A stretch of 49,096 nt of DNA, from positions 1 through 49,096 of the forward strand of contig JAPKYX010000258.1 in assembly GCA_026394075.1 (NCBI GenBank). Direction: 5' to 3'. This stretch comes from Acidobacteriota bacterium (GTDB taxonomy: Bacteria > Acidobacteriota > Terriglobia > Bryobacterales > Bryobacteraceae). Position 1 is the stretch's first letter. Each line of letters starts with the position of its first letter. Both the position numbers and the translations under genes were made by a program. The notes beneath the pieces are model-generated. The model was given only the letters and a program-made list of their open reading frames with translations, did not search any database and was not told where the DNA came from. This document shows, one piece after another, positions 1 through 49,096 of this stretch.

Positions 1-1296
1 CAGCGTGAACCGGTCATCGATGTCCCACTGCCCGGCCATGCCGGCCACGCGCGGCTCCTTGGCGGGAAACTGCTGCTCATAGTCAAGAGCGACGGAGGGC
101 CGGTAGGTGGCGGCTGCCACCGGTTGCGCCCGATGCTTCGATAGCTCTTTTTCCAGCTGCGCCATCTGCGTGTTCAGCGCCGCCAGCTGCTTTTCTTGCG
201 CCGAGGTTGGCGCCGGAATGTAGGGGTGGGAGTTGCCGTACTTGATGCCCCGGCCAATTTCGGGCACGTTGTTGAAGAAGGCGTAGAAGCGGTAGAAATC
301 CTGCTGCGACAGCGGGTCGTACTTGTGGTTGTGGCAGCGGGCGCAACCGAGCGTCAAGCCGAGAAAGACCGTGGACGTGGTCTCGACCCGGTCCACCACA
401 TACTCGACGGCGTATTCTTCCGGGATGATGCCGTCTTCGGTGTTGATGCGGTGGTTGCGGTTGAAGCCGGTGGCCAGGATCTGTTCGCGCGTGGCGTTGG
501 GCAACAGGTCGCCGGCGATCTGCTCCACCGTGAACTGATCGAACGGCTTGTTGCGATTGAAGCTATCGATCACATAGTCGCGCCAGCGCCACATGGAGCG
601 TTCGCCGTCGTACTGGTAGCCATTGGAATCGGCATAGCGCGCGGCGTCCAGCCAGCGGGCGGCCATCCGCTCGCCGTAGCGCGGCGACGAAAGCAAACGG
701 TCGACCGCCTTCTCGTAGGCCTTGGGCGAGGTGTCTTTCAGGAAGGCCGTCAGCTCGGCGGGCGTGGGGGGCAGGCCGGTGAGGTCGAGATTCAAGCGGC
801 GCAGCAGCGTTTCGCGCGCCGCTTCGGGCGCAGGTTTCAAGCTCTGTTTAGCCAGCCGGGCGCGGATGAAGTGGTCAATCGGATCGGTGCCGGTGGGCAC
901 GGCCGCCTTGCGCGGTGGGATGAAAGACCAGTGGGCCTGCCAGGCGGCGCCTTCCGCAATCCACTGACGCAGGGTGGCTACTTCGGTGGCCGACACAGTG
1001 TGCCCCGTATAGACCGGCGGCATGCGTTTGGCCTTGCTGTCAGAGGTGATGCGGCGGATCAGTTCGCTTTGCTCTGGCTGTCCGGGGACGATCGCTTTGG
1101 CCTTGGCTTCGGCCTCAACGTCGAGCCGCAGGGGGATGTTCTTGGTCTTGGCGTCGGGTCCGTGGCACTGGAAGCATTTGTCGGAAAGGATGGGGCGGAC
1201 GTCGCGATTGAACTCCACCGGCGATTGCGCACACGCCGCCGCTGCCAACAGTACGCCCGACACCGGGCTCAGATTAGTCCACCGTAACTTCGACAT
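1..1296 (-). CDS. Secreted cytochrome c-like PSCyt1/DUF1549/DUF1553 protein, partial (C-terminus beyond left edge)
   Basis: Reading leftwards from an ATG at 1296 gives an uninterrupted frame to the window edge (432 codons). The N-terminus is hydrophobic, ending LLAAAACAQS, which fits a secretion signal and possibly a lipobox at the Cys. A PSCyt1-type heme motif CFQCH follows about 40 residues in. The DUF1549 (PSCyt2) domain is shown by RYADSNGYQYD, WRWRDYVI and the hallmark GCARCHNHKYDPLSQQ. The DUF1553 (PSD1) domain would lie outside the window. The family is common in Planctomycetes and Acidobacteria and is thought to act in the periplasm or outer membrane, but its biochemical role is not established. 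The start overlaps the 3' end of the upstream protease gene by 23 bases, suggesting coupled translation. Confidence 0.9.
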   Translation of the reverse strand, partial: MSKLRWTNLSPVSGVLLAAAACAQSPVEFNRDVRPILSDKCFQCHGPDAKTKNIPLRLDVEAEAKAKAIVPGQPEQSELIRRITSDSKAKRMPPVYTGHTVSATEVATLRQWIAEGAAWQAHWSFIPPRKAAVPTGTDPIDHFIRARLAKQSLKPAPEAARETLLRRLNLDLTGLPPTPAELTAFLKDTSPKAYEKAVDRLLSSPRYGERMAARWLDAARYADSNGYQYDGERSMWRWRDYVIDSFNRNKPFDQFTVEQIAGDLLPNATREQILATGFNRNHRINTEDGIIPEEYAVEYVVDRVETTSTVFLGLTLGCARCHNHKYDPLSQQDFYRFYAFFNNVPEIGRGIKYGNSHPYIPAPTSAQEKQLAALNTQMAQLEKELSKHRAQPVAAATYRPSVALDYEQQFPAKEPRVAGMAGQWDIDDRFTL

Positions 1297-2662
1297 ACCG
1301 CAGCTTCTCGCTCCGCTCCACTTGCAGGATTACCGCATCGCCGGGTTTGGCCGGGGCCAGGGCCGCCTTGATTTCATCCAGCGTCCCCACCGGCTTGCGG
1401 TTCACTGCATAGATGATATCGCCCGTTTCCAGCAACCCTGAGTTGCGCCCCGCCGCCGCCAGGACGTTGGCCACCAGGATGCCGCGAGCCTGGCGCGTTG
1501 AAGGCAACAGTTCACGCACCTTGGGGCCGATCTCCAGACCCATGATGCCGATCTTGTCGATGGTGGCCACTTCGCGGTTCACCAAGGCCGCAAAGCGGTC
1601 CGGGTCATTGGGCCGCTCGGCCACGGTGACGGAATGCTTTAGCTCATCTTTGCCGCGGAGCAACTCCACCGTCACGGCTGATCCCAAGGCCTGCGAATAG
1701 AGGTTCACCTGCAACTGCCGGGCATTCTCCATCGCCCGGCCATTCAGGCTGATCACGATGTCGCCCACGCGCAGCCCCGCGCGGTCCGCCGGACCATCGG
1801 GAGTGACATCGCCCAGCACGACGCCGGAATTCCGGGCCAGCCCCAGGGCCTCCGCCATCGTCTCGGTGATTGTTTGCGGCTCAATCCCGATCTCTCCGCG
1901 GCGCACGACACCGTTCTGGATGATCTGATCGGTGACGGACTTGACGATGTTGGCCGGTACGGCCAAGCCCACGCCGTCGGAGCCACCGGATTCCGAGATG
2001 ATCATCGTGTTGACGCCGATCACCGCGCCTTCCACATCCACCATCGGTCCGCCCGAATTGCCCGGATTGATGGATACATCGGACTGGATGTAGATCATCG
2101 GATCGTCGGCTTCCAGCTGCCGCGCCACGGCGCTGACGATGCCCATCGACATAGAGTTCTGCAAACCGAACGGGCTGCCGAAGGCGAGCACCAGTTGGCC
2201 TTGGCGAATGCGGTCCGAATCGCCCAGCCTCAAGTGCGGCAAATTCTTCTGGTCGATCTTCAGTACCGCCAGGTCTGTTTCGCGATCTAGACCCACCAGG
2301 CGCGCCGCGACGCTGCGGCCTTTGGGACGCAGGATGCTGCCGCGGGCCGGACGGGGCTCAGCGGTGGCCAGCACGACGTTGATCCGCGTGGCACCTTTCA
2401 CCACGTGGGCGTTGGTGACGATGTAGCCATCGGCGGAGAGGATGATGCCGGACCCGAAGCTCTGCTCATAGGCCGCCGGTGCGCCGCGCTCCTCGGACAA
2501 GGGGCTGTAGGCGTCACTGAGCACCTGCACCACGGCGGGCGAGATCTTCTCCGACAGGCCGGTGAGGGCACGGTCGAAGCCGCGCAGGTCCAGGCCCTGC
2601 CCGCAGACGGCCAAGCCCCAGAATGCCGCGCCCGCCAACTTGTTCCAAAACCCTGTCAACAA
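1274..2662 (-). CDS. HtrA/DegP-type periplasmic serine protease with two PDZ domains
   Basis: A trypsin-like protease domain is followed by two PDZ domains. The catalytic triad is visible as H86 (TNAHVV), D130 (ETDLAVL) and S203 (GNSGGP). PDZ1 lies at about 258-350 and PDZ2 at about 370-455. The short hydrophobic N-terminus (FWNKLAGAAFWGLAVCGQG) is a probable signal peptide or anchor. In this family such enzymes degrade or refold damaged envelope proteins. The start is TTG at 2662 (a second TTG follows at once), about 10 bases after a CAGGGG ribosome-binding sequence. No better in-frame ATG is obvious, so the exact start is uncertain. It is divergent from aroA and overlaps the downstream cytochrome-like gene. 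Confidence 0.93.
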   Translation of the reverse strand: MLTGFWNKLAGAAFWGLAVCGQGLDLRGFDRALTGLSEKISPAVVQVLSDAYSPLSEERGAPAAYEQSFGSGIILSADGYIVTNAHVVKGATRINVVLATAEPRPARGSILRPKGRSVAARLVGLDRETDLAVLKIDQKNLPHLRLGDSDRIRQGQLVLAFGSPFGLQNSMSMGIVSAVARQLEADDPMIYIQSDVSINPGNSGGPMVDVEGAVIGVNTMIISESGGSDGVGLAVPANIVKSVTDQIIQNGVVRRGEIGIEPQTITETMAEALGLARNSGVVLGDVTPDGPADRAGLRVGDIVISLNGRAMENARQLQVNLYSQALGSAVTVELLRGKDELKHSVTVAERPNDPDRFAALVNREVATIDKIGIMGLEIGPKVRELLPSTRQARGILVANVLAAAGRNSGLLETGDIIYAVNRKPVGTLDEIKAALAPAKPGDAVILQVERSEKLRYVEVTVD

Positions 2663-2762
2663 AGCCGCACCCCTGCTGGCTATTGTCCCGTATTTGCGTA
2701 AGTGGGGCCGGGAGGAGATGTGGAGACCAGTGCGGGTTACGGCAATTCCGACCTGGAATCGC

Positions 2763-2768
2763 TAAACT
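2763..2768 (+). promoter_or_regulatory. Candidate -10 box of aroA (near-leaderless)
   Basis: TAAACT, only 10 bases before the aroA ATG at 2779. Transcription starting 6-8 bases downstream would leave almost no 5' leader. No convincing -35 hexamer is seen at 17 bases spacing. The same short spacing recurs at other genes in the window. Confidence 0.4.
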
Positions 2769-2778
2769 AGGGGTTCCC

Positions 2779-4065
2779 ATGCAAAAACAGATCTTGCCCG
2801 CGAAGTGTTTTACTGGCCGTGTACGGCTACCGGGCGACAAGTCCATTTCCCACCGTTCCGCCATGCTGTCCGCGATTGCGGAAGGCCGCTCCGTGCTGCA
2901 CAACTTCTCCACCGGCGCTGACTGTCATTCAACGCTGGGCTGCATGGAGGCGCTGGGCGCGGGGGTCACCAAGAACGGCACTGAGATCACGGTGGAGGGC
3001 GTCGGCCTGGACGGTCTGCGCCCCGCCGCCGGCCCGCTGGATGCGGGCAATTCCGGTTCGACGATCCGGATGCTGTCGGGCATTTTGGCCGGGCAGCCTT
3101 TTGCCACCGAGATTTTCGGTGATGAGTCGCTCAGCCGCCGCCCGATGGCGCGCATCATGGCCCCTTTGGCCCAGATGGGCGCGCGCGTCGAGGCGCGGGA
3201 TGGAAAGTTTCCGCCGCTCACCGTTCACGGAGCACGTCCGCTGAAGCCGATCGACTTTACGCCGCCGGTGGCCAGCGCCCAGGTGAAGACGTGCGTGTTG
3301 TTCGCCGGCCTCTATGCCGAGGGCGTCACAACGGTGCGCGAGGCGATTGTCACGCGCGACCACGGCGAAATGGGACTGCGCGAGTTCGGAGCGGAAGTGA
3401 CCAGCACTCCCGGGGCGATCTCGATCGTGGGGCGGCCGCGCTTGGTGGGCCGGGAGTTTCATGTGCCGGGTGACTTGTCGTCGGCCGCCTTCTTGCTGGT
3501 GGGCGCGCTGCTGATTCCCGGTTCCAGCGTGGTGATCGAGGGCGTGGGCCTGAACCCGACCCGCACGGCGCTGCTCGATTATCTGGTGGGTCTCGGCGCC
3601 AACATCAAGATCCTGAAGTACGGCCAGGTTTCCGGCGAGCTGGTGGGCGACCTGGAAGTGCGCTATTCGCCAACCACTGCCGGCAACATCAGTGGAGCGT
3701 TGACCGCGGCGCTGATTGACGAGATCCCGGTGCTGTCGATTCTGGGTGCGGCTGGCGGCGGGTTGATCGTGAGTGACGCCTCCGAACTGCGCATCAAGGA
3801 GACGGACCGGATCGCCACCATCGAGGAGAACATGCGCCGCGCTGGAGTGGAGATTGAGACGCGGCCCGACGGGTTCACCGTGCCGGGCGGCCAGACGTTC
3901 CGCGCGTCGACGTTTGATTCGTTTGGTGACCATCGCATCGCCATGGCCTTTAGCGTCGCCTCACTGATTGCTGATCAGCCCTCGATGATCGAGGAAGCGC
4001 AAGCGGCCTCCGTGTCCTTCCCGGAGTTCTACAGTCACCTGAGCCGCCTTTCGCAACCGTCATGA
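2779..4065 (+). CDS. aroA: 3-phosphoshikimate 1-carboxyvinyltransferase (EPSP synthase)
   Basis: EPSP synthase joins phosphoenolpyruvate and shikimate-3-phosphate in the sixth step of the shikimate pathway (cytoplasm). It has 428 residues, a normal length. Family motifs are LPGDKSISHRSAML at the N-terminus, GNSGSTIRMLSG (PEP-binding loop), SRRPMARIMAPLAQMGA, ASAQVKTCVL, RIKETDRIATIEE and GDHRIAMAFS near the end. The SRRPM, IDEIP and TRDH segments resemble class II enzymes such as the Agrobacterium CP4 form, but the PEP-loop glycine linked to glyphosate sensitivity in class I is retained. The frame is open to 2623 upstream, but ATG 2779 starts the conserved protein and follows a -10-like TAAACT. 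The stop overlaps the next gene's ATG (ATGA). Confidence 0.97.
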   Translation: MQKQILPAKCFTGRVRLPGDKSISHRSAMLSAIAEGRSVLHNFSTGADCHSTLGCMEALGAGVTKNGTEITVEGVGLDGLRPAAGPLDAGNSGSTIRMLSGILAGQPFATEIFGDESLSRRPMARIMAPLAQMGARVEARDGKFPPLTVHGARPLKPIDFTPPVASAQVKTCVLFAGLYAEGVTTVREAIVTRDHGEMGLREFGAEVTSTPGAISIVGRPRLVGREFHVPGDLSSAAFLLVGALLIPGSSVVIEGVGLNPTRTALLDYLVGLGANIKILKYGQVSGELVGDLEVRYSPTTAGNISGALTAALIDEIPVLSILGAAGGGLIVSDASELRIKETDRIATIEENMRRAGVEIETRPDGFTVPGGQTFRASTFDSFGDHRIAMAFSVASLIADQPSMIEEAQAASVSFPEFYSHLSRLSQPS

Positions 4066-4790
4066 GCGCCCCGGGCGAGCACGCCAACAGCAATCTCTCC
4101 GATCTGACCCTGGCGGGCTTAGTCCACGATCTGCGGAACGTCTTTGAGACTCTGGGTGAAGCCGCCGATTTGCTGGCCGGCGACGAGCGTTGGGCCAAGC
4201 TGGCGGCCACCATTGAGCGCGCCAGCGAACAAGGCCGCCGCATCACCGAGAGTTTTCGGGAATCGGCCCGGTCGTTCGACTTTGAGCTGATTCTCGACAA
4301 CGCCATCCAGTCGATCCACGACTTCCAATTGACCGGGCAGCATGCGCCGCTGGAGTTCCACTGCCACATTGAGCCGGGCATCCGCCTGGCCGGGCGGCCC
4401 GGTGCCTGGGAGCGCGTGCTGGTGAACCTGTTCCTGAATGCGGCGCACGCCATGCCGCAGGGAGGCGACGTGGAGGTGCTGGCTTCGCGGTCTCCGGGTG
4501 GGATTGAGATTGTGGTTCGGGACAGCGGGCCGGGCATCCCGGCGGATATTCTGGACCGGCTTTTCACACCGGGCTTTTCGACGCGGCACGCCCATTCGGG
4601 GTTGGGCCTGTCGATCGTGGAATCGATTGTCAGCCAGCATGGCGGAACAGTTCAAGCGGGCAACCGCATCCCCGGGCCGGGTGCCGAGTTTGTGTTGCGC
4701 ACGCCGGACCTACAGATCGCGGTAGCCAACCAGCCGCACGCCGTGGCGGGTGAGGGCTTCGCGGACGCTGGGGTGGATGAGAGCTTGTAG
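4062..4790 (+). CDS. Small soluble histidine kinase (HisKA-HATPase), no sensor domain
   Basis: This 242-residue protein contains only a kinase core. The phospho-acceptor helix has an H-box HDLRN (H22), followed by an HATPase domain with N-box VLVNLFLNAAHAM (N126), G1 box DSGPGIP and G2 box GLGLS. No membrane segment, PAS, GAF or receiver domain is present, so it is probably cytoplasmic and takes its input from a partner protein. Its ATG overlaps the aroA stop (ATGA), so the two are translationally coupled, an unusual pairing. The last 27 codons or so overlap the 3' end of the convergent deacetylase gene; the HATPase fold appears to end just before that overlap. No response regulator is nearby. 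Confidence 0.9.
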   Translation: MSAPGEHANSNLSDLTLAGLVHDLRNVFETLGEAADLLAGDERWAKLAATIERASEQGRRITESFRESARSFDFELILDNAIQSIHDFQLTGQHAPLEFHCHIEPGIRLAGRPGAWERVLVNLFLNAAHAMPQGGDVEVLASRSPGGIEIVVRDSGPGIPADILDRLFTPGFSTRHAHSGLGLSIVESIVSQHGGTVQAGNRIPGPGAEFVLRTPDLQIAVANQPHAVAGEGFADAGVDESL

Positions 4791-5495
4791 CTCCTGCTCC
4801 CGGCTTTCCTTCAGCCGCGTGCGGGCCTGCCGCAACTCGTCGCGCAGATAACCGGGGTGGCACATGAACTCAGTGGACCCTTCCGGAAGCGCGGCGATCA
4901 GCTTCACCAGATCATCCGCCACAAAAGCGCCCGTGATCTCGAAGCCGGCAAAGTGATCCGTGGTCCGGCAGCCGTGCTGGGATAGCACGCGGTGGAACCA
5001 GGGACGCAGGCCGCCCAACGCAGCACTCATCAAGCGGCGGGTCCAGGGAACGGGGCGGATGCTTAAGGGGAAGTCGAAAGGACGGCGGACCCAGGGAATC
5101 TGAAATTCCTGGCTGAGCCTGGCCACGGCCTTCAGAACAGGCGGCCACAGATGCGTGTGCTTGTGCGTATCAAGGTGCCGCGGCGCGATGCCGGCGGCGA
5201 CGATCTTTTCGATTTGCGCGCGCAGTACCCGGTAAGGGTCTATCTGCCCGCGCGTGAGCGCCACCAGCAAATCGCTCACCGACCCAGGCTGGCCGGGACC
5301 GCCCACCAGCACCAGGTGGCAGCCGACATCGAGGGTAGGGTGCGAGTGCGCCAGCTCCACTGCATGGCCGAACGCCGCACCGTTGGCCATCAGCGTAGTG
5401 GCCGTCAGAATGCCGTCGCGATGGGCGGCGATGATGCCGTCATTGGTATCCCGCGTGAAGCCGAAGTCATCGGCATTGACCACCAGTTGCCGCAA
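4710..5495 (-). CDS. ChbG/HpnK (YdjC-like) family carbohydrate deacetylase
   Basis: The protein has 261 residues. Metal-site motifs of the YdjC family are NADDFG at the N-terminus (D9, D10) and DTHKHTHLWP in the middle, with FMCHPGYL near the C-terminus. Characterised members deacetylate N-acetylated sugars (chitooligosaccharides for ChbG, hopanoid-linked glucosamine for HpnK). The substrate here cannot be told from sequence. It begins 2 bases after the stop of the MlaD-like gene, so it is the last gene of the lipid-transport operon. That context favours an HpnK-like role on an envelope lipid, which is inference. The 3' end overlaps the kinase gene on the other strand by 81 bases. Confidence 0.9.
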   Translation of the reverse strand: MRQLVVNADDFGFTRDTNDGIIAAHRDGILTATTLMANGAAFGHAVELAHSHPTLDVGCHLVLVGGPGQPGSVSDLLVALTRGQIDPYRVLRAQIEKIVAAGIAPRHLDTHKHTHLWPPVLKAVARLSQEFQIPWVRRPFDFPLSIRPVPWTRRLMSAALGGLRPWFHRVLSQHGCRTTDHFAGFEITGAFVADDLVKLIAALPEGSTEFMCHPGYLRDELRQARTRLKESREQELQALIHPSVREALTRHGVRLVGYRDL

Positions 5496-5497
5496 CG

Positions 5498-6598
5498 CTA
5501 GAACAACCCGAGCTTGATGCGCAGGAACTTTTTGGGGTTGGCGCGGAAGTCCTTCATCAGGCCCTTCATCTCCGCCGTGGTGCCGTTCAGGTTCTCATAG
5601 AGCTGCTGGTTCACCAGCAACTGGCCCAGCGTGCCCTTGCCCGCGTTCAGGTTGTCTACCATGGTGTTCAACTTGTCCAGCGAAGCATTCAGCCGTTGAT
5701 GCAGCGCTTCATCCTTCAGCAGCTTGCCGGCCGTACCCTTGCCCGCGTTCAGGTCCGCGATCAGCGTGCGCATTTCGACGATGGTCTTGCGGGCTTCGTC
5801 GTAGAGTGCGGGATCCTTCAGCAGCTTGCCGGCCGTACCCTGTCCGGTCTGCATGCCTTCGGCGATCGAATCCACGCGAGCCAGTGTCTTGCGGACATCG
5901 GTGTAGAGTTCCTCGTCGTAGAGCAGCCGGCCCATGGTGCCCTTGCCGCTGTTGATGGCCTTCACCATCCGGTCTGCCTCACCGGCAATCGAGTTCACCC
6001 GGTTGTAGAGATCTTCATCCTTCAGCAGGCGGCCAATGGAGCCTTTGCCCAGTTCGATCTGGCCGACGATGGCTTCCAGGCGTTTCAGGATCAGTTCGGC
6101 CGCCGCCAGGGTGGTGGTGCCTTGCTTGAACAGGTCCTCCAGCTCCGTGGTGGAATCGCTTTTCAGTTCCGCGCCGGCGGCCACGGGTGTGGGGCTGCTG
6201 CCGCGGGCGATATCGATCAGCCGCGAACCCAGCAGATTTTCCGATCCCACCGCGATCTTGGAATCGGAAGGAATCAACTTCGTGTAGCGTTCGAAGATAT
6301 TCATCTCGACGCGAATGGCGCGGCCGGGTTTGGGGTTGGGGGCAAAGTCGATGCCGCGTACGTTGCCCACCGTCAAGCCATTCAGACGCACCGGGGCTCC
6401 CTTGACGACACCGGGGGCCGAATCGAGATAGCTGTAAATCACCTCGTCGGTGGAGAACAGGCTCCGGTTACTCGTCATGTAGAAAACCAACACGGCCATG
6501 ACGACCAGAGCGGCAGCCATCATGACGCCGACGCGAATTTGGGCCCACTTGATCTTATTCGGGGATGGCACTGGCTTTGCTGGCGTCTCCTCGCGCAA
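5498..6598 (-). CDS. MlaD-family (MCE domain) lipid-transport substrate-binding protein with 34-residue repeats
   Basis: The 366-residue protein has one N-terminal membrane helix (about 23-41), an MCE domain (about 52-133, including GVVKGAPVRLNGLTVGNV and GSENLLGSRLIDI), and a long helical C-terminal part. MCE proteins form hexameric rings or tubes that carry lipids between the inner and outer membranes. The C-terminal part holds five repeats that start GKGxxGxLLxDxxLY at residues 184, 218, 252, 286 and 320, exactly 34 residues apart, suggesting a regular helical stalk. It ends in the basic tail NPKKFLRIKLGLF. It sits between the MlaF-like ATPase gene and the deacetylase gene in one operon. 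Confidence 0.93.
   Translation of the reverse strand: MREETPAKPVPSPNKIKWAQIRVGVMMAAALVVMAVLVFYMTSNRSLFSTDEVIYSYLDSAPGVVKGAPVRLNGLTVGNVRGIDFAPNPKPGRAIRVEMNIFERYTKLIPSDSKIAVGSENLLGSRLIDIARGSSPTPVAAGAELKSDSTTELEDLFKQGTTTLAAAELILKRLEAIVGQIELGKGSIGRLLKDEDLYNRVNSIAGEADRMVKAINSGKGTMGRLLYDEELYTDVRKTLARVDSIAEGMQTGQGTAGKLLKDPALYDEARKTIVEMRTLIADLNAGKGTAGKLLKDEALHQRLNASLDKLNTMVDNLNAGKGTLGQLLVNQQLYENLNGTTAEMKGLMKDFRANPKKFLRIKLGLF
5540..6049 (-). repeat. Five tandem 34-residue (102-base period) repeats inside the MlaD-like gene
   Basis: The units begin GKGSIGRLLKDEDLY, GKGTMGRLLYDEELY, GQGTAGKLLKDPALY, GKGTAGKLLKDEALH and GKGTLGQLLVNQQLY, with an exact spacing of 34 codons. The rest of each unit is predicted helical and more variable. 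Confidence 0.9.
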
Positions 6599-6624
6599 TC
6601 GCTGACGGGCTCAAGAGCATTCGG

Positions 6625-7449
6625 TCAGCGTCTCCCAAATTTTGACACATAGGGATCGGTGGAAGCTTCCAGCTCCGTTTGCGGTCCCAGAAAAACGATG
6701 CGCCCATCGCGCATCACGACGAAAGTGGTGTCGACGGCGGCCAGACGGTCACCGGTAGCCGCGACCAGGCGGCCCTGCGCTTCGTCGTAGTAGTAGTTGG
6801 CCATCAGCACACCATCCTGATAGCGATGGCTGACGATGATGCTGGTGGTGCCTTTCAGGTCTCGCTGCTTGGCGATGAAGGCCATGATGTTGTTGGCGGT
6901 GATCGGGTCCAGACCCGCCGTGGGCGAATCGTAGATGGCCAGCGGCGGCGCCGTCACCGTGGCACGCGCAATCCCGACGCGGCGCCGCATGCCGCCGGAC
7001 AGTTCACTGGGGACTTTGTCGAGCGTCTTTTCCAGTTCGACAAACCGCAGTGCTTCGACGACGCGGTCGTGAATTTGTTCCCGGCCGCAGTGGCGCACCG
7101 GTTGGTTCTCTAGTGGGTAAGCCACGTTCTCCTCGATGGTCATCGAGTCAAACAGGGCGCTCTCCTGAAACAGCATGCCGATCTTGGACCGGATGGCGAA
7201 CATATCCCGCTCGCCCTTGGAAGTGATCTCCTCACCAAAGATGGTGACCCGGCCGGAGTCGGGCCGCACCAGCCCCATCATCACTTTGCACAACTGCGTC
7301 TTGCCGCTGCCCGCCTCGCCGAGAAACACCCAGGTCTGGCCACGGTCAATGCGGAAGCTGACTTGATCGAGCGCCACCGTTTCGCCGAAATGCAGCGATA
7401 CGTCTTCGAAGACAACGACGGAATCGTGAGTGGCGGAAGGGTCCGGCAT
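6625..7449 (-). CDS. MlaF-like ABC transporter ATP-binding protein (lipid transport)
   Basis: The 274-residue ATPase energises the MlaE-type permease encoded just upstream. Walker A is GEAGSGKT (K50), the Q-loop is in LFQESALFD, the signature motif is LSGGMRRRVGIARA and the H-loop is SHRYQD (H208). Walker B reads LAIYDSPTAGLDP, so the residue after the Asp, normally the catalytic Glu, is Ser175 (codon 6925-6927). The C-terminal extension after the H-loop (about 60 residues) is usual for the family. Gene order is permease, ATPase, MCE protein, deacetylase, with short gaps. Confidence 0.94.
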   Translation of the reverse strand: MPDPSATHDSVVVFEDVSLHFGETVALDQVSFRIDRGQTWVFLGEAGSGKTQLCKVMMGLVRPDSGRVTIFGEEITSKGERDMFAIRSKIGMLFQESALFDSMTIEENVAYPLENQPVRHCGREQIHDRVVEALRFVELEKTLDKVPSELSGGMRRRVGIARATVTAPPLAIYDSPTAGLDPITANNIMAFIAKQRDLKGTTSIIVSHRYQDGVLMANYYYDEAQGRLVAATGDRLAAVDTTFVVMRDGRIVFLGPQTELEASTDPYVSKFGRR

Positions 7450-7467
7450 GGAGAATTGCGGCGGCCG

Positions 7468-8223
7468 CTACATGTTCACAAAGATCTGCGTGATAAACAC
7501 GTCCAGGATGAACACCCAGACGGAGGAAACGACCACGGCTTCCGTGGTGGAACGGCCAACGCCCTGCGTGCCGCCAGTGGTCCGCATGCCATAAAAGCAC
7601 CCGACCAGCGAAATCACGAAGGAGAACAGAAACGGCTTCAACAGCCCTTGCGCGACATCGTTCCACACCAGTGCCTGCTGGGCGCTATTCCAGTATTGCG
7701 CCGCCGAAATATTCAGGCGGAACTTGCCGATCAGGAAGCCGCCGCAGAGGCCGACAAAGTCCGCAATGATGGTCAGCAGCGGCAGCACGACGGCCAACGC
7801 CAGCATCCGGGGCGTCACCAGTTTCTGTGTCGGATCGGTGCCCAGCGCGCGCATGGCGTCGATCTGCTCAGTTACTTTCATTGAGCCGATTTCGCTGGCG
7901 ATGCCCGAGGCATTGCGTCCGGCCACCAGCAGGGCCGTCAGCACCGGGCCCAATTCACGGACCAGCACGATCGCCACAAAGGTTCCGGTTTGACTGGAAG
8001 CACCGTACTGCGCGACGGCGCGCGACATCTGGAGCGCCATCACAATGCCGCTGAACGCCCCGATCAAGGACACAATCGGCAAGCTGCCCACGCCGATAAC
8101 GTCCATCTGCAATAGGACGTCGTCCCAGTAATGGGGCTTCCGGAAGAGGTTCTTTAGCGCCCGGCCGGCCAGGTAAAAGAACTCCTGAAACTCCAGGAAG
8201 GATGGCTTCAGTAGGTCGAGCAA
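7468..8223 (-). CDS. MlaE-family ABC transporter permease (lipid transport)
   Basis: This 251-residue inner-membrane permease has the family's conserved blocks: FSGIVMALQ, VRELGPVLTALLVAGR, GSMKVTEQIDAMRALGTDP and LVTPRMLA. About five membrane segments are expected. The start is TTG at 8223, following a GGGGAAA ribosome-binding sequence. It is the first gene of the permease-ATPase-MCE-deacetylase operon. No STAS-domain partner (MlaB) or periplasmic MlaC homologue is encoded in the window, so these would be elsewhere or absent. The start region is divergent from the P1-family peptidase gene, with which it shares a very short promoter region. Confidence 0.94.
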   Translation of the reverse strand: MLDLLKPSFLEFQEFFYLAGRALKNLFRKPHYWDDVLLQMDVIGVGSLPIVSLIGAFSGIVMALQMSRAVAQYGASSQTGTFVAIVLVRELGPVLTALLVAGRNASGIASEIGSMKVTEQIDAMRALGTDPTQKLVTPRMLALAVVLPLLTIIADFVGLCGGFLIGKFRLNISAAQYWNSAQQALVWNDVAQGLLKPFLFSFVISLVGCFYGMRTTGGTQGVGRSTTEAVVVSSVWVFILDVFITQIFVNM

Positions 8224-8261
8224 TGGTTTCCCCGAAACTCGATGCTACCATTCGAGGCGTG

Positions 8262-9215
8262 ATGGGTCTGACCGACATTGCCGGCATTAGGGTAGGCCAT
8301 GCCTCGGACTTCGATGGATTCACCGGCTGCACCGTGATTTTGTGCGAAAGCGGAGCGGTGGGTGGTGTCGATATTCGCGGCTCCGCCACGGGGACGCAGG
8401 AGATGGATGTGCTGTCGCCGCTGCACAGCACACAGCGCGTCCATGCCGTGTGTCTGGCCGGCGGCAGCGCGTTTGGACTGGAAGCCGCCTCCGGCGTGCG
8501 GCGCTTCCTAGAGCAGAAGGGCATTGGTGTCCAGACGCGCGGGGGCCGTGTTCCGCTGGTGCCTTCAGCGATCTTGTATGACTTGGCGTTCGGCAAAAAG
8601 GGGGCCCGCCCGACGCGCGAGATGGGGCTAGCGGCGGCGGCGGCGGCGACATCCGAGGCCGTGGTGGAAGGCAACATCGGCGCAGGCCTGGGCGCGACCG
8701 TGGGCAAGCTGTTCGGCATGGAGCGGGCCATGAAGTCCGGCATCGGCTCGGCGACCGTGAACCTGACGGGACGCTGGGCAGGCGTGATGGTGTCGGCCTT
8801 GGCTGTAGTGAATGCCTTTGGCGATGTGCTGGACCCGAAGACCGGCCTGGTTCTGGCCGGAGCCCGCGAGTCAGCGACGTCGAACAAGTTCAGCGGGACG
8901 GCGGAGGCTCTGCTGCGGGGTGACGGTGCGCCGCCGCCGCTGTCGAACACGACGCTGGTGGTGGTGGCCACCAATGCTCGCCTGTCCAAGGTGGAGGCCA
9001 CCAAGCTGGCTCAACTGGGGCAGCACGGGATGGTGCGCACGATCTCGCCCGTTCACACAGCCTACGATGGCGACCTGATCATCGCACTGTCGCTGGGCGA
9101 TCGAGTGGTGGATGTGAATGCGTTGGGCGTGGCGGCGGGGATGGCCGTGGCGCAGGCCATTGAGCGCGGCGTGCGGTTGGCGAAACCCCTGGGCGGACTG
9201 CCGGGCTTGGGGTAA
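8262..9215 (+). CDS. P1 family (DmpA/S58-like) Ntn-type peptidase
   Basis: The 317-residue protein matches the P1/S58 family: MGLTDIAGIRVGHASD at the start, CLAGGSAFGLEAA, GNIGAGLGATVGK and the segment SNTTLVVVATNARL. In characterised DmpA-type enzymes the precursor cleaves itself just before the nucleophile; here the likely site is before a Thr in SNTTL, which is inference. Members are aminopeptidases, some acting on beta- or D-residues. The frame is open upstream to 8202, but ATG 8262 is preferred: it starts the conserved region and has GAGG four bases upstream. A -10-like TACCAT lies at 8245-8250. Confidence 0.88.
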   Translation: MGLTDIAGIRVGHASDFDGFTGCTVILCESGAVGGVDIRGSATGTQEMDVLSPLHSTQRVHAVCLAGGSAFGLEAASGVRRFLEQKGIGVQTRGGRVPLVPSAILYDLAFGKKGARPTREMGLAAAAAATSEAVVEGNIGAGLGATVGKLFGMERAMKSGIGSATVNLTGRWAGVMVSALAVVNAFGDVLDPKTGLVLAGARESATSNKFSGTAEALLRGDGAPPPLSNTTLVVVATNARLSKVEATKLAQLGQHGMVRTISPVHTAYDGDLIIALSLGDRVVDVNALGVAAGMAVAQAIERGVRLAKPLGGLPGLG

Positions 9216-9306
9216 ACGCTAGCTGGCGGCCGGCCGGTCGGCATCTGGCAGATGGCGGTTTTCGCCCCTGCTGGCCCCAGTGTCGAGGGTTGGGCGATGC
9301 CGGGCG

Positions 9307-9343
9307 GGTGTCCGCAAATGGACACCTGGTCCGGCGAACGGAC
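9307..9343. promoter_or_regulatory. Tandem palindromes upstream of the orphan permease gene (candidate operator)
   Basis: A 7-base inverted repeat GGTGTCC-GCAAAT-GGACACC (9307-9326) is followed at once by a second, imperfect one built on the same half-site, GTCC-N7-GGAC (9329-9343). They lie about 70-105 bases before the ADOP start codon in an otherwise featureless gap. Two adjacent dyads of related sequence suggest a dimeric regulator; the regulator is not identifiable here. Confidence 0.5.
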
Positions 9344-9412
9344 GCCAGGGCAAGACTGCGGCCTCCTGGAATCAACAGTTTGAATGGCCCTAAAACTGTA
9401 TTGATGTCATGC

Positions 9413-11815
9413 ATGTTCACCGACCTTCGCTACTCATTGCGGGCGTTGCGGAAGCGCCCGGGATTTTCGGCCGTGGCGATCCTGATGCTGGCCGTGGGTA
9501 TCGGTGGGGCGGCGGCCATGTTCTCCTGCATCGATACCTGGATCATCCGGCCATTTGCCTATCCCGCGCCGGAGCGGCTGGTGGTACTGCGGACGATCGA
9601 AAAGCATAGCGGCACGGAGATGAATGTCTCTCTGGGCGATCTCCGCGACTGGGCCGCTGGGACGCGGGCGTTTGCCACGCTGTCGGCCTGGGTGTGGGAT
9701 TCGTTCACGCTGGAAGGCGATCAACAGGCAGAGCGGGTGGAAGGCACGCGGGTATCGGCCAGTTTTTTCCCGACCCTGGGCACGCGCATGGAACTGGGGC
9801 GCGGCTTCGACCCGGGCGAGGAAGTGCCGGGCGCCGATCGTGTGGCCGTGGTGAGCTATGGCTTTTGGCAAGGGCGGCTGAATGGTCGCGCGAATGTAGT
9901 GGGATCGACGCTGCGGCTGAGTGGGGAAATCTACACGCTGGTGGGCGTCCTGCCCGAAGCGTTCCACTTTCCGCTAGCCGGGCGGGCGAACATCTGGGTG
10001 CCGCTGGCACCCACCGATACGCAGGTGGCCCGGCGGCAGGACCGGTTCTACAACGTGCTGGGGAGGGTGAAGGATGGCCCGACGCTCCGCCAGTCGCAGC
10101 AGGAACTGGACTCGGCGATGAAGATGCTGATCGATCGGTTCCCCACTACTCATGCGGGACTGGGCGTGCAGCAGATCACGCTGAAGCAGGAGCAAGGCAG
10201 GCATACGGGGGATTCGATCATCCTGGCGATCTTCCTGGTCACCTTGGGTTTGCTGCTGGTGGCCTGCACCAATGTCGGCAATCTGCTGCTGGTTCGGGCG
10301 CTGGGCCGGCAGCGGCAGGCGGCGGTACAGATGTCATTGGGGGCCAGCCGGGGCCGGCTGATTGCGCAGGCGCTGTTTGAAACGCTGGTCTTGTTTGGCT
10401 TGGCGGCCGTCCTGGGCAGCGTGCTGGGTCTGTGGCTGGTGGACTGGTTGTGGCGGATGATCCCCTTTGAGAACCGGGGCTATCTGCCCAACTACGGGGT
10501 GATCAGCTTCAGTTGGATGGCTTGGGCCTTCAGCTTTGGGCTGGCACTGGTGGCCGGCGCGATTTTTGGCCTGGTGCCGGCGCTGGAAGGGGCGCGCGCG
10601 AATCTGGCGCTGGTGCTGAAGGAGTCCGGGTCGGCCAGCTCCACCACGCGCAGCGGCCAGCGGATGCGCGGGGCGTTCGCGGTGGCGCAGGTGCTGATGG
10701 CGACGGTGTTGGTGGTGGATGCGGGCGTGATGGTGCTGAGCTTCCGGTCTTTGTGGGAGATGCCGCAGGGATTCCAGCCGAACAATGTTCTGTCGTTCCA
10801 GGTTTCGCTCGATGAGCGCCGCTATGCTGGTGCGCGGCAACGCCGGGAGTACTTTGAGACACTGGCGGCGCGATTGGGCGCAAACGCCTCGATCAGCCAG
10901 TTCATCCCCTTCCAGGACAGCGGGCAATCGAGCTTTGAACGCCTGGACCGGCCCGTGATTGGCGCCAACCGCCGGCCCATTGCGCGCTTCAACGCCATCA
11001 GCCCGGGCTTTACGGCCACGCTCAACATTCCCGTGCGGCGGGGACGCGCCTTTACGGACCGGGACACGGCTGATTCGCCGCCCGTGGCTTTGATCAGCGA
11101 GACTTTGGCAAGAGAGACCTTTGCGGGCGAGGACCCCATCGGCCGGCGACTGAAACTAGGCCGTCTGCGTGACCGGGTGGTGGAGATTGTGGGCATCCTG
11201 CCCGACGTACGCAACTTCAGCACTCAGCCGCGGTCTGAGCAGCAACTTTATGTTCCCTTCGCGCAGAATCCATCCAGCGCGGCCATGCTGGCGCTGCGGA
11301 CGACGGGCGACCCGTACAACGCGGCCCAGATGGTCCGGTCGATCACGGCGGAGCTGGACCGCGCCCAGCCGTTGTCCAACATCAAGTCGATGGACGACCG
11401 GATGAATGAAGCCTATGTCCCATACCGCCTGACGGCCATTCTGCTGGCGGGCTTTGGCGGCTTGGCGTTGGTGCTGGCGGCATTTGGTGTCTATGCCGTG
11501 GTGGCGTTCGCCGTGGCCCAACGGACCAAGGAGTTCGGCATACGGGCCGCGCTGGGGGCGGATGCGCAAGCGCTGCTGATGCTGGTGCTGCGGCAAGGGG
11601 TACGGATTCTGATGTGGGGTCTGGTGCCAGGGCTCGTCATCTCGGCGGTGGCGGCCAACGCCCTGCGATCACTGATCGCCGAAGTGCAGCCGATGAACGT
11701 GGCGCTCTATGGCGCGGCGCTCGTCGTTCTGGGTGCCTCCGTGCTGGGGGCCACGCTGATCCCGGCGTGGCGAGCTTCGCGCATCGATCCGCTGCGCGCG
11801 CTGCGGACGGAGTAG
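9413..11815 (+). CDS. ADOP-type orphan ABC permease (MacB-like, duplicated FtsX domains)
   Basis: This 800-residue protein begins MFTDLRYSLRALRKRPGFS, typical of acidobacterial duplicated orphan permeases. It has two copies of the MacB periplasmic-domain plus FtsX arrangement. The first FtsX segment includes TLGLLLVACTNVGNLLLVRALGRQRQ in part and the second includes GGLALVLAAFGVYAVVAFAVAQRTKEFGIRAALGA. The C-terminus ASRIDPLRALRTE is also typical. No ATPase gene accompanies it, as is usual in this family, and the function is unknown. The frame is open to 9290, with ATGs at 9404 and 9413; 9413 fits the family's N-terminus. The family is strongly expanded in Acidobacteria, supporting the taxonomic placement. 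Confidence 0.92.
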   Translation: MFTDLRYSLRALRKRPGFSAVAILMLAVGIGGAAAMFSCIDTWIIRPFAYPAPERLVVLRTIEKHSGTEMNVSLGDLRDWAAGTRAFATLSAWVWDSFTLEGDQQAERVEGTRVSASFFPTLGTRMELGRGFDPGEEVPGADRVAVVSYGFWQGRLNGRANVVGSTLRLSGEIYTLVGVLPEAFHFPLAGRANIWVPLAPTDTQVARRQDRFYNVLGRVKDGPTLRQSQQELDSAMKMLIDRFPTTHAGLGVQQITLKQEQGRHTGDSIILAIFLVTLGLLLVACTNVGNLLLVRALGRQRQAAVQMSLGASRGRLIAQALFETLVLFGLAAVLGSVLGLWLVDWLWRMIPFENRGYLPNYGVISFSWMAWAFSFGLALVAGAIFGLVPALEGARANLALVLKESGSASSTTRSGQRMRGAFAVAQVLMATVLVVDAGVMVLSFRSLWEMPQGFQPNNVLSFQVSLDERRYAGARQRREYFETLAARLGANASISQFIPFQDSGQSSFERLDRPVIGANRRPIARFNAISPGFTATLNIPVRRGRAFTDRDTADSPPVALISETLARETFAGEDPIGRRLKLGRLRDRVVEIVGILPDVRNFSTQPRSEQQLYVPFAQNPSSAAMLALRTTGDPYNAAQMVRSITAELDRAQPLSNIKSMDDRMNEAYVPYRLTAILLAGFGGLALVLAAFGVYAVVAFAVAQRTKEFGIRAALGADAQALLMLVLRQGVRILMWGLVPGLVISAVAANALRSLIAEVQPMNVALYGAALVVLGASVLGATLIPAWRASRIDPLRALRTE

Positions 11816-11832
11816 GCCCCCGGGGTGGCTGT

Positions 11833-13521
11833 CTAGTAGCGCCAGCTCTTCAGGTCCGCCCCCGGCGGGTGGCTGGCTTCCATGCGCTTCAGCATCTCGT
11901 CGACGTACATCGTGTTGTAGCGCAGGCGGGAGATCGCGTTGGGCTGGGTGGGGTCGCCGTTCCAGCAGTGCTCAAAGCGGTCGCCGTAGGCCACGATGGC
12001 CTCGGCGGGCGGGTTGGCCGTCTTCTTCAAGAAGCCTTCCATCAGGTAGACGGCGTTGTTCAAGTAGAAGTTGTCCATGTCGCCGCAATAGAGATGGATC
12101 TTGCCGCGGACTTTGGGGCCGAGCGTCGCCCAGTCGCGCTCCAGGATGTGGCGGAGGTCGTAGTTATCGCGCCAGAACTTGGCCACCTCCGCGTTGATGG
12201 TGCCGGTGGACTTGTCGAAGATGCGCTGCGGGTAGCCGTCGGGGCCGACGGGCGAATAAACCGCTTCCCAGATGTCGTACTGCTGGCCGCTGCGGCTCCT
12301 GGTGCCGAGCACCAGCTCAAACAGGTTCATGTCCTGGACGGTGGCGCTGACGTGGCCCAGGTAGTTGCGCCGGCCGGGCCGGGCGACACGTTTGTGCGGG
12401 CCTTCGGTGAAGTAGGCGTTCTTGTCGCCATAAAGATCGATGGTGGTGTAGGCGCGGAAATCGATCGGGTCCGGGCAGGCGGCAAAGGTACCGTTGAACT
12501 CATCGGGGTAGAGCACCTGCACGGCCAGCGCCTCCCAACCGCCGGTGGAGCCACCATAGGTGAAGCGCGCCCAGCCTTGGCCGATGCCTCGGTAGCGCTT
12601 CTCGATCTCGGGCAGCAGCTCCTTCATGATGGCGTCGCCGTAGGGGCCCAGATTTTGTGAGTTCACCGCGTAGCTGTCGTCGTAGTAGGGGTTGGCGTGC
12701 TGGATCTGGACGATGATCATGCGCGGAAAGTTGGGGCCGGTCCACTTCTTGTAGAAGTCGTGCGCTTCCTGCTGCTGGATGCGGTTGTAGCCTTCCAGCT
12801 TGAAGCGCTCGCTGTAGTCAGCCTTCAGGTTCGGATCGGGCGGCTCCGCGCGGAAGCCCTCAAAATCAGCCGGGAAGTGGCCGTGGAAGATCACCACCGG
12901 ATACCGCGCCTCCGGGTGCTGGTCAAAGCCTTCCGGCAGCAGCACGTGCGCCCCCAGGTGCATGGGGCGGCCCCAGAATTTGGTGAGCATCTGGCTTTGG
13001 ATCTTGAGGTGCTTGATGTACTTTGAGTCTTTGGGTTCAGCGATGGGCGGGATCTCTTCGGTGAGTTCCAGCTTGAGGCGGCCCTTGGCGCTGACCGTCA
13101 TCTTCACCGGCTTCGAAAAAAGGTTGCCCGGGGCGCGGTTCCATTGCTGGCCTTCGCCGCGATCCATGGGCAGCTTCACGGTGTGTCCATCGGCGCGGCG
13201 GAACGTCTCGTACTTGTGCAGCAGCGCCTGGACGAAGTACTCACCGGGCTTCACCTGATCGAGGCCGATCGGCCAGCCTTGGGACTTAGCATCAACTGCT
13301 TGCGCCGTGCCGGGCTTCCAGTTTTCGACATCGACGCCAAAGATTAGTTGCGTGGTGGGGCCGTCGTTCATCTGGAAGCGTGGTTCGGCCTTGGGATCGG
13401 TGGAGAGCATCACCAGCAGCCGTCCGTCGAGCGATTGTTGATGACGGGCAGGGGCGACAGCAACCGAGAAATCAGCCGCCAGGGCTGCGAGGGAAAGCGA
13501 ACAAAGTAGGACACGCCACAT
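11833..13521 (-). CDS. Secreted putative esterase (alpha/beta hydrolase)
   Basis: A 562-residue protein with an N-terminal signal peptide (MWRVLLCSLSLAALA). The first ~190 residues are beta-rich and of unclear role. The C-terminal two-thirds look like the putative-esterase (esterase D/feruloyl esterase) fold: HVLLPEGFD, RYPVVIFHGHF and a nucleophile elbow GGSTGGWEAL. FEHCWNGD near the C-terminus may hold the catalytic His. The substrate is unknown. The frame is open 8 codons further upstream, but ATG 13521 begins the signal peptide directly and has a -10-like TACACT seven bases before it. It is convergent with the ADOP gene, with a 17-base gap. Confidence 0.85.
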   Translation of the reverse strand: MWRVLLCSLSLAALAADFSVAVAPARHQQSLDGRLLVMLSTDPKAEPRFQMNDGPTTQLIFGVDVENWKPGTAQAVDAKSQGWPIGLDQVKPGEYFVQALLHKYETFRRADGHTVKLPMDRGEGQQWNRAPGNLFSKPVKMTVSAKGRLKLELTEEIPPIAEPKDSKYIKHLKIQSQMLTKFWGRPMHLGAHVLLPEGFDQHPEARYPVVIFHGHFPADFEGFRAEPPDPNLKADYSERFKLEGYNRIQQQEAHDFYKKWTGPNFPRMIIVQIQHANPYYDDSYAVNSQNLGPYGDAIMKELLPEIEKRYRGIGQGWARFTYGGSTGGWEALAVQVLYPDEFNGTFAACPDPIDFRAYTTIDLYGDKNAYFTEGPHKRVARPGRRNYLGHVSATVQDMNLFELVLGTRSRSGQQYDIWEAVYSPVGPDGYPQRIFDKSTGTINAEVAKFWRDNYDLRHILERDWATLGPKVRGKIHLYCGDMDNFYLNNAVYLMEGFLKKTANPPAEAIVAYGDRFEHCWNGDPTQPNAISRLRYNTMYVDEMLKRMEASHPPGADLKSWRY

Positions 13522-13528
13522 GGGCGTT

Positions 13529-13534
13529 AGTGTA
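13529..13534 (-). promoter_or_regulatory. Candidate -10 box of the esterase gene (leaderless)
   Basis: On the minus strand GCTACACTAACGCCC precedes the ATG; the hexamer TACACT ends seven bases before the start codon. This implies a leaderless mRNA if the box is real. No clear -35 is seen. Confidence 0.4.
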
Positions 13535-13594
13535 GCGGGCGGCACAGCCGGATGGCGAATGAGGTGATTCGCGCGGTGTCCGGAACCAACAGCG

Positions 13595-13798
13595 TTAGAA
13601 GGATGCGATGCGATTGGCTTGGCTGGCTACGCGCGAATGAATGGTGGAGATGCTGGTCGCGACGCCCGGCATCAGTGCGCCCGCAGCTAAGGCGATCAGG
13701 CCGGCGATCAGGGCATACTCCAATAGATCCTGCCCGCGCCGGTTACGCCCCAACCGCGCCATGGAGCGACATATCAAGTCTAGTAAAGTAGCCATCAT
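13595..13798 (-). CDS. Flp-family type IVb pilin (second copy)
   Basis: A 67-residue protein with a short basic leader, a class IVb prepilin cleavage motif RRGQDLLEYALIAG (cut after Gly, Glu at +5, Tyr at +6) and a hydrophobic helix GLIALAAGALMPGVATSIS. In Tad systems such pilins are processed by a TadV-type peptidase and assembled into Flp pili. The start is taken at ATG 13798 (another ATG follows at once); an open frame continues upstream, but it crosses a terminator-like hairpin and has no homology to the family. It is paralogous to the gene immediately upstream. No tad/rcp assembly gene is in the window. Confidence 0.82.
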   Translation of the reverse strand: MMATLLDLICRSMARLGRNRRGQDLLEYALIAGLIALAAGALMPGVATSISTIHSRVASQANRIASF

Positions 13799-13851
13799 GG
13801 GACCCGGTAAGCAGCCCGACTCTGTCCAAAACTCTATCCAAACAAGGTAAC

Positions 13852-13875
13852 GGGCGGACCTCGGTGGGTCCGCCC
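13852..13875 (-). terminator. GC-rich hairpin between the two pilin genes
   Basis: A perfect 9-base stem GGGCGGACC / GGTCCGCCC with a 6-base loop lies 32 bases after the stop of the first pilin gene. On the minus strand it is followed by a T-containing stretch (GTTACCTTGTTT) that is only weakly U-rich. It is probably a terminator or attenuator that would lower expression of the second pilin relative to the first. Confidence 0.55.
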
Positions 13876-13906
13876 ATTCAGTCTCAATCATGTCTCGGCG
13901 AGCGAC

Positions 13907-14107
13907 TTAAGAACCGGTGGTTGCCGCAGTCGATAACGTGTTCGAGACTTTGCTGAAGATGGTGCTGATGCTGGTGGCCACGTTGGGCATGATTGCCCCG
14001 GCCGCCACCGCCACAAAACCAGCCATCAGCGCATATTCAATCAAATCCTGACCCCGAGTATCCCTCCAGATACGCACGGCCCAAACCAGGTTCGTCACTT
14101 TTTTCAT
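13907..14107 (-). CDS. Flp-family type IVb pilin (first copy)
   Basis: A 66-residue protein. The prepilin site is RGQDLIEYALMAG, followed by the hydrophobic helix FVAVAAGAIMPNVATSIST. It aligns closely with the downstream 67-residue paralogue, especially over RGQDL-EYAL and NVATSISTI/GVATSISTI. The ribosome-binding site is strong (AGGAGGGGAG about 7 bases before the ATG at 14107), consistent with an abundant structural protein. It is expected to be exported and cleaved by a prepilin peptidase. No assembly ATPase, secretin or TadV is present nearby, so the pilin pair is an orphan locus or served from elsewhere. Confidence 0.88.
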   Translation of the reverse strand: MKKVTNLVWAVRIWRDTRGQDLIEYALMAGFVAVAAGAIMPNVATSISTIFSKVSNTLSTAATTGS

Positions 14108-14230
14108 CTTTGTCTCCCCTCCTACAGGAAGTGTCCGATGAACTAAGCTTACGGCCGGATGGGATTGATAGATATTCGGTGGTGGCCCTATTTCTCGGGG
14201 CTGTTTGCCTGAATACGGTTCAGCGCCACC

Positions 14231-15436
14231 CTAGTCGGTGGCGGTGCTGAAGCCGTCGTCCTTCAATCGAACTTGCCGGTGGCCGAACAGGGCCAGGTTG
14301 GCCAAATGCGGCCCGGCAACGGCCTGCGCCGCAATCTCTACTGTACAGTTCGGCTGGTTTCGGGATTTCGTGCAATCCAAAAAGTTCTGAATATGCGACT
14401 CGATCGGGACCGGCGCCTTTTCTTCCATAGTCGGCGCGGCATTCGGCTTCCAGGGCTCTTCCCAGACGCGGTAACCGTACTCATCGAGAATCATGGTGGC
14501 TTTGTCGCCTTGGAAGGTGATCGACCAGCCGTTTTGGAAGGCGTTGTCGTAGTTCAAAGTCCAGGTGACCATGAACTCCGGGTATTCGAAGATGGCCGAA
14601 AAGACATCCGGGTGCTCGGCGCCCGTCATCTTGGCCACATAGCCCTGGGCGATGGCGGAGCGCGGTGGTCCTGACTTCATGAACCATTGGACGACGTCCA
14701 TCAGGTGCGTGCCCTGGTCGGTCATATTGCCTCCCGCGTAGTCCTGGAAATAGCGCCAGCGGCGGAATCGCATCGGCTCAAGCGGGCGCTTTGCGGCGGA
14801 GCCGAGAAAGCGGTCCCAATCGAGCTTGCCCGCCAGCGGCGAATTGTCGAGCGGCTTGGCGATGTTCCAGTTCCACTGCGGCTTGACCATCGTGATGCGC
14901 CCCAGCAGTCCATCGTCCACCAGCTTTTTGGCCTTGTGAATCGCCTCCGCACTGCGGCGCTGCATGCCGATCTGGACAATGCGGTTGGAGCCACGGACGG
15001 CCTTGATCATCTGCCGGCTTTGTTCGAGCGAATGCGAGAGCGGCTTTTCGAGATAGACGTCCTTGCCTGCGCTGAGTGCTTCCATCAGCATGGGCGCATG
15101 GTGGTGATCGGGCGAGGCGATCACGACGGCGTCAAGTGACTTGTCTTCCAGCAAGCGGCGGTATTCGACGTAGGTTTTCGCCTGCGGCGCTTCCTTTAAA
15201 GCCTCGGCGGTATTGGGTTCGTATACCTCCGCAATGGCGGCGCACTGGGCGCCCAGCTTCTGGAAGTTGCGGTTCAGGTAACGGCCCCGGCCGCCGGCGG
15301 CGATCAAGCCGTAGGTGACACGGTCATTGGCTCCAAAGGCGGAGCGCGGAATCAACAGAGGGGCAGCGGCCAGTACGTGGCGGCGGCTGAGCGGTTGGGC
15401 ATTCGGTGTGCGGCCATCGACAGGATCAGGCGACAT
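14231..15436 (-). CDS. Tat-exported Gfo/Idh/MocA family oxidoreductase
   Basis: The 401-residue protein has an N-terminal twin-arginine type signal (LSRRHVLAAAPLLIPRSAFGA), a Rossmann nucleotide-binding motif (YGLIAAGGRGRYL), the family's EKP signature (DVYLEKPLSHS, catalytic Lys) and a C-terminal half with NMTDQGTHLMDVVQWFM. Family members oxidise or reduce sugars and related compounds using NAD(P); exported versions with Tat signals are frequent in Acidobacteria and Planctomycetes. The ATG at 15436 has an excellent AAGGAG ribosome-binding site, and a -10-like TATAGT lies upstream, so the long upstream open frame is rejected. It is divergent from a membrane-protein gene 53 bases away. Confidence 0.92.
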   Translation of the reverse strand: MSPDPVDGRTPNAQPLSRRHVLAAAPLLIPRSAFGANDRVTYGLIAAGGRGRYLNRNFQKLGAQCAAIAEVYEPNTAEALKEAPQAKTYVEYRRLLEDKSLDAVVIASPDHHHAPMLMEALSAGKDVYLEKPLSHSLEQSRQMIKAVRGSNRIVQIGMQRRSAEAIHKAKKLVDDGLLGRITMVKPQWNWNIAKPLDNSPLAGKLDWDRFLGSAAKRPLEPMRFRRWRYFQDYAGGNMTDQGTHLMDVVQWFMKSGPPRSAIAQGYVAKMTGAEHPDVFSAIFEYPEFMVTWTLNYDNAFQNGWSITFQGDKATMILDEYGYRVWEEPWKPNAAPTMEEKAPVPIESHIQNFLDCTKSRNQPNCTVEIAAQAVAGPHLANLALFGHRQVRLKDDGFSTATD

Positions 15437-15489
15437 GGCGAATTCTCCTTCGTCGTCACTATAACGCCGAATGAGCCGATGAGCTAGGG

Positions 15490-16971
15490 GTGAACCCTGC
15501 CGTCCCAGCCGTGCGCCCCAGTTGGCTCCGTATGCCGACCCACGCGGATTTGCTGTTTTTGGCGATTCTCGGGTGGTGCTTTGCCGCGGGCGAAGGCGGT
15601 TGGACCCGCCTGTTGATGGATGGTGATGCCGGCGTCCATCTCCGGATCGGAGATTGGGTGTTGGAGAATGGCCGCGTCCCGACGCACGATCTGTTCGGCT
15701 TCTCAAAACCTCACGGCGAGTGGCTGGCGTATGAGTGGCTGGCGGGTGTGATCTTCTCGATTGCCCATTCGCTGGCCGGGCTGAAGGGCATGGTGTTGCT
15801 GTGTGGGCTGGTGTTGGCGGCGGTGCCGGCGGTGATCGCCTTGCATGCGGCTTGGCGTGGGGCGCAAGGTTGGGTGGTTCTGCTGCTGACGCTGGTGGCC
15901 ACCAATGCGCTGAACATCCACTTCCTGGCGCGGCCGCACATCTTTACGCTGTTGCTGCTGGGGCTGGTGAGTTGGATTGTGGAGGCGGACCGGCGGCAGC
16001 ACTCCAAACGCCTTTGGTTAATCCTGCCGGTGGTGGCGCTATGGGCCAACCTGCATGGCGGGTTCTTCATTTTGTTTCCCTACTTCGCCATCTTGACGCT
16101 CGAGTCGCGCCGCTATACGTGGCTGGGTGCGGCATCAGCCGGGGCGGCGCTGGCCAACCCTTATGGATGGAAGCTGCATGCGCACGTGATCGAGTACCTG
16201 CGCTCCGATTGGGTGATCCGGTTTGTGGATGAGTTCAAGAGCCCCAGCTTTCGAGCCGAGCCGATGCTGTGCTTCATGCTGCTATTGTTTGTCGCCCTGG
16301 GTTGCGCGGGATTGTGGCTGACGCGGAAGCGTTATGTGGATGTGCTGCTGGTGTTGATGTTCAGCTATCTGGCGTTGACCAGCGTCCGCCACACCACCAT
16401 CTTCATGGTGGTCATCATGCCGCTGGTGGCCGAAGAGATCTCACGCTGGTTTAGGGCACCCTTGCCCGAATTCGACTTCCGCGTGATGACACCGTGGACC
16501 GCGGCCTTCGCGGTATTCATCGCGGTCGTGCCCGGTATGGCCTGGCCGCAGCAGTTTCCAGAAGACTTGTTCCCGGTGAAGCTGGTGGACAAGCATGCGG
16601 CGCACCTGGAACAATCGCGCGTGTTTACGAGCGACCAGTGGGCGGACTATCTGATCTACCGCAACTACTCACCGGGTGCCGATGGGCCGCGGCAGCAGGT
16701 CTTTATGGATGCGCGGCACAACTACTTTGGGCCGAAGATTGGCAACGAGTTTATCCACTTGATGAACGGCCTGCCCGACTGGAAACAGATCATCGAGCGC
16801 TACCGGTTCGACAGCATGCTGCTGCCGCCCGACACACCCCTTAGCGCGCTTTTGGCCGAGCGGCCAGAGTGGCAAGTTCTCGATCGCGATCCGCGCGCGG
16901 TGTTGTGGGTGAGGAAACCGGCAGATCGATCTCCGTCCGCGTCCCTTGCCCCGGCTGGCTCTCGACGCTAA
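15490..16971 (+). CDS. Polytopic membrane protein of unknown function (GT-C-like topology)
   Basis: The 493-residue protein has about 9-10 hydrophobic segments, for example DLLFLAILGWCFAAG, MVLLCGLVLAAVPAVIAL, FTLLLLGLVSWIV and FMLLLFVALGCAGLWL. A loop after the first segment carries DGDAGVHLRIGDWVLENG and HDLFGFSKPHGEWLAYEW, conserved-looking acidic and aromatic motifs that recall lipid-linked glycosyltransferases of the GT-C type; this is only suggestive. The C-terminus is a soluble tail (SALLAERPEWQVLDRDPRA). The start is GTG 15490; ATG 15532 is an alternative. Its last 131 bases overlap the convergent kinase gene. I do not recognise a specific function. Confidence 0.8.
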   Translation: MNPAVPAVRPSWLRMPTHADLLFLAILGWCFAAGEGGWTRLLMDGDAGVHLRIGDWVLENGRVPTHDLFGFSKPHGEWLAYEWLAGVIFSIAHSLAGLKGMVLLCGLVLAAVPAVIALHAAWRGAQGWVVLLLTLVATNALNIHFLARPHIFTLLLLGLVSWIVEADRRQHSKRLWLILPVVALWANLHGGFFILFPYFAILTLESRRYTWLGAASAGAALANPYGWKLHAHVIEYLRSDWVIRFVDEFKSPSFRAEPMLCFMLLLFVALGCAGLWLTRKRYVDVLLVLMFSYLALTSVRHTTIFMVVIMPLVAEEISRWFRAPLPEFDFRVMTPWTAAFAVFIAVVPGMAWPQQFPEDLFPVKLVDKHAAHLEQSRVFTSDQWADYLIYRNYSPGADGPRQQVFMDARHNYFGPKIGNEFIHLMNGLPDWKQIIERYRFDSMLLPPDTPLSALLAERPEWQVLDRDPRAVLWVRKPADRSPSASLAPAGSRR

Positions 16972-18193
16972 GCCGGTAGGAGTCGCCGTAGATCACGCGA
17001 AGGCGTTCGTTGACGTTGGAGACGCCGACGCCGCTGCCCAGCAGTTGGGCCAGCCGCTCATCGGTCATGCCGGCGCCATCATCCTCGATGACGACGCGCA
17101 GCAGTCCTTCGATCACCCGCGCCCGGATGACGATGCGCCCGCCCTCCAGCTGATTGGCGATGCCGTGTTTGATGGAGTTCTCGACAATTGGCTGCAGCAG
17201 CATGCTGGGGACGGGGTAGTCCAGCACCGTGGCGTCGACGTCTTTGACGAAGCGGAGTTTTTCGCCGAAGCGGACTTGCTCGATGGCCAGATAGTCGTCG
17301 ATGAAGGCGAGCTCTTCGCGCAGGACGGCCATGGGTTCTACTTTGCGCAACAGGCGCCGCAGGATGCTCGATAGTTTGTAGATGACGCCGCGCGCCTGCT
17401 CCGGATTGACGCGGACCAGCGATGCGATGGAGTTCAGCGTGTTGAACAGGAAGTGCGGGTTGATCTGGTTGGTTAAGGCAGCCAGTCGCGCCTCCACCAA
17501 CAAACGATTCTGGGCCTCCAGCATGCGTTCCGTGCGGGCCGACTGCCAGATCTTCAAGGGCACCGCGACACAGGCCAGCACGGTGAGATAAGCAGCCAAC
17601 AGTTCCAGCCCTTCGCCCGGTGCCAGGGCCTGCAGTACGCGCCGTCCAAAGATCTTGCTGACCGCCTCATAGATGAACGCGGCAAACAGAATGGAACCCA
17701 CGAACAACACCTGGAAGCCGCTGCGCTTGAGGTCCGCCCCTTTGCGGAAGACACGGTATCCAGCGAGCAGATCAAAGAAGGGCGAGAACCGCCAGATCTC
17801 TTCCGGGTCCGGCGCCACGTCGCGCAGCAGGCCGCCCAGCAACCCGAAACCCGCCAGCATCGGCATCGACATCCATTCCCCATGAAACATCGCTGGCACG
17901 GACATCAGGACACCGGAGAACAGGCCCGTCCAGTATCCGGCTGTCAGCCCCGCGATCAGCGCGCCAGCCAAGGCGATGTCCACGGCCTGGTAGGCGGGCG
18001 TCAACACGCGCAGAGCCACGCCGGCACCGAAGATGGCGCCGTAGAACAAAGCCATTTGGGTGCGCTCCACCGCCGTGCGTTGCTCCCGCAGCAGCATGCG
18101 CAAGAACGGCCCCAGCCGCGACAAGACGCTCGCCACGGAGGCGGCCACCGCCACCCGGACCAGCAGGACGATCAGTTGTTGTTCAGAGTTCAC
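16841..18193 (-). CDS. LytS/YehU-like membrane sensor histidine kinase
   Basis: The 450-residue protein has an N-terminal membrane domain of about six helices (residues 5-215) resembling the 5TM-LYT sensor. A His_kinase domain follows with NQINPHFLFNTLNSI (phospho-acceptor H247), an HATPase N-box LQPIVENSIKHG (N339), DDGAGM and GVGVSNVNERL. Such kinases normally pair with a LytTR response regulator; none is encoded next to it in this window. The C-terminal residues (after TEIDLPV) are antisense to the 3' end of the neighbouring membrane-protein gene. The start is ATG 18193. Only 32 bases separate it from the divergent ribA. Confidence 0.93.
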   Translation of the reverse strand: MNSEQQLIVLLVRVAVAASVASVLSRLGPFLRMLLREQRTAVERTQMALFYGAIFGAGVALRVLTPAYQAVDIALAGALIAGLTAGYWTGLFSGVLMSVPAMFHGEWMSMPMLAGFGLLGGLLRDVAPDPEEIWRFSPFFDLLAGYRVFRKGADLKRSGFQVLFVGSILFAAFIYEAVSKIFGRRVLQALAPGEGLELLAAYLTVLACVAVPLKIWQSARTERMLEAQNRLLVEARLAALTNQINPHFLFNTLNSIASLVRVNPEQARGVIYKLSSILRRLLRKVEPMAVLREELAFIDDYLAIEQVRFGEKLRFVKDVDATVLDYPVPSMLLQPIVENSIKHGIANQLEGGRIVIRARVIEGLLRVVIEDDGAGMTDERLAQLLGSGVGVSNVNERLRVIYGDSYRLSVESQPGQGTRTEIDLPVSSPTTPRADRDRELATLAARPKAR

Positions 18194-18207
18194 GTGCAGT
18201 TGCGCCC

Positions 18208-18213
18208 TATACT
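18208..18213 (+). promoter_or_regulatory. Candidate -10 box of ribA
   Basis: TATACT, 12 bases before the ribA ATG at 18226, in the short divergent gap with the kinase gene. It implies a leader of only a few bases. AAGG between the box and ATG could be a partial ribosome-binding site. Confidence 0.45.
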
Positions 18214-18225
18214 GAAGGTAGCCCC

Positions 18226-18828
18226 ATGAGTTCCTCTTTGCAGATGGCCGCTGAGGCTCGTCTGCCCAGCCGGTTCGGCGAGTTTCGAATTTACGCTTTT
18301 GAACAGCGTGCAGAACACCAGTTGGATGAAGCCGTTGCGCTCGTCATGGGCGAGCTGCATTCGGACGACTGCCCGCTGTATCGCATCCATTCCCAGTGCC
18401 TCACCGGTGACGTCTTCCACAGCCTGCGTTGCGATTGCCGCGCTCAATTGGAGCAGGCCATGGAGCAGATTGCCGCCGAAGGCAAGGGCCTCATCGTGTA
18501 CGAAATGAAAGAAGGCCGCGGCATCGGCATCGTCAACAAGATCCGCGCCTACGCCTTGCAGGATGGGGGCGCAGACACGGTGGAGGCCAATCTGCAATTG
18601 GGTCTGGATGTCGACCTCCGCGACTACCGCCTACCGGCCGCCATCGCCCAGTGGTTCGGGCTGAAGCAGGTGCGCCTGATGTCTAACAATCCGGAGAAGA
18701 TCGCAGCGCTCGAGGCAGTAGGCATCCACGTGAAGCGCATCTCCGCCGAGACCGACGCGGGTGATCAGGCCGGGGACTACTTGCGGGTGAAGAAGGAAAA
18801 GCTCGGGCATCTGATCGACGGGCTGTGA
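18226..18828 (+). CDS. ribA: GTP cyclohydrolase II
   Basis: RibA opens the imidazole ring of GTP in the first committed step of riboflavin synthesis (cytoplasm, zinc enzyme). The 200-residue protein is a stand-alone form without the DHBP-synthase domain. The zinc cysteines are C58, C69 and C71 in HSQCLTGDVFHSLRCDC. Other family motifs are EGRGIGIVNKIRAYALQD, GADTVEANLQLG and RLMSNNPEKI. ATG 18226 is taken as start; ATG 18244 is possible, but both precede the conserved region. No other riboflavin gene is nearby. It is convergent with an esterase-like gene 34 bases downstream, without a clear terminator between. Confidence 0.96.
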   Translation: MSSSLQMAAEARLPSRFGEFRIYAFEQRAEHQLDEAVALVMGELHSDDCPLYRIHSQCLTGDVFHSLRCDCRAQLEQAMEQIAAEGKGLIVYEMKEGRGIGIVNKIRAYALQDGGADTVEANLQLGLDVDLRDYRLPAAIAQWFGLKQVRLMSNNPEKIAALEAVGIHVKRISAETDAGDQAGDYLRVKKEKLGHLIDGL

Positions 18829-18862
18829 TCGCTGCGGTGATCACGGCTATGAGCCTGGACAA

Positions 18863-19702
18863 TTACCGTAGCGTCTTTTTCAGCCACGCAATCATCGGCT
18901 GCTTGTAGGTAGTCCAGGCGGGGTTCTTTTCCCAGTTCGACATGCCGTGCGGGGCGCCTTCCATGGGGATCACTTCGCAGGCCACGCCCAAGGACTTCAT
19001 CTTGTCGCACATCAGCGGCGATTGATTGAACGGAACGCTCTTGTCCAGGGTGCCGTGGATGAACAGGAACGGCGGCATGCCTTTGTGGACGTAGTGGATG
19101 GGCGAAGCTTCGCGCAGACGGGCTTCGGTGTCTGGCTGGGGGGCGCTACGGAACATGCGTTTGGCCATGGCGGTGTAGTCGCCCTGGTCGCGTTCGGCGA
19201 TCTGTTTCACGAGGTCGTGCGGGCCGTAGAAATCGACGACGGCCGCCACCTTCGTGGCTCCTTTGCCGCGAGTTCCGGCCAGCGCCACTAGGTGGCCGCC
19301 GGCTGATTCGCCGATCAGCGCGAGACGCTTGCGGTCTACCTTGTATTGCTTCGCGTGGGCGTCCACCCATTGGATGGCCGTCATGACGTCCTGGTACATG
19401 GACGGGTAGGGAGCTTGTGGGGAGAGGCGGTAGTTGATCGAGATCCAGACAAAGCCGGCATCGCTCAACGGTTTGAACAGCGGCTGGACCCACTCGATGG
19501 CCTTATCGCCCCCTTCCCAGCCGCCACCATGCACGATGATGGCGGTGGGGAAGGGGCCTTTGCCCTCGGGCGTCGAGATATCCAGCTTCAAGCTGATCTT
19601 GGAACCATCGGCGGCCGGAACCTGGGCGAACTCGATATCGCGTTGGAGTTCAGCCGCCGAAAGGCCAGCCGCGAGGAATGCACCATAGATCAGCTGGCGC
19701 AT
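18863..19702 (-). CDS. Secreted alpha/beta hydrolase (carboxylesterase, BD-FAE-like)
   Basis: The 279-residue protein has a signal peptide (MRQLIYGAFLAAGLSAAE), the oxyanion-hole motif HGGGW, a nucleophile elbow GESAGGH, and acid/His positions in FIHGTLDKSVPF and GAPHGMS. It resembles bifunctional feruloyl/acetyl-xylan esterases and related lipases; the real substrate is not known. The ATG at 19702 lies two bases after the stop codon of the upstream M14 peptidase, so both are probably translated from one mRNA. The frame is open further upstream, but only inside the peptidase gene and without a signal peptide. Confidence 0.9.
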   Translation of the reverse strand: MRQLIYGAFLAAGLSAAELQRDIEFAQVPAADGSKISLKLDISTPEGKGPFPTAIIVHGGGWEGGDKAIEWVQPLFKPLSDAGFVWISINYRLSPQAPYPSMYQDVMTAIQWVDAHAKQYKVDRKRLALIGESAGGHLVALAGTRGKGATKVAAVVDFYGPHDLVKQIAERDQGDYTAMAKRMFRSAPQPDTEARLREASPIHYVHKGMPPFLFIHGTLDKSVPFNQSPLMCDKMKSLGVACEVIPMEGAPHGMSNWEKNPAWTTYKQPMIAWLKKTLR

Positions 19703-19704
19703 GG

Positions 19705-22407
19705 CTATTGCTCCGCTCCGCCGCCACCGCCGCCGCCAGTGTGGGCGGGTCCGCGGAAGACGGCATTCAGAAACATCAGGTTGAGACCGTCCATGTAGCC
19801 GCGATAGTTGGGGTCCGCCGTGAAGCCGATGACGTTGCCGCGACCTTGGCGTTCCAGCACCAGAAAGGGCTTGTAGGCCATCTGCTTGCGGTTCTCTTCC
19901 CACATGTAGCCGGAGGCAAGGATCTCATCCGCGCCCTTGAAGTAGGCAGCGTTGATGCCCTTGTCCAGCTTGATGGGCGAGTAGATGGTGCGGCCGGAGA
20001 CCAGCACGTGGACCGTGTCGGCCACACCGGCGGTGAGCCAATGCTCCTGGTCCACCTTGGCGCGGACCAGCACACCCGCGACGTCATCGGGAGCTTCGCG
20101 GTCCGCCTGAATGGCCTTGTTGAAGTCTTCCTCTTTGGCGATGATCTTGCCGGGGGCGCCTTCGCTGGCCACACCCGCTGCGGGAGCAGCACCACCACGG
20201 GCGGCCGGAGCGGCGGCGCCTTCCCGAGCCAGCGATTCCTGCTGGATGCTGAGCAGGCCGACGCGGGAATCGGTCAAGAAGTTGAGCGCTGAGCCCAGGC
20301 CGACGATCGTGCCGCCCGCCTGCACCCACGCCTTCAAGCGCGGTGCGGCACCGGCCAGCACACCACCGTACTGCCCTTCCGGCATCACCAGCACATGAAA
20401 TTTCGTCAGATCGGCCAGTCCCAACCGTGAGGTGCGGATCATCGTGACCGGGTAACCGTACTGGCGCTCAATCAGCCAGCGGGCATGACCGGCGGAGTTG
20501 GCTTGCACCGGTGAATCCCAGGCCATGGCGATCTGGATCTTCTTTACCAGGGTGACGTTGTTCGACCCGAAGTTGGCCCCATCTTCCACCCAGCCCGTAT
20601 TGGTGGCGATGACTTCCGCTCCCGAGGCTGGCACCAGTTTGGCCATGGTGTCGTGAATGGTCTTCTCGTCGTTCTGCTTCACTTGGACGATCAACGTCCC
20701 GGCGCCGAATTTGCGTCCGTTCTGGGTGAAGGCCTTGTCAGTGGAATGCACTTTGACGTTGGCGCGCAGCATCCCCGCCAGCAGCTTAGCTGAGGCGGTG
20801 GAGCCCCACGGGATCACGTAGGCCACGGCAGCTTTGCCACCTTCGATCTTGCCGGGGGTCATCTTGCCTGCCGCCACCGGATCAAACTGTCCGGCGGGCA
20901 CGGAGCCCAGGGCGACGCTTTCGACGCCATACTGCATGGGCAGGTTCCAGGCCGTGGCGTCGTAGATCTCATCGCGCAGTTTGCGCTTGCGGCGGCGTTC
21001 CTGTTCGGCGAGGAAGTCCTTTTCCATGTCGACGGTCGCGTCCAGGTAGTTGCGGGCCATGCGCTTCATGGGTTGCGCCATGGAGACGCGGTAGCTGCCT
21101 TGCGGGAAGTCCCGGCCACCGGCGGCGAAGGCCTGCTTGGCCTGGTCGATCTCGATGCCCTGCGCGGCCAGCAGGTGGGCCAGCTTGTCGACGTTGGCCA
21201 CGTCGCCTTTGCGGGATAACACGTAGGCTTTGGTCTCGTCCTTCTGCCCTTCTTCGATCGCCGTCTTGCGGTAGTTGTAGAAGTTCTCGAGCAGCTTCAG
21301 CCGGTTCTGCGCCGAAGCTTCGGCCGACGAGATGGAAGCGACGAAGTGCTTCTGTACGCTCTGCGGATACTCCATGATGGTGCCGTCGTTCTTCTGGTAG
21401 CGCAGGCCGCGGACGCTGGCGTTCTCATACGTCATGGCGATGCCGCCGTAATAGATGGGCCAGCTGGCGCCGTAGCCGGGGTAGAAGGCGTCGAAGACTT
21501 CGCGCGTGAAGTAGGAGAAGCCGAACTGGTCAAAGTGTTTGGCATTGTTCTTGCCGAACCAGTCGAGAGATTCGCGCTGGCTCTTGGTGATGTGCGGGTT
21601 GTAGGGCACCGCTTCCGGAGCGAAGTAATAGGTGCTCTCGCCGCCCATTTCGTGCAGGTCGACGAAGACCACCGGGTACCAATCGAGCAGCATCTTGATG
21701 CGCGCACGGGTCTCGGGTTGCGTCAGGGCGAACCAGTCGCGGTTCATGTCGAAGTTGTAGTGGTTGGACCGGCCACCGGGCCAGGGCTCGTCGTGCTCGG
21801 CCGAGACGGCATGGATGTTGGGTTCCAGTCCTTCGGCCACTTCGAAGTTATGGACGAAGCGGTTGCGGCCATCGGGGTTCTGGATGGGGTCGATCAGGAC
21901 CAGGGTGTTGGCCAGGATGTCATCCACCATCTTGGAGCCGCGGGCGGCCAGCAGGTGATAGGCGGCCAGCATGGCGGAATCGGTGGTGGAGATCTCGTTG
22001 CCGTGGACCGAATAGGCCAGCATGATGACGGCCGGAAGGTTGGCCATCAGCCGCTTGGCTTCTGCTTCGGGCGTCTTGCGCGGGTCGGCTAGCTTCTTCA
22101 TGGAGGCCTGGATTTCGGGCAGGCGCTTCAGGTTTTGATCGTTGCCGATGGTGACCACGATCAGCGGCCGCTTCTCCCAGCTCTCACCGTAGGTCGCCAC
22201 TTTGCACTTGCCTGGCACGGCCGCGCACAAGGCGTTGAAGTACTGGACGGTCTGCGCGGGTGACGCGATGCGCTCGCCCGGCTCAAAGCCCAAAACTTTC
22301 TTGATGGTGGGAATGGCGGGGTCATACTGCGTGCCCGGCCAGAACTCAAATTTGGATTGCGCGGCGAGAGTGGCCACGGCCAATGCGAAGGAGACGAGAA
22401 ACTTCAT
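19705..22407 (-). CDS. Secreted M14-family zinc carboxypeptidase-like protein
   Basis: The 900-residue protein has a signal peptide (MKFLVSFALAVATLAAQ) and an M14 peptidase domain in the first ~370 residues. The zinc ligands are H135 and E138 in HGNEIS and H252 in VDLHEMG; the substrate-binding segment NPDGRNRFV and FDMNRDWF are present, and the catalytic Glu is probably in AMTYENAS. The remaining ~500 residues form a second domain seen in large acidobacterial M14 proteins, with a Rossmann-like part (VLVMPEGQYGGV, AGGTIVGLGSAL), an Ala/Gly/Pro linker near residue 780 and a poly-Gly tail. It is predicted to cleave peptides outside the cytoplasm. A -10-like TATCCT lies eight bases before the ATG. 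Confidence 0.92.
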   Translation of the reverse strand: MKFLVSFALAVATLAAQSKFEFWPGTQYDPAIPTIKKVLGFEPGERIASPAQTVQYFNALCAAVPGKCKVATYGESWEKRPLIVVTIGNDQNLKRLPEIQASMKKLADPRKTPEAEAKRLMANLPAVIMLAYSVHGNEISTTDSAMLAAYHLLAARGSKMVDDILANTLVLIDPIQNPDGRNRFVHNFEVAEGLEPNIHAVSAEHDEPWPGGRSNHYNFDMNRDWFALTQPETRARIKMLLDWYPVVFVDLHEMGGESTYYFAPEAVPYNPHITKSQRESLDWFGKNNAKHFDQFGFSYFTREVFDAFYPGYGASWPIYYGGIAMTYENASVRGLRYQKNDGTIMEYPQSVQKHFVASISSAEASAQNRLKLLENFYNYRKTAIEEGQKDETKAYVLSRKGDVANVDKLAHLLAAQGIEIDQAKQAFAAGGRDFPQGSYRVSMAQPMKRMARNYLDATVDMEKDFLAEQERRRKRKLRDEIYDATAWNLPMQYGVESVALGSVPAGQFDPVAAGKMTPGKIEGGKAAVAYVIPWGSTASAKLLAGMLRANVKVHSTDKAFTQNGRKFGAGTLIVQVKQNDEKTIHDTMAKLVPASGAEVIATNTGWVEDGANFGSNNVTLVKKIQIAMAWDSPVQANSAGHARWLIERQYGYPVTMIRTSRLGLADLTKFHVLVMPEGQYGGVLAGAAPRLKAWVQAGGTIVGLGSALNFLTDSRVGLLSIQQESLAREGAAAPAARGGAAPAAGVASEGAPGKIIAKEEDFNKAIQADREAPDDVAGVLVRAKVDQEHWLTAGVADTVHVLVSGRTIYSPIKLDKGINAAYFKGADEILASGYMWEENRKQMAYKPFLVLERQGRGNVIGFTADPNYRGYMDGLNLMFLNAVFRGPAHTGGGGGGGAEQ

Positions 22408-22415
22408 CGTCTTCC

Positions 22416-22421
22416 AGGATA
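22416..22421 (-). promoter_or_regulatory. Candidate -10 box of the M14 peptidase gene
   Basis: TATCCT on the minus strand (within GTTTATCCTGG), eight bases before the ATG at 22407. It fits the leaderless pattern seen at other genes in this window. Confidence 0.4.
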
Positions 22422-22518
22422 AACGCCCTGTTCATCTTTCGTCAGGTGAGGCCATCAGCCGAAGCAGGCCGGAGCGTGGCGAGTGATAGTGTGAGGACAT
22501 GGAGGTCCGGCAGGAATT

Positions 22519-22791
22519 ATGGATTTCTGGCAGCAACATGGTTGGCTGTTTCTGATCGGGTGCGCGTTTTTCCCGCGCATCACGACGCTGTTTTTTTCCG
22601 CGGCGTCGTTTGGACTGTTGTCCATCTTGGGTTGGATCTTTGCGCCCCATTTTCTGGTGGCTTTTCTGGCCACGACGTATTACTGGCACAGCAATCCGAT
22701 TCTGGTGGTGATCGCCTGGGGCTTTGCATTTGCGGGCACGGGCGGCGAGGCCAAGGTGGCTGACAACCGGCGGCGCAAGTGGCGCGGCTAG
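22519..22791 (+). CDS. Small conserved-type membrane protein, unknown function
   Basis: A 90-residue protein with two or three hydrophobic segments ([38 protein letters not shown] and [15 protein letters not shown]) and a basic tail NRRRKWRG. The ATG is preceded by AGGA at proper distance. The residue pattern ([19 protein letters not shown]) looks like a real conserved family rather than a chance frame, but no function is recognised. Its stop codon TAG and that of the convergent sigma factor gene share one CTAG palindrome (22788-22791). Confidence 0.75.
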
Positions 22792-24011
22792 ACGCTGCAA
22801 TCGGCGAGGCGGCGTTCCAGGTACCGGCGTTCGGCCGGGTTGCGGACCAACTGCAAGGCGGCCTGGTAGGCGATGGCGGCCTCATCGCTCCGGTTGGCGC
22901 GGCGCAGCAGGTCGGCCTTGGCGGCGGGCAGCAAGTGATAACCGGCCAATTCTCCGCGTTGCTCCAGATTCTCGATCCAGCGCAGGCCGTGCTCGACACC
23001 CAGGGCCATGGCCAAGGCGGCGGCGGCGTTGAGCTCCACGACGGGCGTCGGGGCCCATTGCAGGAGGGCGCCATAGAGCGCTGAGATCTGTTGCCAGTCG
23101 GTTTCCGCTGCCGACGGTGCCCGCACATGCAGCGCGGCAATCGCGGCTTGGATCTGGTACGGGCCTGGTTGCCGCAACTGGAGAGCCTGGTCCAGCGCCA
23201 CCACGCCCAACGAGATTTCGGGAGCACTCCAGGCAGTACGGTCCTGTAGTTCGAGGGGAACCAGTTCACCTTCCGGGGACATGCGGGCGTCGCGGCGGGC
23301 GTGGGTCAGCGTCATCAGCGCCAACAGACCGCCCGCCTCGGCTTCGCCGGGCAGTAGCTCTACGCTCAATCGGGCAAGGCGGATCGCCTCCGCACAAAGA
23401 TCGGGCCGCAACAACGATGGCGCTTCGGTGGCAGCGTAGCCTTCATTGAAGATCAGATAGATGACTTGGAGCACCGTCGCCACGCGCTCCGGCAATGCTT
23501 CGCGGGCCGGGATCTCGTAGGGGATGCCCGCCTCGCGGATCTTCTTCTTGGCGCGGACCAATCGTTGGGCCGTGGTGGTGGGGTCTTCCACAAAGGCCCG
23601 GGCAATTTCGCGTGTGGTCAGGCCGCCCAGCGTGCGCAGCGCCAAGGCGGTGCGGGCTTCGGGCGAAAGCGCCGGGTGGCAACAGGTGAACAGCAGGCGG
23701 AGGCGGTCATCCTCGACGCCGGAAGGGTTTTCGGCCTCCGGCTCGTTGGGGGGAGCCGCCGGTTCGATCTCCAGCGGGACGCTGCGTTGACGGCGAAGGG
23801 TGTCGAGCGCGGCCCGGCGGGAGACAGTGTTGATCCAGGCGGCGGGCCGGTCCGGCAACCCATCGCGCGCCCAAATAGTGAGCGCGCGGGTGTAAGCCTC
23901 CTGCAGGGCGTCCTCGGCCCGGTCGAAGTCGCCGGTCAACCGGATCAGGCTGGCCAGCATGCGCGCACCGTCGCTGCGGACCACGTCCTCGACGATGCGC
24001 GCCAGCAGCAT
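22788..24011 (-). CDS. ECF sigma factor of the ECF42 type with C-terminal TPR-like extension
   Basis: The 407-residue protein has a sigma region 2 ([21 protein letters not shown]), the hallmark [22 protein letters not shown] at the start of region 4, a recognition helix near [10 protein letters not shown], then [10 protein letters not shown] and a long helical C-terminal extension (about residues 190-407) resembling TPR repeats. This architecture, with a DGPF/YciI partner gene upstream, defines ECF42-type sigma factors, which lack a classical anti-sigma factor. ATG 24011 begins four bases after the partner's stop and matches the family's N-terminus; the open frame further upstream lies inside the partner gene. 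It probably directs RNA polymerase to the DGPF operon itself. Confidence 0.92.
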
Positions 24012-24015
24012 GGTT

Positions 24016-24366
24016 CTAGGCGCCCATCCCGAGCGGTCGGACTTCGACGCAACCATCTGACGCTCCGGGGCACTTGGCCGCCCACGCGAGCGCCTGTTCC
24101 AGGTTCTCGACTTCCACCAGGTAGAAGCCGCCCAGCTGTTCCTTGGTTTCCGCGAACGGGCCGTCCAGCGTCAGCACTTTGCCGTTTTGGACGCGCAAGG
24201 TAGTGGCGGTTGAGATGGGTTTCAGTTCCGCTCCGCCCCGGATGACTCCGGCTTCGGCCAGTTCCTTGCCGTAGGCCGAGTACTTGGCGTAGAGGGCGTG
24301 CATGTCGTCCTGCGACATATTGGCCATCTGATTTTCGTTGCCGTAGATGAGGAATGCGTATTTCAT
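24016..24366 (-). CDS. YciI-like DGPF-domain protein, partner of the ECF42 sigma factor
   Basis: A 116-residue protein of the YCII-related/DGPF family. The characteristic motif [19 protein letters not shown] is clear, as are MKYAFLIYG at the start and VEVRPLG at the end. Family proteins are small alpha/beta barrels of unclear function, thought to sense or bind a small molecule. The ATG at 24366 has an AAAGGA ribosome-binding site. It is cotranscribed with the sigma gene (4-base gap). A promoter resembling the ECF42 target motif is found about 55-80 bases upstream, consistent with autoregulation. Confidence 0.93.
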
Positions 24367-24421
24367 GATTGGGTGTCCTTTGGAGTGATTCTAGGTTCCG
24401 GAGAAGTCCGGACACATGCTC

Positions 24422-24447
24422 GACGCCGGGAGGCTCTGATTTCGACA
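24422..24447 (-). promoter_or_regulatory. Candidate ECF42-dependent promoter of the DGPF-sigma operon
   Basis: On the minus strand TGTCGA (24447-24442) is followed after 16 bases by CGTC (24425-24422). From memory, ECF42 target promoters carry TGTCGA at -35 and a CGTC-like -10. Transcription would start about 45-50 bases before the DGPF gene's ATG, leaving room for its ribosome-binding site. The identification is by pattern only. Confidence 0.55.
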
Positions 24448-24495
24448 GGGCCACGGAACTATTTTTGCAGGCGGCGGTGCGCTGGCCCAATTTGC

Positions 24496-24501
24496 TAGCC
24501 T
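24496..24501 (+). promoter_or_regulatory. Candidate -10 box of the first M20 peptidase gene
   Basis: TAGCCT within TGCTAGCCTGAC (24493-24504), seven bases before the ATG at 24509. The identical 12-mer with the same spacing precedes the second M20 gene. Confidence 0.45.
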
Positions 24502-24508
24502 GACAGCC

Positions 24509-25924
24509 ATGGTGAAGATTCTCGTCGCTTTGTGGGCCGTATCGATTGCTCTCGCTCAACCAAAGGCTCTGGATTGGGCCAAGGTGGATGCCGAGACGCT
24601 GCTGCACTTCACCAAGATCGTGCAGATCAATTCTGCCGATCCGGGTGGCAGCGAGAAGCCGGTGGTGGACTACCTGAAGGCAGTTCTCGACAAGGAAGGC
24701 ATCGAAACCAAGGTCTACGAGATCGAGAATTTCGCTGACCCCAGCATCCACCGGCCCAACCTGGTGGCCCGCCTGAAGGGCAGCGGCAAGAAGCGGCCGA
24801 TCCTGCTGATGGGTCACACGGACACGGTGAACATCGACCCCAAGAAGTGGAAGCACGGCCCGTTTTCCGCTCATCGCGAAGATGGCTATATTTACGGTCG
24901 CGGTACGCTCGACGACAAACCAGATGTCGTGGCCTGCCTGATGACCATGCTGCTGCTGAAGCGGCAGGGTGTGAAACTGGACCGGGATGTGATCTTCCTG
25001 GCCGAATCCGGCGAAGAGGGTGCGACGTCGGTGGGTATCGCCTTCATGGTGAACCAGCATTACGACGCCATCGACGCCGAATACTGCCTGGCCGAAGGCG
25101 GGCAGGTGACGCGCATCAACGGCAAGATCCGCAACGTGTCAGTGGAGACGACGGAGAAGTTGCCTTCCGGTGTGCGGTTGGTGGCGACGGGCGTGGCTGG
25201 GCATGGCTCGATGCCGTTGCGGTCGAATCCGGTGGCCCATTTGGCCCAAGCCGTGGGCCGGGTGGCGGCTTGGCAGCCGCCGATGCGGATGAACGATACG
25301 ACCCGCACCTACTTTGAGCGCTTGGCCACCGTGGTCGGCCCCGAAGATCGTGACCGCTTCAACGGCCTGCTGAACCCGGACAAGACGGACGCCATCCAGG
25401 AGTATCTGGCCATCAACGATCCGTTCCACAACTCGATGCTGCGCACGTCGATCTCGCCCAACATCATCAAGGCCGGCTACCGGATCAACGTGATTCCGTC
25501 GGAGGCCGAAGCGACGCTGGACATCCGCGCGCTGCCGGACGAAGATTTGCCCAAATTCTACGAGCAACTGAAGAGCGTGATCAATGATCCGACGATCAAG
25601 ATTGTGCGCGACACCTTCAATGCCCGCCCGCCCGCGGCGCCCTCCAGTTTGAACAACGAAGCGTTCAAAACCATCGAAGCTCTATCGCAGAAGCACTACC
25701 CCGGAGTGCCCGTGCTGCCCACCATGATGACCGGCGCCACGGACATGTCCTTCCTGCGGGCCAAAGGAATGCAGTGCTACGGCCTGGGTCCGATCATGGA
25801 CGCGGAAGATATCCAGAAGGGGTTTAGCTACCACTCAGACCAGGAGCGGATTGTCGAAGCGGCTCTGTATCGTCACGCGAAGTTCCACTACGAGATCGTG
25901 GAGCAGCTGGCGGCGGCGAAGTAA
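24509..25924 (+). CDS. Secreted M20-family metallopeptidase (first of a tandem pair)
   Basis: The 471-residue protein has a signal peptide (MVKILVALWAVSIALAQ) and the M20/M25/M40 fold. Metal-site motifs are MGHTDTVNID, GRGTLDDKP, ESGEEGATS (catalytic Glu and ligand) and YHSDQER. The dimerisation domain sits between about 215 and 340 (GVAGHGSMP). Family members remove C- or N-terminal residues or split dipeptides; the exact specificity cannot be read. It aligns end to end with the gene at 26652, so the two are tandem paralogues separated by a toxin-antitoxin-like pair. It is divergent from the DGPF-sigma operon. Confidence 0.93.
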   Translation: MVKILVALWAVSIALAQPKALDWAKVDAETLLHFTKIVQINSADPGGSEKPVVDYLKAVLDKEGIETKVYEIENFADPSIHRPNLVARLKGSGKKRPILLMGHTDTVNIDPKKWKHGPFSAHREDGYIYGRGTLDDKPDVVACLMTMLLLKRQGVKLDRDVIFLAESGEEGATSVGIAFMVNQHYDAIDAEYCLAEGGQVTRINGKIRNVSVETTEKLPSGVRLVATGVAGHGSMPLRSNPVAHLAQAVGRVAAWQPPMRMNDTTRTYFERLATVVGPEDRDRFNGLLNPDKTDAIQEYLAINDPFHNSMLRTSISPNIIKAGYRINVIPSEAEATLDIRALPDEDLPKFYEQLKSVINDPTIKIVRDTFNARPPAAPSSLNNEAFKTIEALSQKHYPGVPVLPTMMTGATDMSFLRAKGMQCYGLGPIMDAEDIQKGFSYHSDQERIVEAALYRHAKFHYEIVEQLAAAK

Positions 25925-25956
25925 CCGTCAAGCTGCGATCAGGCGGCGGCGAAGTA
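25909..25956 (+). repeat. 15-base direct repeat at the M20/toxin-module junction
   Basis: GGCGGCGGCGAAGTA occurs at 25909-25923 (the last codons and stop of the M20 gene) and again at 25942-25956, ending exactly where the DUF5615 gene's stop codon begins. The copies are 33 bases apart. This may be a footprint of rearrangement at the left edge of the inserted pair, or a chance GCG-rich repeat. Confidence 0.7.
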
Positions 25957-26283
25957 CTATCGTCCCGTGAGTCGGAGCACTTGCCCGGGCACGAGTGCCG
26001 GTAGCCGGACGAGCAGATCGGGAACGAGCCTGAGAAGCACGTCAGCGGTTGTGGATCGGGTGTCGAGAATGACCACGGCGATCGAGCGTGACGCCAAACT
26101 CTGTTGGTACGGGAGATTCTTGTCCACTGTTAAGAGGACTTCGAAACCCGCAGCCTCGGCGGCCGCGAGGAGGCGTCCGTTTGAGAGGCCTTTGAGTCCA
26201 GCGAAGCGGCTGGTCTGGCAATCATGGCCTGGAAACGCATGACGCAGGCTCTCGTCAATACACTCGTCAAGAAGAATCCGCAC
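25957..26283 (-). CDS. DUF5615 family PIN-like protein (putative toxin)
   Basis: A 108-residue protein with the DUF5615 pattern: MRILLDECID at the N-terminus (acidic pair), a central VLLTVDKNLPYQQ and VVILDTRSTT. DUF5615 is a PIN-like domain, so it may be a nuclease toxin; the acidic residues that would hold metal are present. The start is GTG at 26283, immediately after the upstream gene's TAA stop (TAAGTG), so translation is coupled. With the preceding DUF433 gene it forms a known type of toxin-antitoxin-like pair. It lies between two paralogous M20 genes on the opposite strand. Confidence 0.86.
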   Translation of the reverse strand: MRILLDECIDESLRHAFPGHDCQTSRFAGLKGLSNGRLLAAAEAAGFEVLLTVDKNLPYQQSLASRSIAVVILDTRSTTADVLLRLVPDLLVRLPALVPGQVLRLTGR

Positions 26284-26490
26284 TTAGTGAATGGCGAAGA
26301 GGCTTTCCCGCGCTTCGGCCATGGCTCGCAAGGCGGCTTCCTTGCTCACGGTGGGGAAACCTTCCAAAAATCGCTCGACCGTGTGTCCGGCTTCGATGTA
26401 ATCGAACAAGGTGCGAACCAGCACGCGAGTGCCCCGGAACACAGGTTCGCCGGACATGATTTCGGGATCGCGGACCACAACCGATTCCAT
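26284..26490 (-). CDS. DUF433 family protein (putative antitoxin)
   Basis: A 68-residue protein with the DUF433 signature: DPEIMSGEPVFRGTRV, then LFDYIEAGHTVERFLEGFP and a C-terminal helix with VSKEAALRAMAEAR. DUF433 proteins are small helix-turn-helix-like proteins usually placed before a DUF5615 PIN-like protein, and are regarded as the antitoxin and autoregulator. Its ATG is at 26490. The 160-base gap to the M20 gene on the other strand holds both promoters; a -10-like TAGACT is visible on the minus strand about 9 bases before the ATG. Confidence 0.88.
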   Translation of the reverse strand: MESVVVRDPEIMSGEPVFRGTRVLVRTLFDYIEAGHTVERFLEGFPTVSKEAALRAMAEARESLFAIH

Positions 26491-26638
26491 GATTCGAGTC
26501 TACATCCGTGTCCCAACCTGACGGGAGACGGTCTGGATGGGTGCCGTCCGTCGTCCGGCTGATACTCGGCTCAGGTTCGGCCGACGACCATCCCCGACGC
26601 TGAACACTTCGTCCTCGCGCCCTTCCTGCCTGATCTGC

Positions 26639-26644
26639 TAGCCT
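26639..26644 (+). promoter_or_regulatory. Candidate -10 box of the second M20 peptidase gene
   Basis: TAGCCT inside TGCTAGCCTGAC (26636-26647), seven bases before the ATG at 26652. Sequence and spacing are the same as before the first M20 gene, showing that the duplication included the promoter. Confidence 0.45.
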
Positions 26645-26651
26645 GACTCGC

Positions 26652-28064
26652 ATGATGCGAGCGCTGCTTTTCCTCATTCCCTCTGCCCTCCTGTTCGCCC
26701 AAGCACCTCTCGATTGGGCCAAGATCGACGCCGAAACCTTGCAGCACTTTACGGCGCTGGTGAAGATCAACTCCGCCGACCCGGGCGGCAGTGAGGAGCC
26801 GGTGGTGAAGTACCTGAAGGCGGTGCTGGACGCCGAAGGCATCGAGTCGAAGATTTTCCTGCGCGAAAATTTCGGCAATCCCGACATCAAGCGGCCCAAC
26901 ATCATCGCCCGCATCAAGGGCAACGGGAAGAAGAAGCCGTTGCTGATTGTCGGTCACACCGACACGGTGAACATTGACGCCAAAAAGTGGACGCATCCGC
27001 CGTTTTCCGCGCACCGCGAAGGCGGCTACATCTACGGCCGCGGCACGGTGGACGACAAGGACAATCTCACCGCGGCGCTGATGTCGATCATCCTGATCAA
27101 ACGGCAGAAGCTGGCTCTCGACCGCGACGTGATCTTTCTGGCGGAGGCCGGCGAGGAGGGCGCGACGTCGGTGGGCATCGCCTACCTGGTGAGCCAGCAC
27201 TATAGCGAGATCGACGCCGAGTATTGTCTGGCTGAGGGCGGCGGCGTTACGCGGACCGGTGGGCGGCTGCGCAATGTCTCGATCCAGACCACGGAGAAAT
27301 TGCCTTCCGGCGTCCGGCTGGTGGCGACAGGCGTGGCCGGGCACGGGTCCATGCCGTTGCGGTCGAATCCGGTGGTCCACATCGCCCAGGCCGTGGCGAA
27401 AGTAGCGGCTTGGCAGCCGCCGATGCGCTTGAACGACACGACGCGCGCCTATTTTGAACGGCTGGCAACGGTTTCAACGCCCGAAGAGCGTGACCGCTAC
27501 AACGGACTGCTGAACCCGGAAAAGACCGATGCCATCCAGGAGTATCTGGCGGTCAACGAACCGCGTCACAACTCGATGCTGCGCACTTCGATTTCGCCCA
27601 ACGTGATCCAGGCCGGCTACCGCCGCAATGTGATTCCGTCGGAGGCCGAAGCGACCCTCGACATCCGGGCGCTGCCGGACGAAGATCTGCCCAAGTTTTA
27701 CGAGACGCTGAAGAGCATCATCAACGACCCGGCCGTGAAGGTGATCCGCGACATGGGCTCCAACCGGCCCCCGGGCAAGCCCTCAGGCCTGGACAACGAA
27801 GCCTTTAAGACCATCGAAGCGGTGGCCAAGAAGCACTACCCCGGCGTGCCGGTGCTGCCCACCATGTCCACCGGAGCGACCGATATGGCTTTTCTGCGCG
27901 GCAAGGGAATGCAGTGCTACGGCGTGGGTCCGATGACGGATTCCGAGGATGGCCCGAAGGGCTTTGGCGCGCACTCGGACCAGGAGCGGATTCTGGAGTC
28001 TTCGTTGTATACATTCGTAAAGTTCCACTACGACTTGGTGGAGCAGTTGGCCGGGGCGAAATAG
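26652..28064 (+). CDS. Secreted M20-family metallopeptidase (second of a tandem pair)
   Basis: A 470-residue paralogue of the gene at 24509. It has a signal peptide (RALLFLIPSALLFAQ) and the motifs VGHTDTVNID, GRGTVDDKDN, EAGEEGATSVG, GVAGHGSMP and AHSDQER, all matching the first copy. Differences are spread along the protein, so the duplication is not recent. ATG 26652 is followed at once by another ATG; the first keeps the same 7-base distance to the -10-like box as in the first copy. Peptide substrates are unknown; two copies may differ in specificity. Confidence 0.93.
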   Translation: MMRALLFLIPSALLFAQAPLDWAKIDAETLQHFTALVKINSADPGGSEEPVVKYLKAVLDAEGIESKIFLRENFGNPDIKRPNIIARIKGNGKKKPLLIVGHTDTVNIDAKKWTHPPFSAHREGGYIYGRGTVDDKDNLTAALMSIILIKRQKLALDRDVIFLAEAGEEGATSVGIAYLVSQHYSEIDAEYCLAEGGGVTRTGGRLRNVSIQTTEKLPSGVRLVATGVAGHGSMPLRSNPVVHIAQAVAKVAAWQPPMRLNDTTRAYFERLATVSTPEERDRYNGLLNPEKTDAIQEYLAVNEPRHNSMLRTSISPNVIQAGYRRNVIPSEAEATLDIRALPDEDLPKFYETLKSIINDPAVKVIRDMGSNRPPGKPSGLDNEAFKTIEAVAKKHYPGVPVLPTMSTGATDMAFLRGKGMQCYGVGPMTDSEDGPKGFGAHSDQERILESSLYTFVKFHYDLVEQLAGAK

Positions 28065-28110
28065 CTTTCGTCATTCAATAGTCACGGAAACGTCACAACG
28101 ACTGGCTGGA

Positions 28111-28128
28111 CTAAATGTATGCATTTAG
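28111..28128. promoter_or_regulatory. Inverted repeat across the TonB-receptor start
   Basis: CTAAATG-TATG-CATTTAG: a perfect 7-base dyad with a 4-base centre that contains most of the preferred start codon (28119-28121). It is AT-rich within a GC-rich region, so it could be an operator or an mRNA hairpin limiting translation. Confidence 0.35.
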
Positions 28129-31057
28129 TCTTGCGAATACTCTTTTCGATCTCTTTCTGCTGGGCCGTCTACGCCCAATCCGAGGTGGGCGGTGCCACGC
28201 TGACCGGAACTGTCCTGGCCCCCAAGGGGCCAGTGTTTCCGGGGCCAAGGTAACCGTCAACAATTCCGCCAACGGGCTAACGCGCACGGTTTCGACCAAC
28301 GAGAGCGGCCTGTTCAACTTCCTGCGCCTGCCGGTGGGCCGCTACGACATGAGCGTCGAGTTGCAGGGCTTTAAGACCTTCAAGCGGGACGGCATTCAAT
28401 TGGCAGTGGGCGCGGTGGCGGCTATTGACGCGCGCCTGGAAGTGGGAGCCATCTCCGAGTCCGTGACGGTATCGAGCGAAACGCCGGTGGTGGAAACCAC
28501 GCGTTCCCAGACCTCCACCGTGATCAATGAACGGTCCGTGCGCGACCTGCCGATCAACGGGCGCAACTTTCTCGATTTCACCGTGCTGACGCCGGGCGTC
28601 GTGCGCGACCCGCGTGGCGGCGACCTGAGCTTCGGCGGCCTGCGTGGCACCTCGAACAGCCTGATGATCGATGGCGGCGATTCGAACAACCTGTTCTTTG
28701 GCCAGTCCTCCGGCCGCGCCGGCACGCGCAACCCCTACACGTTCTCGCAGGACGCGGTGGGCGAGTTCCAGGTGAACACCAACAGCTATGCGGCCGAGAT
28801 CGGCCGGGCGGCCGGCGGCGTGGTGAACGTGATCACCAAAAGCGGCACCAATGATTTCCATGGCGGCGGCTTCTGGTTCTTCCGTGACCGGTACCTGAAC
28901 GCCAACACGTTCTTCAATAACTCCCGCGGCATCGTCCGCCAGCCGTATCACTTCAATCAATACGGCGGCAATCTGGGCGGCCCGGTCCAGAAGAACAAGC
29001 TGTTCTTCTTCATGAACTATGACAGCCAGCGCAATACGCTGCCGAACGCTGTTTTCTTCCCGCTGGCCGTGCCGAACGACGCGCTGTCCCAGCAGGCGGC
29101 GACCACGCTGGCACCGTACCTTGCGCCCTACGTCGTCGGTTCGGACAACGATATCGGGACGGCGAAGGTGGATTGGAGCATCTCCTCCACGCAGACCTTC
29201 TATGTCCGCTACAACGTGCAACGCTTCCGGGGCAAGAACTTTGAGAACGGCGGGGCGCAAAGTGCGGCGGAGCACACGGGCAACAGCAACGTCTCCAGCG
29301 ACAACCTGGCCGTCAGCTACAACAAGGTGATCGGCTCCAACAAAGTGTGGGATTCGCGCTTTGTCTTTCTGAAGGACGACCAGCCGGGTCAGGCCAATTC
29401 AGCCGCTCCGGAGGCAATCATCCGGCAGGCGGGACGCCAGATGATCGCCATCGGCCGCAACAACTTCAGCCCGCGCTATACGAATTCCAAGAAGACGCAG
29501 ATCATCCAGTCGCTTTCCTGGAACCGGGGCAATCATGCGTTTAAGTTCGGCGGCGACTTCAATGCCGAACGGATCGGGAATTTCTTCCCGGGCAATTTCT
29601 CCGGTGCCTACACGTTTGATACGTTGGCCGATTTCGCCGCCAAGCGGCCGGCCATCTTCACGCAGGGTTTCAACGGCGGCGGCTCGGGTCCGTTGACGGA
29701 ACCCAATGCCACCGAGTTCGCGCTGTTTGCCCAGGACTCCTGGCGAGTGACGCAAAAGCTGACGCTGAACTACGGCGTCCGCTACGACGGCTTCAGCTAT
29801 GCGGCCGGCACCATCAAGAACCCGAACGCCGGCCTGGCGGCGTTGAACCTGGACACCACCAAGATCGACAACCAGAAGTTGACCATGGGTGGACGGTTCG
29901 GCTTTGCCTACAAACCGGTGAAGGGCGACTGGCTGGTGATCCGCGGTGGCATTGGCAACTACTTTGCGCGTATCCCCTCGATCCTGACCGGTACCTCGAT
30001 TTCGCAGAACGGCATCCAGGTGCAGACCTATTCGCTGAATGCGGCCAATCCGGCGCAAGCTCCGCTGCTGCCGGTTTATCCGGCCATCCTGTCCGCACCG
30101 CCAGCGCTGGCCCGGACGCCCGACATCTATGTGTTTGAGCCCAACTTCCAGCAGCCGCATTCCTATCAGTGGAACGTCAACGTCGAAATGCGGGCGGCCA
30201 AGGATGTGGCGGTAACGGTGGGGTACCTGGGAGTCCGCGGTATGAACTTGACCCGTTCGCGCGATATCAACCTCTTCCCGGAAGAGCAGTTTGCGTCGCG
30301 ACTGGCGGACGGAACCGCGGTTTCGTTTGGACGCCGCCCGTTGACGCGCCCCAACACGAGCTTTGGCCGCATCACCATTTACGACAGCGGTGCCAGCTCG
30401 ATCTATCACGGCATGTTCCTGCAGGTGCAGAAGCGCTATTCGCGCAACTTCCAGGTGCAGGCTTCCTATACGTTCTCGAAGGTGATCGACACGGCACCGG
30501 ACGCCACTTCGGTCGTGGTGGGCACGGACGATGCCAAGAACGCTCGCGACACGCTGAACCCCAATGCCGAGCGTGGCGTGGGCAATGCCGACGTCAAGAA
30601 CCGGTTTGTGGTGTCGGCCGTTTGGGACACCAACTACTACCGCGGGTCCAGCCAGCCGGTGAAGCTGCTCGTCAATGGCTGGCAGGTTTCTCTCATCGGA
30701 CAGGCGCAGTCGGGCTTGCCGTATTCGGCCACCTCGAATGTCGACCTGAACCGCGATGGCAACTCCCGGAGCGACCGTTCACCCGGCTACGGGCGCAACA
30801 CTCTGCGGAACTTTGGCATTGGCACGGTGGATTTCCGGTTGTCTAAGGAAGTTCGGCTGGGGACGGAGCGGTTGAAGCTCCGCCTGATTGGGGAGGCGTT
30901 CAATGCCTTGAATCGGGCCAACTTCACCAGCCCCAACGCCACGCCGCTCTCCTATAACGCGACCACCAACATCTTCACCACCATCGCCAACTTCCAACAG
31001 GCCACCAACACCGGTGACCCGCGGATCATGCAGTTGGCTTTGCGGTTGTCGTTCTGA
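28119..31057 (+). CDS. Oar-like TonB-dependent receptor with carboxypeptidase-regulatory-like domain; frameshifted near the N-terminus
   Basis: The mature part reads in one frame to the stop at 31057. A carboxypeptidase-regulatory-like (CarboxypepD_reg) domain (ASVSGAKVTVNNSANGLTR, VGRYDMSVELQGFKTF) is followed by a plug domain (RDLPINGRNFLDFTVLTPGV, GLRGTSNSLMIDG) and a long outer-membrane barrel ending in MQLALRLSF. The expected signal peptide lies in another frame: ATG 28119 gives MHLVLRILFSISFCWAVYAQ, then SEVGGATLTGTVL, and that frame stops at 28253. The switch falls at the C5 run 28219-28223, where one base appears missing (expected ...TVLDPQGASVSG). The mature frame is open upstream by chance to ATG 28115, but that N-terminus is not a signal. 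Such receptors are thought to import large nutrients. Confidence 0.88.
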
Positions 31058-31105
31058 TCGTGTCCAGCATCTGGCGCGCTTGACCGCGACGCCATCAAAT
31101 GAAGA

Positions 31106-31145
31106 AACGCCCGGCCTCACCCGCCGGGCGTTTGGTGTTTTTGCG
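31106..31145 (+). terminator. Rho-independent terminator after the TonB-receptor gene
   Basis: A perfect 10-base stem AACGCCCGGC / GCCGGGCGTT (31106-31115 and 31123-31132) with a 7-base loop, followed by TGGTGTTTTT. It lies about 50 bases after the stop codon and is the clearest terminator in the window. Confidence 0.9.
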
Positions 31146-31291
31146 CGTTCAAAACGGGTGCGCCAGGGAGCCCAAAACGGGGGCACCTCAGCATAGGCCC
31201 AAATGTTGTTGACAGTGTGTGCTACTCTGATAAGGCTGGAAGGGCCTCGCCTGCTTCCCCATCCCCAAACGGAGTACAACCGACCTCGTTC

Positions 31292-31744
31292 ATGAGCTTT
31301 ACCGTTTTCCTTGGAAATTTACCTGTCTGGGTGACTGCCGACGATATTCAATCGTGGCTCACCGCAGAAAACCTAGTCGCCGACCATATCAAAGTTATCC
31401 GCAATCCTGAGACCCAGGAATCCAAGGGTTTTGCTTTTATCGAGGCTCCCAACCAGGAGGAGATGAATTCCATCATCCGCCGGTTTGATCGGGCTCCGCT
31501 GGAAGACCGCTTGCTGCGCGCCAATCCGGCGCAACCGCCGAAGGGCAAGACCGGCGCTCCGATGCCGCGTCCCGCTTTCGGTTCGTCCGCTCCGGCCATG
31601 GCGGGTGCCGCTGGTGCCCCGCAAGGCATGGGTGGCGCTGCTGGCTTGGCCCAGCGTAATCGCCGTGGTGGCAAGAAGCACCGCAAAGGCCGTCCCGACG
31701 GGCCGCCCAGTGCGTTTGCAGAAGAGCTGGCCAAAGCGCTTTAG
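31292..31744 (+). CDS. RRM-domain RNA-binding protein
   Basis: A 150-residue protein with one RNA-recognition motif in residues 1-75: RNP2 is VFLGNL and RNP1 is KGFAFIEA. The rest is a low-complexity Pro/Ala/Gly/Met tail with a basic stretch (RNRRGGKKHRKGR) and a short C-terminal helix. Small bacterial RRM proteins bind single-stranded RNA and are often cold-responsive; a specific role is not evident. ATG 31292 begins the RRM directly; the upstream open frame is not conserved-looking. The gene follows a 234-base gap containing the terminator of the preceding gene. A PIN-TRAM protein is encoded 65 bases downstream. Confidence 0.9.
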   Translation: MSFTVFLGNLPVWVTADDIQSWLTAENLVADHIKVIRNPETQESKGFAFIEAPNQEEMNSIIRRFDRAPLEDRLLRANPAQPPKGKTGAPMPRPAFGSSAPAMAGAAGAPQGMGGAAGLAQRNRRGGKKHRKGRPDGPPSAFAEELAKAL

Positions 31745-31772
31745 GGTTACTCCGTGGAAGTTGTTTAGGAAG

Positions 31773-31781
31773 TGTTATACT
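31773..31781 (+). promoter_or_regulatory. Extended -10 promoter element before the PIN-TRAM gene
   Basis: TGTTATACT: TG, one base, then TATACT, the extended -10 form. It lies 28 bases before the TTG start, and an AGGAG ribosome-binding site is in between. No good -35 is seen, as is common with extended -10 promoters. Confidence 0.55.
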
Positions 31782-31809
31782 TCCTGCACCTTTCTGGCAG
31801 GAGCGATTC

Positions 31810-32796
31810 TTGAGTGGACGTTGGCTGGTACGCGGCATGTTTCTCCTGGGCATGGCTGCCCTGGGGTGGAGACAGAGTTTTCCGTTGGAGAACTTGGGCG
31901 CCGCAATCTTGTTAGCACTGATTTTTGTGTTTGCTGAGCATCGGCTCCGGCATCAGTCTCCCGCGAGATTGGTGGGCGGGGCCGTCGGCTTTTTGGCGGG
32001 CCTTTTGGCCGCCCGATTGCTGCCCGCGTTTCCAGCCCCGCTGGAAGGACTGACGTGGCTGATCCCGGTGGCTTTGGGCTATGCCGGGTTAATGGTGGGA
32101 GCTGACGCCGGACACTCGCTCAGCGGCACGGCGCGCGCGGGCAACACCGTCATCGCCAAGATTCTCGATACGAGTGTCATCATCGATGGCCGCATTGCCG
32201 ACATCTGCGAGGCCAAGTTCATCGAGGGGCCGCTGGTGATTCCGCAGTTTGTCCTGCGGGAGTTGCAGATGGTGGCCGATTCGGGTGATTCGCTGAAGCG
32301 GAACCGGGGACGCCGGGGATTGGACATCCTGCAGCGCCTGCAGAAGATGCCCGATCTGGGTGTTCAAGTGACCGACCAGGATTTCCCCCAGGTTCGTGAC
32401 GTCGACATGAAGCTGATCGAGCTGGCCCAATTGTTGAATGGCAAGGTGGTCACCAACGACTTCAACCTCAACAAAGTGGCCCAGGTCCGTGGAGTGGCCG
32501 TGTTGAACATCAATGAGCTGGCCAACGCCCTACGGCCGGTGGTCCTGCCGGGTGAACTGATGCGAGTCTTCATCCTGAAGGAAGGCAAGGAGCACAACCA
32601 GGGTGTCGCCTATTTGGACGACGGAACCATGGTGGTGGTGGACAATGCCCGCCGGCAGATATCGAAGACGATTGACGTGACGGTCACCAGCGTCTTGCAA
32701 ACCACGGCCGGGAAGATGATTTTCGGCAAATATGACGAGCGCCAACACGCCGTCTATGAGCCCAAGGCCGCGGAGCGGGCCGCCCCGGGAGCCTAA
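31810..32796 (+). CDS. YacL-like membrane-anchored PIN-TRAM domain protein
   Basis: The 328-residue protein has three or so N-terminal membrane helices (about 5-100), a PIN domain with acidic residues in ILDTSVIIDGRI and VVTNDFNLNKVA (about 115-245), and a C-terminal TRAM domain (about 255-315, GQGxAYLDDGTMVVVDNAR-like). PIN suggests ribonuclease activity and TRAM binds RNA. The start is TTG at 31810, seven bases after AGGAG; the first ATG lies nine codons later inside the first helix. The order PIN-TRAM gene, ispD, ispF is the same as yacL-ispD-ispF in Bacillus subtilis, an old conserved cluster. Confidence 0.92.
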   Translation: MSGRWLVRGMFLLGMAALGWRQSFPLENLGAAILLALIFVFAEHRLRHQSPARLVGGAVGFLAGLLAARLLPAFPAPLEGLTWLIPVALGYAGLMVGADAGHSLSGTARAGNTVIAKILDTSVIIDGRIADICEAKFIEGPLVIPQFVLRELQMVADSGDSLKRNRGRRGLDILQRLQKMPDLGVQVTDQDFPQVRDVDMKLIELAQLLNGKVVTNDFNLNKVAQVRGVAVLNINELANALRPVVLPGELMRVFILKEGKEHNQGVAYLDDGTMVVVDNARRQISKTIDVTVTSVLQTTAGKMIFGKYDERQHAVYEPKAAERAAPGA

Positions 32797-32888
32797 AACT
32801 CTTCCCGGCGGGCCAGCCAGCCGCGTTGGTCACCCGTTCAGCCCCGGTCGGGCGCTACAATGGGAGACCCTGAGGCAGACTGCCGAAC

Positions 32889-33599
32889 ATGAAAGTTTCC
32901 GTCATCTTACCAGCCGCCGGGCTCGGTACCCGCATGAAGACCCCGGAGAAGGCCGGCACCAGCCGCAAGCAGTTCATGCTGCTCGAAGGCGTACCGGTCC
33001 TGATCCATACGCTGCGCAAGTTCGCCGCCTCGCCGCGCATCACGGAGATCGTGGTGGCGCTGCGTCCGGAGGATATGGAATGGTTTGCGGAGCTGATGGC
33101 CGCCGAAAGCTTCACGACCCCCGTCCGGGTGGTAGTGGGTGGCGATTCGCGGCAGCACTCAGTGGAGAACGCGCTGGCCACGTTGAGTGAGGACACGGCG
33201 CTGGTGGCGGTGCACGATGCGGTGCGGCCTTTTGTTGAGCCGGGATTGATCGAGAAAGCCATCGATGCGGCGGCCGAGAGCGGCGCGGCGATTTTGGGCA
33301 TTGTCCCGGTAGACACGGTGAAGCAGGTCCACCTGAACAAGATCCGCACGACGATCTCCCGGGAGCGGCTGGTGCTGGCGCAGACCCCCCAGATCTTCCG
33401 GTTGGATCTGCTGAAGCGCGCCTATGAGCGGGCCCGCGTGGATGAGTTCACCGGTACCGATGAATCAAGCCTGGTGGAACGGTTGGAAGAAGTGGAAGTG
33501 ACGGTGGTGCCCGGAAGCGACCGGAACATCAAGATCACCAAACCCACCGACATGGACTTGGCCAAGCTGCTGCTGTCGCAGGAGACGGCGGCTCAATAA
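32889..33599 (+). CDS. ispD: 2-C-methyl-D-erythritol 4-phosphate cytidylyltransferase
   Basis: IspD transfers CMP to MEP in the non-mevalonate isoprenoid pathway (cytoplasm). The 236-residue protein shows the nucleotide-binding start VILPAAGLGTRM, the substrate motif SRKQFMLLEGVPVL, GGDSRQHSVENAL, VHDAVRPFV, the QTPQIFRLDLL block and TDESSLVE, ending NIKITKPTDMDLA. All are expected in active IspD. A -10-like TACAAT lies at 32856-32861. The stop TAA overlaps the ispF ATG (TAATG), so the two are translationally coupled. Confidence 0.97.
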   Translation: MKVSVILPAAGLGTRMKTPEKAGTSRKQFMLLEGVPVLIHTLRKFAASPRITEIVVALRPEDMEWFAELMAAESFTTPVRVVVGGDSRQHSVENALATLSEDTALVAVHDAVRPFVEPGLIEKAIDAAAESGAAILGIVPVDTVKQVHLNKIRTTISRERLVLAQTPQIFRLDLLKRAYERARVDEFTGTDESSLVERLEEVEVTVVPGSDRNIKITKPTDMDLAKLLLSQETAAQ

Positions 33600-34096
33600 T
33601 GCCGGTCGAGTATCGCAGCGGCCTGGGCTGGGATAACCACCGGACCGCCGCCGGGCGGCCGCTGATCATTGGCGGCGTCACCATCGAAGCCGAATTTGGT
33701 CTCGACGGCCATTCCGATGCCGACATCCTTCTCCATGCACTCACCGACGCCGTATTGGGCGCGGCGGCGCTGGGTGACATCGGCATGCATTTCCCCGACA
33801 CGGACCCGCGCTGGAAAGGCGCGGCCAGTACTCGCTTCTTGGAGCACGCCCGCGAACTGGCCGAAGGGTTGGGCTTTACGCTGGTGAATGCGGATTGCAC
33901 GGTGATCCTGGAGCGGCCCAAGTTGAAGGACTACCGGGTGCGGATTCGCGAATCCGTGGCCGGGATTCTGGGTCTTCCTCTCGACCGCGTGAATGTGAAG
34001 TTCAAGACTTCCGAGAAGGTTGGACCCGTGGGCGAAGGCCGTTCGGCCGAGGCACAGGCCATCATCATGTTGTCGCGCGAACTTCCCATCGCCTGA
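33599..34096 (+). CDS. ispF: 2-C-methyl-D-erythritol 2,4-cyclodiphosphate synthase
   Basis: IspF cyclises CDP-ME phosphate in the MEP pathway. The 165-residue protein has the metal ligands in GLGWDNHR (D12, H14) and GHSDADILLHALTDA (first His), plus GDIGMHFPDTDPRWKG and the C-terminal KVGPVGEGRSAEAQA. The start GLGWDNHRTAAGRPL is slightly unusual (most have GxDxHRL), but the metal residues are kept. ispE is not here. It overlaps ispD by one base. Confidence 0.96.
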   Translation: MPVEYRSGLGWDNHRTAAGRPLIIGGVTIEAEFGLDGHSDADILLHALTDAVLGAAALGDIGMHFPDTDPRWKGAASTRFLEHARELAEGLGFTLVNADCTVILERPKLKDYRVRIRESVAGILGLPLDRVNVKFKTSEKVGPVGEGRSAEAQAIIMLSRELPIA

Positions 34097-34161
34097 GGCC
34101 GCACGTCGGCGCGGCATCCCGCCAAATCCGGTTACCCTGCCAACCCGGTTACCATGGCCGT

Positions 34162-35463
34162 ATGCGGGTACTTGCAGGATTCGGACTGATGATGGTGGCG
34201 GGCGGCGTGGCACTGGCCCAGCCCACGTACTCGCGCGAGATCTCCCGCATCTTCCAGGCCAAGTGCGTCCAGTGCCACCGGCCGGGTGACATTGCCCCGT
34301 TTGCACTGACTACGTTTGATCTGGCCTCCACTTGGGCGCCCGACATCAAGCGTGTGATCACGGAGGGGTTGATGCCTCCGTGGAAACCGGTTGACGGGCA
34401 CGGCAAGTTCGTTGATTCCTTCGCCCTGACCGCCGACGAGAAGCAGCAGATTCTGGACTGGGTGAATGCCGGCGCGCCGCAAGGCGAGGAAGCCGACCTG
34501 CCGGCGCCGCTGGAGAACAAAGCCGACTGGCCGCTGGGTGATCCCGACAAGCTGCTTGAGATGCCGGCACCGTTTGCTGCCCCCCGCGGGCGCGACCTCT
34601 ACCGTTGCTTCGTGCTGGACCCGAAGCTGGAGGACGACAAGTTTCTAGCCGCGGTGGACTATCTACCAGGCAACCGCAAGAGCGTCCACCACATCATTCT
34701 GTACCTGGACGAAAGCGGTGAGGCCGAGAAGAAGGACGGGGCCGATGGATCGCCCGGCTATGACTGTTACGGCGGTCCGGGCGTGGCTTTGGTGGGTGGC
34801 AGCGGAGCGCAAAATTCACTGAACAGCTTGCTGGGGTTCAATTATGCGCTGGGCGGCTGGGCCCCCGGCAGCCGGACACGGCTGCTGCCGGAGAACATCG
34901 GCATCAAGCTGTCCAAGCGGGCCAAGATCGTGATGCAGATTCACTACTTCACGGCGCTTTCAACCGAACCTGACCAGACCCGGATTGGGTTGTACTACTC
35001 GAAGAAGCCGGTCGAGAAGTCGATGTACTTCCTGCCGATGGTGCAAACCCGGCTGGCCATCCCCGCGGGCGATCCCAGCTACAAGGCCGAGTTTGAGTTC
35101 ATGGTGCCGATTCTGCTGGACGCCCAGGCGATCAACATCTTTCCGCATATGCACCTGCTGGGCCGCGACATCAAGACCTGGGTGGACCTGCCCAATGGCG
35201 GCGGCTCCCAGCCCCTGGTGTGGATCAACAACTGGGACTTCAACTGGCAGGGCTCCTATACCTATGAGAAGCCTGTCGAGTTGCCCGCGTTTTCCCGCAT
35301 CAAGATGACCTGCACCTACGACAACTCCGCCCAGAACCCGCGCAACCCGTCGAACCCGCCCAAAGTGGTCCGGTGGGGCGAAGGGACCGAGGATGAGATG
35401 TGCGTGGCGTTTTTGGGCGTGACGTTCAAGAACGAGAACCTGCTCAGCTTGATTCTGCGTTAG
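34162..35463 (+). CDS. Secreted cytochrome c / copper type II monooxygenase-like fusion protein
   Basis: The 433-residue protein has a signal peptide (residues 1-20), a cytochrome c-type domain with CVQCH (C35, C38, H39) and MPPW, and a C-terminal domain resembling the peptidylglycine/dopamine type II copper monooxygenases. The copper ligands seem complete: H176-H177 (VHHIIL), H261 (QIHYF), H329 and H331 (PHMHLLG) and M413 in TEDEMC, the same DEMC context as the Met ligand of PHM. It might oxidise a substrate outside the cytoplasm with electrons passed through the heme. The substrate is unknown. ATG 34162 begins the signal peptide; the open frame upstream runs inside ispF and is rejected. Confidence 0.87.
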   Translation: MRVLAGFGLMMVAGGVALAQPTYSREISRIFQAKCVQCHRPGDIAPFALTTFDLASTWAPDIKRVITEGLMPPWKPVDGHGKFVDSFALTADEKQQILDWVNAGAPQGEEADLPAPLENKADWPLGDPDKLLEMPAPFAAPRGRDLYRCFVLDPKLEDDKFLAAVDYLPGNRKSVHHIILYLDESGEAEKKDGADGSPGYDCYGGPGVALVGGSGAQNSLNSLLGFNYALGGWAPGSRTRLLPENIGIKLSKRAKIVMQIHYFTALSTEPDQTRIGLYYSKKPVEKSMYFLPMVQTRLAIPAGDPSYKAEFEFMVPILLDAQAINIFPHMHLLGRDIKTWVDLPNGGGSQPLVWINNWDFNWQGSYTYEKPVELPAFSRIKMTCTYDNSAQNPRNPSNPPKVVRWGEGTEDEMCVAFLGVTFKNENLLSLILR

Positions 35464-35494
35464 CCAACAGTCACGGCTGATGCCGTGATAATCA

Positions 35495-35523
35495 TTGACA
35501 AATGTAGTCCGAGGGCGTACGCT
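35495..35523 (+). promoter_or_regulatory. Sigma70-type promoter of the five-gene unknown operon
   Basis: A perfect -35 TTGACA (35495-35500), 17 bases, then TACGCT (35518-35523) as -10. It is the best -35/-10 pair in the window. Transcription would begin near 35530, so the first gene probably starts at ATG 35556 (or TTG 35538), not at the TTG 35523 inside the -10. Confidence 0.7.
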
Positions 35524-35555
35524 TGCCGTGGCCCGTTTTGCTACTCACTGATTTG

Positions 35556-35837
35556 ATGGATGAATTCGCCCGGAGTGCCGTTGAAGTGCAGCGGCAGTTT
35601 GACCGTGCCGTGCAGCCGTCGGACGCGGCGCTGGGAGTACCGCGGATGCGGATCCCTACGCTGACCGTGGATGCTCGCGTCAGCGTTGCCGTCGGACGGA
35701 CGAAGGGATTTTCGCTGTCCGTGTGCCCCATCAATCTTGGTTTTCAAGTGACCCATGAAGTAAAAAGCGAAACGTTTTCGCGCTTCCAAATCACCATCGA
35801 GCAGACGGTACTCACCAAGCCAGTCCAGAACACTTAG
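35556..35837 (+). CDS. Unrecognised small protein A of the five-gene operon
   Basis: The protein has 93 residues from ATG 35556. A short helical N-terminus (DEFARSAVEVQRQFDRAV) is followed by a beta-rich part (MRIPTLTVDARVSVAVGRTKG, FQVTHEVKSETFSRFQITIEQ). There is no signal peptide or membrane segment. The N-terminal helix matches those of the next three gene products at an FARSxVxxQRQFD-like signature, so these appear to be related modules. The overall pattern loosely resembles DUF2589-type proteins (helix, then a beta-sandwich), but I cannot assign it. It is the first gene of the operon, 15 bases before gene B. The start is uncertain: TTG 35538 or 35523 would lengthen the N-terminus by 6-11 residues. 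Confidence 0.72.
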   Translation: MDEFARSAVEVQRQFDRAVQPSDAALGVPRMRIPTLTVDARVSVAVGRTKGFSLSVCPINLGFQVTHEVKSETFSRFQITIEQTVLTKPVQNT

Positions 35838-35852
35838 AGGAGATAGTTTCCC

Positions 35853-36422
35853 ATGCCCGTCAGTAAACTCATCAGAGACCTTAGCTCTGTTCCCAACGTC
35901 GTTGCCGACCTTGGGCTGGCCATCGCGCAGGCGCAGAAGCAGTTGAACATCGACTACATCGATAGCCTGAAGGTTCTCGCTGCCATCGCGAAGGACGCGC
36001 TGGGCTCCTCCAAGGAAGCGGACAGCGATGCCTTTCTGAAGCACTTGGTGATGACGGCGGCTCCAGCGCGCTATCAGTTCACCGAGACGACCTTGATGGT
36101 GAGGATGGATTTGTCGGAAAGCAAGCAATCCCAGATTACGGCGGGTGGTGGTTTTGGAATGGCTGGCGTTGTGGTGAACGGCTCCTTTTCCGCGGGCCGC
36201 TCCTCGGAGTATCGCGCGGGCGCGGAAGTGCGTACGGTCATCCATGCGGTGCTGCCGCAGGATAACCAGACCGCCTTCAATTCGTTGCTGGACCGCGCCA
36301 AGAACTTGGCGATTGACACCACGAAGGAACTGCCGAGCACCCTCCAGTTGGACAAGGACTTGTTTGAGTCTGCCCAAGCCGCTCGGAAGTTGGCGATGGA
36401 AACGTTGCCGGAGAAGCCATAG
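35853..36422 (+). CDS. Unrecognised protein B of the five-gene operon (DUF2589-like pattern)
   Basis: A 189-residue cytoplasmic-type protein. Helical N-terminus with VVADLGLAIAQAQKQLNIDY, a second helical part (DSLKVLAAIAKDAL), then a beta-rich section FTETTLMVRMDLSES, a Gly-rich GGGFGMAGVVVNGSFSAGRS and EVRTVIHAVLP, then a helical C-terminus. The VNGSFS...SSEYR...AEVRTVIHA run resembles the C-terminal strands of DUF2589 proteins, whose function is not established; this resemblance is from memory and needs a profile search. It has a strong AGAGGAGA ribosome-binding site, suggesting high expression. It lies between genes A and C with small gaps. Confidence 0.8.
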   Translation: MPVSKLIRDLSSVPNVVADLGLAIAQAQKQLNIDYIDSLKVLAAIAKDALGSSKEADSDAFLKHLVMTAAPARYQFTETTLMVRMDLSESKQSQITAGGGFGMAGVVVNGSFSAGRSSEYRAGAEVRTVIHAVLPQDNQTAFNSLLDRAKNLAIDTTKELPSTLQLDKDLFESAQAARKLAMETLPEKP

Positions 36423-36443
36423 TAGTAGCCGCAACTGGCGACC

Positions 36444-37337
36444 ATGACCAACCAGCAAGTACGTGATCTGCTCGGGACGTTGTCTGTCGATCCAGGGAGA
36501 CTTAAGAACGTCAAGCAAGACCAACAGCCCATTGATTCCGGTTCGGCCGACAAGCTTGGTTCCGACCTGGATGGCAATGATATGGTGAGGTTGCTGGTCC
36601 TCGCCCAGGAGGGGTATGAAGCCAAGCAGCGGGAGATTCAGCAGAGCGGCTCGTCCCAGACTCCGTTTGATGAGTTCCTGACAAGCTTGGCGCAATCGGT
36701 GGTGGCCACTCAGAAGAAGCTGGATCGTGAGACGGCCACCTATCTGAAAGAGATTGAAGGCCAGGCGCACATCCAGCCCACCGTCTTCCGGATGCCGAAG
36801 TTGGAAGCACAGATGAAGTTCGGGCTGGACGTGACCGCCGGCAATAAGCTGAATTTGTTGTTCTGGGGCAAGAATAGCCAGACGGTGCAGCAGAACCAGC
36901 AGGGCATCAATTTCGAGATCATCTCGGTTCCAGCCCCTCCGGGCGCGATTGAGTCCGCCCGGCGCGTCGTGCCGCAGTGGACGCTGATCGTGGACCCGCT
37001 TCTGCGGCGGGAGTTGGTGGCCGAGATCGCCGCCGCGGAAGTGAAGGCGCAGACGGCTACGGACCCGCTGGCGCCGCTGGTGAACGCGGCCACGGCCTCG
37101 CCGGCCGATGTGGTGTTGGTGGATGTGGGTGGTGGTACGCGCTACCTGGTTTTCTATGCCGAGACCGCGGCCTCCAAGGATGTCGGCATCTGGCTGCTAA
37201 CCCTGGCGGCGCCGGGCCAAGCCACCAAACTGGAGCCCATCTACCGCTTTGCGAAGAACAATGGCGACGGCGAGCCGCTCATGCAGCAGTTGGTGCTGGA
37301 GTTGGCCGCCAAACAGAGGACGTTCCTCGGGACGTAG
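36444..37337 (+). CDS. Unrecognised protein C of the five-gene operon
   Basis: A 297-residue protein without signal or membrane segments. The first 75 residues are polar and probably disordered or helical. Then the shared helix signature (FLTSLAQSVVATQKKLDRETATY) and a beta-rich segment FRMPKLEAQMKFGLDV...NLLFWGKN...NFEIISVPAPPG, as in genes A and B. The C-terminal third (VDVGGGTRYLVFYAETAASKD, WLLTLAAPGQATKLEPIYRFAK) looks like an additional alpha/beta domain. Function unknown. It starts 21 bases after gene B and ends three bases before gene D. Confidence 0.8.
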   Translation: MTNQQVRDLLGTLSVDPGRLKNVKQDQQPIDSGSADKLGSDLDGNDMVRLLVLAQEGYEAKQREIQQSGSSQTPFDEFLTSLAQSVVATQKKLDRETATYLKEIEGQAHIQPTVFRMPKLEAQMKFGLDVTAGNKLNLLFWGKNSQTVQQNQQGINFEIISVPAPPGAIESARRVVPQWTLIVDPLLRRELVAEIAAAEVKAQTATDPLAPLVNAATASPADVVLVDVGGGTRYLVFYAETAASKDVGIWLLTLAAPGQATKLEPIYRFAKNNGDGEPLMQQLVLELAAKQRTFLGT

Positions 37338-37340
37338 CCT

Positions 37341-38714
37341 ATGACGGGAAGGTCTCCCGCAGTTGCCGCACCTGAAGACCTGGTGGCAATTCGAAATCTG
37401 CCCGCCTGTTATGGCGAGATTGTCCGCGGAGTGATGGCGGCGCAGCGGCTGATGGCCTTAAGCGCCATCGCGCGCGACGCCGAAACGATCTCCGTCGTCC
37501 GATCCACACAGGTGACCAGCCGCGCCTATCTTTCCGTGGCGCAGGGGAAAGGCGTGCGCTTCTTCTTTCGCCGACCGCCAACCGAGGAGGTGGTACTAGA
37601 GATGGACACCGGCTTTTCGGTGACTCCGTTGATGCGGTCGCCCGCGGATGACAGAGAAGCCCCGCCGCTTGAGGTAGGGGAGATCTCCTCCATTACGGCG
37701 ATGCAGCCACCGTTTTTTGGGGATGGCATCCCGCCAGAGAGTAAGGCGCTGCTGGCCGAGGCTTTGGGCAAGGGGCGCTTCGATGAAATTGCGTTCGCCG
37801 ATCTTGGCGATTCCCACCTTGGCGTCACGCAGCCCAGTGACGTGCGGGTGGCTCGAGTGGCGTACATGCAGCGGGGAGAGGCGAATGCCCGGATCGTCTT
37901 CCCCACCAGCCCCCGGGGCGCGAAGAACTTGTCCTACGAGCCGGAGGCGTTCAGGAAGCTGCTAGACGAAGTGGCGCGTTGGGCCCGGAATTCATTCAAA
38001 TCCGGCGAGCCTTGGATGATCGAGCTGGAGCATCAGTCGAATGAAGCTATTCCCCAGATTCTCCGGGCACTGGTTTCGGGCTGGAGTACCGCGCGGAAGG
38101 CGACCGTGCTGCCGCCCGGCGACCCATTGAGGGATCTGATGCCGGACTTGGAGATTCTCAATTACCGCGCCGCTGTCACCTTGCGCTTGCAGCCGAATGG
38201 CCAACTGGCCACCAAGCCTGACAATGACAACTTCAGCCTGGAGATGTCGGTCGCCGAGCAGGATGGGCAATTGAAGCTGGCCGTCGGTCCGCCCGATTTT
38301 CTGGTCTCCGGTCCGCTCCGGGAGCAGATTATGGCGGAAGTGCTCACCGCAAAGATTATCGAGCGGTGGGCCAAGAGCGCCGAGCTAGACGAAATGCTGG
38401 GGCACTTTGAGATATTCGTGCGGGCCGCCGCACCGCAGGCCCTGGTCTTCCGCGGGGAGAAGCAGGGCTCCAGCGATACCGAGATTCTGGTCTTTGACGG
38501 AGAGTGGGCGGGCAAGCCGCGAAAAGTGATCGCCTCGATTGAACTGAAGGTGAAGAAGATCGACGGAGAGTTTCAGCTGAACATCAACGAGGATTCCGCT
38601 AAAGTTGTGTACCTGACCGACGCGCCGCCTGGTTTCGAGCATGGCATCGCCTTCCCCAAGTTTCTGCTGTCGCTGATTGACCAATTGCGCAACTGGGAGA
38701 ACTCCTTCGAATGA
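37341..38714 (+). CDS. Unrecognised large protein D of the five-gene operon
   Basis: The largest member, 457 residues, cytoplasmic by sequence. Near the N-terminus EIVRGVMAAQRLMAL matches the helix signature of proteins A-C, and it is followed by a beta-rich run (RAYLSVAQGKGVRFFFRRP, VVLEMDTGFSVTPL). The middle has a helix-rich part (EAFRKLLDEVARWARNSF) and a further beta/alpha unit (AAVTLRLQPNGQ, FSLEMSVAEQDGQLKLAV). The C-terminus ends in a helix (LSLIDQLRNWENSFE). No catalytic motif is recognised; it might be a scaffold or assembly factor. The stop overlaps the ATG of gene E (ATGA), so the two are coupled. Confidence 0.82.
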   Translation: MTGRSPAVAAPEDLVAIRNLPACYGEIVRGVMAAQRLMALSAIARDAETISVVRSTQVTSRAYLSVAQGKGVRFFFRRPPTEEVVLEMDTGFSVTPLMRSPADDREAPPLEVGEISSITAMQPPFFGDGIPPESKALLAEALGKGRFDEIAFADLGDSHLGVTQPSDVRVARVAYMQRGEANARIVFPTSPRGAKNLSYEPEAFRKLLDEVARWARNSFKSGEPWMIELEHQSNEAIPQILRALVSGWSTARKATVLPPGDPLRDLMPDLEILNYRAAVTLRLQPNGQLATKPDNDNFSLEMSVAEQDGQLKLAVGPPDFLVSGPLREQIMAEVLTAKIIERWAKSAELDEMLGHFEIFVRAAAPQALVFRGEKQGSSDTEILVFDGEWAGKPRKVIASIELKVKKIDGEFQLNINEDSAKVVYLTDAPPGFEHGIAFPKFLLSLIDQLRNWENSFE

Positions 38715-39058
38715 TTCGGCTGCTCAATATCTGCCGGGAGTTGGGCCGCCGCGCCTTAGGGCGGCTTCGGCGGTGGCGACGCGAACGGCAGTGGAGCCCA
38801 GCCGGTACCGAGAGCCACTTTGAGACCGTCGAATTGGGCCGCGAGTTCGTTGTCGCTAGCCTGGAACCAACTCTGCCCGCCCTGCCCGCTGATTGGGCTC
38901 CCGTCAGCCGCCACGTGGTTCGCGATCCGCTCCAGGCACTCCGGCGGCTGGCTCCGCTCCTGCCGGACGGTGCCGAAGGTGTGGTGGTGACCCTTTGCGA
39001 GGCCGAGGGCTTCCGCCAGCTTCACCTGATCCGCTTCGGCGCTCGCCGACCGCGTTAG
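38711..39058 (+). CDS. Unrecognised small basic protein E of the five-gene operon
   Basis: A 115-residue protein with an Arg-rich amphipathic N-terminal helix (ICRELGRRALGRLRRWRRER), a middle section with ESHFETVELGREFVVASLEP and a C-terminal alpha/beta part (EGVVVTLCEAEGFRQLHLIRFG). The basic helix could bind nucleic acid, membrane or an acidic partner. Translation is coupled to gene D by a 4-base overlap, and it is the last gene: the M28 peptidase gene converges from 18 bases away. Not recognised as any family; coding status rests on the overlap and on sensible composition. Confidence 0.7.
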   Translation: MIRLLNICRELGRRALGRLRRWRRERQWSPAGTESHFETVELGREFVVASLEPTLPALPADWAPVSRHVVRDPLQALRRLAPLLPDGAEGVVVTLCEAEGFRQLHLIRFGARRPR

Positions 39059-39076
39059 ACTGCCGCGGGGTTGAGC

Positions 39077-40693
39077 TTACTTCACGCCGCTGGCCACGCG
39101 GGCGGGCAGAAACTCATCGCCCGCCTTCCAGGTGGGGAGCTTGTCCTGGTTGGCCACTTCAAGCGCAATGGTCATGCCGAAGCGGGCGAGTTCTTCCATG
39201 CCGGCAAAGTCCCAGGACTCTTTGTACTCATCCGAGGGCTGGTGGTAGTTCTTCGAGTTGAACTCGACAAAGAAGTCGTCACCGGACCCTGACCCGGAGC
39301 GGAGTTCGTTGCCCATCTTCACCGAGAAGGCGGGGACGCCAACGCGGGCCAGGGAGAAATGGTCGCTTCGGTAGTAGAGCCCTTGTTCCGGCCGGGCGTC
39401 GGGGGCAATGATCAGGTTGAACCGGCGGGCGATGTCCTGCACGGTGGGCCAGACGGTGGTCCGCTCCGCGCCGGTGACGACGACGTCCTTGGTCCGGCCA
39501 AACGGATAGAGCGCGTCGTAGTTGACGTTGAGGGCATGCTTGCCGTTGGGGATGAACGGGTGGAGGCCGTAGTATTCCGCGCCACGCAAACCGCTTTCTT
39601 CCGCCGTTACCGCAAGGAAGATGGCCGACCGGCGTGGCTTCACCGGAAGCGCCGCCCAGACGCGCGCAATTTCAAGCAGCGTGGCGCAGCCGGTGGCGTT
39701 GTCGACAGCGCCGTTGTAGATGGCATCGCCGTTGACGGGTACGCCAATCCCCAGATGGTCCCAGTGGGCGCTGAAGACGACGGCTTCATTCTTCAGCACC
39801 GGGTCACTGCCTTCGACAAAGCCAACCACGTTGCGACTGGCGATGGGGCGGACGGCGGTGGGCAGCTTGGCCGATAGCTTGATGTTCAGCGGCACGGGCT
39901 TGAAGCCGCGCGTATCGGCAAGCTTCACCATGTCGTCAACGGTCTTGCCCAGGTGGGCAAACAGGCGATCGCCCGCTTTGCGCGTCACCCAACCGGCGAG
40001 GCCCATCGCGGCCTGCCCGTTTTCGAGCACCATCTGCGGATCTTCCTTGCCCCACGAATTGCGCACTACTTCCCAGCTATAGCCCGCTGTCGGCGTGGTG
40101 TGCACGATGATGCAGGCCACGGCACCTTTGCGCGTCGCTTGTTCGTACTTGTAGGTCCAGCGGCCGTAGTAGGTGAGGGCGCGGCCACCGAAGAACTTGG
40201 GGTCTTCGCTCGGCGGTTCGTTGGTGAACAGCACGACGATCTTGCCTTTGACGTCGATGCCACGATAGTCGTCCCAGTCAAACTCCGGCGCGGTGATGCC
40301 GTGGCCGACAAAGACGGCTTCGGCTTCAAACTCTTCCTGCTTCTGTTGGCGCTGGGTGACGCCGACGAAATCGTCCTGCCAGGTGAGCGGCACCCGCTCC
40401 CCGCCTTTGACAAGCGCCAACTGCGCTGACTTCTCGGTGGCGACGCCCACCATCGGGACGGCCTGGAAGAATGTTCCTTTGTCGCCCGCGGGCTTCAGGC
40501 CAGCAAGGGCGAACTGGGTGGCCAGATAGTCCGTAGCCAGATCACCCCCGCGTGAGCCGACGCCGCGGCCTTCCAGAAGATCACTTGAAAGGAACTTGGT
40601 GTGCGCCCGGATGTGCGCACCCGTAATCGCAGCGGGTTGCGCGCTTAAGGCGGCGGTGGTGAATAGCGCGACGAGGAAAGTCTGGGGGCGCAT
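39077..40693 (-). CDS. Secreted M28-family metallopeptidase with PA insert
   Basis: The 538-residue protein has a signal peptide (MRPQTFLVALFTTAALSAQ), a PA-like insertion (about 120-240) and a C-terminal M28 domain. The two-zinc ligands are visible: H310 (AHWDHLG), D331 (GAVDNATG), E365/E366 (TAEESG), D393 (NYDALYP) and H484 (NYHQPSDEY). M28 enzymes remove amino-terminal residues outside the cell; the exact preference is unknown. Its ATG directly abuts the TAG stop of the upstream CusF-like gene (40694-40696), so they form an operon. Confidence 0.94.
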   Translation of the reverse strand: MRPQTFLVALFTTAALSAQPAAITGAHIRAHTKFLSSDLLEGRGVGSRGGDLATDYLATQFALAGLKPAGDKGTFFQAVPMVGVATEKSAQLALVKGGERVPLTWQDDFVGVTQRQQKQEEFEAEAVFVGHGITAPEFDWDDYRGIDVKGKIVVLFTNEPPSEDPKFFGGRALTYYGRWTYKYEQATRKGAVACIIVHTTPTAGYSWEVVRNSWGKEDPQMVLENGQAAMGLAGWVTRKAGDRLFAHLGKTVDDMVKLADTRGFKPVPLNIKLSAKLPTAVRPIASRNVVGFVEGSDPVLKNEAVVFSAHWDHLGIGVPVNGDAIYNGAVDNATGCATLLEIARVWAALPVKPRRSAIFLAVTAEESGLRGAEYYGLHPFIPNGKHALNVNYDALYPFGRTKDVVVTGAERTTVWPTVQDIARRFNLIIAPDARPEQGLYYRSDHFSLARVGVPAFSVKMGNELRSGSGSGDDFFVEFNSKNYHQPSDEYKESWDFAGMEELARFGMTIALEVANQDKLPTWKAGDEFLPARVASGVK

Positions 40694-41047
40694 CTACTTG
40701 GTCTCCTTGGGTGCGGGTGGCGCGGCGGGCGCCCTGGCAGGTACTTCTTCCACGGCCGTGAGCCAGTAGTCCTGGCCCAGCTCAACGATGATGCCCTTCA
40801 TCTGCATCCCCTCGCGAAGCTTGGCCCATTGGGCATCCTCGCGGACCTCAAAGCCCATCGTCATGGCTTCCATGAAATCTTTGATTTCGCCGTGCTTGAT
40901 CATGGCCACTTTGTCTTTGGCGTTCAGCCGCAACACTTCACCACGAATCTCGTGGCGCTTCTCGGTAACCGGTGCCGGGGGCTTGGAGACGCAACCCACC
41001 AGCAACATTGGCAACACGGCGGCGAGGACAAACCGGGGAGCATTCAT
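40694..41047 (-). CDS. CusF-like copper-binding lipoprotein
   Basis: A 117-residue protein with a lipoprotein signal (VLAAVLPMLLVGC, Cys being the lipidated residue). The core HEIRGEVLRLNAKDKVAMIKHGEIKDFMEAMTMGFEV corresponds to the CusF-type copper-binding fold, where the MxAMTM region and a His carry the metal. ATG 41047 begins the signal; a longer frame to 41092 lacks support. A GAAGGA ribosome-binding site precedes it. Linked translationally to the M28 peptidase gene downstream. Role: periplasmic copper handling or copper sequestration. Confidence 0.85.
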   Translation of the reverse strand: MNAPRFVLAAVLPMLLVGCVSKPPAPVTEKRHEIRGEVLRLNAKDKVAMIKHGEIKDFMEAMTMGFEVREDAQWAKLREGMQMKGIIVELGQDYWLTAVEEVPARAPAAPPAPKETK

Positions 41048-41107
41048 TCCTTCTATTGTCCTGCAATCAGGGGAAGTGCTACTCGGCCTCATTCCTGTGA
41101 CGAACCA

Positions 41108-44100
41108 TTACTTCGCCAAGGATGTCAGTGCCGGTTGCAGCCATCCACCCACAAGTTGATTGATGGCGGGCGTATAGGAGGCCAGCAATGAGAGCAGTGG
41201 CAGCGCGGCCGCCGAAAGAAGTTTCGCCAGAAAGCCACTGGACATTTGCCCGCCGTCGGCGCCGCTAAATCGAGCCAGCATCGGGCTATGCTGCATCTCG
41301 GTAAAGACCTTCAGCACCATCGCCCCCAGCAACGCCGCCAGCAAAAGGGTGATCGCCTGCAGCACCCGCTCCCGCCCAAACGGATAGCAGCTCAGTGAAA
41401 GAGTAATGGCGACAAAACCCGCCGTCATGGCGGTCAGGCGGTTCCGGATCAACAAGAAGATCGACCGCAGATAGGCAGCCAATCTCACTGCCAGGAACTC
41501 TTCCATCAGGCGGCCGGCATCGATCGGCAGAGATGTACCGGCCTTGGCCATCTCTTTTTCTTTCGCGGCCCGCTCCAGTTCAGAAGCGCCGCGCTTCCAG
41601 CGCCCATCCACATCTTCCAATTCCCTCTCGAACACCTTGGCCAGCTCCGCTAAGGGCGTTTCAATTGTGCCGCGGAACTCTCCATCCCCCGTGCCTCGGT
41701 CCGCGAGGAACTGCCGGATTTTTTGGGCGATGCCGAGTACGTAGCTCCGTGTGAGTACCGGTGGTTGTCCGGCTGCATCCTCAGGCTTCGGTGATTCCGG
41801 GAGCTCTCGCGCCAACCGCTCCAAACATTCCGCCGAGCGGGCATAAAACAGGTAGCTCCGGCGGCGGGGATTGGGTTCCCAGATCGCCCCCTCATCTTTC
41901 TCCTTTGGCAAGTCGGCCGCAACAAACCGGATGGGATGGAGTTCCAGCCAGTCCAGGAAACCCCGCACGGATTTCCAATCGCCGACAAACCACAGGCCTT
42001 CAAGGAAAGTCCAGACAGCTAGCGCTGCTGCGGCCAAAGTGAACCAAAGGTCATACTTCATGGTTTCCAGGGAGTGGAAATTGCGAAACAGTACGAACCA
42101 GCAAGCCAGTGTCACGCACACTGTCACGCACACGGCCAGCAAGCACTTGCCCCAGGTGCCGGCCAGCGGACCCCAGACGGCCTTGTGCGGCTGCGCCGGG
42201 CTATCTTGAGTGCACGCCCGGTGAGGTGTCAGCGCCCCTAAGCAGATGAACCGCTCCGTGCGGATGATTCCACCCATATGAGAGGCCCACGCAAATCCAA
42301 TCAACCCCAGACCCAGGAGTTCCAGCGGTAACAGCGGGTTGATTCCATTCAAGTAATCTTGAGACCGGCGCAGGAAGAACATCCAATAGTGAAATTCATC
42401 ATCCGCCCGTCGCACCGTGAGCACGACGCCAAGAGCCGAAAGCATCGGAGTTGCACAGGCGATGGCGCTCACCAGATGCCGTTTATTGAACGGAGTCCTT
42501 CCCCACCATGGAACGACAGCAGCAGCAGTCAATGCCGCCAACCCGATCCAAAAAGCGCCCGCCATCGGAAAATCGATGTCGGACATAGGATGACGCTGCG
42601 GCATCCAGGCTGGCAATGAGCGGACCACGTAATAGATCGCGATGGCGACCGAAAGCGCACTGATCGTCACGGCACGGGTGACCCAACCATCCCACCGGGA
42701 ATGAATGTCGAGGTCCTCAAGAAAATTGTTCTTCGTCCAACGGGCCCAGCACAGCAATACCAGCCATGCCAGGCAGCTGACGGAGGCCACCAGGAAGGAC
42801 GAGAACCACAGCAGGGTTGGCCGGTGCCACTCCAGCCTGCGCCAACCGCTTTGCTCCGCGCTATCCTCGCCCGCCGTAGGTCTTTCCATCAGGGGCATTT
42901 TTTGCGGTGCCATACGTGGGTCGCCAGATGGTGGCGGAACGCGAAGCTGAGCAATCGGCCAGTAGCCATCCTTGCCAAGCGCCACCAGCCACAGCGGCGG
43001 CGAAGGCGGTGTACAGGGCGGGATCACGGTAAGGAGCGGGATCATTTCACAGGGCGGGATCGCGACTCCGAACCAGCCCAGCTCCAACCGTTTGCTCGTC
43101 GGGCCGGAAACGGCGTTCCCCTTAGCGCTGTTGGCTCCTTTCTCCTTGGGTGTGAGGTCCTCCATGGCTTTGCGCGCAGCCAGATAGACGGAGGCCTGAT
43201 ACTCACTGTCAAAGTTGAAATGCGTGACGCCGGAGATGAGCAAGTGCGTGGAGTTGGGCAGCGTTGTGGCCGCCATCACACCGGTGGCCGAAATCATCTC
43301 CTGGGCCCGCAGAAATAGCAGGTCCGGATCCACCAGCAGCAGTCTCTGATCCGGATTGTTGGCGCGGAGCAACTTCACCAGGAACAACGAGTCCATCACG
43401 TCGGTGGCGATGATCGAGACAAAATCGGGCCGTTGGCGCTCAATCCGGGCGGCAATCTGGGCCAGCACCGCCTCTTGTGCTGTCGGCGTCTGACTGGCCG
43501 CAAACATCGGCACGGAGCCCTCTTCCCGCCGGGTGTCTCGCAGTTGAAGCGGAAGACTGAACACCGAGGGGGCCGAGGCCGACCGTTCTTTGGAATCGGC
43601 CAGGTCGGGGGCGGCATTTCGGATACGAGAAATCTGCCACGGGAAACTGACATCTTCCGGCGTGCACGCCCGGTCGTTCACGGCCCGGCAATCGATGGCG
43701 TAGTTCACTCCCTGCCGCCAATCCGGCGGGCTATCGCTGACTTTGAGCAATGTCCGGACTGGCGGGTTGTCGCAGTCCCCCAGTTTCAGCTTCGCGTGGC
43801 TCTCAACCTCGGTCACTTTGCAAGACGAATAGTTGATCCGCATTCGCTGGCCGCGCATCCAGCGGTTGAAGCCATTGCCCAGTTGGTGCCTGACCGCGGT
43901 CAGAGTCTGACCATCCGCGCTCAACAACGCGGTTCCAAAGTGCGAGTAGGTTGGTGAGCCTCGCGGGTTGAATTCGTACGGCACCTCCCCCATGGAGGGC
44001 TGAGCATCTTTCAGAATGAGCTCCTGCGCGGCAATTACTTTGCTGACCTCCTTCTCCGTTCCATCAAGATCGATCGACAAGACTCTACCGGGCTCAAATG

Positions 44101-45235
44101 GTCTGCCGGTCTGCTCGATGGCAAAAACGTGCGACTTCTTCGTATCGGGGTCCGTAAAGACGTTGGCCTTGCCTTGCGCCACGCCGTCTGACATGGCGAT
44201 GGCGAAGCCGGTGGCATCCTCCACCAGGCGCACAACGCGATCACGGGAGATCAGTCCGATGCCAAGCTCACGCTGCGCAAAAAGGTAATCATCCACCGCA
44301 CGCCGGGATTCGGATTGTTGCGCTCTGACCCAGTTTAGAGGGACATTCCCGGCAGCTCGCGGCGCGTTTTTGCCGGCCGGGTCTGGATGGCCGGCCCCGA
44401 GGCCCTGCAGAAAGGCCGGGCTAATCCCGGTGGCCGGGCCGGTGATCACTCTCGAGATGCAACCGCCTTTGCCGCCCGCAATCAAGTCGTCCAGGCCGTG
44501 GAGGCCTCCGCTGAACGAGGGCCCCACCAGGGTCACCTTGCAGCCCGGGTCGTTTGTCCCCTTTGGGTAAGGTTGGCCGTCGCTGTCGGTGAGCAGTCTC
44601 AGTGCTTCCTCCAGGACAGGGATGTTCACACCGGACGTTGGCGTGTCCGGGACCAGCATCACCACCATGCTGCCGTCGGCAACGCTGTCCTCAAAAACCA
44701 GCATCCCCGGAAACTGCGCCTTGGTTGAGTTCTCCTGGGCCTGCGCTCGGCGCGAGGAATAGGTATCATCCAGACGGTCCGGCCCGGTCTTCCAGGGCAC
44801 CCAGTGCTTCATCAGCACGTACTTGCGATGAAAGGCCGCCAGTTGAATCCCATCCAGAGCCCGGTCGGTGTAGATCCGCAGGCCGGTCTGATCCGGGTCC
44901 GGTACAGTGGCCACCAGGAAGGAGAGCGGCCGCTGTGCCCCCGCCACCATGCCGCTCAGTTTTTCCCGATATGATTCCGCGGTGGGCGGCGCCAGCGCGG
45001 AATCTGTCGTCCGGACGCCGGTTGATGAGCTACTTGCACCGGAAGCGCCGCCACTTTGCGATACCGTCCGGGCTGTATTCAGGCCTAGCACGGACACCAG
45101 CGCCATCGTGACAATGGTCTTCGTGTTTACTTCCGGTTTCGGCATCGGTTCGGGCGCCTCACTCTGGATCGTGACCGGCGGCAGCCCATGCGTTTCACAT
45201 CTGTCCGCCGATGTCGGGCCCCAGAGATTACTCAT
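41108..45235 (-). CDS. Very large unrecognised membrane protein with a big periplasmic domain
   Basis: About 1375 residues. A single membrane segment near residues 40-56 (IVTMALVSVLGLN) is followed by a periplasmic-type region of about 740 residues. This contains VTLVGPSFSGGLHGLDDL and SIIATDVMDSLFLVKLLRA with QRLLLVDPDLLFLRA, patterns reminiscent of type I periplasmic-binding folds. From about residue 805 there are some ten membrane segments, interrupted by a soluble section (about 1095-1255) with a coiled-coil-like part (LAELAKVFERELEDVDGR). It may be a receptor or channel-like protein, but no family is recognised. ATG 45235 is chosen; it lies 15 bases after GGAGG. Upstream TTG 45310 would overlap the divergent gene; ATG 45145 is an alternative. 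Confidence 0.8.
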   Translation of the reverse strand: MSNLWGPTSADRCETHGLPPVTIQSEAPEPMPKPEVNTKTIVTMALVSVLGLNTARTVSQSGGASGASSSSTGVRTTDSALAPPTAESYREKLSGMVAGAQRPLSFLVATVPDPDQTGLRIYTDRALDGIQLAAFHRKYVLMKHWVPWKTGPDRLDDTYSSRRAQAQENSTKAQFPGMLVFEDSVADGSMVVMLVPDTPTSGVNIPVLEEALRLLTDSDGQPYPKGTNDPGCKVTLVGPSFSGGLHGLDDLIAGGKGGCISRVITGPATGISPAFLQGLGAGHPDPAGKNAPRAAGNVPLNWVRAQQSESRRAVDDYLFAQRELGIGLISRDRVVRLVEDATGFAIAMSDGVAQGKANVFTDPDTKKSHVFAIEQTGRPFEPGRVLSIDLDGTEKEVSKVIAAQELILKDAQPSMGEVPYEFNPRGSPTYSHFGTALLSADGQTLTAVRHQLGNGFNRWMRGQRMRINYSSCKVTEVESHAKLKLGDCDNPPVRTLLKVSDSPPDWRQGVNYAIDCRAVNDRACTPEDVSFPWQISRIRNAAPDLADSKERSASAPSVFSLPLQLRDTRREEGSVPMFAASQTPTAQEAVLAQIAARIERQRPDFVSIIATDVMDSLFLVKLLRANNPDQRLLLVDPDLLFLRAQEMISATGVMAATTLPNSTHLLISGVTHFNFDSEYQASVYLAARKAMEDLTPKEKGANSAKGNAVSGPTSKRLELGWFGVAIPPCEMIPLLTVIPPCTPPSPPLWLVALGKDGYWPIAQLRVPPPSGDPRMAPQKMPLMERPTAGEDSAEQSGWRRLEWHRPTLLWFSSFLVASVSCLAWLVLLCWARWTKNNFLEDLDIHSRWDGWVTRAVTISALSVAIAIYYVVRSLPAWMPQRHPMSDIDFPMAGAFWIGLAALTAAAVVPWWGRTPFNKRHLVSAIACATPMLSALGVVLTVRRADDEFHYWMFFLRRSQDYLNGINPLLPLELLGLGLIGFAWASHMGGIIRTERFICLGALTPHRACTQDSPAQPHKAVWGPLAGTWGKCLLAVCVTVCVTLACWFVLFRNFHSLETMKYDLWFTLAAAALAVWTFLEGLWFVGDWKSVRGFLDWLELHPIRFVAADLPKEKDEGAIWEPNPRRRSYLFYARSAECLERLARELPESPKPEDAAGQPPVLTRSYVLGIAQKIRQFLADRGTGDGEFRGTIETPLAELAKVFERELEDVDGRWKRGASELERAAKEKEMAKAGTSLPIDAGRLMEEFLAVRLAAYLRSIFLLIRNRLTAMTAGFVAITLSLSCYPFGRERVLQAITLLLAALLGAMVLKVFTEMQHSPMLARFSGADGGQMSSGFLAKLLSAAALPLLSLLASYTPAINQLVGGWLQPALTSLAK

Positions 45236-45309
45236 GCTACACGAAAATTGCCTCCGTGGGACGGCTTTTTCACACGATCGTAAGGCAGTAGACGCGAGGA
45301 GCAGGCACA

Positions 45310-46749
45310 ATGGAGAGGATGATTCGCCGGACCTTCGTTCTCTGTCTTTTCGCTGCCCTGGATGCTTTGCTGCTGCCCGTGGCGGCGCAACCCAGTCCGT
45401 TTCTCACGAAGCCCTATCTGCAACTGGGGAATGCCCCCAAGGCCACCGCGAAGGAATCGCTGGTGCTGCTGTGGCATGCTGCCGATACCGACCAAGCCTG
45501 GGGCGTCGAGTTTAAGGGCGAGGGCCAGGCGAAGTGGGCGTCGGCCGAAGCGATGATCCTGCGGCGCGTCAACGTCAAGGGCTTTGAGGCCCACCGTGTC
45601 TACCAGGCCACCTTGTCCAACCTCAAGCCGGGTGCCGCGTTCAGCTACCGGGTGACGCTGGCTGGCAAGCCGGTGTTTGAAGACAAGGGACTGGCGCGCA
45701 AGCCGGCGGGCGTCACCAGCACATTTGCCGTGCTGGGCGACATTGCCCAGAACAGCGACGGACAGAAGGCGGTGGCGTTTGAGATCTCCAAGGCCAAGCC
45801 CGACTACGTGTTCATGGTGGGCGATGTGGTGTACGGCCGCGGCCTGGTGACTGAGTACTACCAGAAGTTTTTCCCGATCTACAACTCCGATCAGGCCGCG
45901 CGCAACGTGGGCGGCCCGGTGTTGCGGTCCACGCTGACGTTGGCTAATCTCGGCAATCACGATTCGCAGCCGCAGGTGGATTTCGAGAAAGTGCCGGACG
46001 GACTGGCCTACTACTACTACTGGAGCCAGCCCATGAACGGCCCCCTGACCGAGAAGAGCGGCAACGGCATCCCGGAGCTGAAAGGCACCCAGCAGCAGGT
46101 GACGGATTTTGTCCGCACCGCGCCCAACTTCCCGCGCATGGGCATGTACTCGTTCGATTACGGCGACGTGCACTGGACCATGCTCGATTCCAACCCCTAT
46201 GTGGATTGGACCGACCCCAAGCTGCGTGACTGGGTCCGCAATGATCTGCGGGCGGCCAAGAAGATGCCGTGGCGCTTTGTCGGCCTGCATCATCCACCCT
46301 TCAACTCCTCCAAGGCGCATTTCAACGACCAATGGATGCGCCTGCTGTCGGACATCTTTGAGGAAGAAGGCGTGCAGGTGGTCTTCTCCGGCCACGTCCA
46401 CAACTACCAGCGCACGCACCCCATCCGCTTCAAGGCCAATGCGGAGCAGGCGGCGAAGCGGCCGATGATCAAGGGCAAGATCGATGGCGAGTTTAAGCTG
46501 GACAAGAGCTTCGACGGCGACAAGAACACCAAGCCCAAGGGCGTGGTCTGGCTGGTGACCGGTGCCGGCGGAGCAGGTCTATACAATCCGGAGCAGGAGA
46601 CGGACCCCGCCTCCTGGCAAGAGTTCACCAATAAGTTTGTCTCGACGGTGCACTCATTCACGCACGTTACGGTGAACCCCAAGACCGTCCAGATCAAGCA
46701 GATCGCCGCGGACGGGCGCGAGCTGGATAAGTTCACCATTACGCAGTAA
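45310..46749 (+). CDS. Secreted metallophosphoesterase (purple acid phosphatase-like)
   Basis: The 479-residue protein has a signal peptide (TFVLCLFAALDALLLPVAAQ), an N-terminal fibronectin-type/PAP N-domain (about 30-130, ending LKPGAAFSYRVTL) and a calcineurin-like phosphoesterase domain. Its motifs are VLGDIAQ, MVGDVVYG, LGNHD, LHHPPFNSS and FSGHVHNYQR, giving a complete dimetal site. It probably releases phosphate outside the cell. The start is ATG 45310 with GAGGAGCAGG upstream. It is divergent from the large membrane-protein gene, with 74 bases between the chosen starts. Confidence 0.93.
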   Translation: MERMIRRTFVLCLFAALDALLLPVAAQPSPFLTKPYLQLGNAPKATAKESLVLLWHAADTDQAWGVEFKGEGQAKWASAEAMILRRVNVKGFEAHRVYQATLSNLKPGAAFSYRVTLAGKPVFEDKGLARKPAGVTSTFAVLGDIAQNSDGQKAVAFEISKAKPDYVFMVGDVVYGRGLVTEYYQKFFPIYNSDQAARNVGGPVLRSTLTLANLGNHDSQPQVDFEKVPDGLAYYYYWSQPMNGPLTEKSGNGIPELKGTQQQVTDFVRTAPNFPRMGMYSFDYGDVHWTMLDSNPYVDWTDPKLRDWVRNDLRAAKKMPWRFVGLHHPPFNSSKAHFNDQWMRLLSDIFEEEGVQVVFSGHVHNYQRTHPIRFKANAEQAAKRPMIKGKIDGEFKLDKSFDGDKNTKPKGVVWLVTGAGGAGLYNPEQETDPASWQEFTNKFVSTVHSFTHVTVNPKTVQIKQIAADGRELDKFTITQ

Positions 46750-46820
46750 GGTCAACGCCCAAACGCATTGGCGGGCGGTCCAGGGCAGTAAACAGTGCGA
46801 TAAAGTGGGGAAATCCCGCT

Positions 46821-49096
46821 ATGCTGCTGAACGCGCGTACTCTCGCCTTGGTCCTGGCTTTTGCCGGACTGCCGTCTGCTGCCTGGGCGGCGGACCCGAA
46901 GTTCGACACCGACGTCAAGCCGATCTTTGAGAAGCGCTGCTTAAGCTGCCATGGGGCAGTGGCGCAGGGCAAGCTGGATCTGCGCGCGGCGGAAGCGGTG
47001 CTGAAGGGTGGGGCATCGGGTCCGGCGGTGGTACCGGGTGATGCAGCCAAGAGCCTATTGCTGGACAAAGTAGTGACCCAGCAGATGCCGCCCGGCAAGT
47101 TGAAGCTGACGACGGCCGAGATCGACACCTTGCGCAGCTGGATTGACCGGTCGTTGCAGCCTGCTGAGGAAGTGGCGGTGGCGGTCGCGGAGCATGAAGT
47201 GCGGGCCATTTTGCAGGCGCGCTGCGTAGTGTGCCATGGCAGCGGCACGCAGTCCGGCGGCCTTGATTTGCGGACAGTGGCCAGCCGGGCCAAGGGCGGC
47301 AAGTCGGGTCCGGCGTTGGTGCCCGGCAAGCCTGAGGAGAGCCTGCTCTACCGCAAGATTGTGGACGGCCAGATGCCGCCCGCCGCGGAAGCCAAGGACT
47401 TGGCCGTGGAGCTGCCGACGGCCAGCGAGACCGAGAAGATTCGAGCCTGGATCGCGGCTGGTGCGCCTGGGCCGACAAATTCCGCAGTGGCTTCCAGCGG
47501 GGTGGTCACGCCCAAGGACCGCCAGTTCTGGTCCTTCCAGCCACCGCGTAAGCCGAGCGTGCCTGCGGTGAAGGCGGCGGGCCGCGTGATCAACCCCATC
47601 GATGCTTTCTTGCTCGCCAAGCTGGAAGCCAAAGGCCTCAACTATTCGGCGCGTGCTGATCGGCTGACGTTGCTCCGCCGCGTTTACCTGGACCTGACGG
47701 GCATTCCGCCCACTACGGCGCAGATCGATGCTTATCTGAAGGATCAAGCGCCCAACGCCTATGAGCGGCTGGTGGACCAACTGCTTGCCTCGCCGCAGTA
47801 TGGTGAACGCTGGGGTCAGCACTGGCTGGACATCGCGGGCTATTCCGATTCCGAAGGCTTTGGCCAGGACGACGGCGTGCGGCGTTTCGCGTGGCGCTAC
47901 CGCGACTACGTGATCCGGTCACTGAATGCGGACAAGCCGTATGACCGGTTCCTGATGGAGCAGATCGCGGGCGACGAGTTGTCCGATGACTGGACCAAGC
48001 TGAAGGGCGGGGTGGCCGGTCAAGAGTTGATTGATCGCCTGGCGGCCACGGGCTTTCTGCGCACCGTGCCGGACCCGACCGATTCGGCCGAGCGCGGCCT
48101 GATCGCCGAGCGCATGAACATTGTGGCCGAAGAAGTGGAGGTGCTTACTTCATCGGTGATGGGCCTGACGGTGGGCTGCGCACGGTGTCACAACCACAAG
48201 TACGATCCGATCCCGCAGAGCGACTACTACCGCCTGAGCGCGATTCTCGAAGCCGCCTATGACCCCTACGAGTGGCGCACGCCGAACAAGCGCCAATTGG
48301 ATCTGGCGCTCGATTCCGAACGCCGTGCGGTGCAGGAGGCCAATGGCCCGCTGGAACTTGAAGTCAAGCGCCTGGAAGAGCACATCAGCAAACTGATCGC
48401 GCCCTACCGCACCCAGTCGCCCGGCTTGAAGGATGGCGAGCTGACGAAGAAGTATCCGGAGCTGGCCCTGCAGACGCAGCCCTTTGAGAAGCAGCGCCAG
48501 GAAGTGCGCGGCAAGTTGAAGCCGAAGCCCCATGTGCGCATCTTGAGCGACAACGCGGAGCCGTCGCAGTTCTACCTGCTGCGCCGGGGGGATCCGGTGG
48601 GCTTTGGTCAGCCGGTGGATGCCGGTGTGCCGCTGCTGTTCGATAACCCGGCGTTGAAACCGTATCAGGCCGTGTCACCCTTCCCGGGAGCGTCCGGGCG
48701 GCGATTGGGCTTGGCCAAATGGCTGACGCAACCCAACCATCCGTTGACGGCACGGGTGGCCGTGAACCAGCTTTGGATGCGGCACTTTGGTGCAGGCCTG
48801 GTGCCGTCGGTGGCGAACTTTGGCAAGTCCGGCACTGCGCCGACGCATCCGGAGCTGCTGGATTGGTTGGCGACGGAGTTCGTGGATCGTGGCTGGAGCT
48901 TGAAGACGATGCACCGGCTGATGGTCACTTCGGAAGCCTACCGGCAGAGCTCGCACATTTCCGATGAGCTGGCCGCGAAGGATCCGGACAACGCGCTGTT
49001 GTCGCGCATGACGCTGCGGCGCATGGATGCGGAGACGTTGTTTGATTCGCTGGCGGCCACCGCTGGTCGATTGGACGCGACGCCCTACGGTTCGCC
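46821..49096 (+). CDS. Secreted protein with two PSCyt1 cytochrome domains, DUF1549 and DUF1553, partial (3' end beyond right edge)
   Basis: From ATG 46821 the frame is open to the window end (758 codons). It starts with a signal peptide (ARTLALVLAFAGLPSAAWA), then two PSCyt1-type modules with CLSCH and CVVCH, each followed by MPP motifs. The DUF1549 domain is shown by RVYLDLTGIPP, WRYRDYVIRSL and GCARCHNHKYDPIPQ, and DUF1553 by LAKWLTQPNHPLTARV, NQLWMRHFG and LSRMTLRRMDAETLFDS. It is the same family as the gene at the left edge but with one more heme domain. Enzymatic role unknown. The start lies 71 bases after the metallophosphoesterase gene, in the same direction. Confidence 0.92.
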   Translation, partial: MLLNARTLALVLAFAGLPSAAWAADPKFDTDVKPIFEKRCLSCHGAVAQGKLDLRAAEAVLKGGASGPAVVPGDAAKSLLLDKVVTQQMPPGKLKLTTAEIDTLRSWIDRSLQPAEEVAVAVAEHEVRAILQARCVVCHGSGTQSGGLDLRTVASRAKGGKSGPALVPGKPEESLLYRKIVDGQMPPAAEAKDLAVELPTASETEKIRAWIAAGAPGPTNSAVASSGVVTPKDRQFWSFQPPRKPSVPAVKAAGRVINPIDAFLLAKLEAKGLNYSARADRLTLLRRVYLDLTGIPPTTAQIDAYLKDQAPNAYERLVDQLLASPQYGERWGQHWLDIAGYSDSEGFGQDDGVRRFAWRYRDYVIRSLNADKPYDRFLMEQIAGDELSDDWTKLKGGVAGQELIDRLAATGFLRTVPDPTDSAERGLIAERMNIVAEEVEVLTSSVMGLTVGCARCHNHKYDPIPQSDYYRLSAILEAAYDPYEWRTPNKRQLDLALDSERRAVQEANGPLELEVKRLEEHISKLIAPYRTQSPGLKDGELTKKYPELALQTQPFEKQRQEVRGKLKPKPHVRILSDNAEPSQFYLLRRGDPVGFGQPVDAGVPLLFDNPALKPYQAVSPFPGASGRRLGLAKWLTQPNHPLTARVAVNQLWMRHFGAGLVPSVANFGKSGTAPTHPELLDWLATEFVDRGWSLKTMHRLMVTSEAYRQSSHISDELAAKDPDNALLSRMTLRRMDAETLFDSLAATAGRLDATPYGS

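Follow-up and report, generated by a model that had tools for sequence, protein, structure and literature searches.

Five genes, designated A to E, are encoded on the forward strand of the window, by which we mean the whole 49,096-nucleotide stretch of Acidobacteriota DNA that was analyzed (Table 1). Their coordinates confirm the compact co-directional arrangement and the product lengths given in the first-pass annotation, with 15, 21 and 3 bases between A and B, B and C, and C and D, respectively, and a 4-base overlap between D and E. An alternative start for gene A (TTG at 35523) would yield a product of 104 residues, and the first 35 residues of E carry a net charge of +7. Comparison with a congener resulted in dN/dS values of 0.19 for A, 0 for B, 0.18 for both C and D, and 0.29 for E; these values, together with conservation well outside the genus, indicate that the gene set is real, beyond chance.

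Table 1. Genes and promoter-like sequence of the five-gene set.
Feature	Position	Strand	Product length	Description
Promoter-like TTGACA-17-TACGCT	35495..35523	+		weak -10 box; putative
Gene A	35556..35837	+	93 aa	carries the shared domain once; 13 of 18 loci have relatives
Gene B	35853..36422	+	189 aa	N-terminal helix followed by long strands; best conserved subunit
Gene C	36444..37337	+	297 aa	shared domain spans about residues 71-168, with a C-terminal extension
Gene D	37341..38714	+	457 aa	shared domain spans about residues 16-111
Gene E	38711..39058	+	115 aa	basic N-terminus

The operon had also been described as lying behind a strong promoter, a description that we do not retain. The putative -35 box (TTGACA, 35495-35500) and -10 box (TACGCT, 35518-35523) are separated by 17 bases, and the latter agrees with TATAAT at 3 of 6 positions. 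In the congener the -35 box is kept and the -10 box is changed to TAGGCT, and a consensus promoter scan found 0 sites, with 0.7 expected by chance.

The hydropathy of the five products bears out the earlier view that they lack membrane helices and signal peptides. The peak 19-residue Kyte-Doolittle mean ranged from 0.78 to 1.26, with no membrane helix in A to E, and the 12-residue hydropathy mean over the first 35 residues was 0.52-1.14 for A, C, D and E, none of which has a signal-like start. Gene B gave 1.69 by the latter measure, by which a secreted neighbor used for comparison scores 2.04, and its N-terminal helix is amphipathic rather than signal-like. Profile searches of Pfam, NCBIfam, PHROGs and PADLOC returned nothing at E ≤ 1 for A, C and E and no match better than E 0.13 for B and D, so that no unrelated known family was found for any gene and the products remain, as first described, unrecognized. 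Additionally, 29 pattern matches to B in viral contigs yielded 0 confirmed relatives, searches of plasmids found no relatives of B or D, and B had no sequence relatives in the PDB.

Single-chain structure models differed in quality, with a poor model for B (pLDDT 59.7) and a better one for D (pLDDT 79.8, pTM 0.76). The best Foldseek result for B, from this poor model, was E 0.95, which is not significant, and the weak rows to V-ATPase stalks and beta-hairpin pore formers were disregarded. For D the best values were E 0.012 against the PDB and 0.0018 against BFVD, with low probability and TM, and there was no significant match to PDB or viral folds. The best VIA score of D (Z 6.2, residues 329-440) had an rmsd of 4.4 over 89 residues; its VIA rows (nucleoporin, cystatin-like and NTF2-like) reflect a common arrangement, and no fold was assigned from them.

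In comparisons of one profile with another, A matched B at E 1.2e-12 and C at E 2.3e-8, and C matched D at E 1.8e-6, far above the scores of shuffled and reversed controls, which indicates homology among A, B, C and the opening part of D. Only alignments free of cross-family sequences were used as homology evidence; the iterated profiles had absorbed some cross-family sequences, and their cross-matches were therefore left out. Reading of the sequence and the order of helices and strands had suggested that D consists of two repeated units, a proposal that a comparison of the two units with each other (E 0.12) did not bear out; gene C matched unit 2 at E 0.014, and it is possible that the second half of D is similar to the first. 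The shared architecture proposed in the first-pass annotation is borne out as homology for A to C and for the opening part of D.

These comparisons also point outward, to a Pfam family of unknown function, DUF2589 (PF11655). B matched a wider family, A13, at E 3.7e-18, and A13 matched DUF2589 at E 5.3e-6; directly, B and DUF2589 gave only E 0.003. A, B and C all match A13 with scores above those of shuffles and reversals, and D is linked only through C. On these profile scores we propose a DUF2589 superfamily in a wider sense, of which A to C are members by way of A13 and in which B is distant kin of DUF2589 itself. The PF11655 model reported no window protein at E ≤ 1 and had matches in 0 of 61 genomes, including the window's own, with control genomes also at 0 though the model matches in 5 other genomes. 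Tandem copies are usual for DUF2589 (in 4 of 5 genomes where it was matched); its loci mostly have two, whereas in the ABCDE set there are four divergent copies plus E. A collection of phages held one DUF2589 match, on a 4-kb record.

The same gene order was found in related and in distant genomes, as a gene-neighborhood search had been expected to show if the cluster is conserved. The sample of ABCDE-type loci comprised 18 non-redundant loci from seven phyla, with B, C and a D gene in 16 (D by sequence in 13 and by position in 3) and E-like genes 3' of D, which gave no confident alignment, in 7. A weak D match in genome G060 (E 8e-4) was taken as chance because its 19-kb surroundings held no match to A, B, C or E, and for B a weak match in G337, at E 4.4e-4, was dropped, as the profile did not recover it. 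The trees of B, C and D have deep groups in common and are largely congruent, with common splits exceeding permutations for the B-C and C-D pairs, and within the genus B-C-D was recently swapped as one block. Congruence and block exchange lend support to the earlier proposal that the genes may act together.

Related clusters lie repeatedly next to CHAT/caspase proteins, lipases or wall hydrolases, and this frequent proximity to wall-, fat- or protein-degrading enzymes hints at an undescribed machine tied to cell breakdown. Pfam-confirmed wall hydrolases without a leader adjoin 4 of the 18 ABCDE-type loci and 5 of the 12 DUF2589 loci, the other 14 and 7 having no confirmed wall hydrolase. Several candidates were not counted: Pfam gave no confirmation for an M15-like gene in L101 or for an annotated "peptidoglycan-binding protein" near the L091 pair, two papain-like genes noticed by eye in L086 and L087 had no Pfam match, and DUF922 (L089) was left out. 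At the window the two direct neighbors are, by Pfam, Cu2_monoox-like and Peptidase_M28, with no endolysin gene among them, and no lytic partner was recognized on reading at the window or at four other Bryobacteraceae loci (L013, L016, L017 and L030), Pfam being applied to the window's two neighbors only.

The window and most Bryobacteraceae loci sit amid ordinary chromosomal genes, which would suit a cytoplasmic complex whose job is unrelated (storage, metabolism or stress) and whose lytic neighbors are incidental to its spread. Archaeoglobus has no murein, and its DUF2589-related genes count against a reading in terms of envelope enzymes. According to PMC3949148, the DUF2589-related genes AF0414-AF0417 are induced on lactate, also in keeping with an unrelated job; within the literature searched, DUF2589 is named only in that paper and PF11655 nowhere, which does not establish that the subject is unpublished. 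Against such a job, which we regard as rather unlikely, some wall-hydrolase genes overlap cluster genes or are tightly spaced with them in unrelated lineages, and in genomes G1056 and G1063 the sole GH19 gene over the cut-off is the neighbor of the cluster.

CHAT genes raise another explanation, that A to E provide the sensor or adaptor in a system of immunity or programmed death, with the neighboring CHAT/caspase, protease, lipase and wall-hydrolase proteins as its effectors. CHAT-nSTAND1-WD40 stands immediately 5' of B in L035 and L036, a subtilase and CHAT-AAA adjoin the cluster in L044, and a caspase and lipase-CHAT-TPR-S do so in L043, arrangements also seen as likeness to CHAT/caspase/STAND conflict systems; the sporadic distribution over phyla fits as well. 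Among the matches listed, 4 of 19 genomes had CHAT no farther than 10 kb from B, against 0.39 expected, the comparison of neighbors with chance being confined to GH19 and CHAT, both picked after the loci were seen. However, the other 15 genomes had no CHAT within that distance among the matches listed, the two CHAT matches in the genome of the window lie on contigs C80 and C56 rather than on the set's own contig (C249), DUF2589 loci have wall hydrolases rather than CHAT, and no PADLOC model matches A to E. We consider an immune role improbable.

Alternatively, A to E could be the structural subunits from which a particle, a tube or a surface polymer is built, with a use like that of phage tails or extracellular contractile systems but no likeness to them in sequence; the wall hydrolases would then open an exit or serve as cargo. 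Each operon has several homologous subunits, one wider-family array (L049) has OmpA inside a subunit, another (L073) has LamG and PASTA beside subunits, and an eCIS_core/Fic protein lies near the L086 DUF2589 pair. This last protein and a Tle1-like lipase (L087) are also the likeness of DUF2589 relatives to T6SS, eCIS and tailocins. Pfam and PHROGs show no tail, sheath or baseplate family among the five window proteins, and the viral and PDB fold searches had no significant match. We judge a particle unlikely.

The reading that we tentatively prefer is that of a soluble hetero-oligomer that takes part in lysis or delivery together with envelope-degrading enzymes. The operon would be accessory and move horizontally. 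A to D would encode diverged versions of a single domain, built of an N-terminal helix that bears a near-invariant Gln and is followed by long beta strands, and these would co-assemble into the soluble hetero-oligomer, which the basic start of E may tether to the membrane on its inner side. Such an assembly would most likely serve to make a leaderless wall hydrolase, lipase or protease act at the proper site and moment, with regulated self-lysis or delivery into a rival as the possible outcome. In several relatives the enzyme gene is inside or beside the operon, and ABCD stands with a lysozyme gene in a Chromatiales genome and with a peptidase gene in a Hydrogenophilales genome; since the window set has no such neighbor, its enzyme would be encoded elsewhere. 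Homology of the subunits, gene order kept across the 18 loci, the tree and block-exchange results, the adjoining wall hydrolases, the single GH19 genes of G1056 and G1063 and the CHAT excess near B speak for this reading; the loci with no recognized or confirmed enzyme partner, the absence of a fold match or a membrane segment, and the DUF2589-related genes of Archaeoglobus speak against it.

Two other known systems invite comparison. A phage lysis cassette combines an endolysin with a holin, and leaderless endolysin-type enzymes do adjoin the cluster in some relatives, but A to E include no holin-like membrane protein and no phage gene family. Bacterial gasdermins have adjacent proteases, as do the L043 and L044 clusters with their caspase-type or subtilase genes, but a gasdermin is one pore protein whereas the set has several homologous subunits. 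There was no gasdermin match in Pfam, NCBIfam or PADLOC and neither D nor B, whose model is poor, matched a fold significantly, although an absent row does not exclude the fold.

In a broader and more doubtful form, operons of at least two divergent beta-rich domain copies (the ABCDE set, DUF2589 pairs and larger arrays) might constitute an undescribed, widespread class of machine deploying leaderless wall-, lipid- or protein-degrading enzymes either across the envelope of the producing cell or into other cells, with no need of holins, T6SS or phage tails. If so, a Pfam family that lacks an assigned function would be joined with several unmatched protein families and a cassette present in seven phyla into one superfamily with a testable role in lysis or antagonism, and endolysin-like enzymes without export signals beside genes not recognized as phage would be explained. 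Even if that role is wrong, the homology and co-transmission give structural work a defined target in this cassette.

The window, contig C249 of a 5.77-Mb genome, carries the operon, and its five genes A-E run in one direction with the gaps and 4-base overlap described in the first-pass annotation. Hydropathy revealed no membrane-like segment in A-E, in line with the absence of membrane helices claimed there, and the description of the products as unrecognised also held: in Pfam, NCBIfam, PHROGs and PADLOC, A, C and E had no match at E<=1 and B and D gave noise only (E 0.13 or worse). The promoter, initially called strong, is weaker than first described: the -35 box TTGACA is intact, the -10 box TACGCT agrees at 3 of 6 positions and is TAGGCT in a congener, and a consensus promoter scan found no site. 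Elsewhere in the window, a 1400-aa ORF (41108-45310, reverse strand) has several hydrophobic stretches by reading, and the congener keeps it, split into pieces in the ORF calls.

Coordinates of the operon genes, their upstream neighbour and the small protein encoded with DUF2589 pairs
Feature	Location	Strand	Remark
Cu2_monoox_C and weak cytochrome-like matches	window 34195-35463	+	Pfam; upstream neighbour of operon
Gene A	window 35556-35837	+	
Gene B	window 35853-36422	+	15 bases after A
Gene C	window 36444-37337	+	21 bases after B
Gene D	window 37341-38714	+	3 bases after C
Gene E	window 38711-39058	+	4-base overlap with D
~90-residue protein with DUF2589 pairs	L086:8817-9083; L087:7434-7712; L090:7833-8108; L091:7899-8174; L092:7906-8190		by reading

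The set recurs in the congener, in other Bryobacteraceae and in distant genomes. The congener, Bryobacteraceae MAG RE-18aug17-11 (G352; locus L012, also L031), carries all five genes in the window's surroundings; another congener (G389) had no B match, and in other Bryobacteraceae the B-C-D genes, accompanied or not by A and E, sit in surroundings unlike the window's. Matches to B in 8 of 150 genomes from the order, including a weak one that was dropped, and in 8 of 237 from the family mark it as sporadic. A pattern-based scan with the B alignment, over a collection described as 84,980 species, reduced 358 pattern matches to 19 relatives in Acidobacteriota including Holophagae, Desulfobacteraceae, Myxococcales and Polyangium, Saprospiraceae, Hyphomicrobiales, Chromatiales, Hydrogenophilales, Luteolibacter and a planctomycete; a Cytophagales match was an array of the wider family (alignment A13), not ABCDE. 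Among 329 Myxococcota genomes, B itself occurred in 3 and only the wider family in 2 more.

With copies merged, 18 non-redundant ABCDE-type loci were compared (window/L012, L013, L014 with its relative L015, L016, L017, L030, L034, L035 with L036, L070, L038, L040, L041, L042, L043, L044, L045, L046 and L048). B was present in all 18 and a C and a D gene in 16, D being identified through its sequence in 13 and assigned from position and size only in L017, L045 and L048; in L034 the contig ends after B, and in L035 and L036 B lacks adjoining C and D. A was recognised in 13 loci by reading and alignment, the remainder having no A found or ending at contig edges. An E-like small gene, seen by reading only and not confidently alignable, follows D in 7 loci, with a strongly basic start (+7 to +10) in 5. 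Genome G560 holds both B alone, behind a CHAT-nSTAND1-WD40 protein (L036), and a full B-C-D set 33 kb off (L070).

Profile comparisons indicate that A, B, C and the first part of D share one domain, probably a helix followed by long beta strands. As single comparisons of thin alignments, these gave E-values of 1.2e-12 for A with B (97.8%), 2.3e-8 for A with C, 1.8e-6 for C with D (89.8%; D residues 16-111 and beyond) and 0.003 for B with C (helix only); A13 matched B (3.7e-18), A (5.2e-8), C (4.5e-6) and DUF2589 (5.3e-6), the uncharacterised Pfam family PF11655. Set beside the top control score, from 20 column shuffles and the reversals, the comparisons scored higher for B-A13 (117.2 vs 17.6), A-B (59.7 vs 11.9), A-C (52.6 vs 11.0), D-C (46.5 vs 16.2), C-A13 (46.3 vs 14.2), A-A13 (40.6 vs 12.9), DUF2589-A13 (39.5 vs 20.4), B-C (28.0 vs 19.2), B-DUF2589 (23.5 vs 15.6), C-DUF2589 (22.4 vs 15.4), A-D (20.1 vs 9.8; E 0.02), A-DUF2589 (19.9 vs 13.8) and D-A13 (18.3 vs 12.4; E 0.11), and did not for B-D (19.0 vs 19.3) or D-DUF2589 (14.3 vs 14.4). 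The window proteins tested negative as DUF2589 proper; in the portions of the literature searched, DUF2589 is named only in work on Archaeoglobus transcription (PMC3949148), and PF11655 is not named. The AlphaFold2 model of D was fair (pLDDT 79.8, pTM 0.76) and that of B poor (pLDDT 59.7), and a fold search with both gave no significant match for either. The same searches are what bears on a gasdermin fold; on contractile systems, the observations are this lack of a fold match and of a meaningful Pfam or PHROGs match among the five proteins. That one operon encodes more than one homologous soluble subunit suggests a hetero-oligomer; subunits of a particle would also fit this arrangement, a reading that we consider unlikely.

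Among arrays of the wider family, one subunit in L049 (8182-9942) holds an inserted OmpA domain, and TPR, LamG and PASTA proteins adjoin other subunits in L073. In G386, which also has a B-C-D set, three wider-family proteins accompany a coiled-coil protein with InlB-like repeats (L029:7385-10619), and L074 has a similar trio.

Quick trees of B, C and D, with long branches and most inner forks unresolved, had 5 of 11 splits in common for B and C and 7 of 10 for C and D (permutation maximum 3 each; permutation means 0.11-0.14 throughout), whereas the B-D agreement lies within its permutation maximum because 3 of 10 splits compare with a maximum of 4. The same two groups separate in each tree (support 99, 92 and 98), and the Holophagae locus stands with Pseudomonadota, away from other Acidobacteriota. 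Between window and congener, B-C-D identity is mostly 93-99% (200-base steps) and dS is 0.11, 0.06 and 0.13 for B, C and D, compared with 0.52 for A, 0.33 for E and 0.42-0.49 for three flanking genes; in our reading, the B-C-D block (window 35800-38700 vs L012, from two species of the genus) was exchanged recently.

Pfam-confirmed wall hydrolases adjoin 4 of the 18 ABCDE-type loci: Amidase_2 in L014/L047 (same strand, overlapping A by 11 bases if A uses its TTG start), an Rv2525c_GlyHyd-like protein with CHAP in L040 (divergent, 0.4 kb), Phage_lysozyme with PG_binding_1 and C39 in L042 (divergent, <0.4 kb) and Peptidase_M15_3 in L043 (same strand, ~40 bases). They also occur in 5 of 12 DUF2589 loci (L085-L089 from 249 genomes, L090-L093 from plasmids, and L101-L103), namely GH19 in L086 and L088, Amidase_3 with a Tle1-like lipase in L087, Muramidase 1.6 kb off in L092 and Phage_lysozyme with a 17-base overlap in L093; genomes G1056 and G1063 each had one GH19 match over cut-off, the neighbour. 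For these nine neighbour hydrolases, the 12-residue hydropathy mean within the first 35 residues peaked at 1.07, vs 2.04 for the window's M28 peptidase; the L042 protein was translated from a point inside its ORF. Five DUF2589 loci also encode, by reading, a conserved ~90-residue protein with the pair. Annotated transporter substrate-binding domain genes lie near the pairs on two Vibrio plasmids (L090:8225-9637, L091:4871-6250), and L086 has a gene similar by eye.

Other neighbours are CHAT-nSTAND1-WD40 in L036 (L035 similar by reading, its CHAT matched), a subtilase, CHAT-AAA and a below-cut-off nSTAND1-like protein in L044, a caspase and lipase-CHAT-TPR-S in L043, and a patatin in L042. Among the CHAT matches listed, one lies within 10 kb of B, a distance chosen after the loci had been seen, in at least 4 of 19 genomes vs 0.39 expected (P 0.0007), and with near-copies removed in at least 3 vs 0.37 (P 0.006). 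These neighbours would suit A-E as a conflict-system adaptor; tests for a CHAT system at the window locus were negative, as were those for a phage lysis cassette, and we think an adaptor quite improbable. Neither these proteins nor a wall hydrolase adjoins the operon in the window, where the two neighbours are the Cu2_monoox-like protein and the M28 peptidase; a complex with an unrelated job would accord with this and seems to us similarly doubtful.

The recurrence of degradative enzymes, leaderless wall hydrolases among them, suggests that the assembly may control or deliver them, less strongly so for the window. We tentatively propose, as a possibility well short of an even chance, that the homologous soluble subunits form a hetero-oligomer that would control or deliver such enzymes. 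As judged from sequence, the operon is conserved and co-transmitted and encodes homologous proteins, which strengthens the original reading of an undescribed system, its mechanism staying hypothetical.
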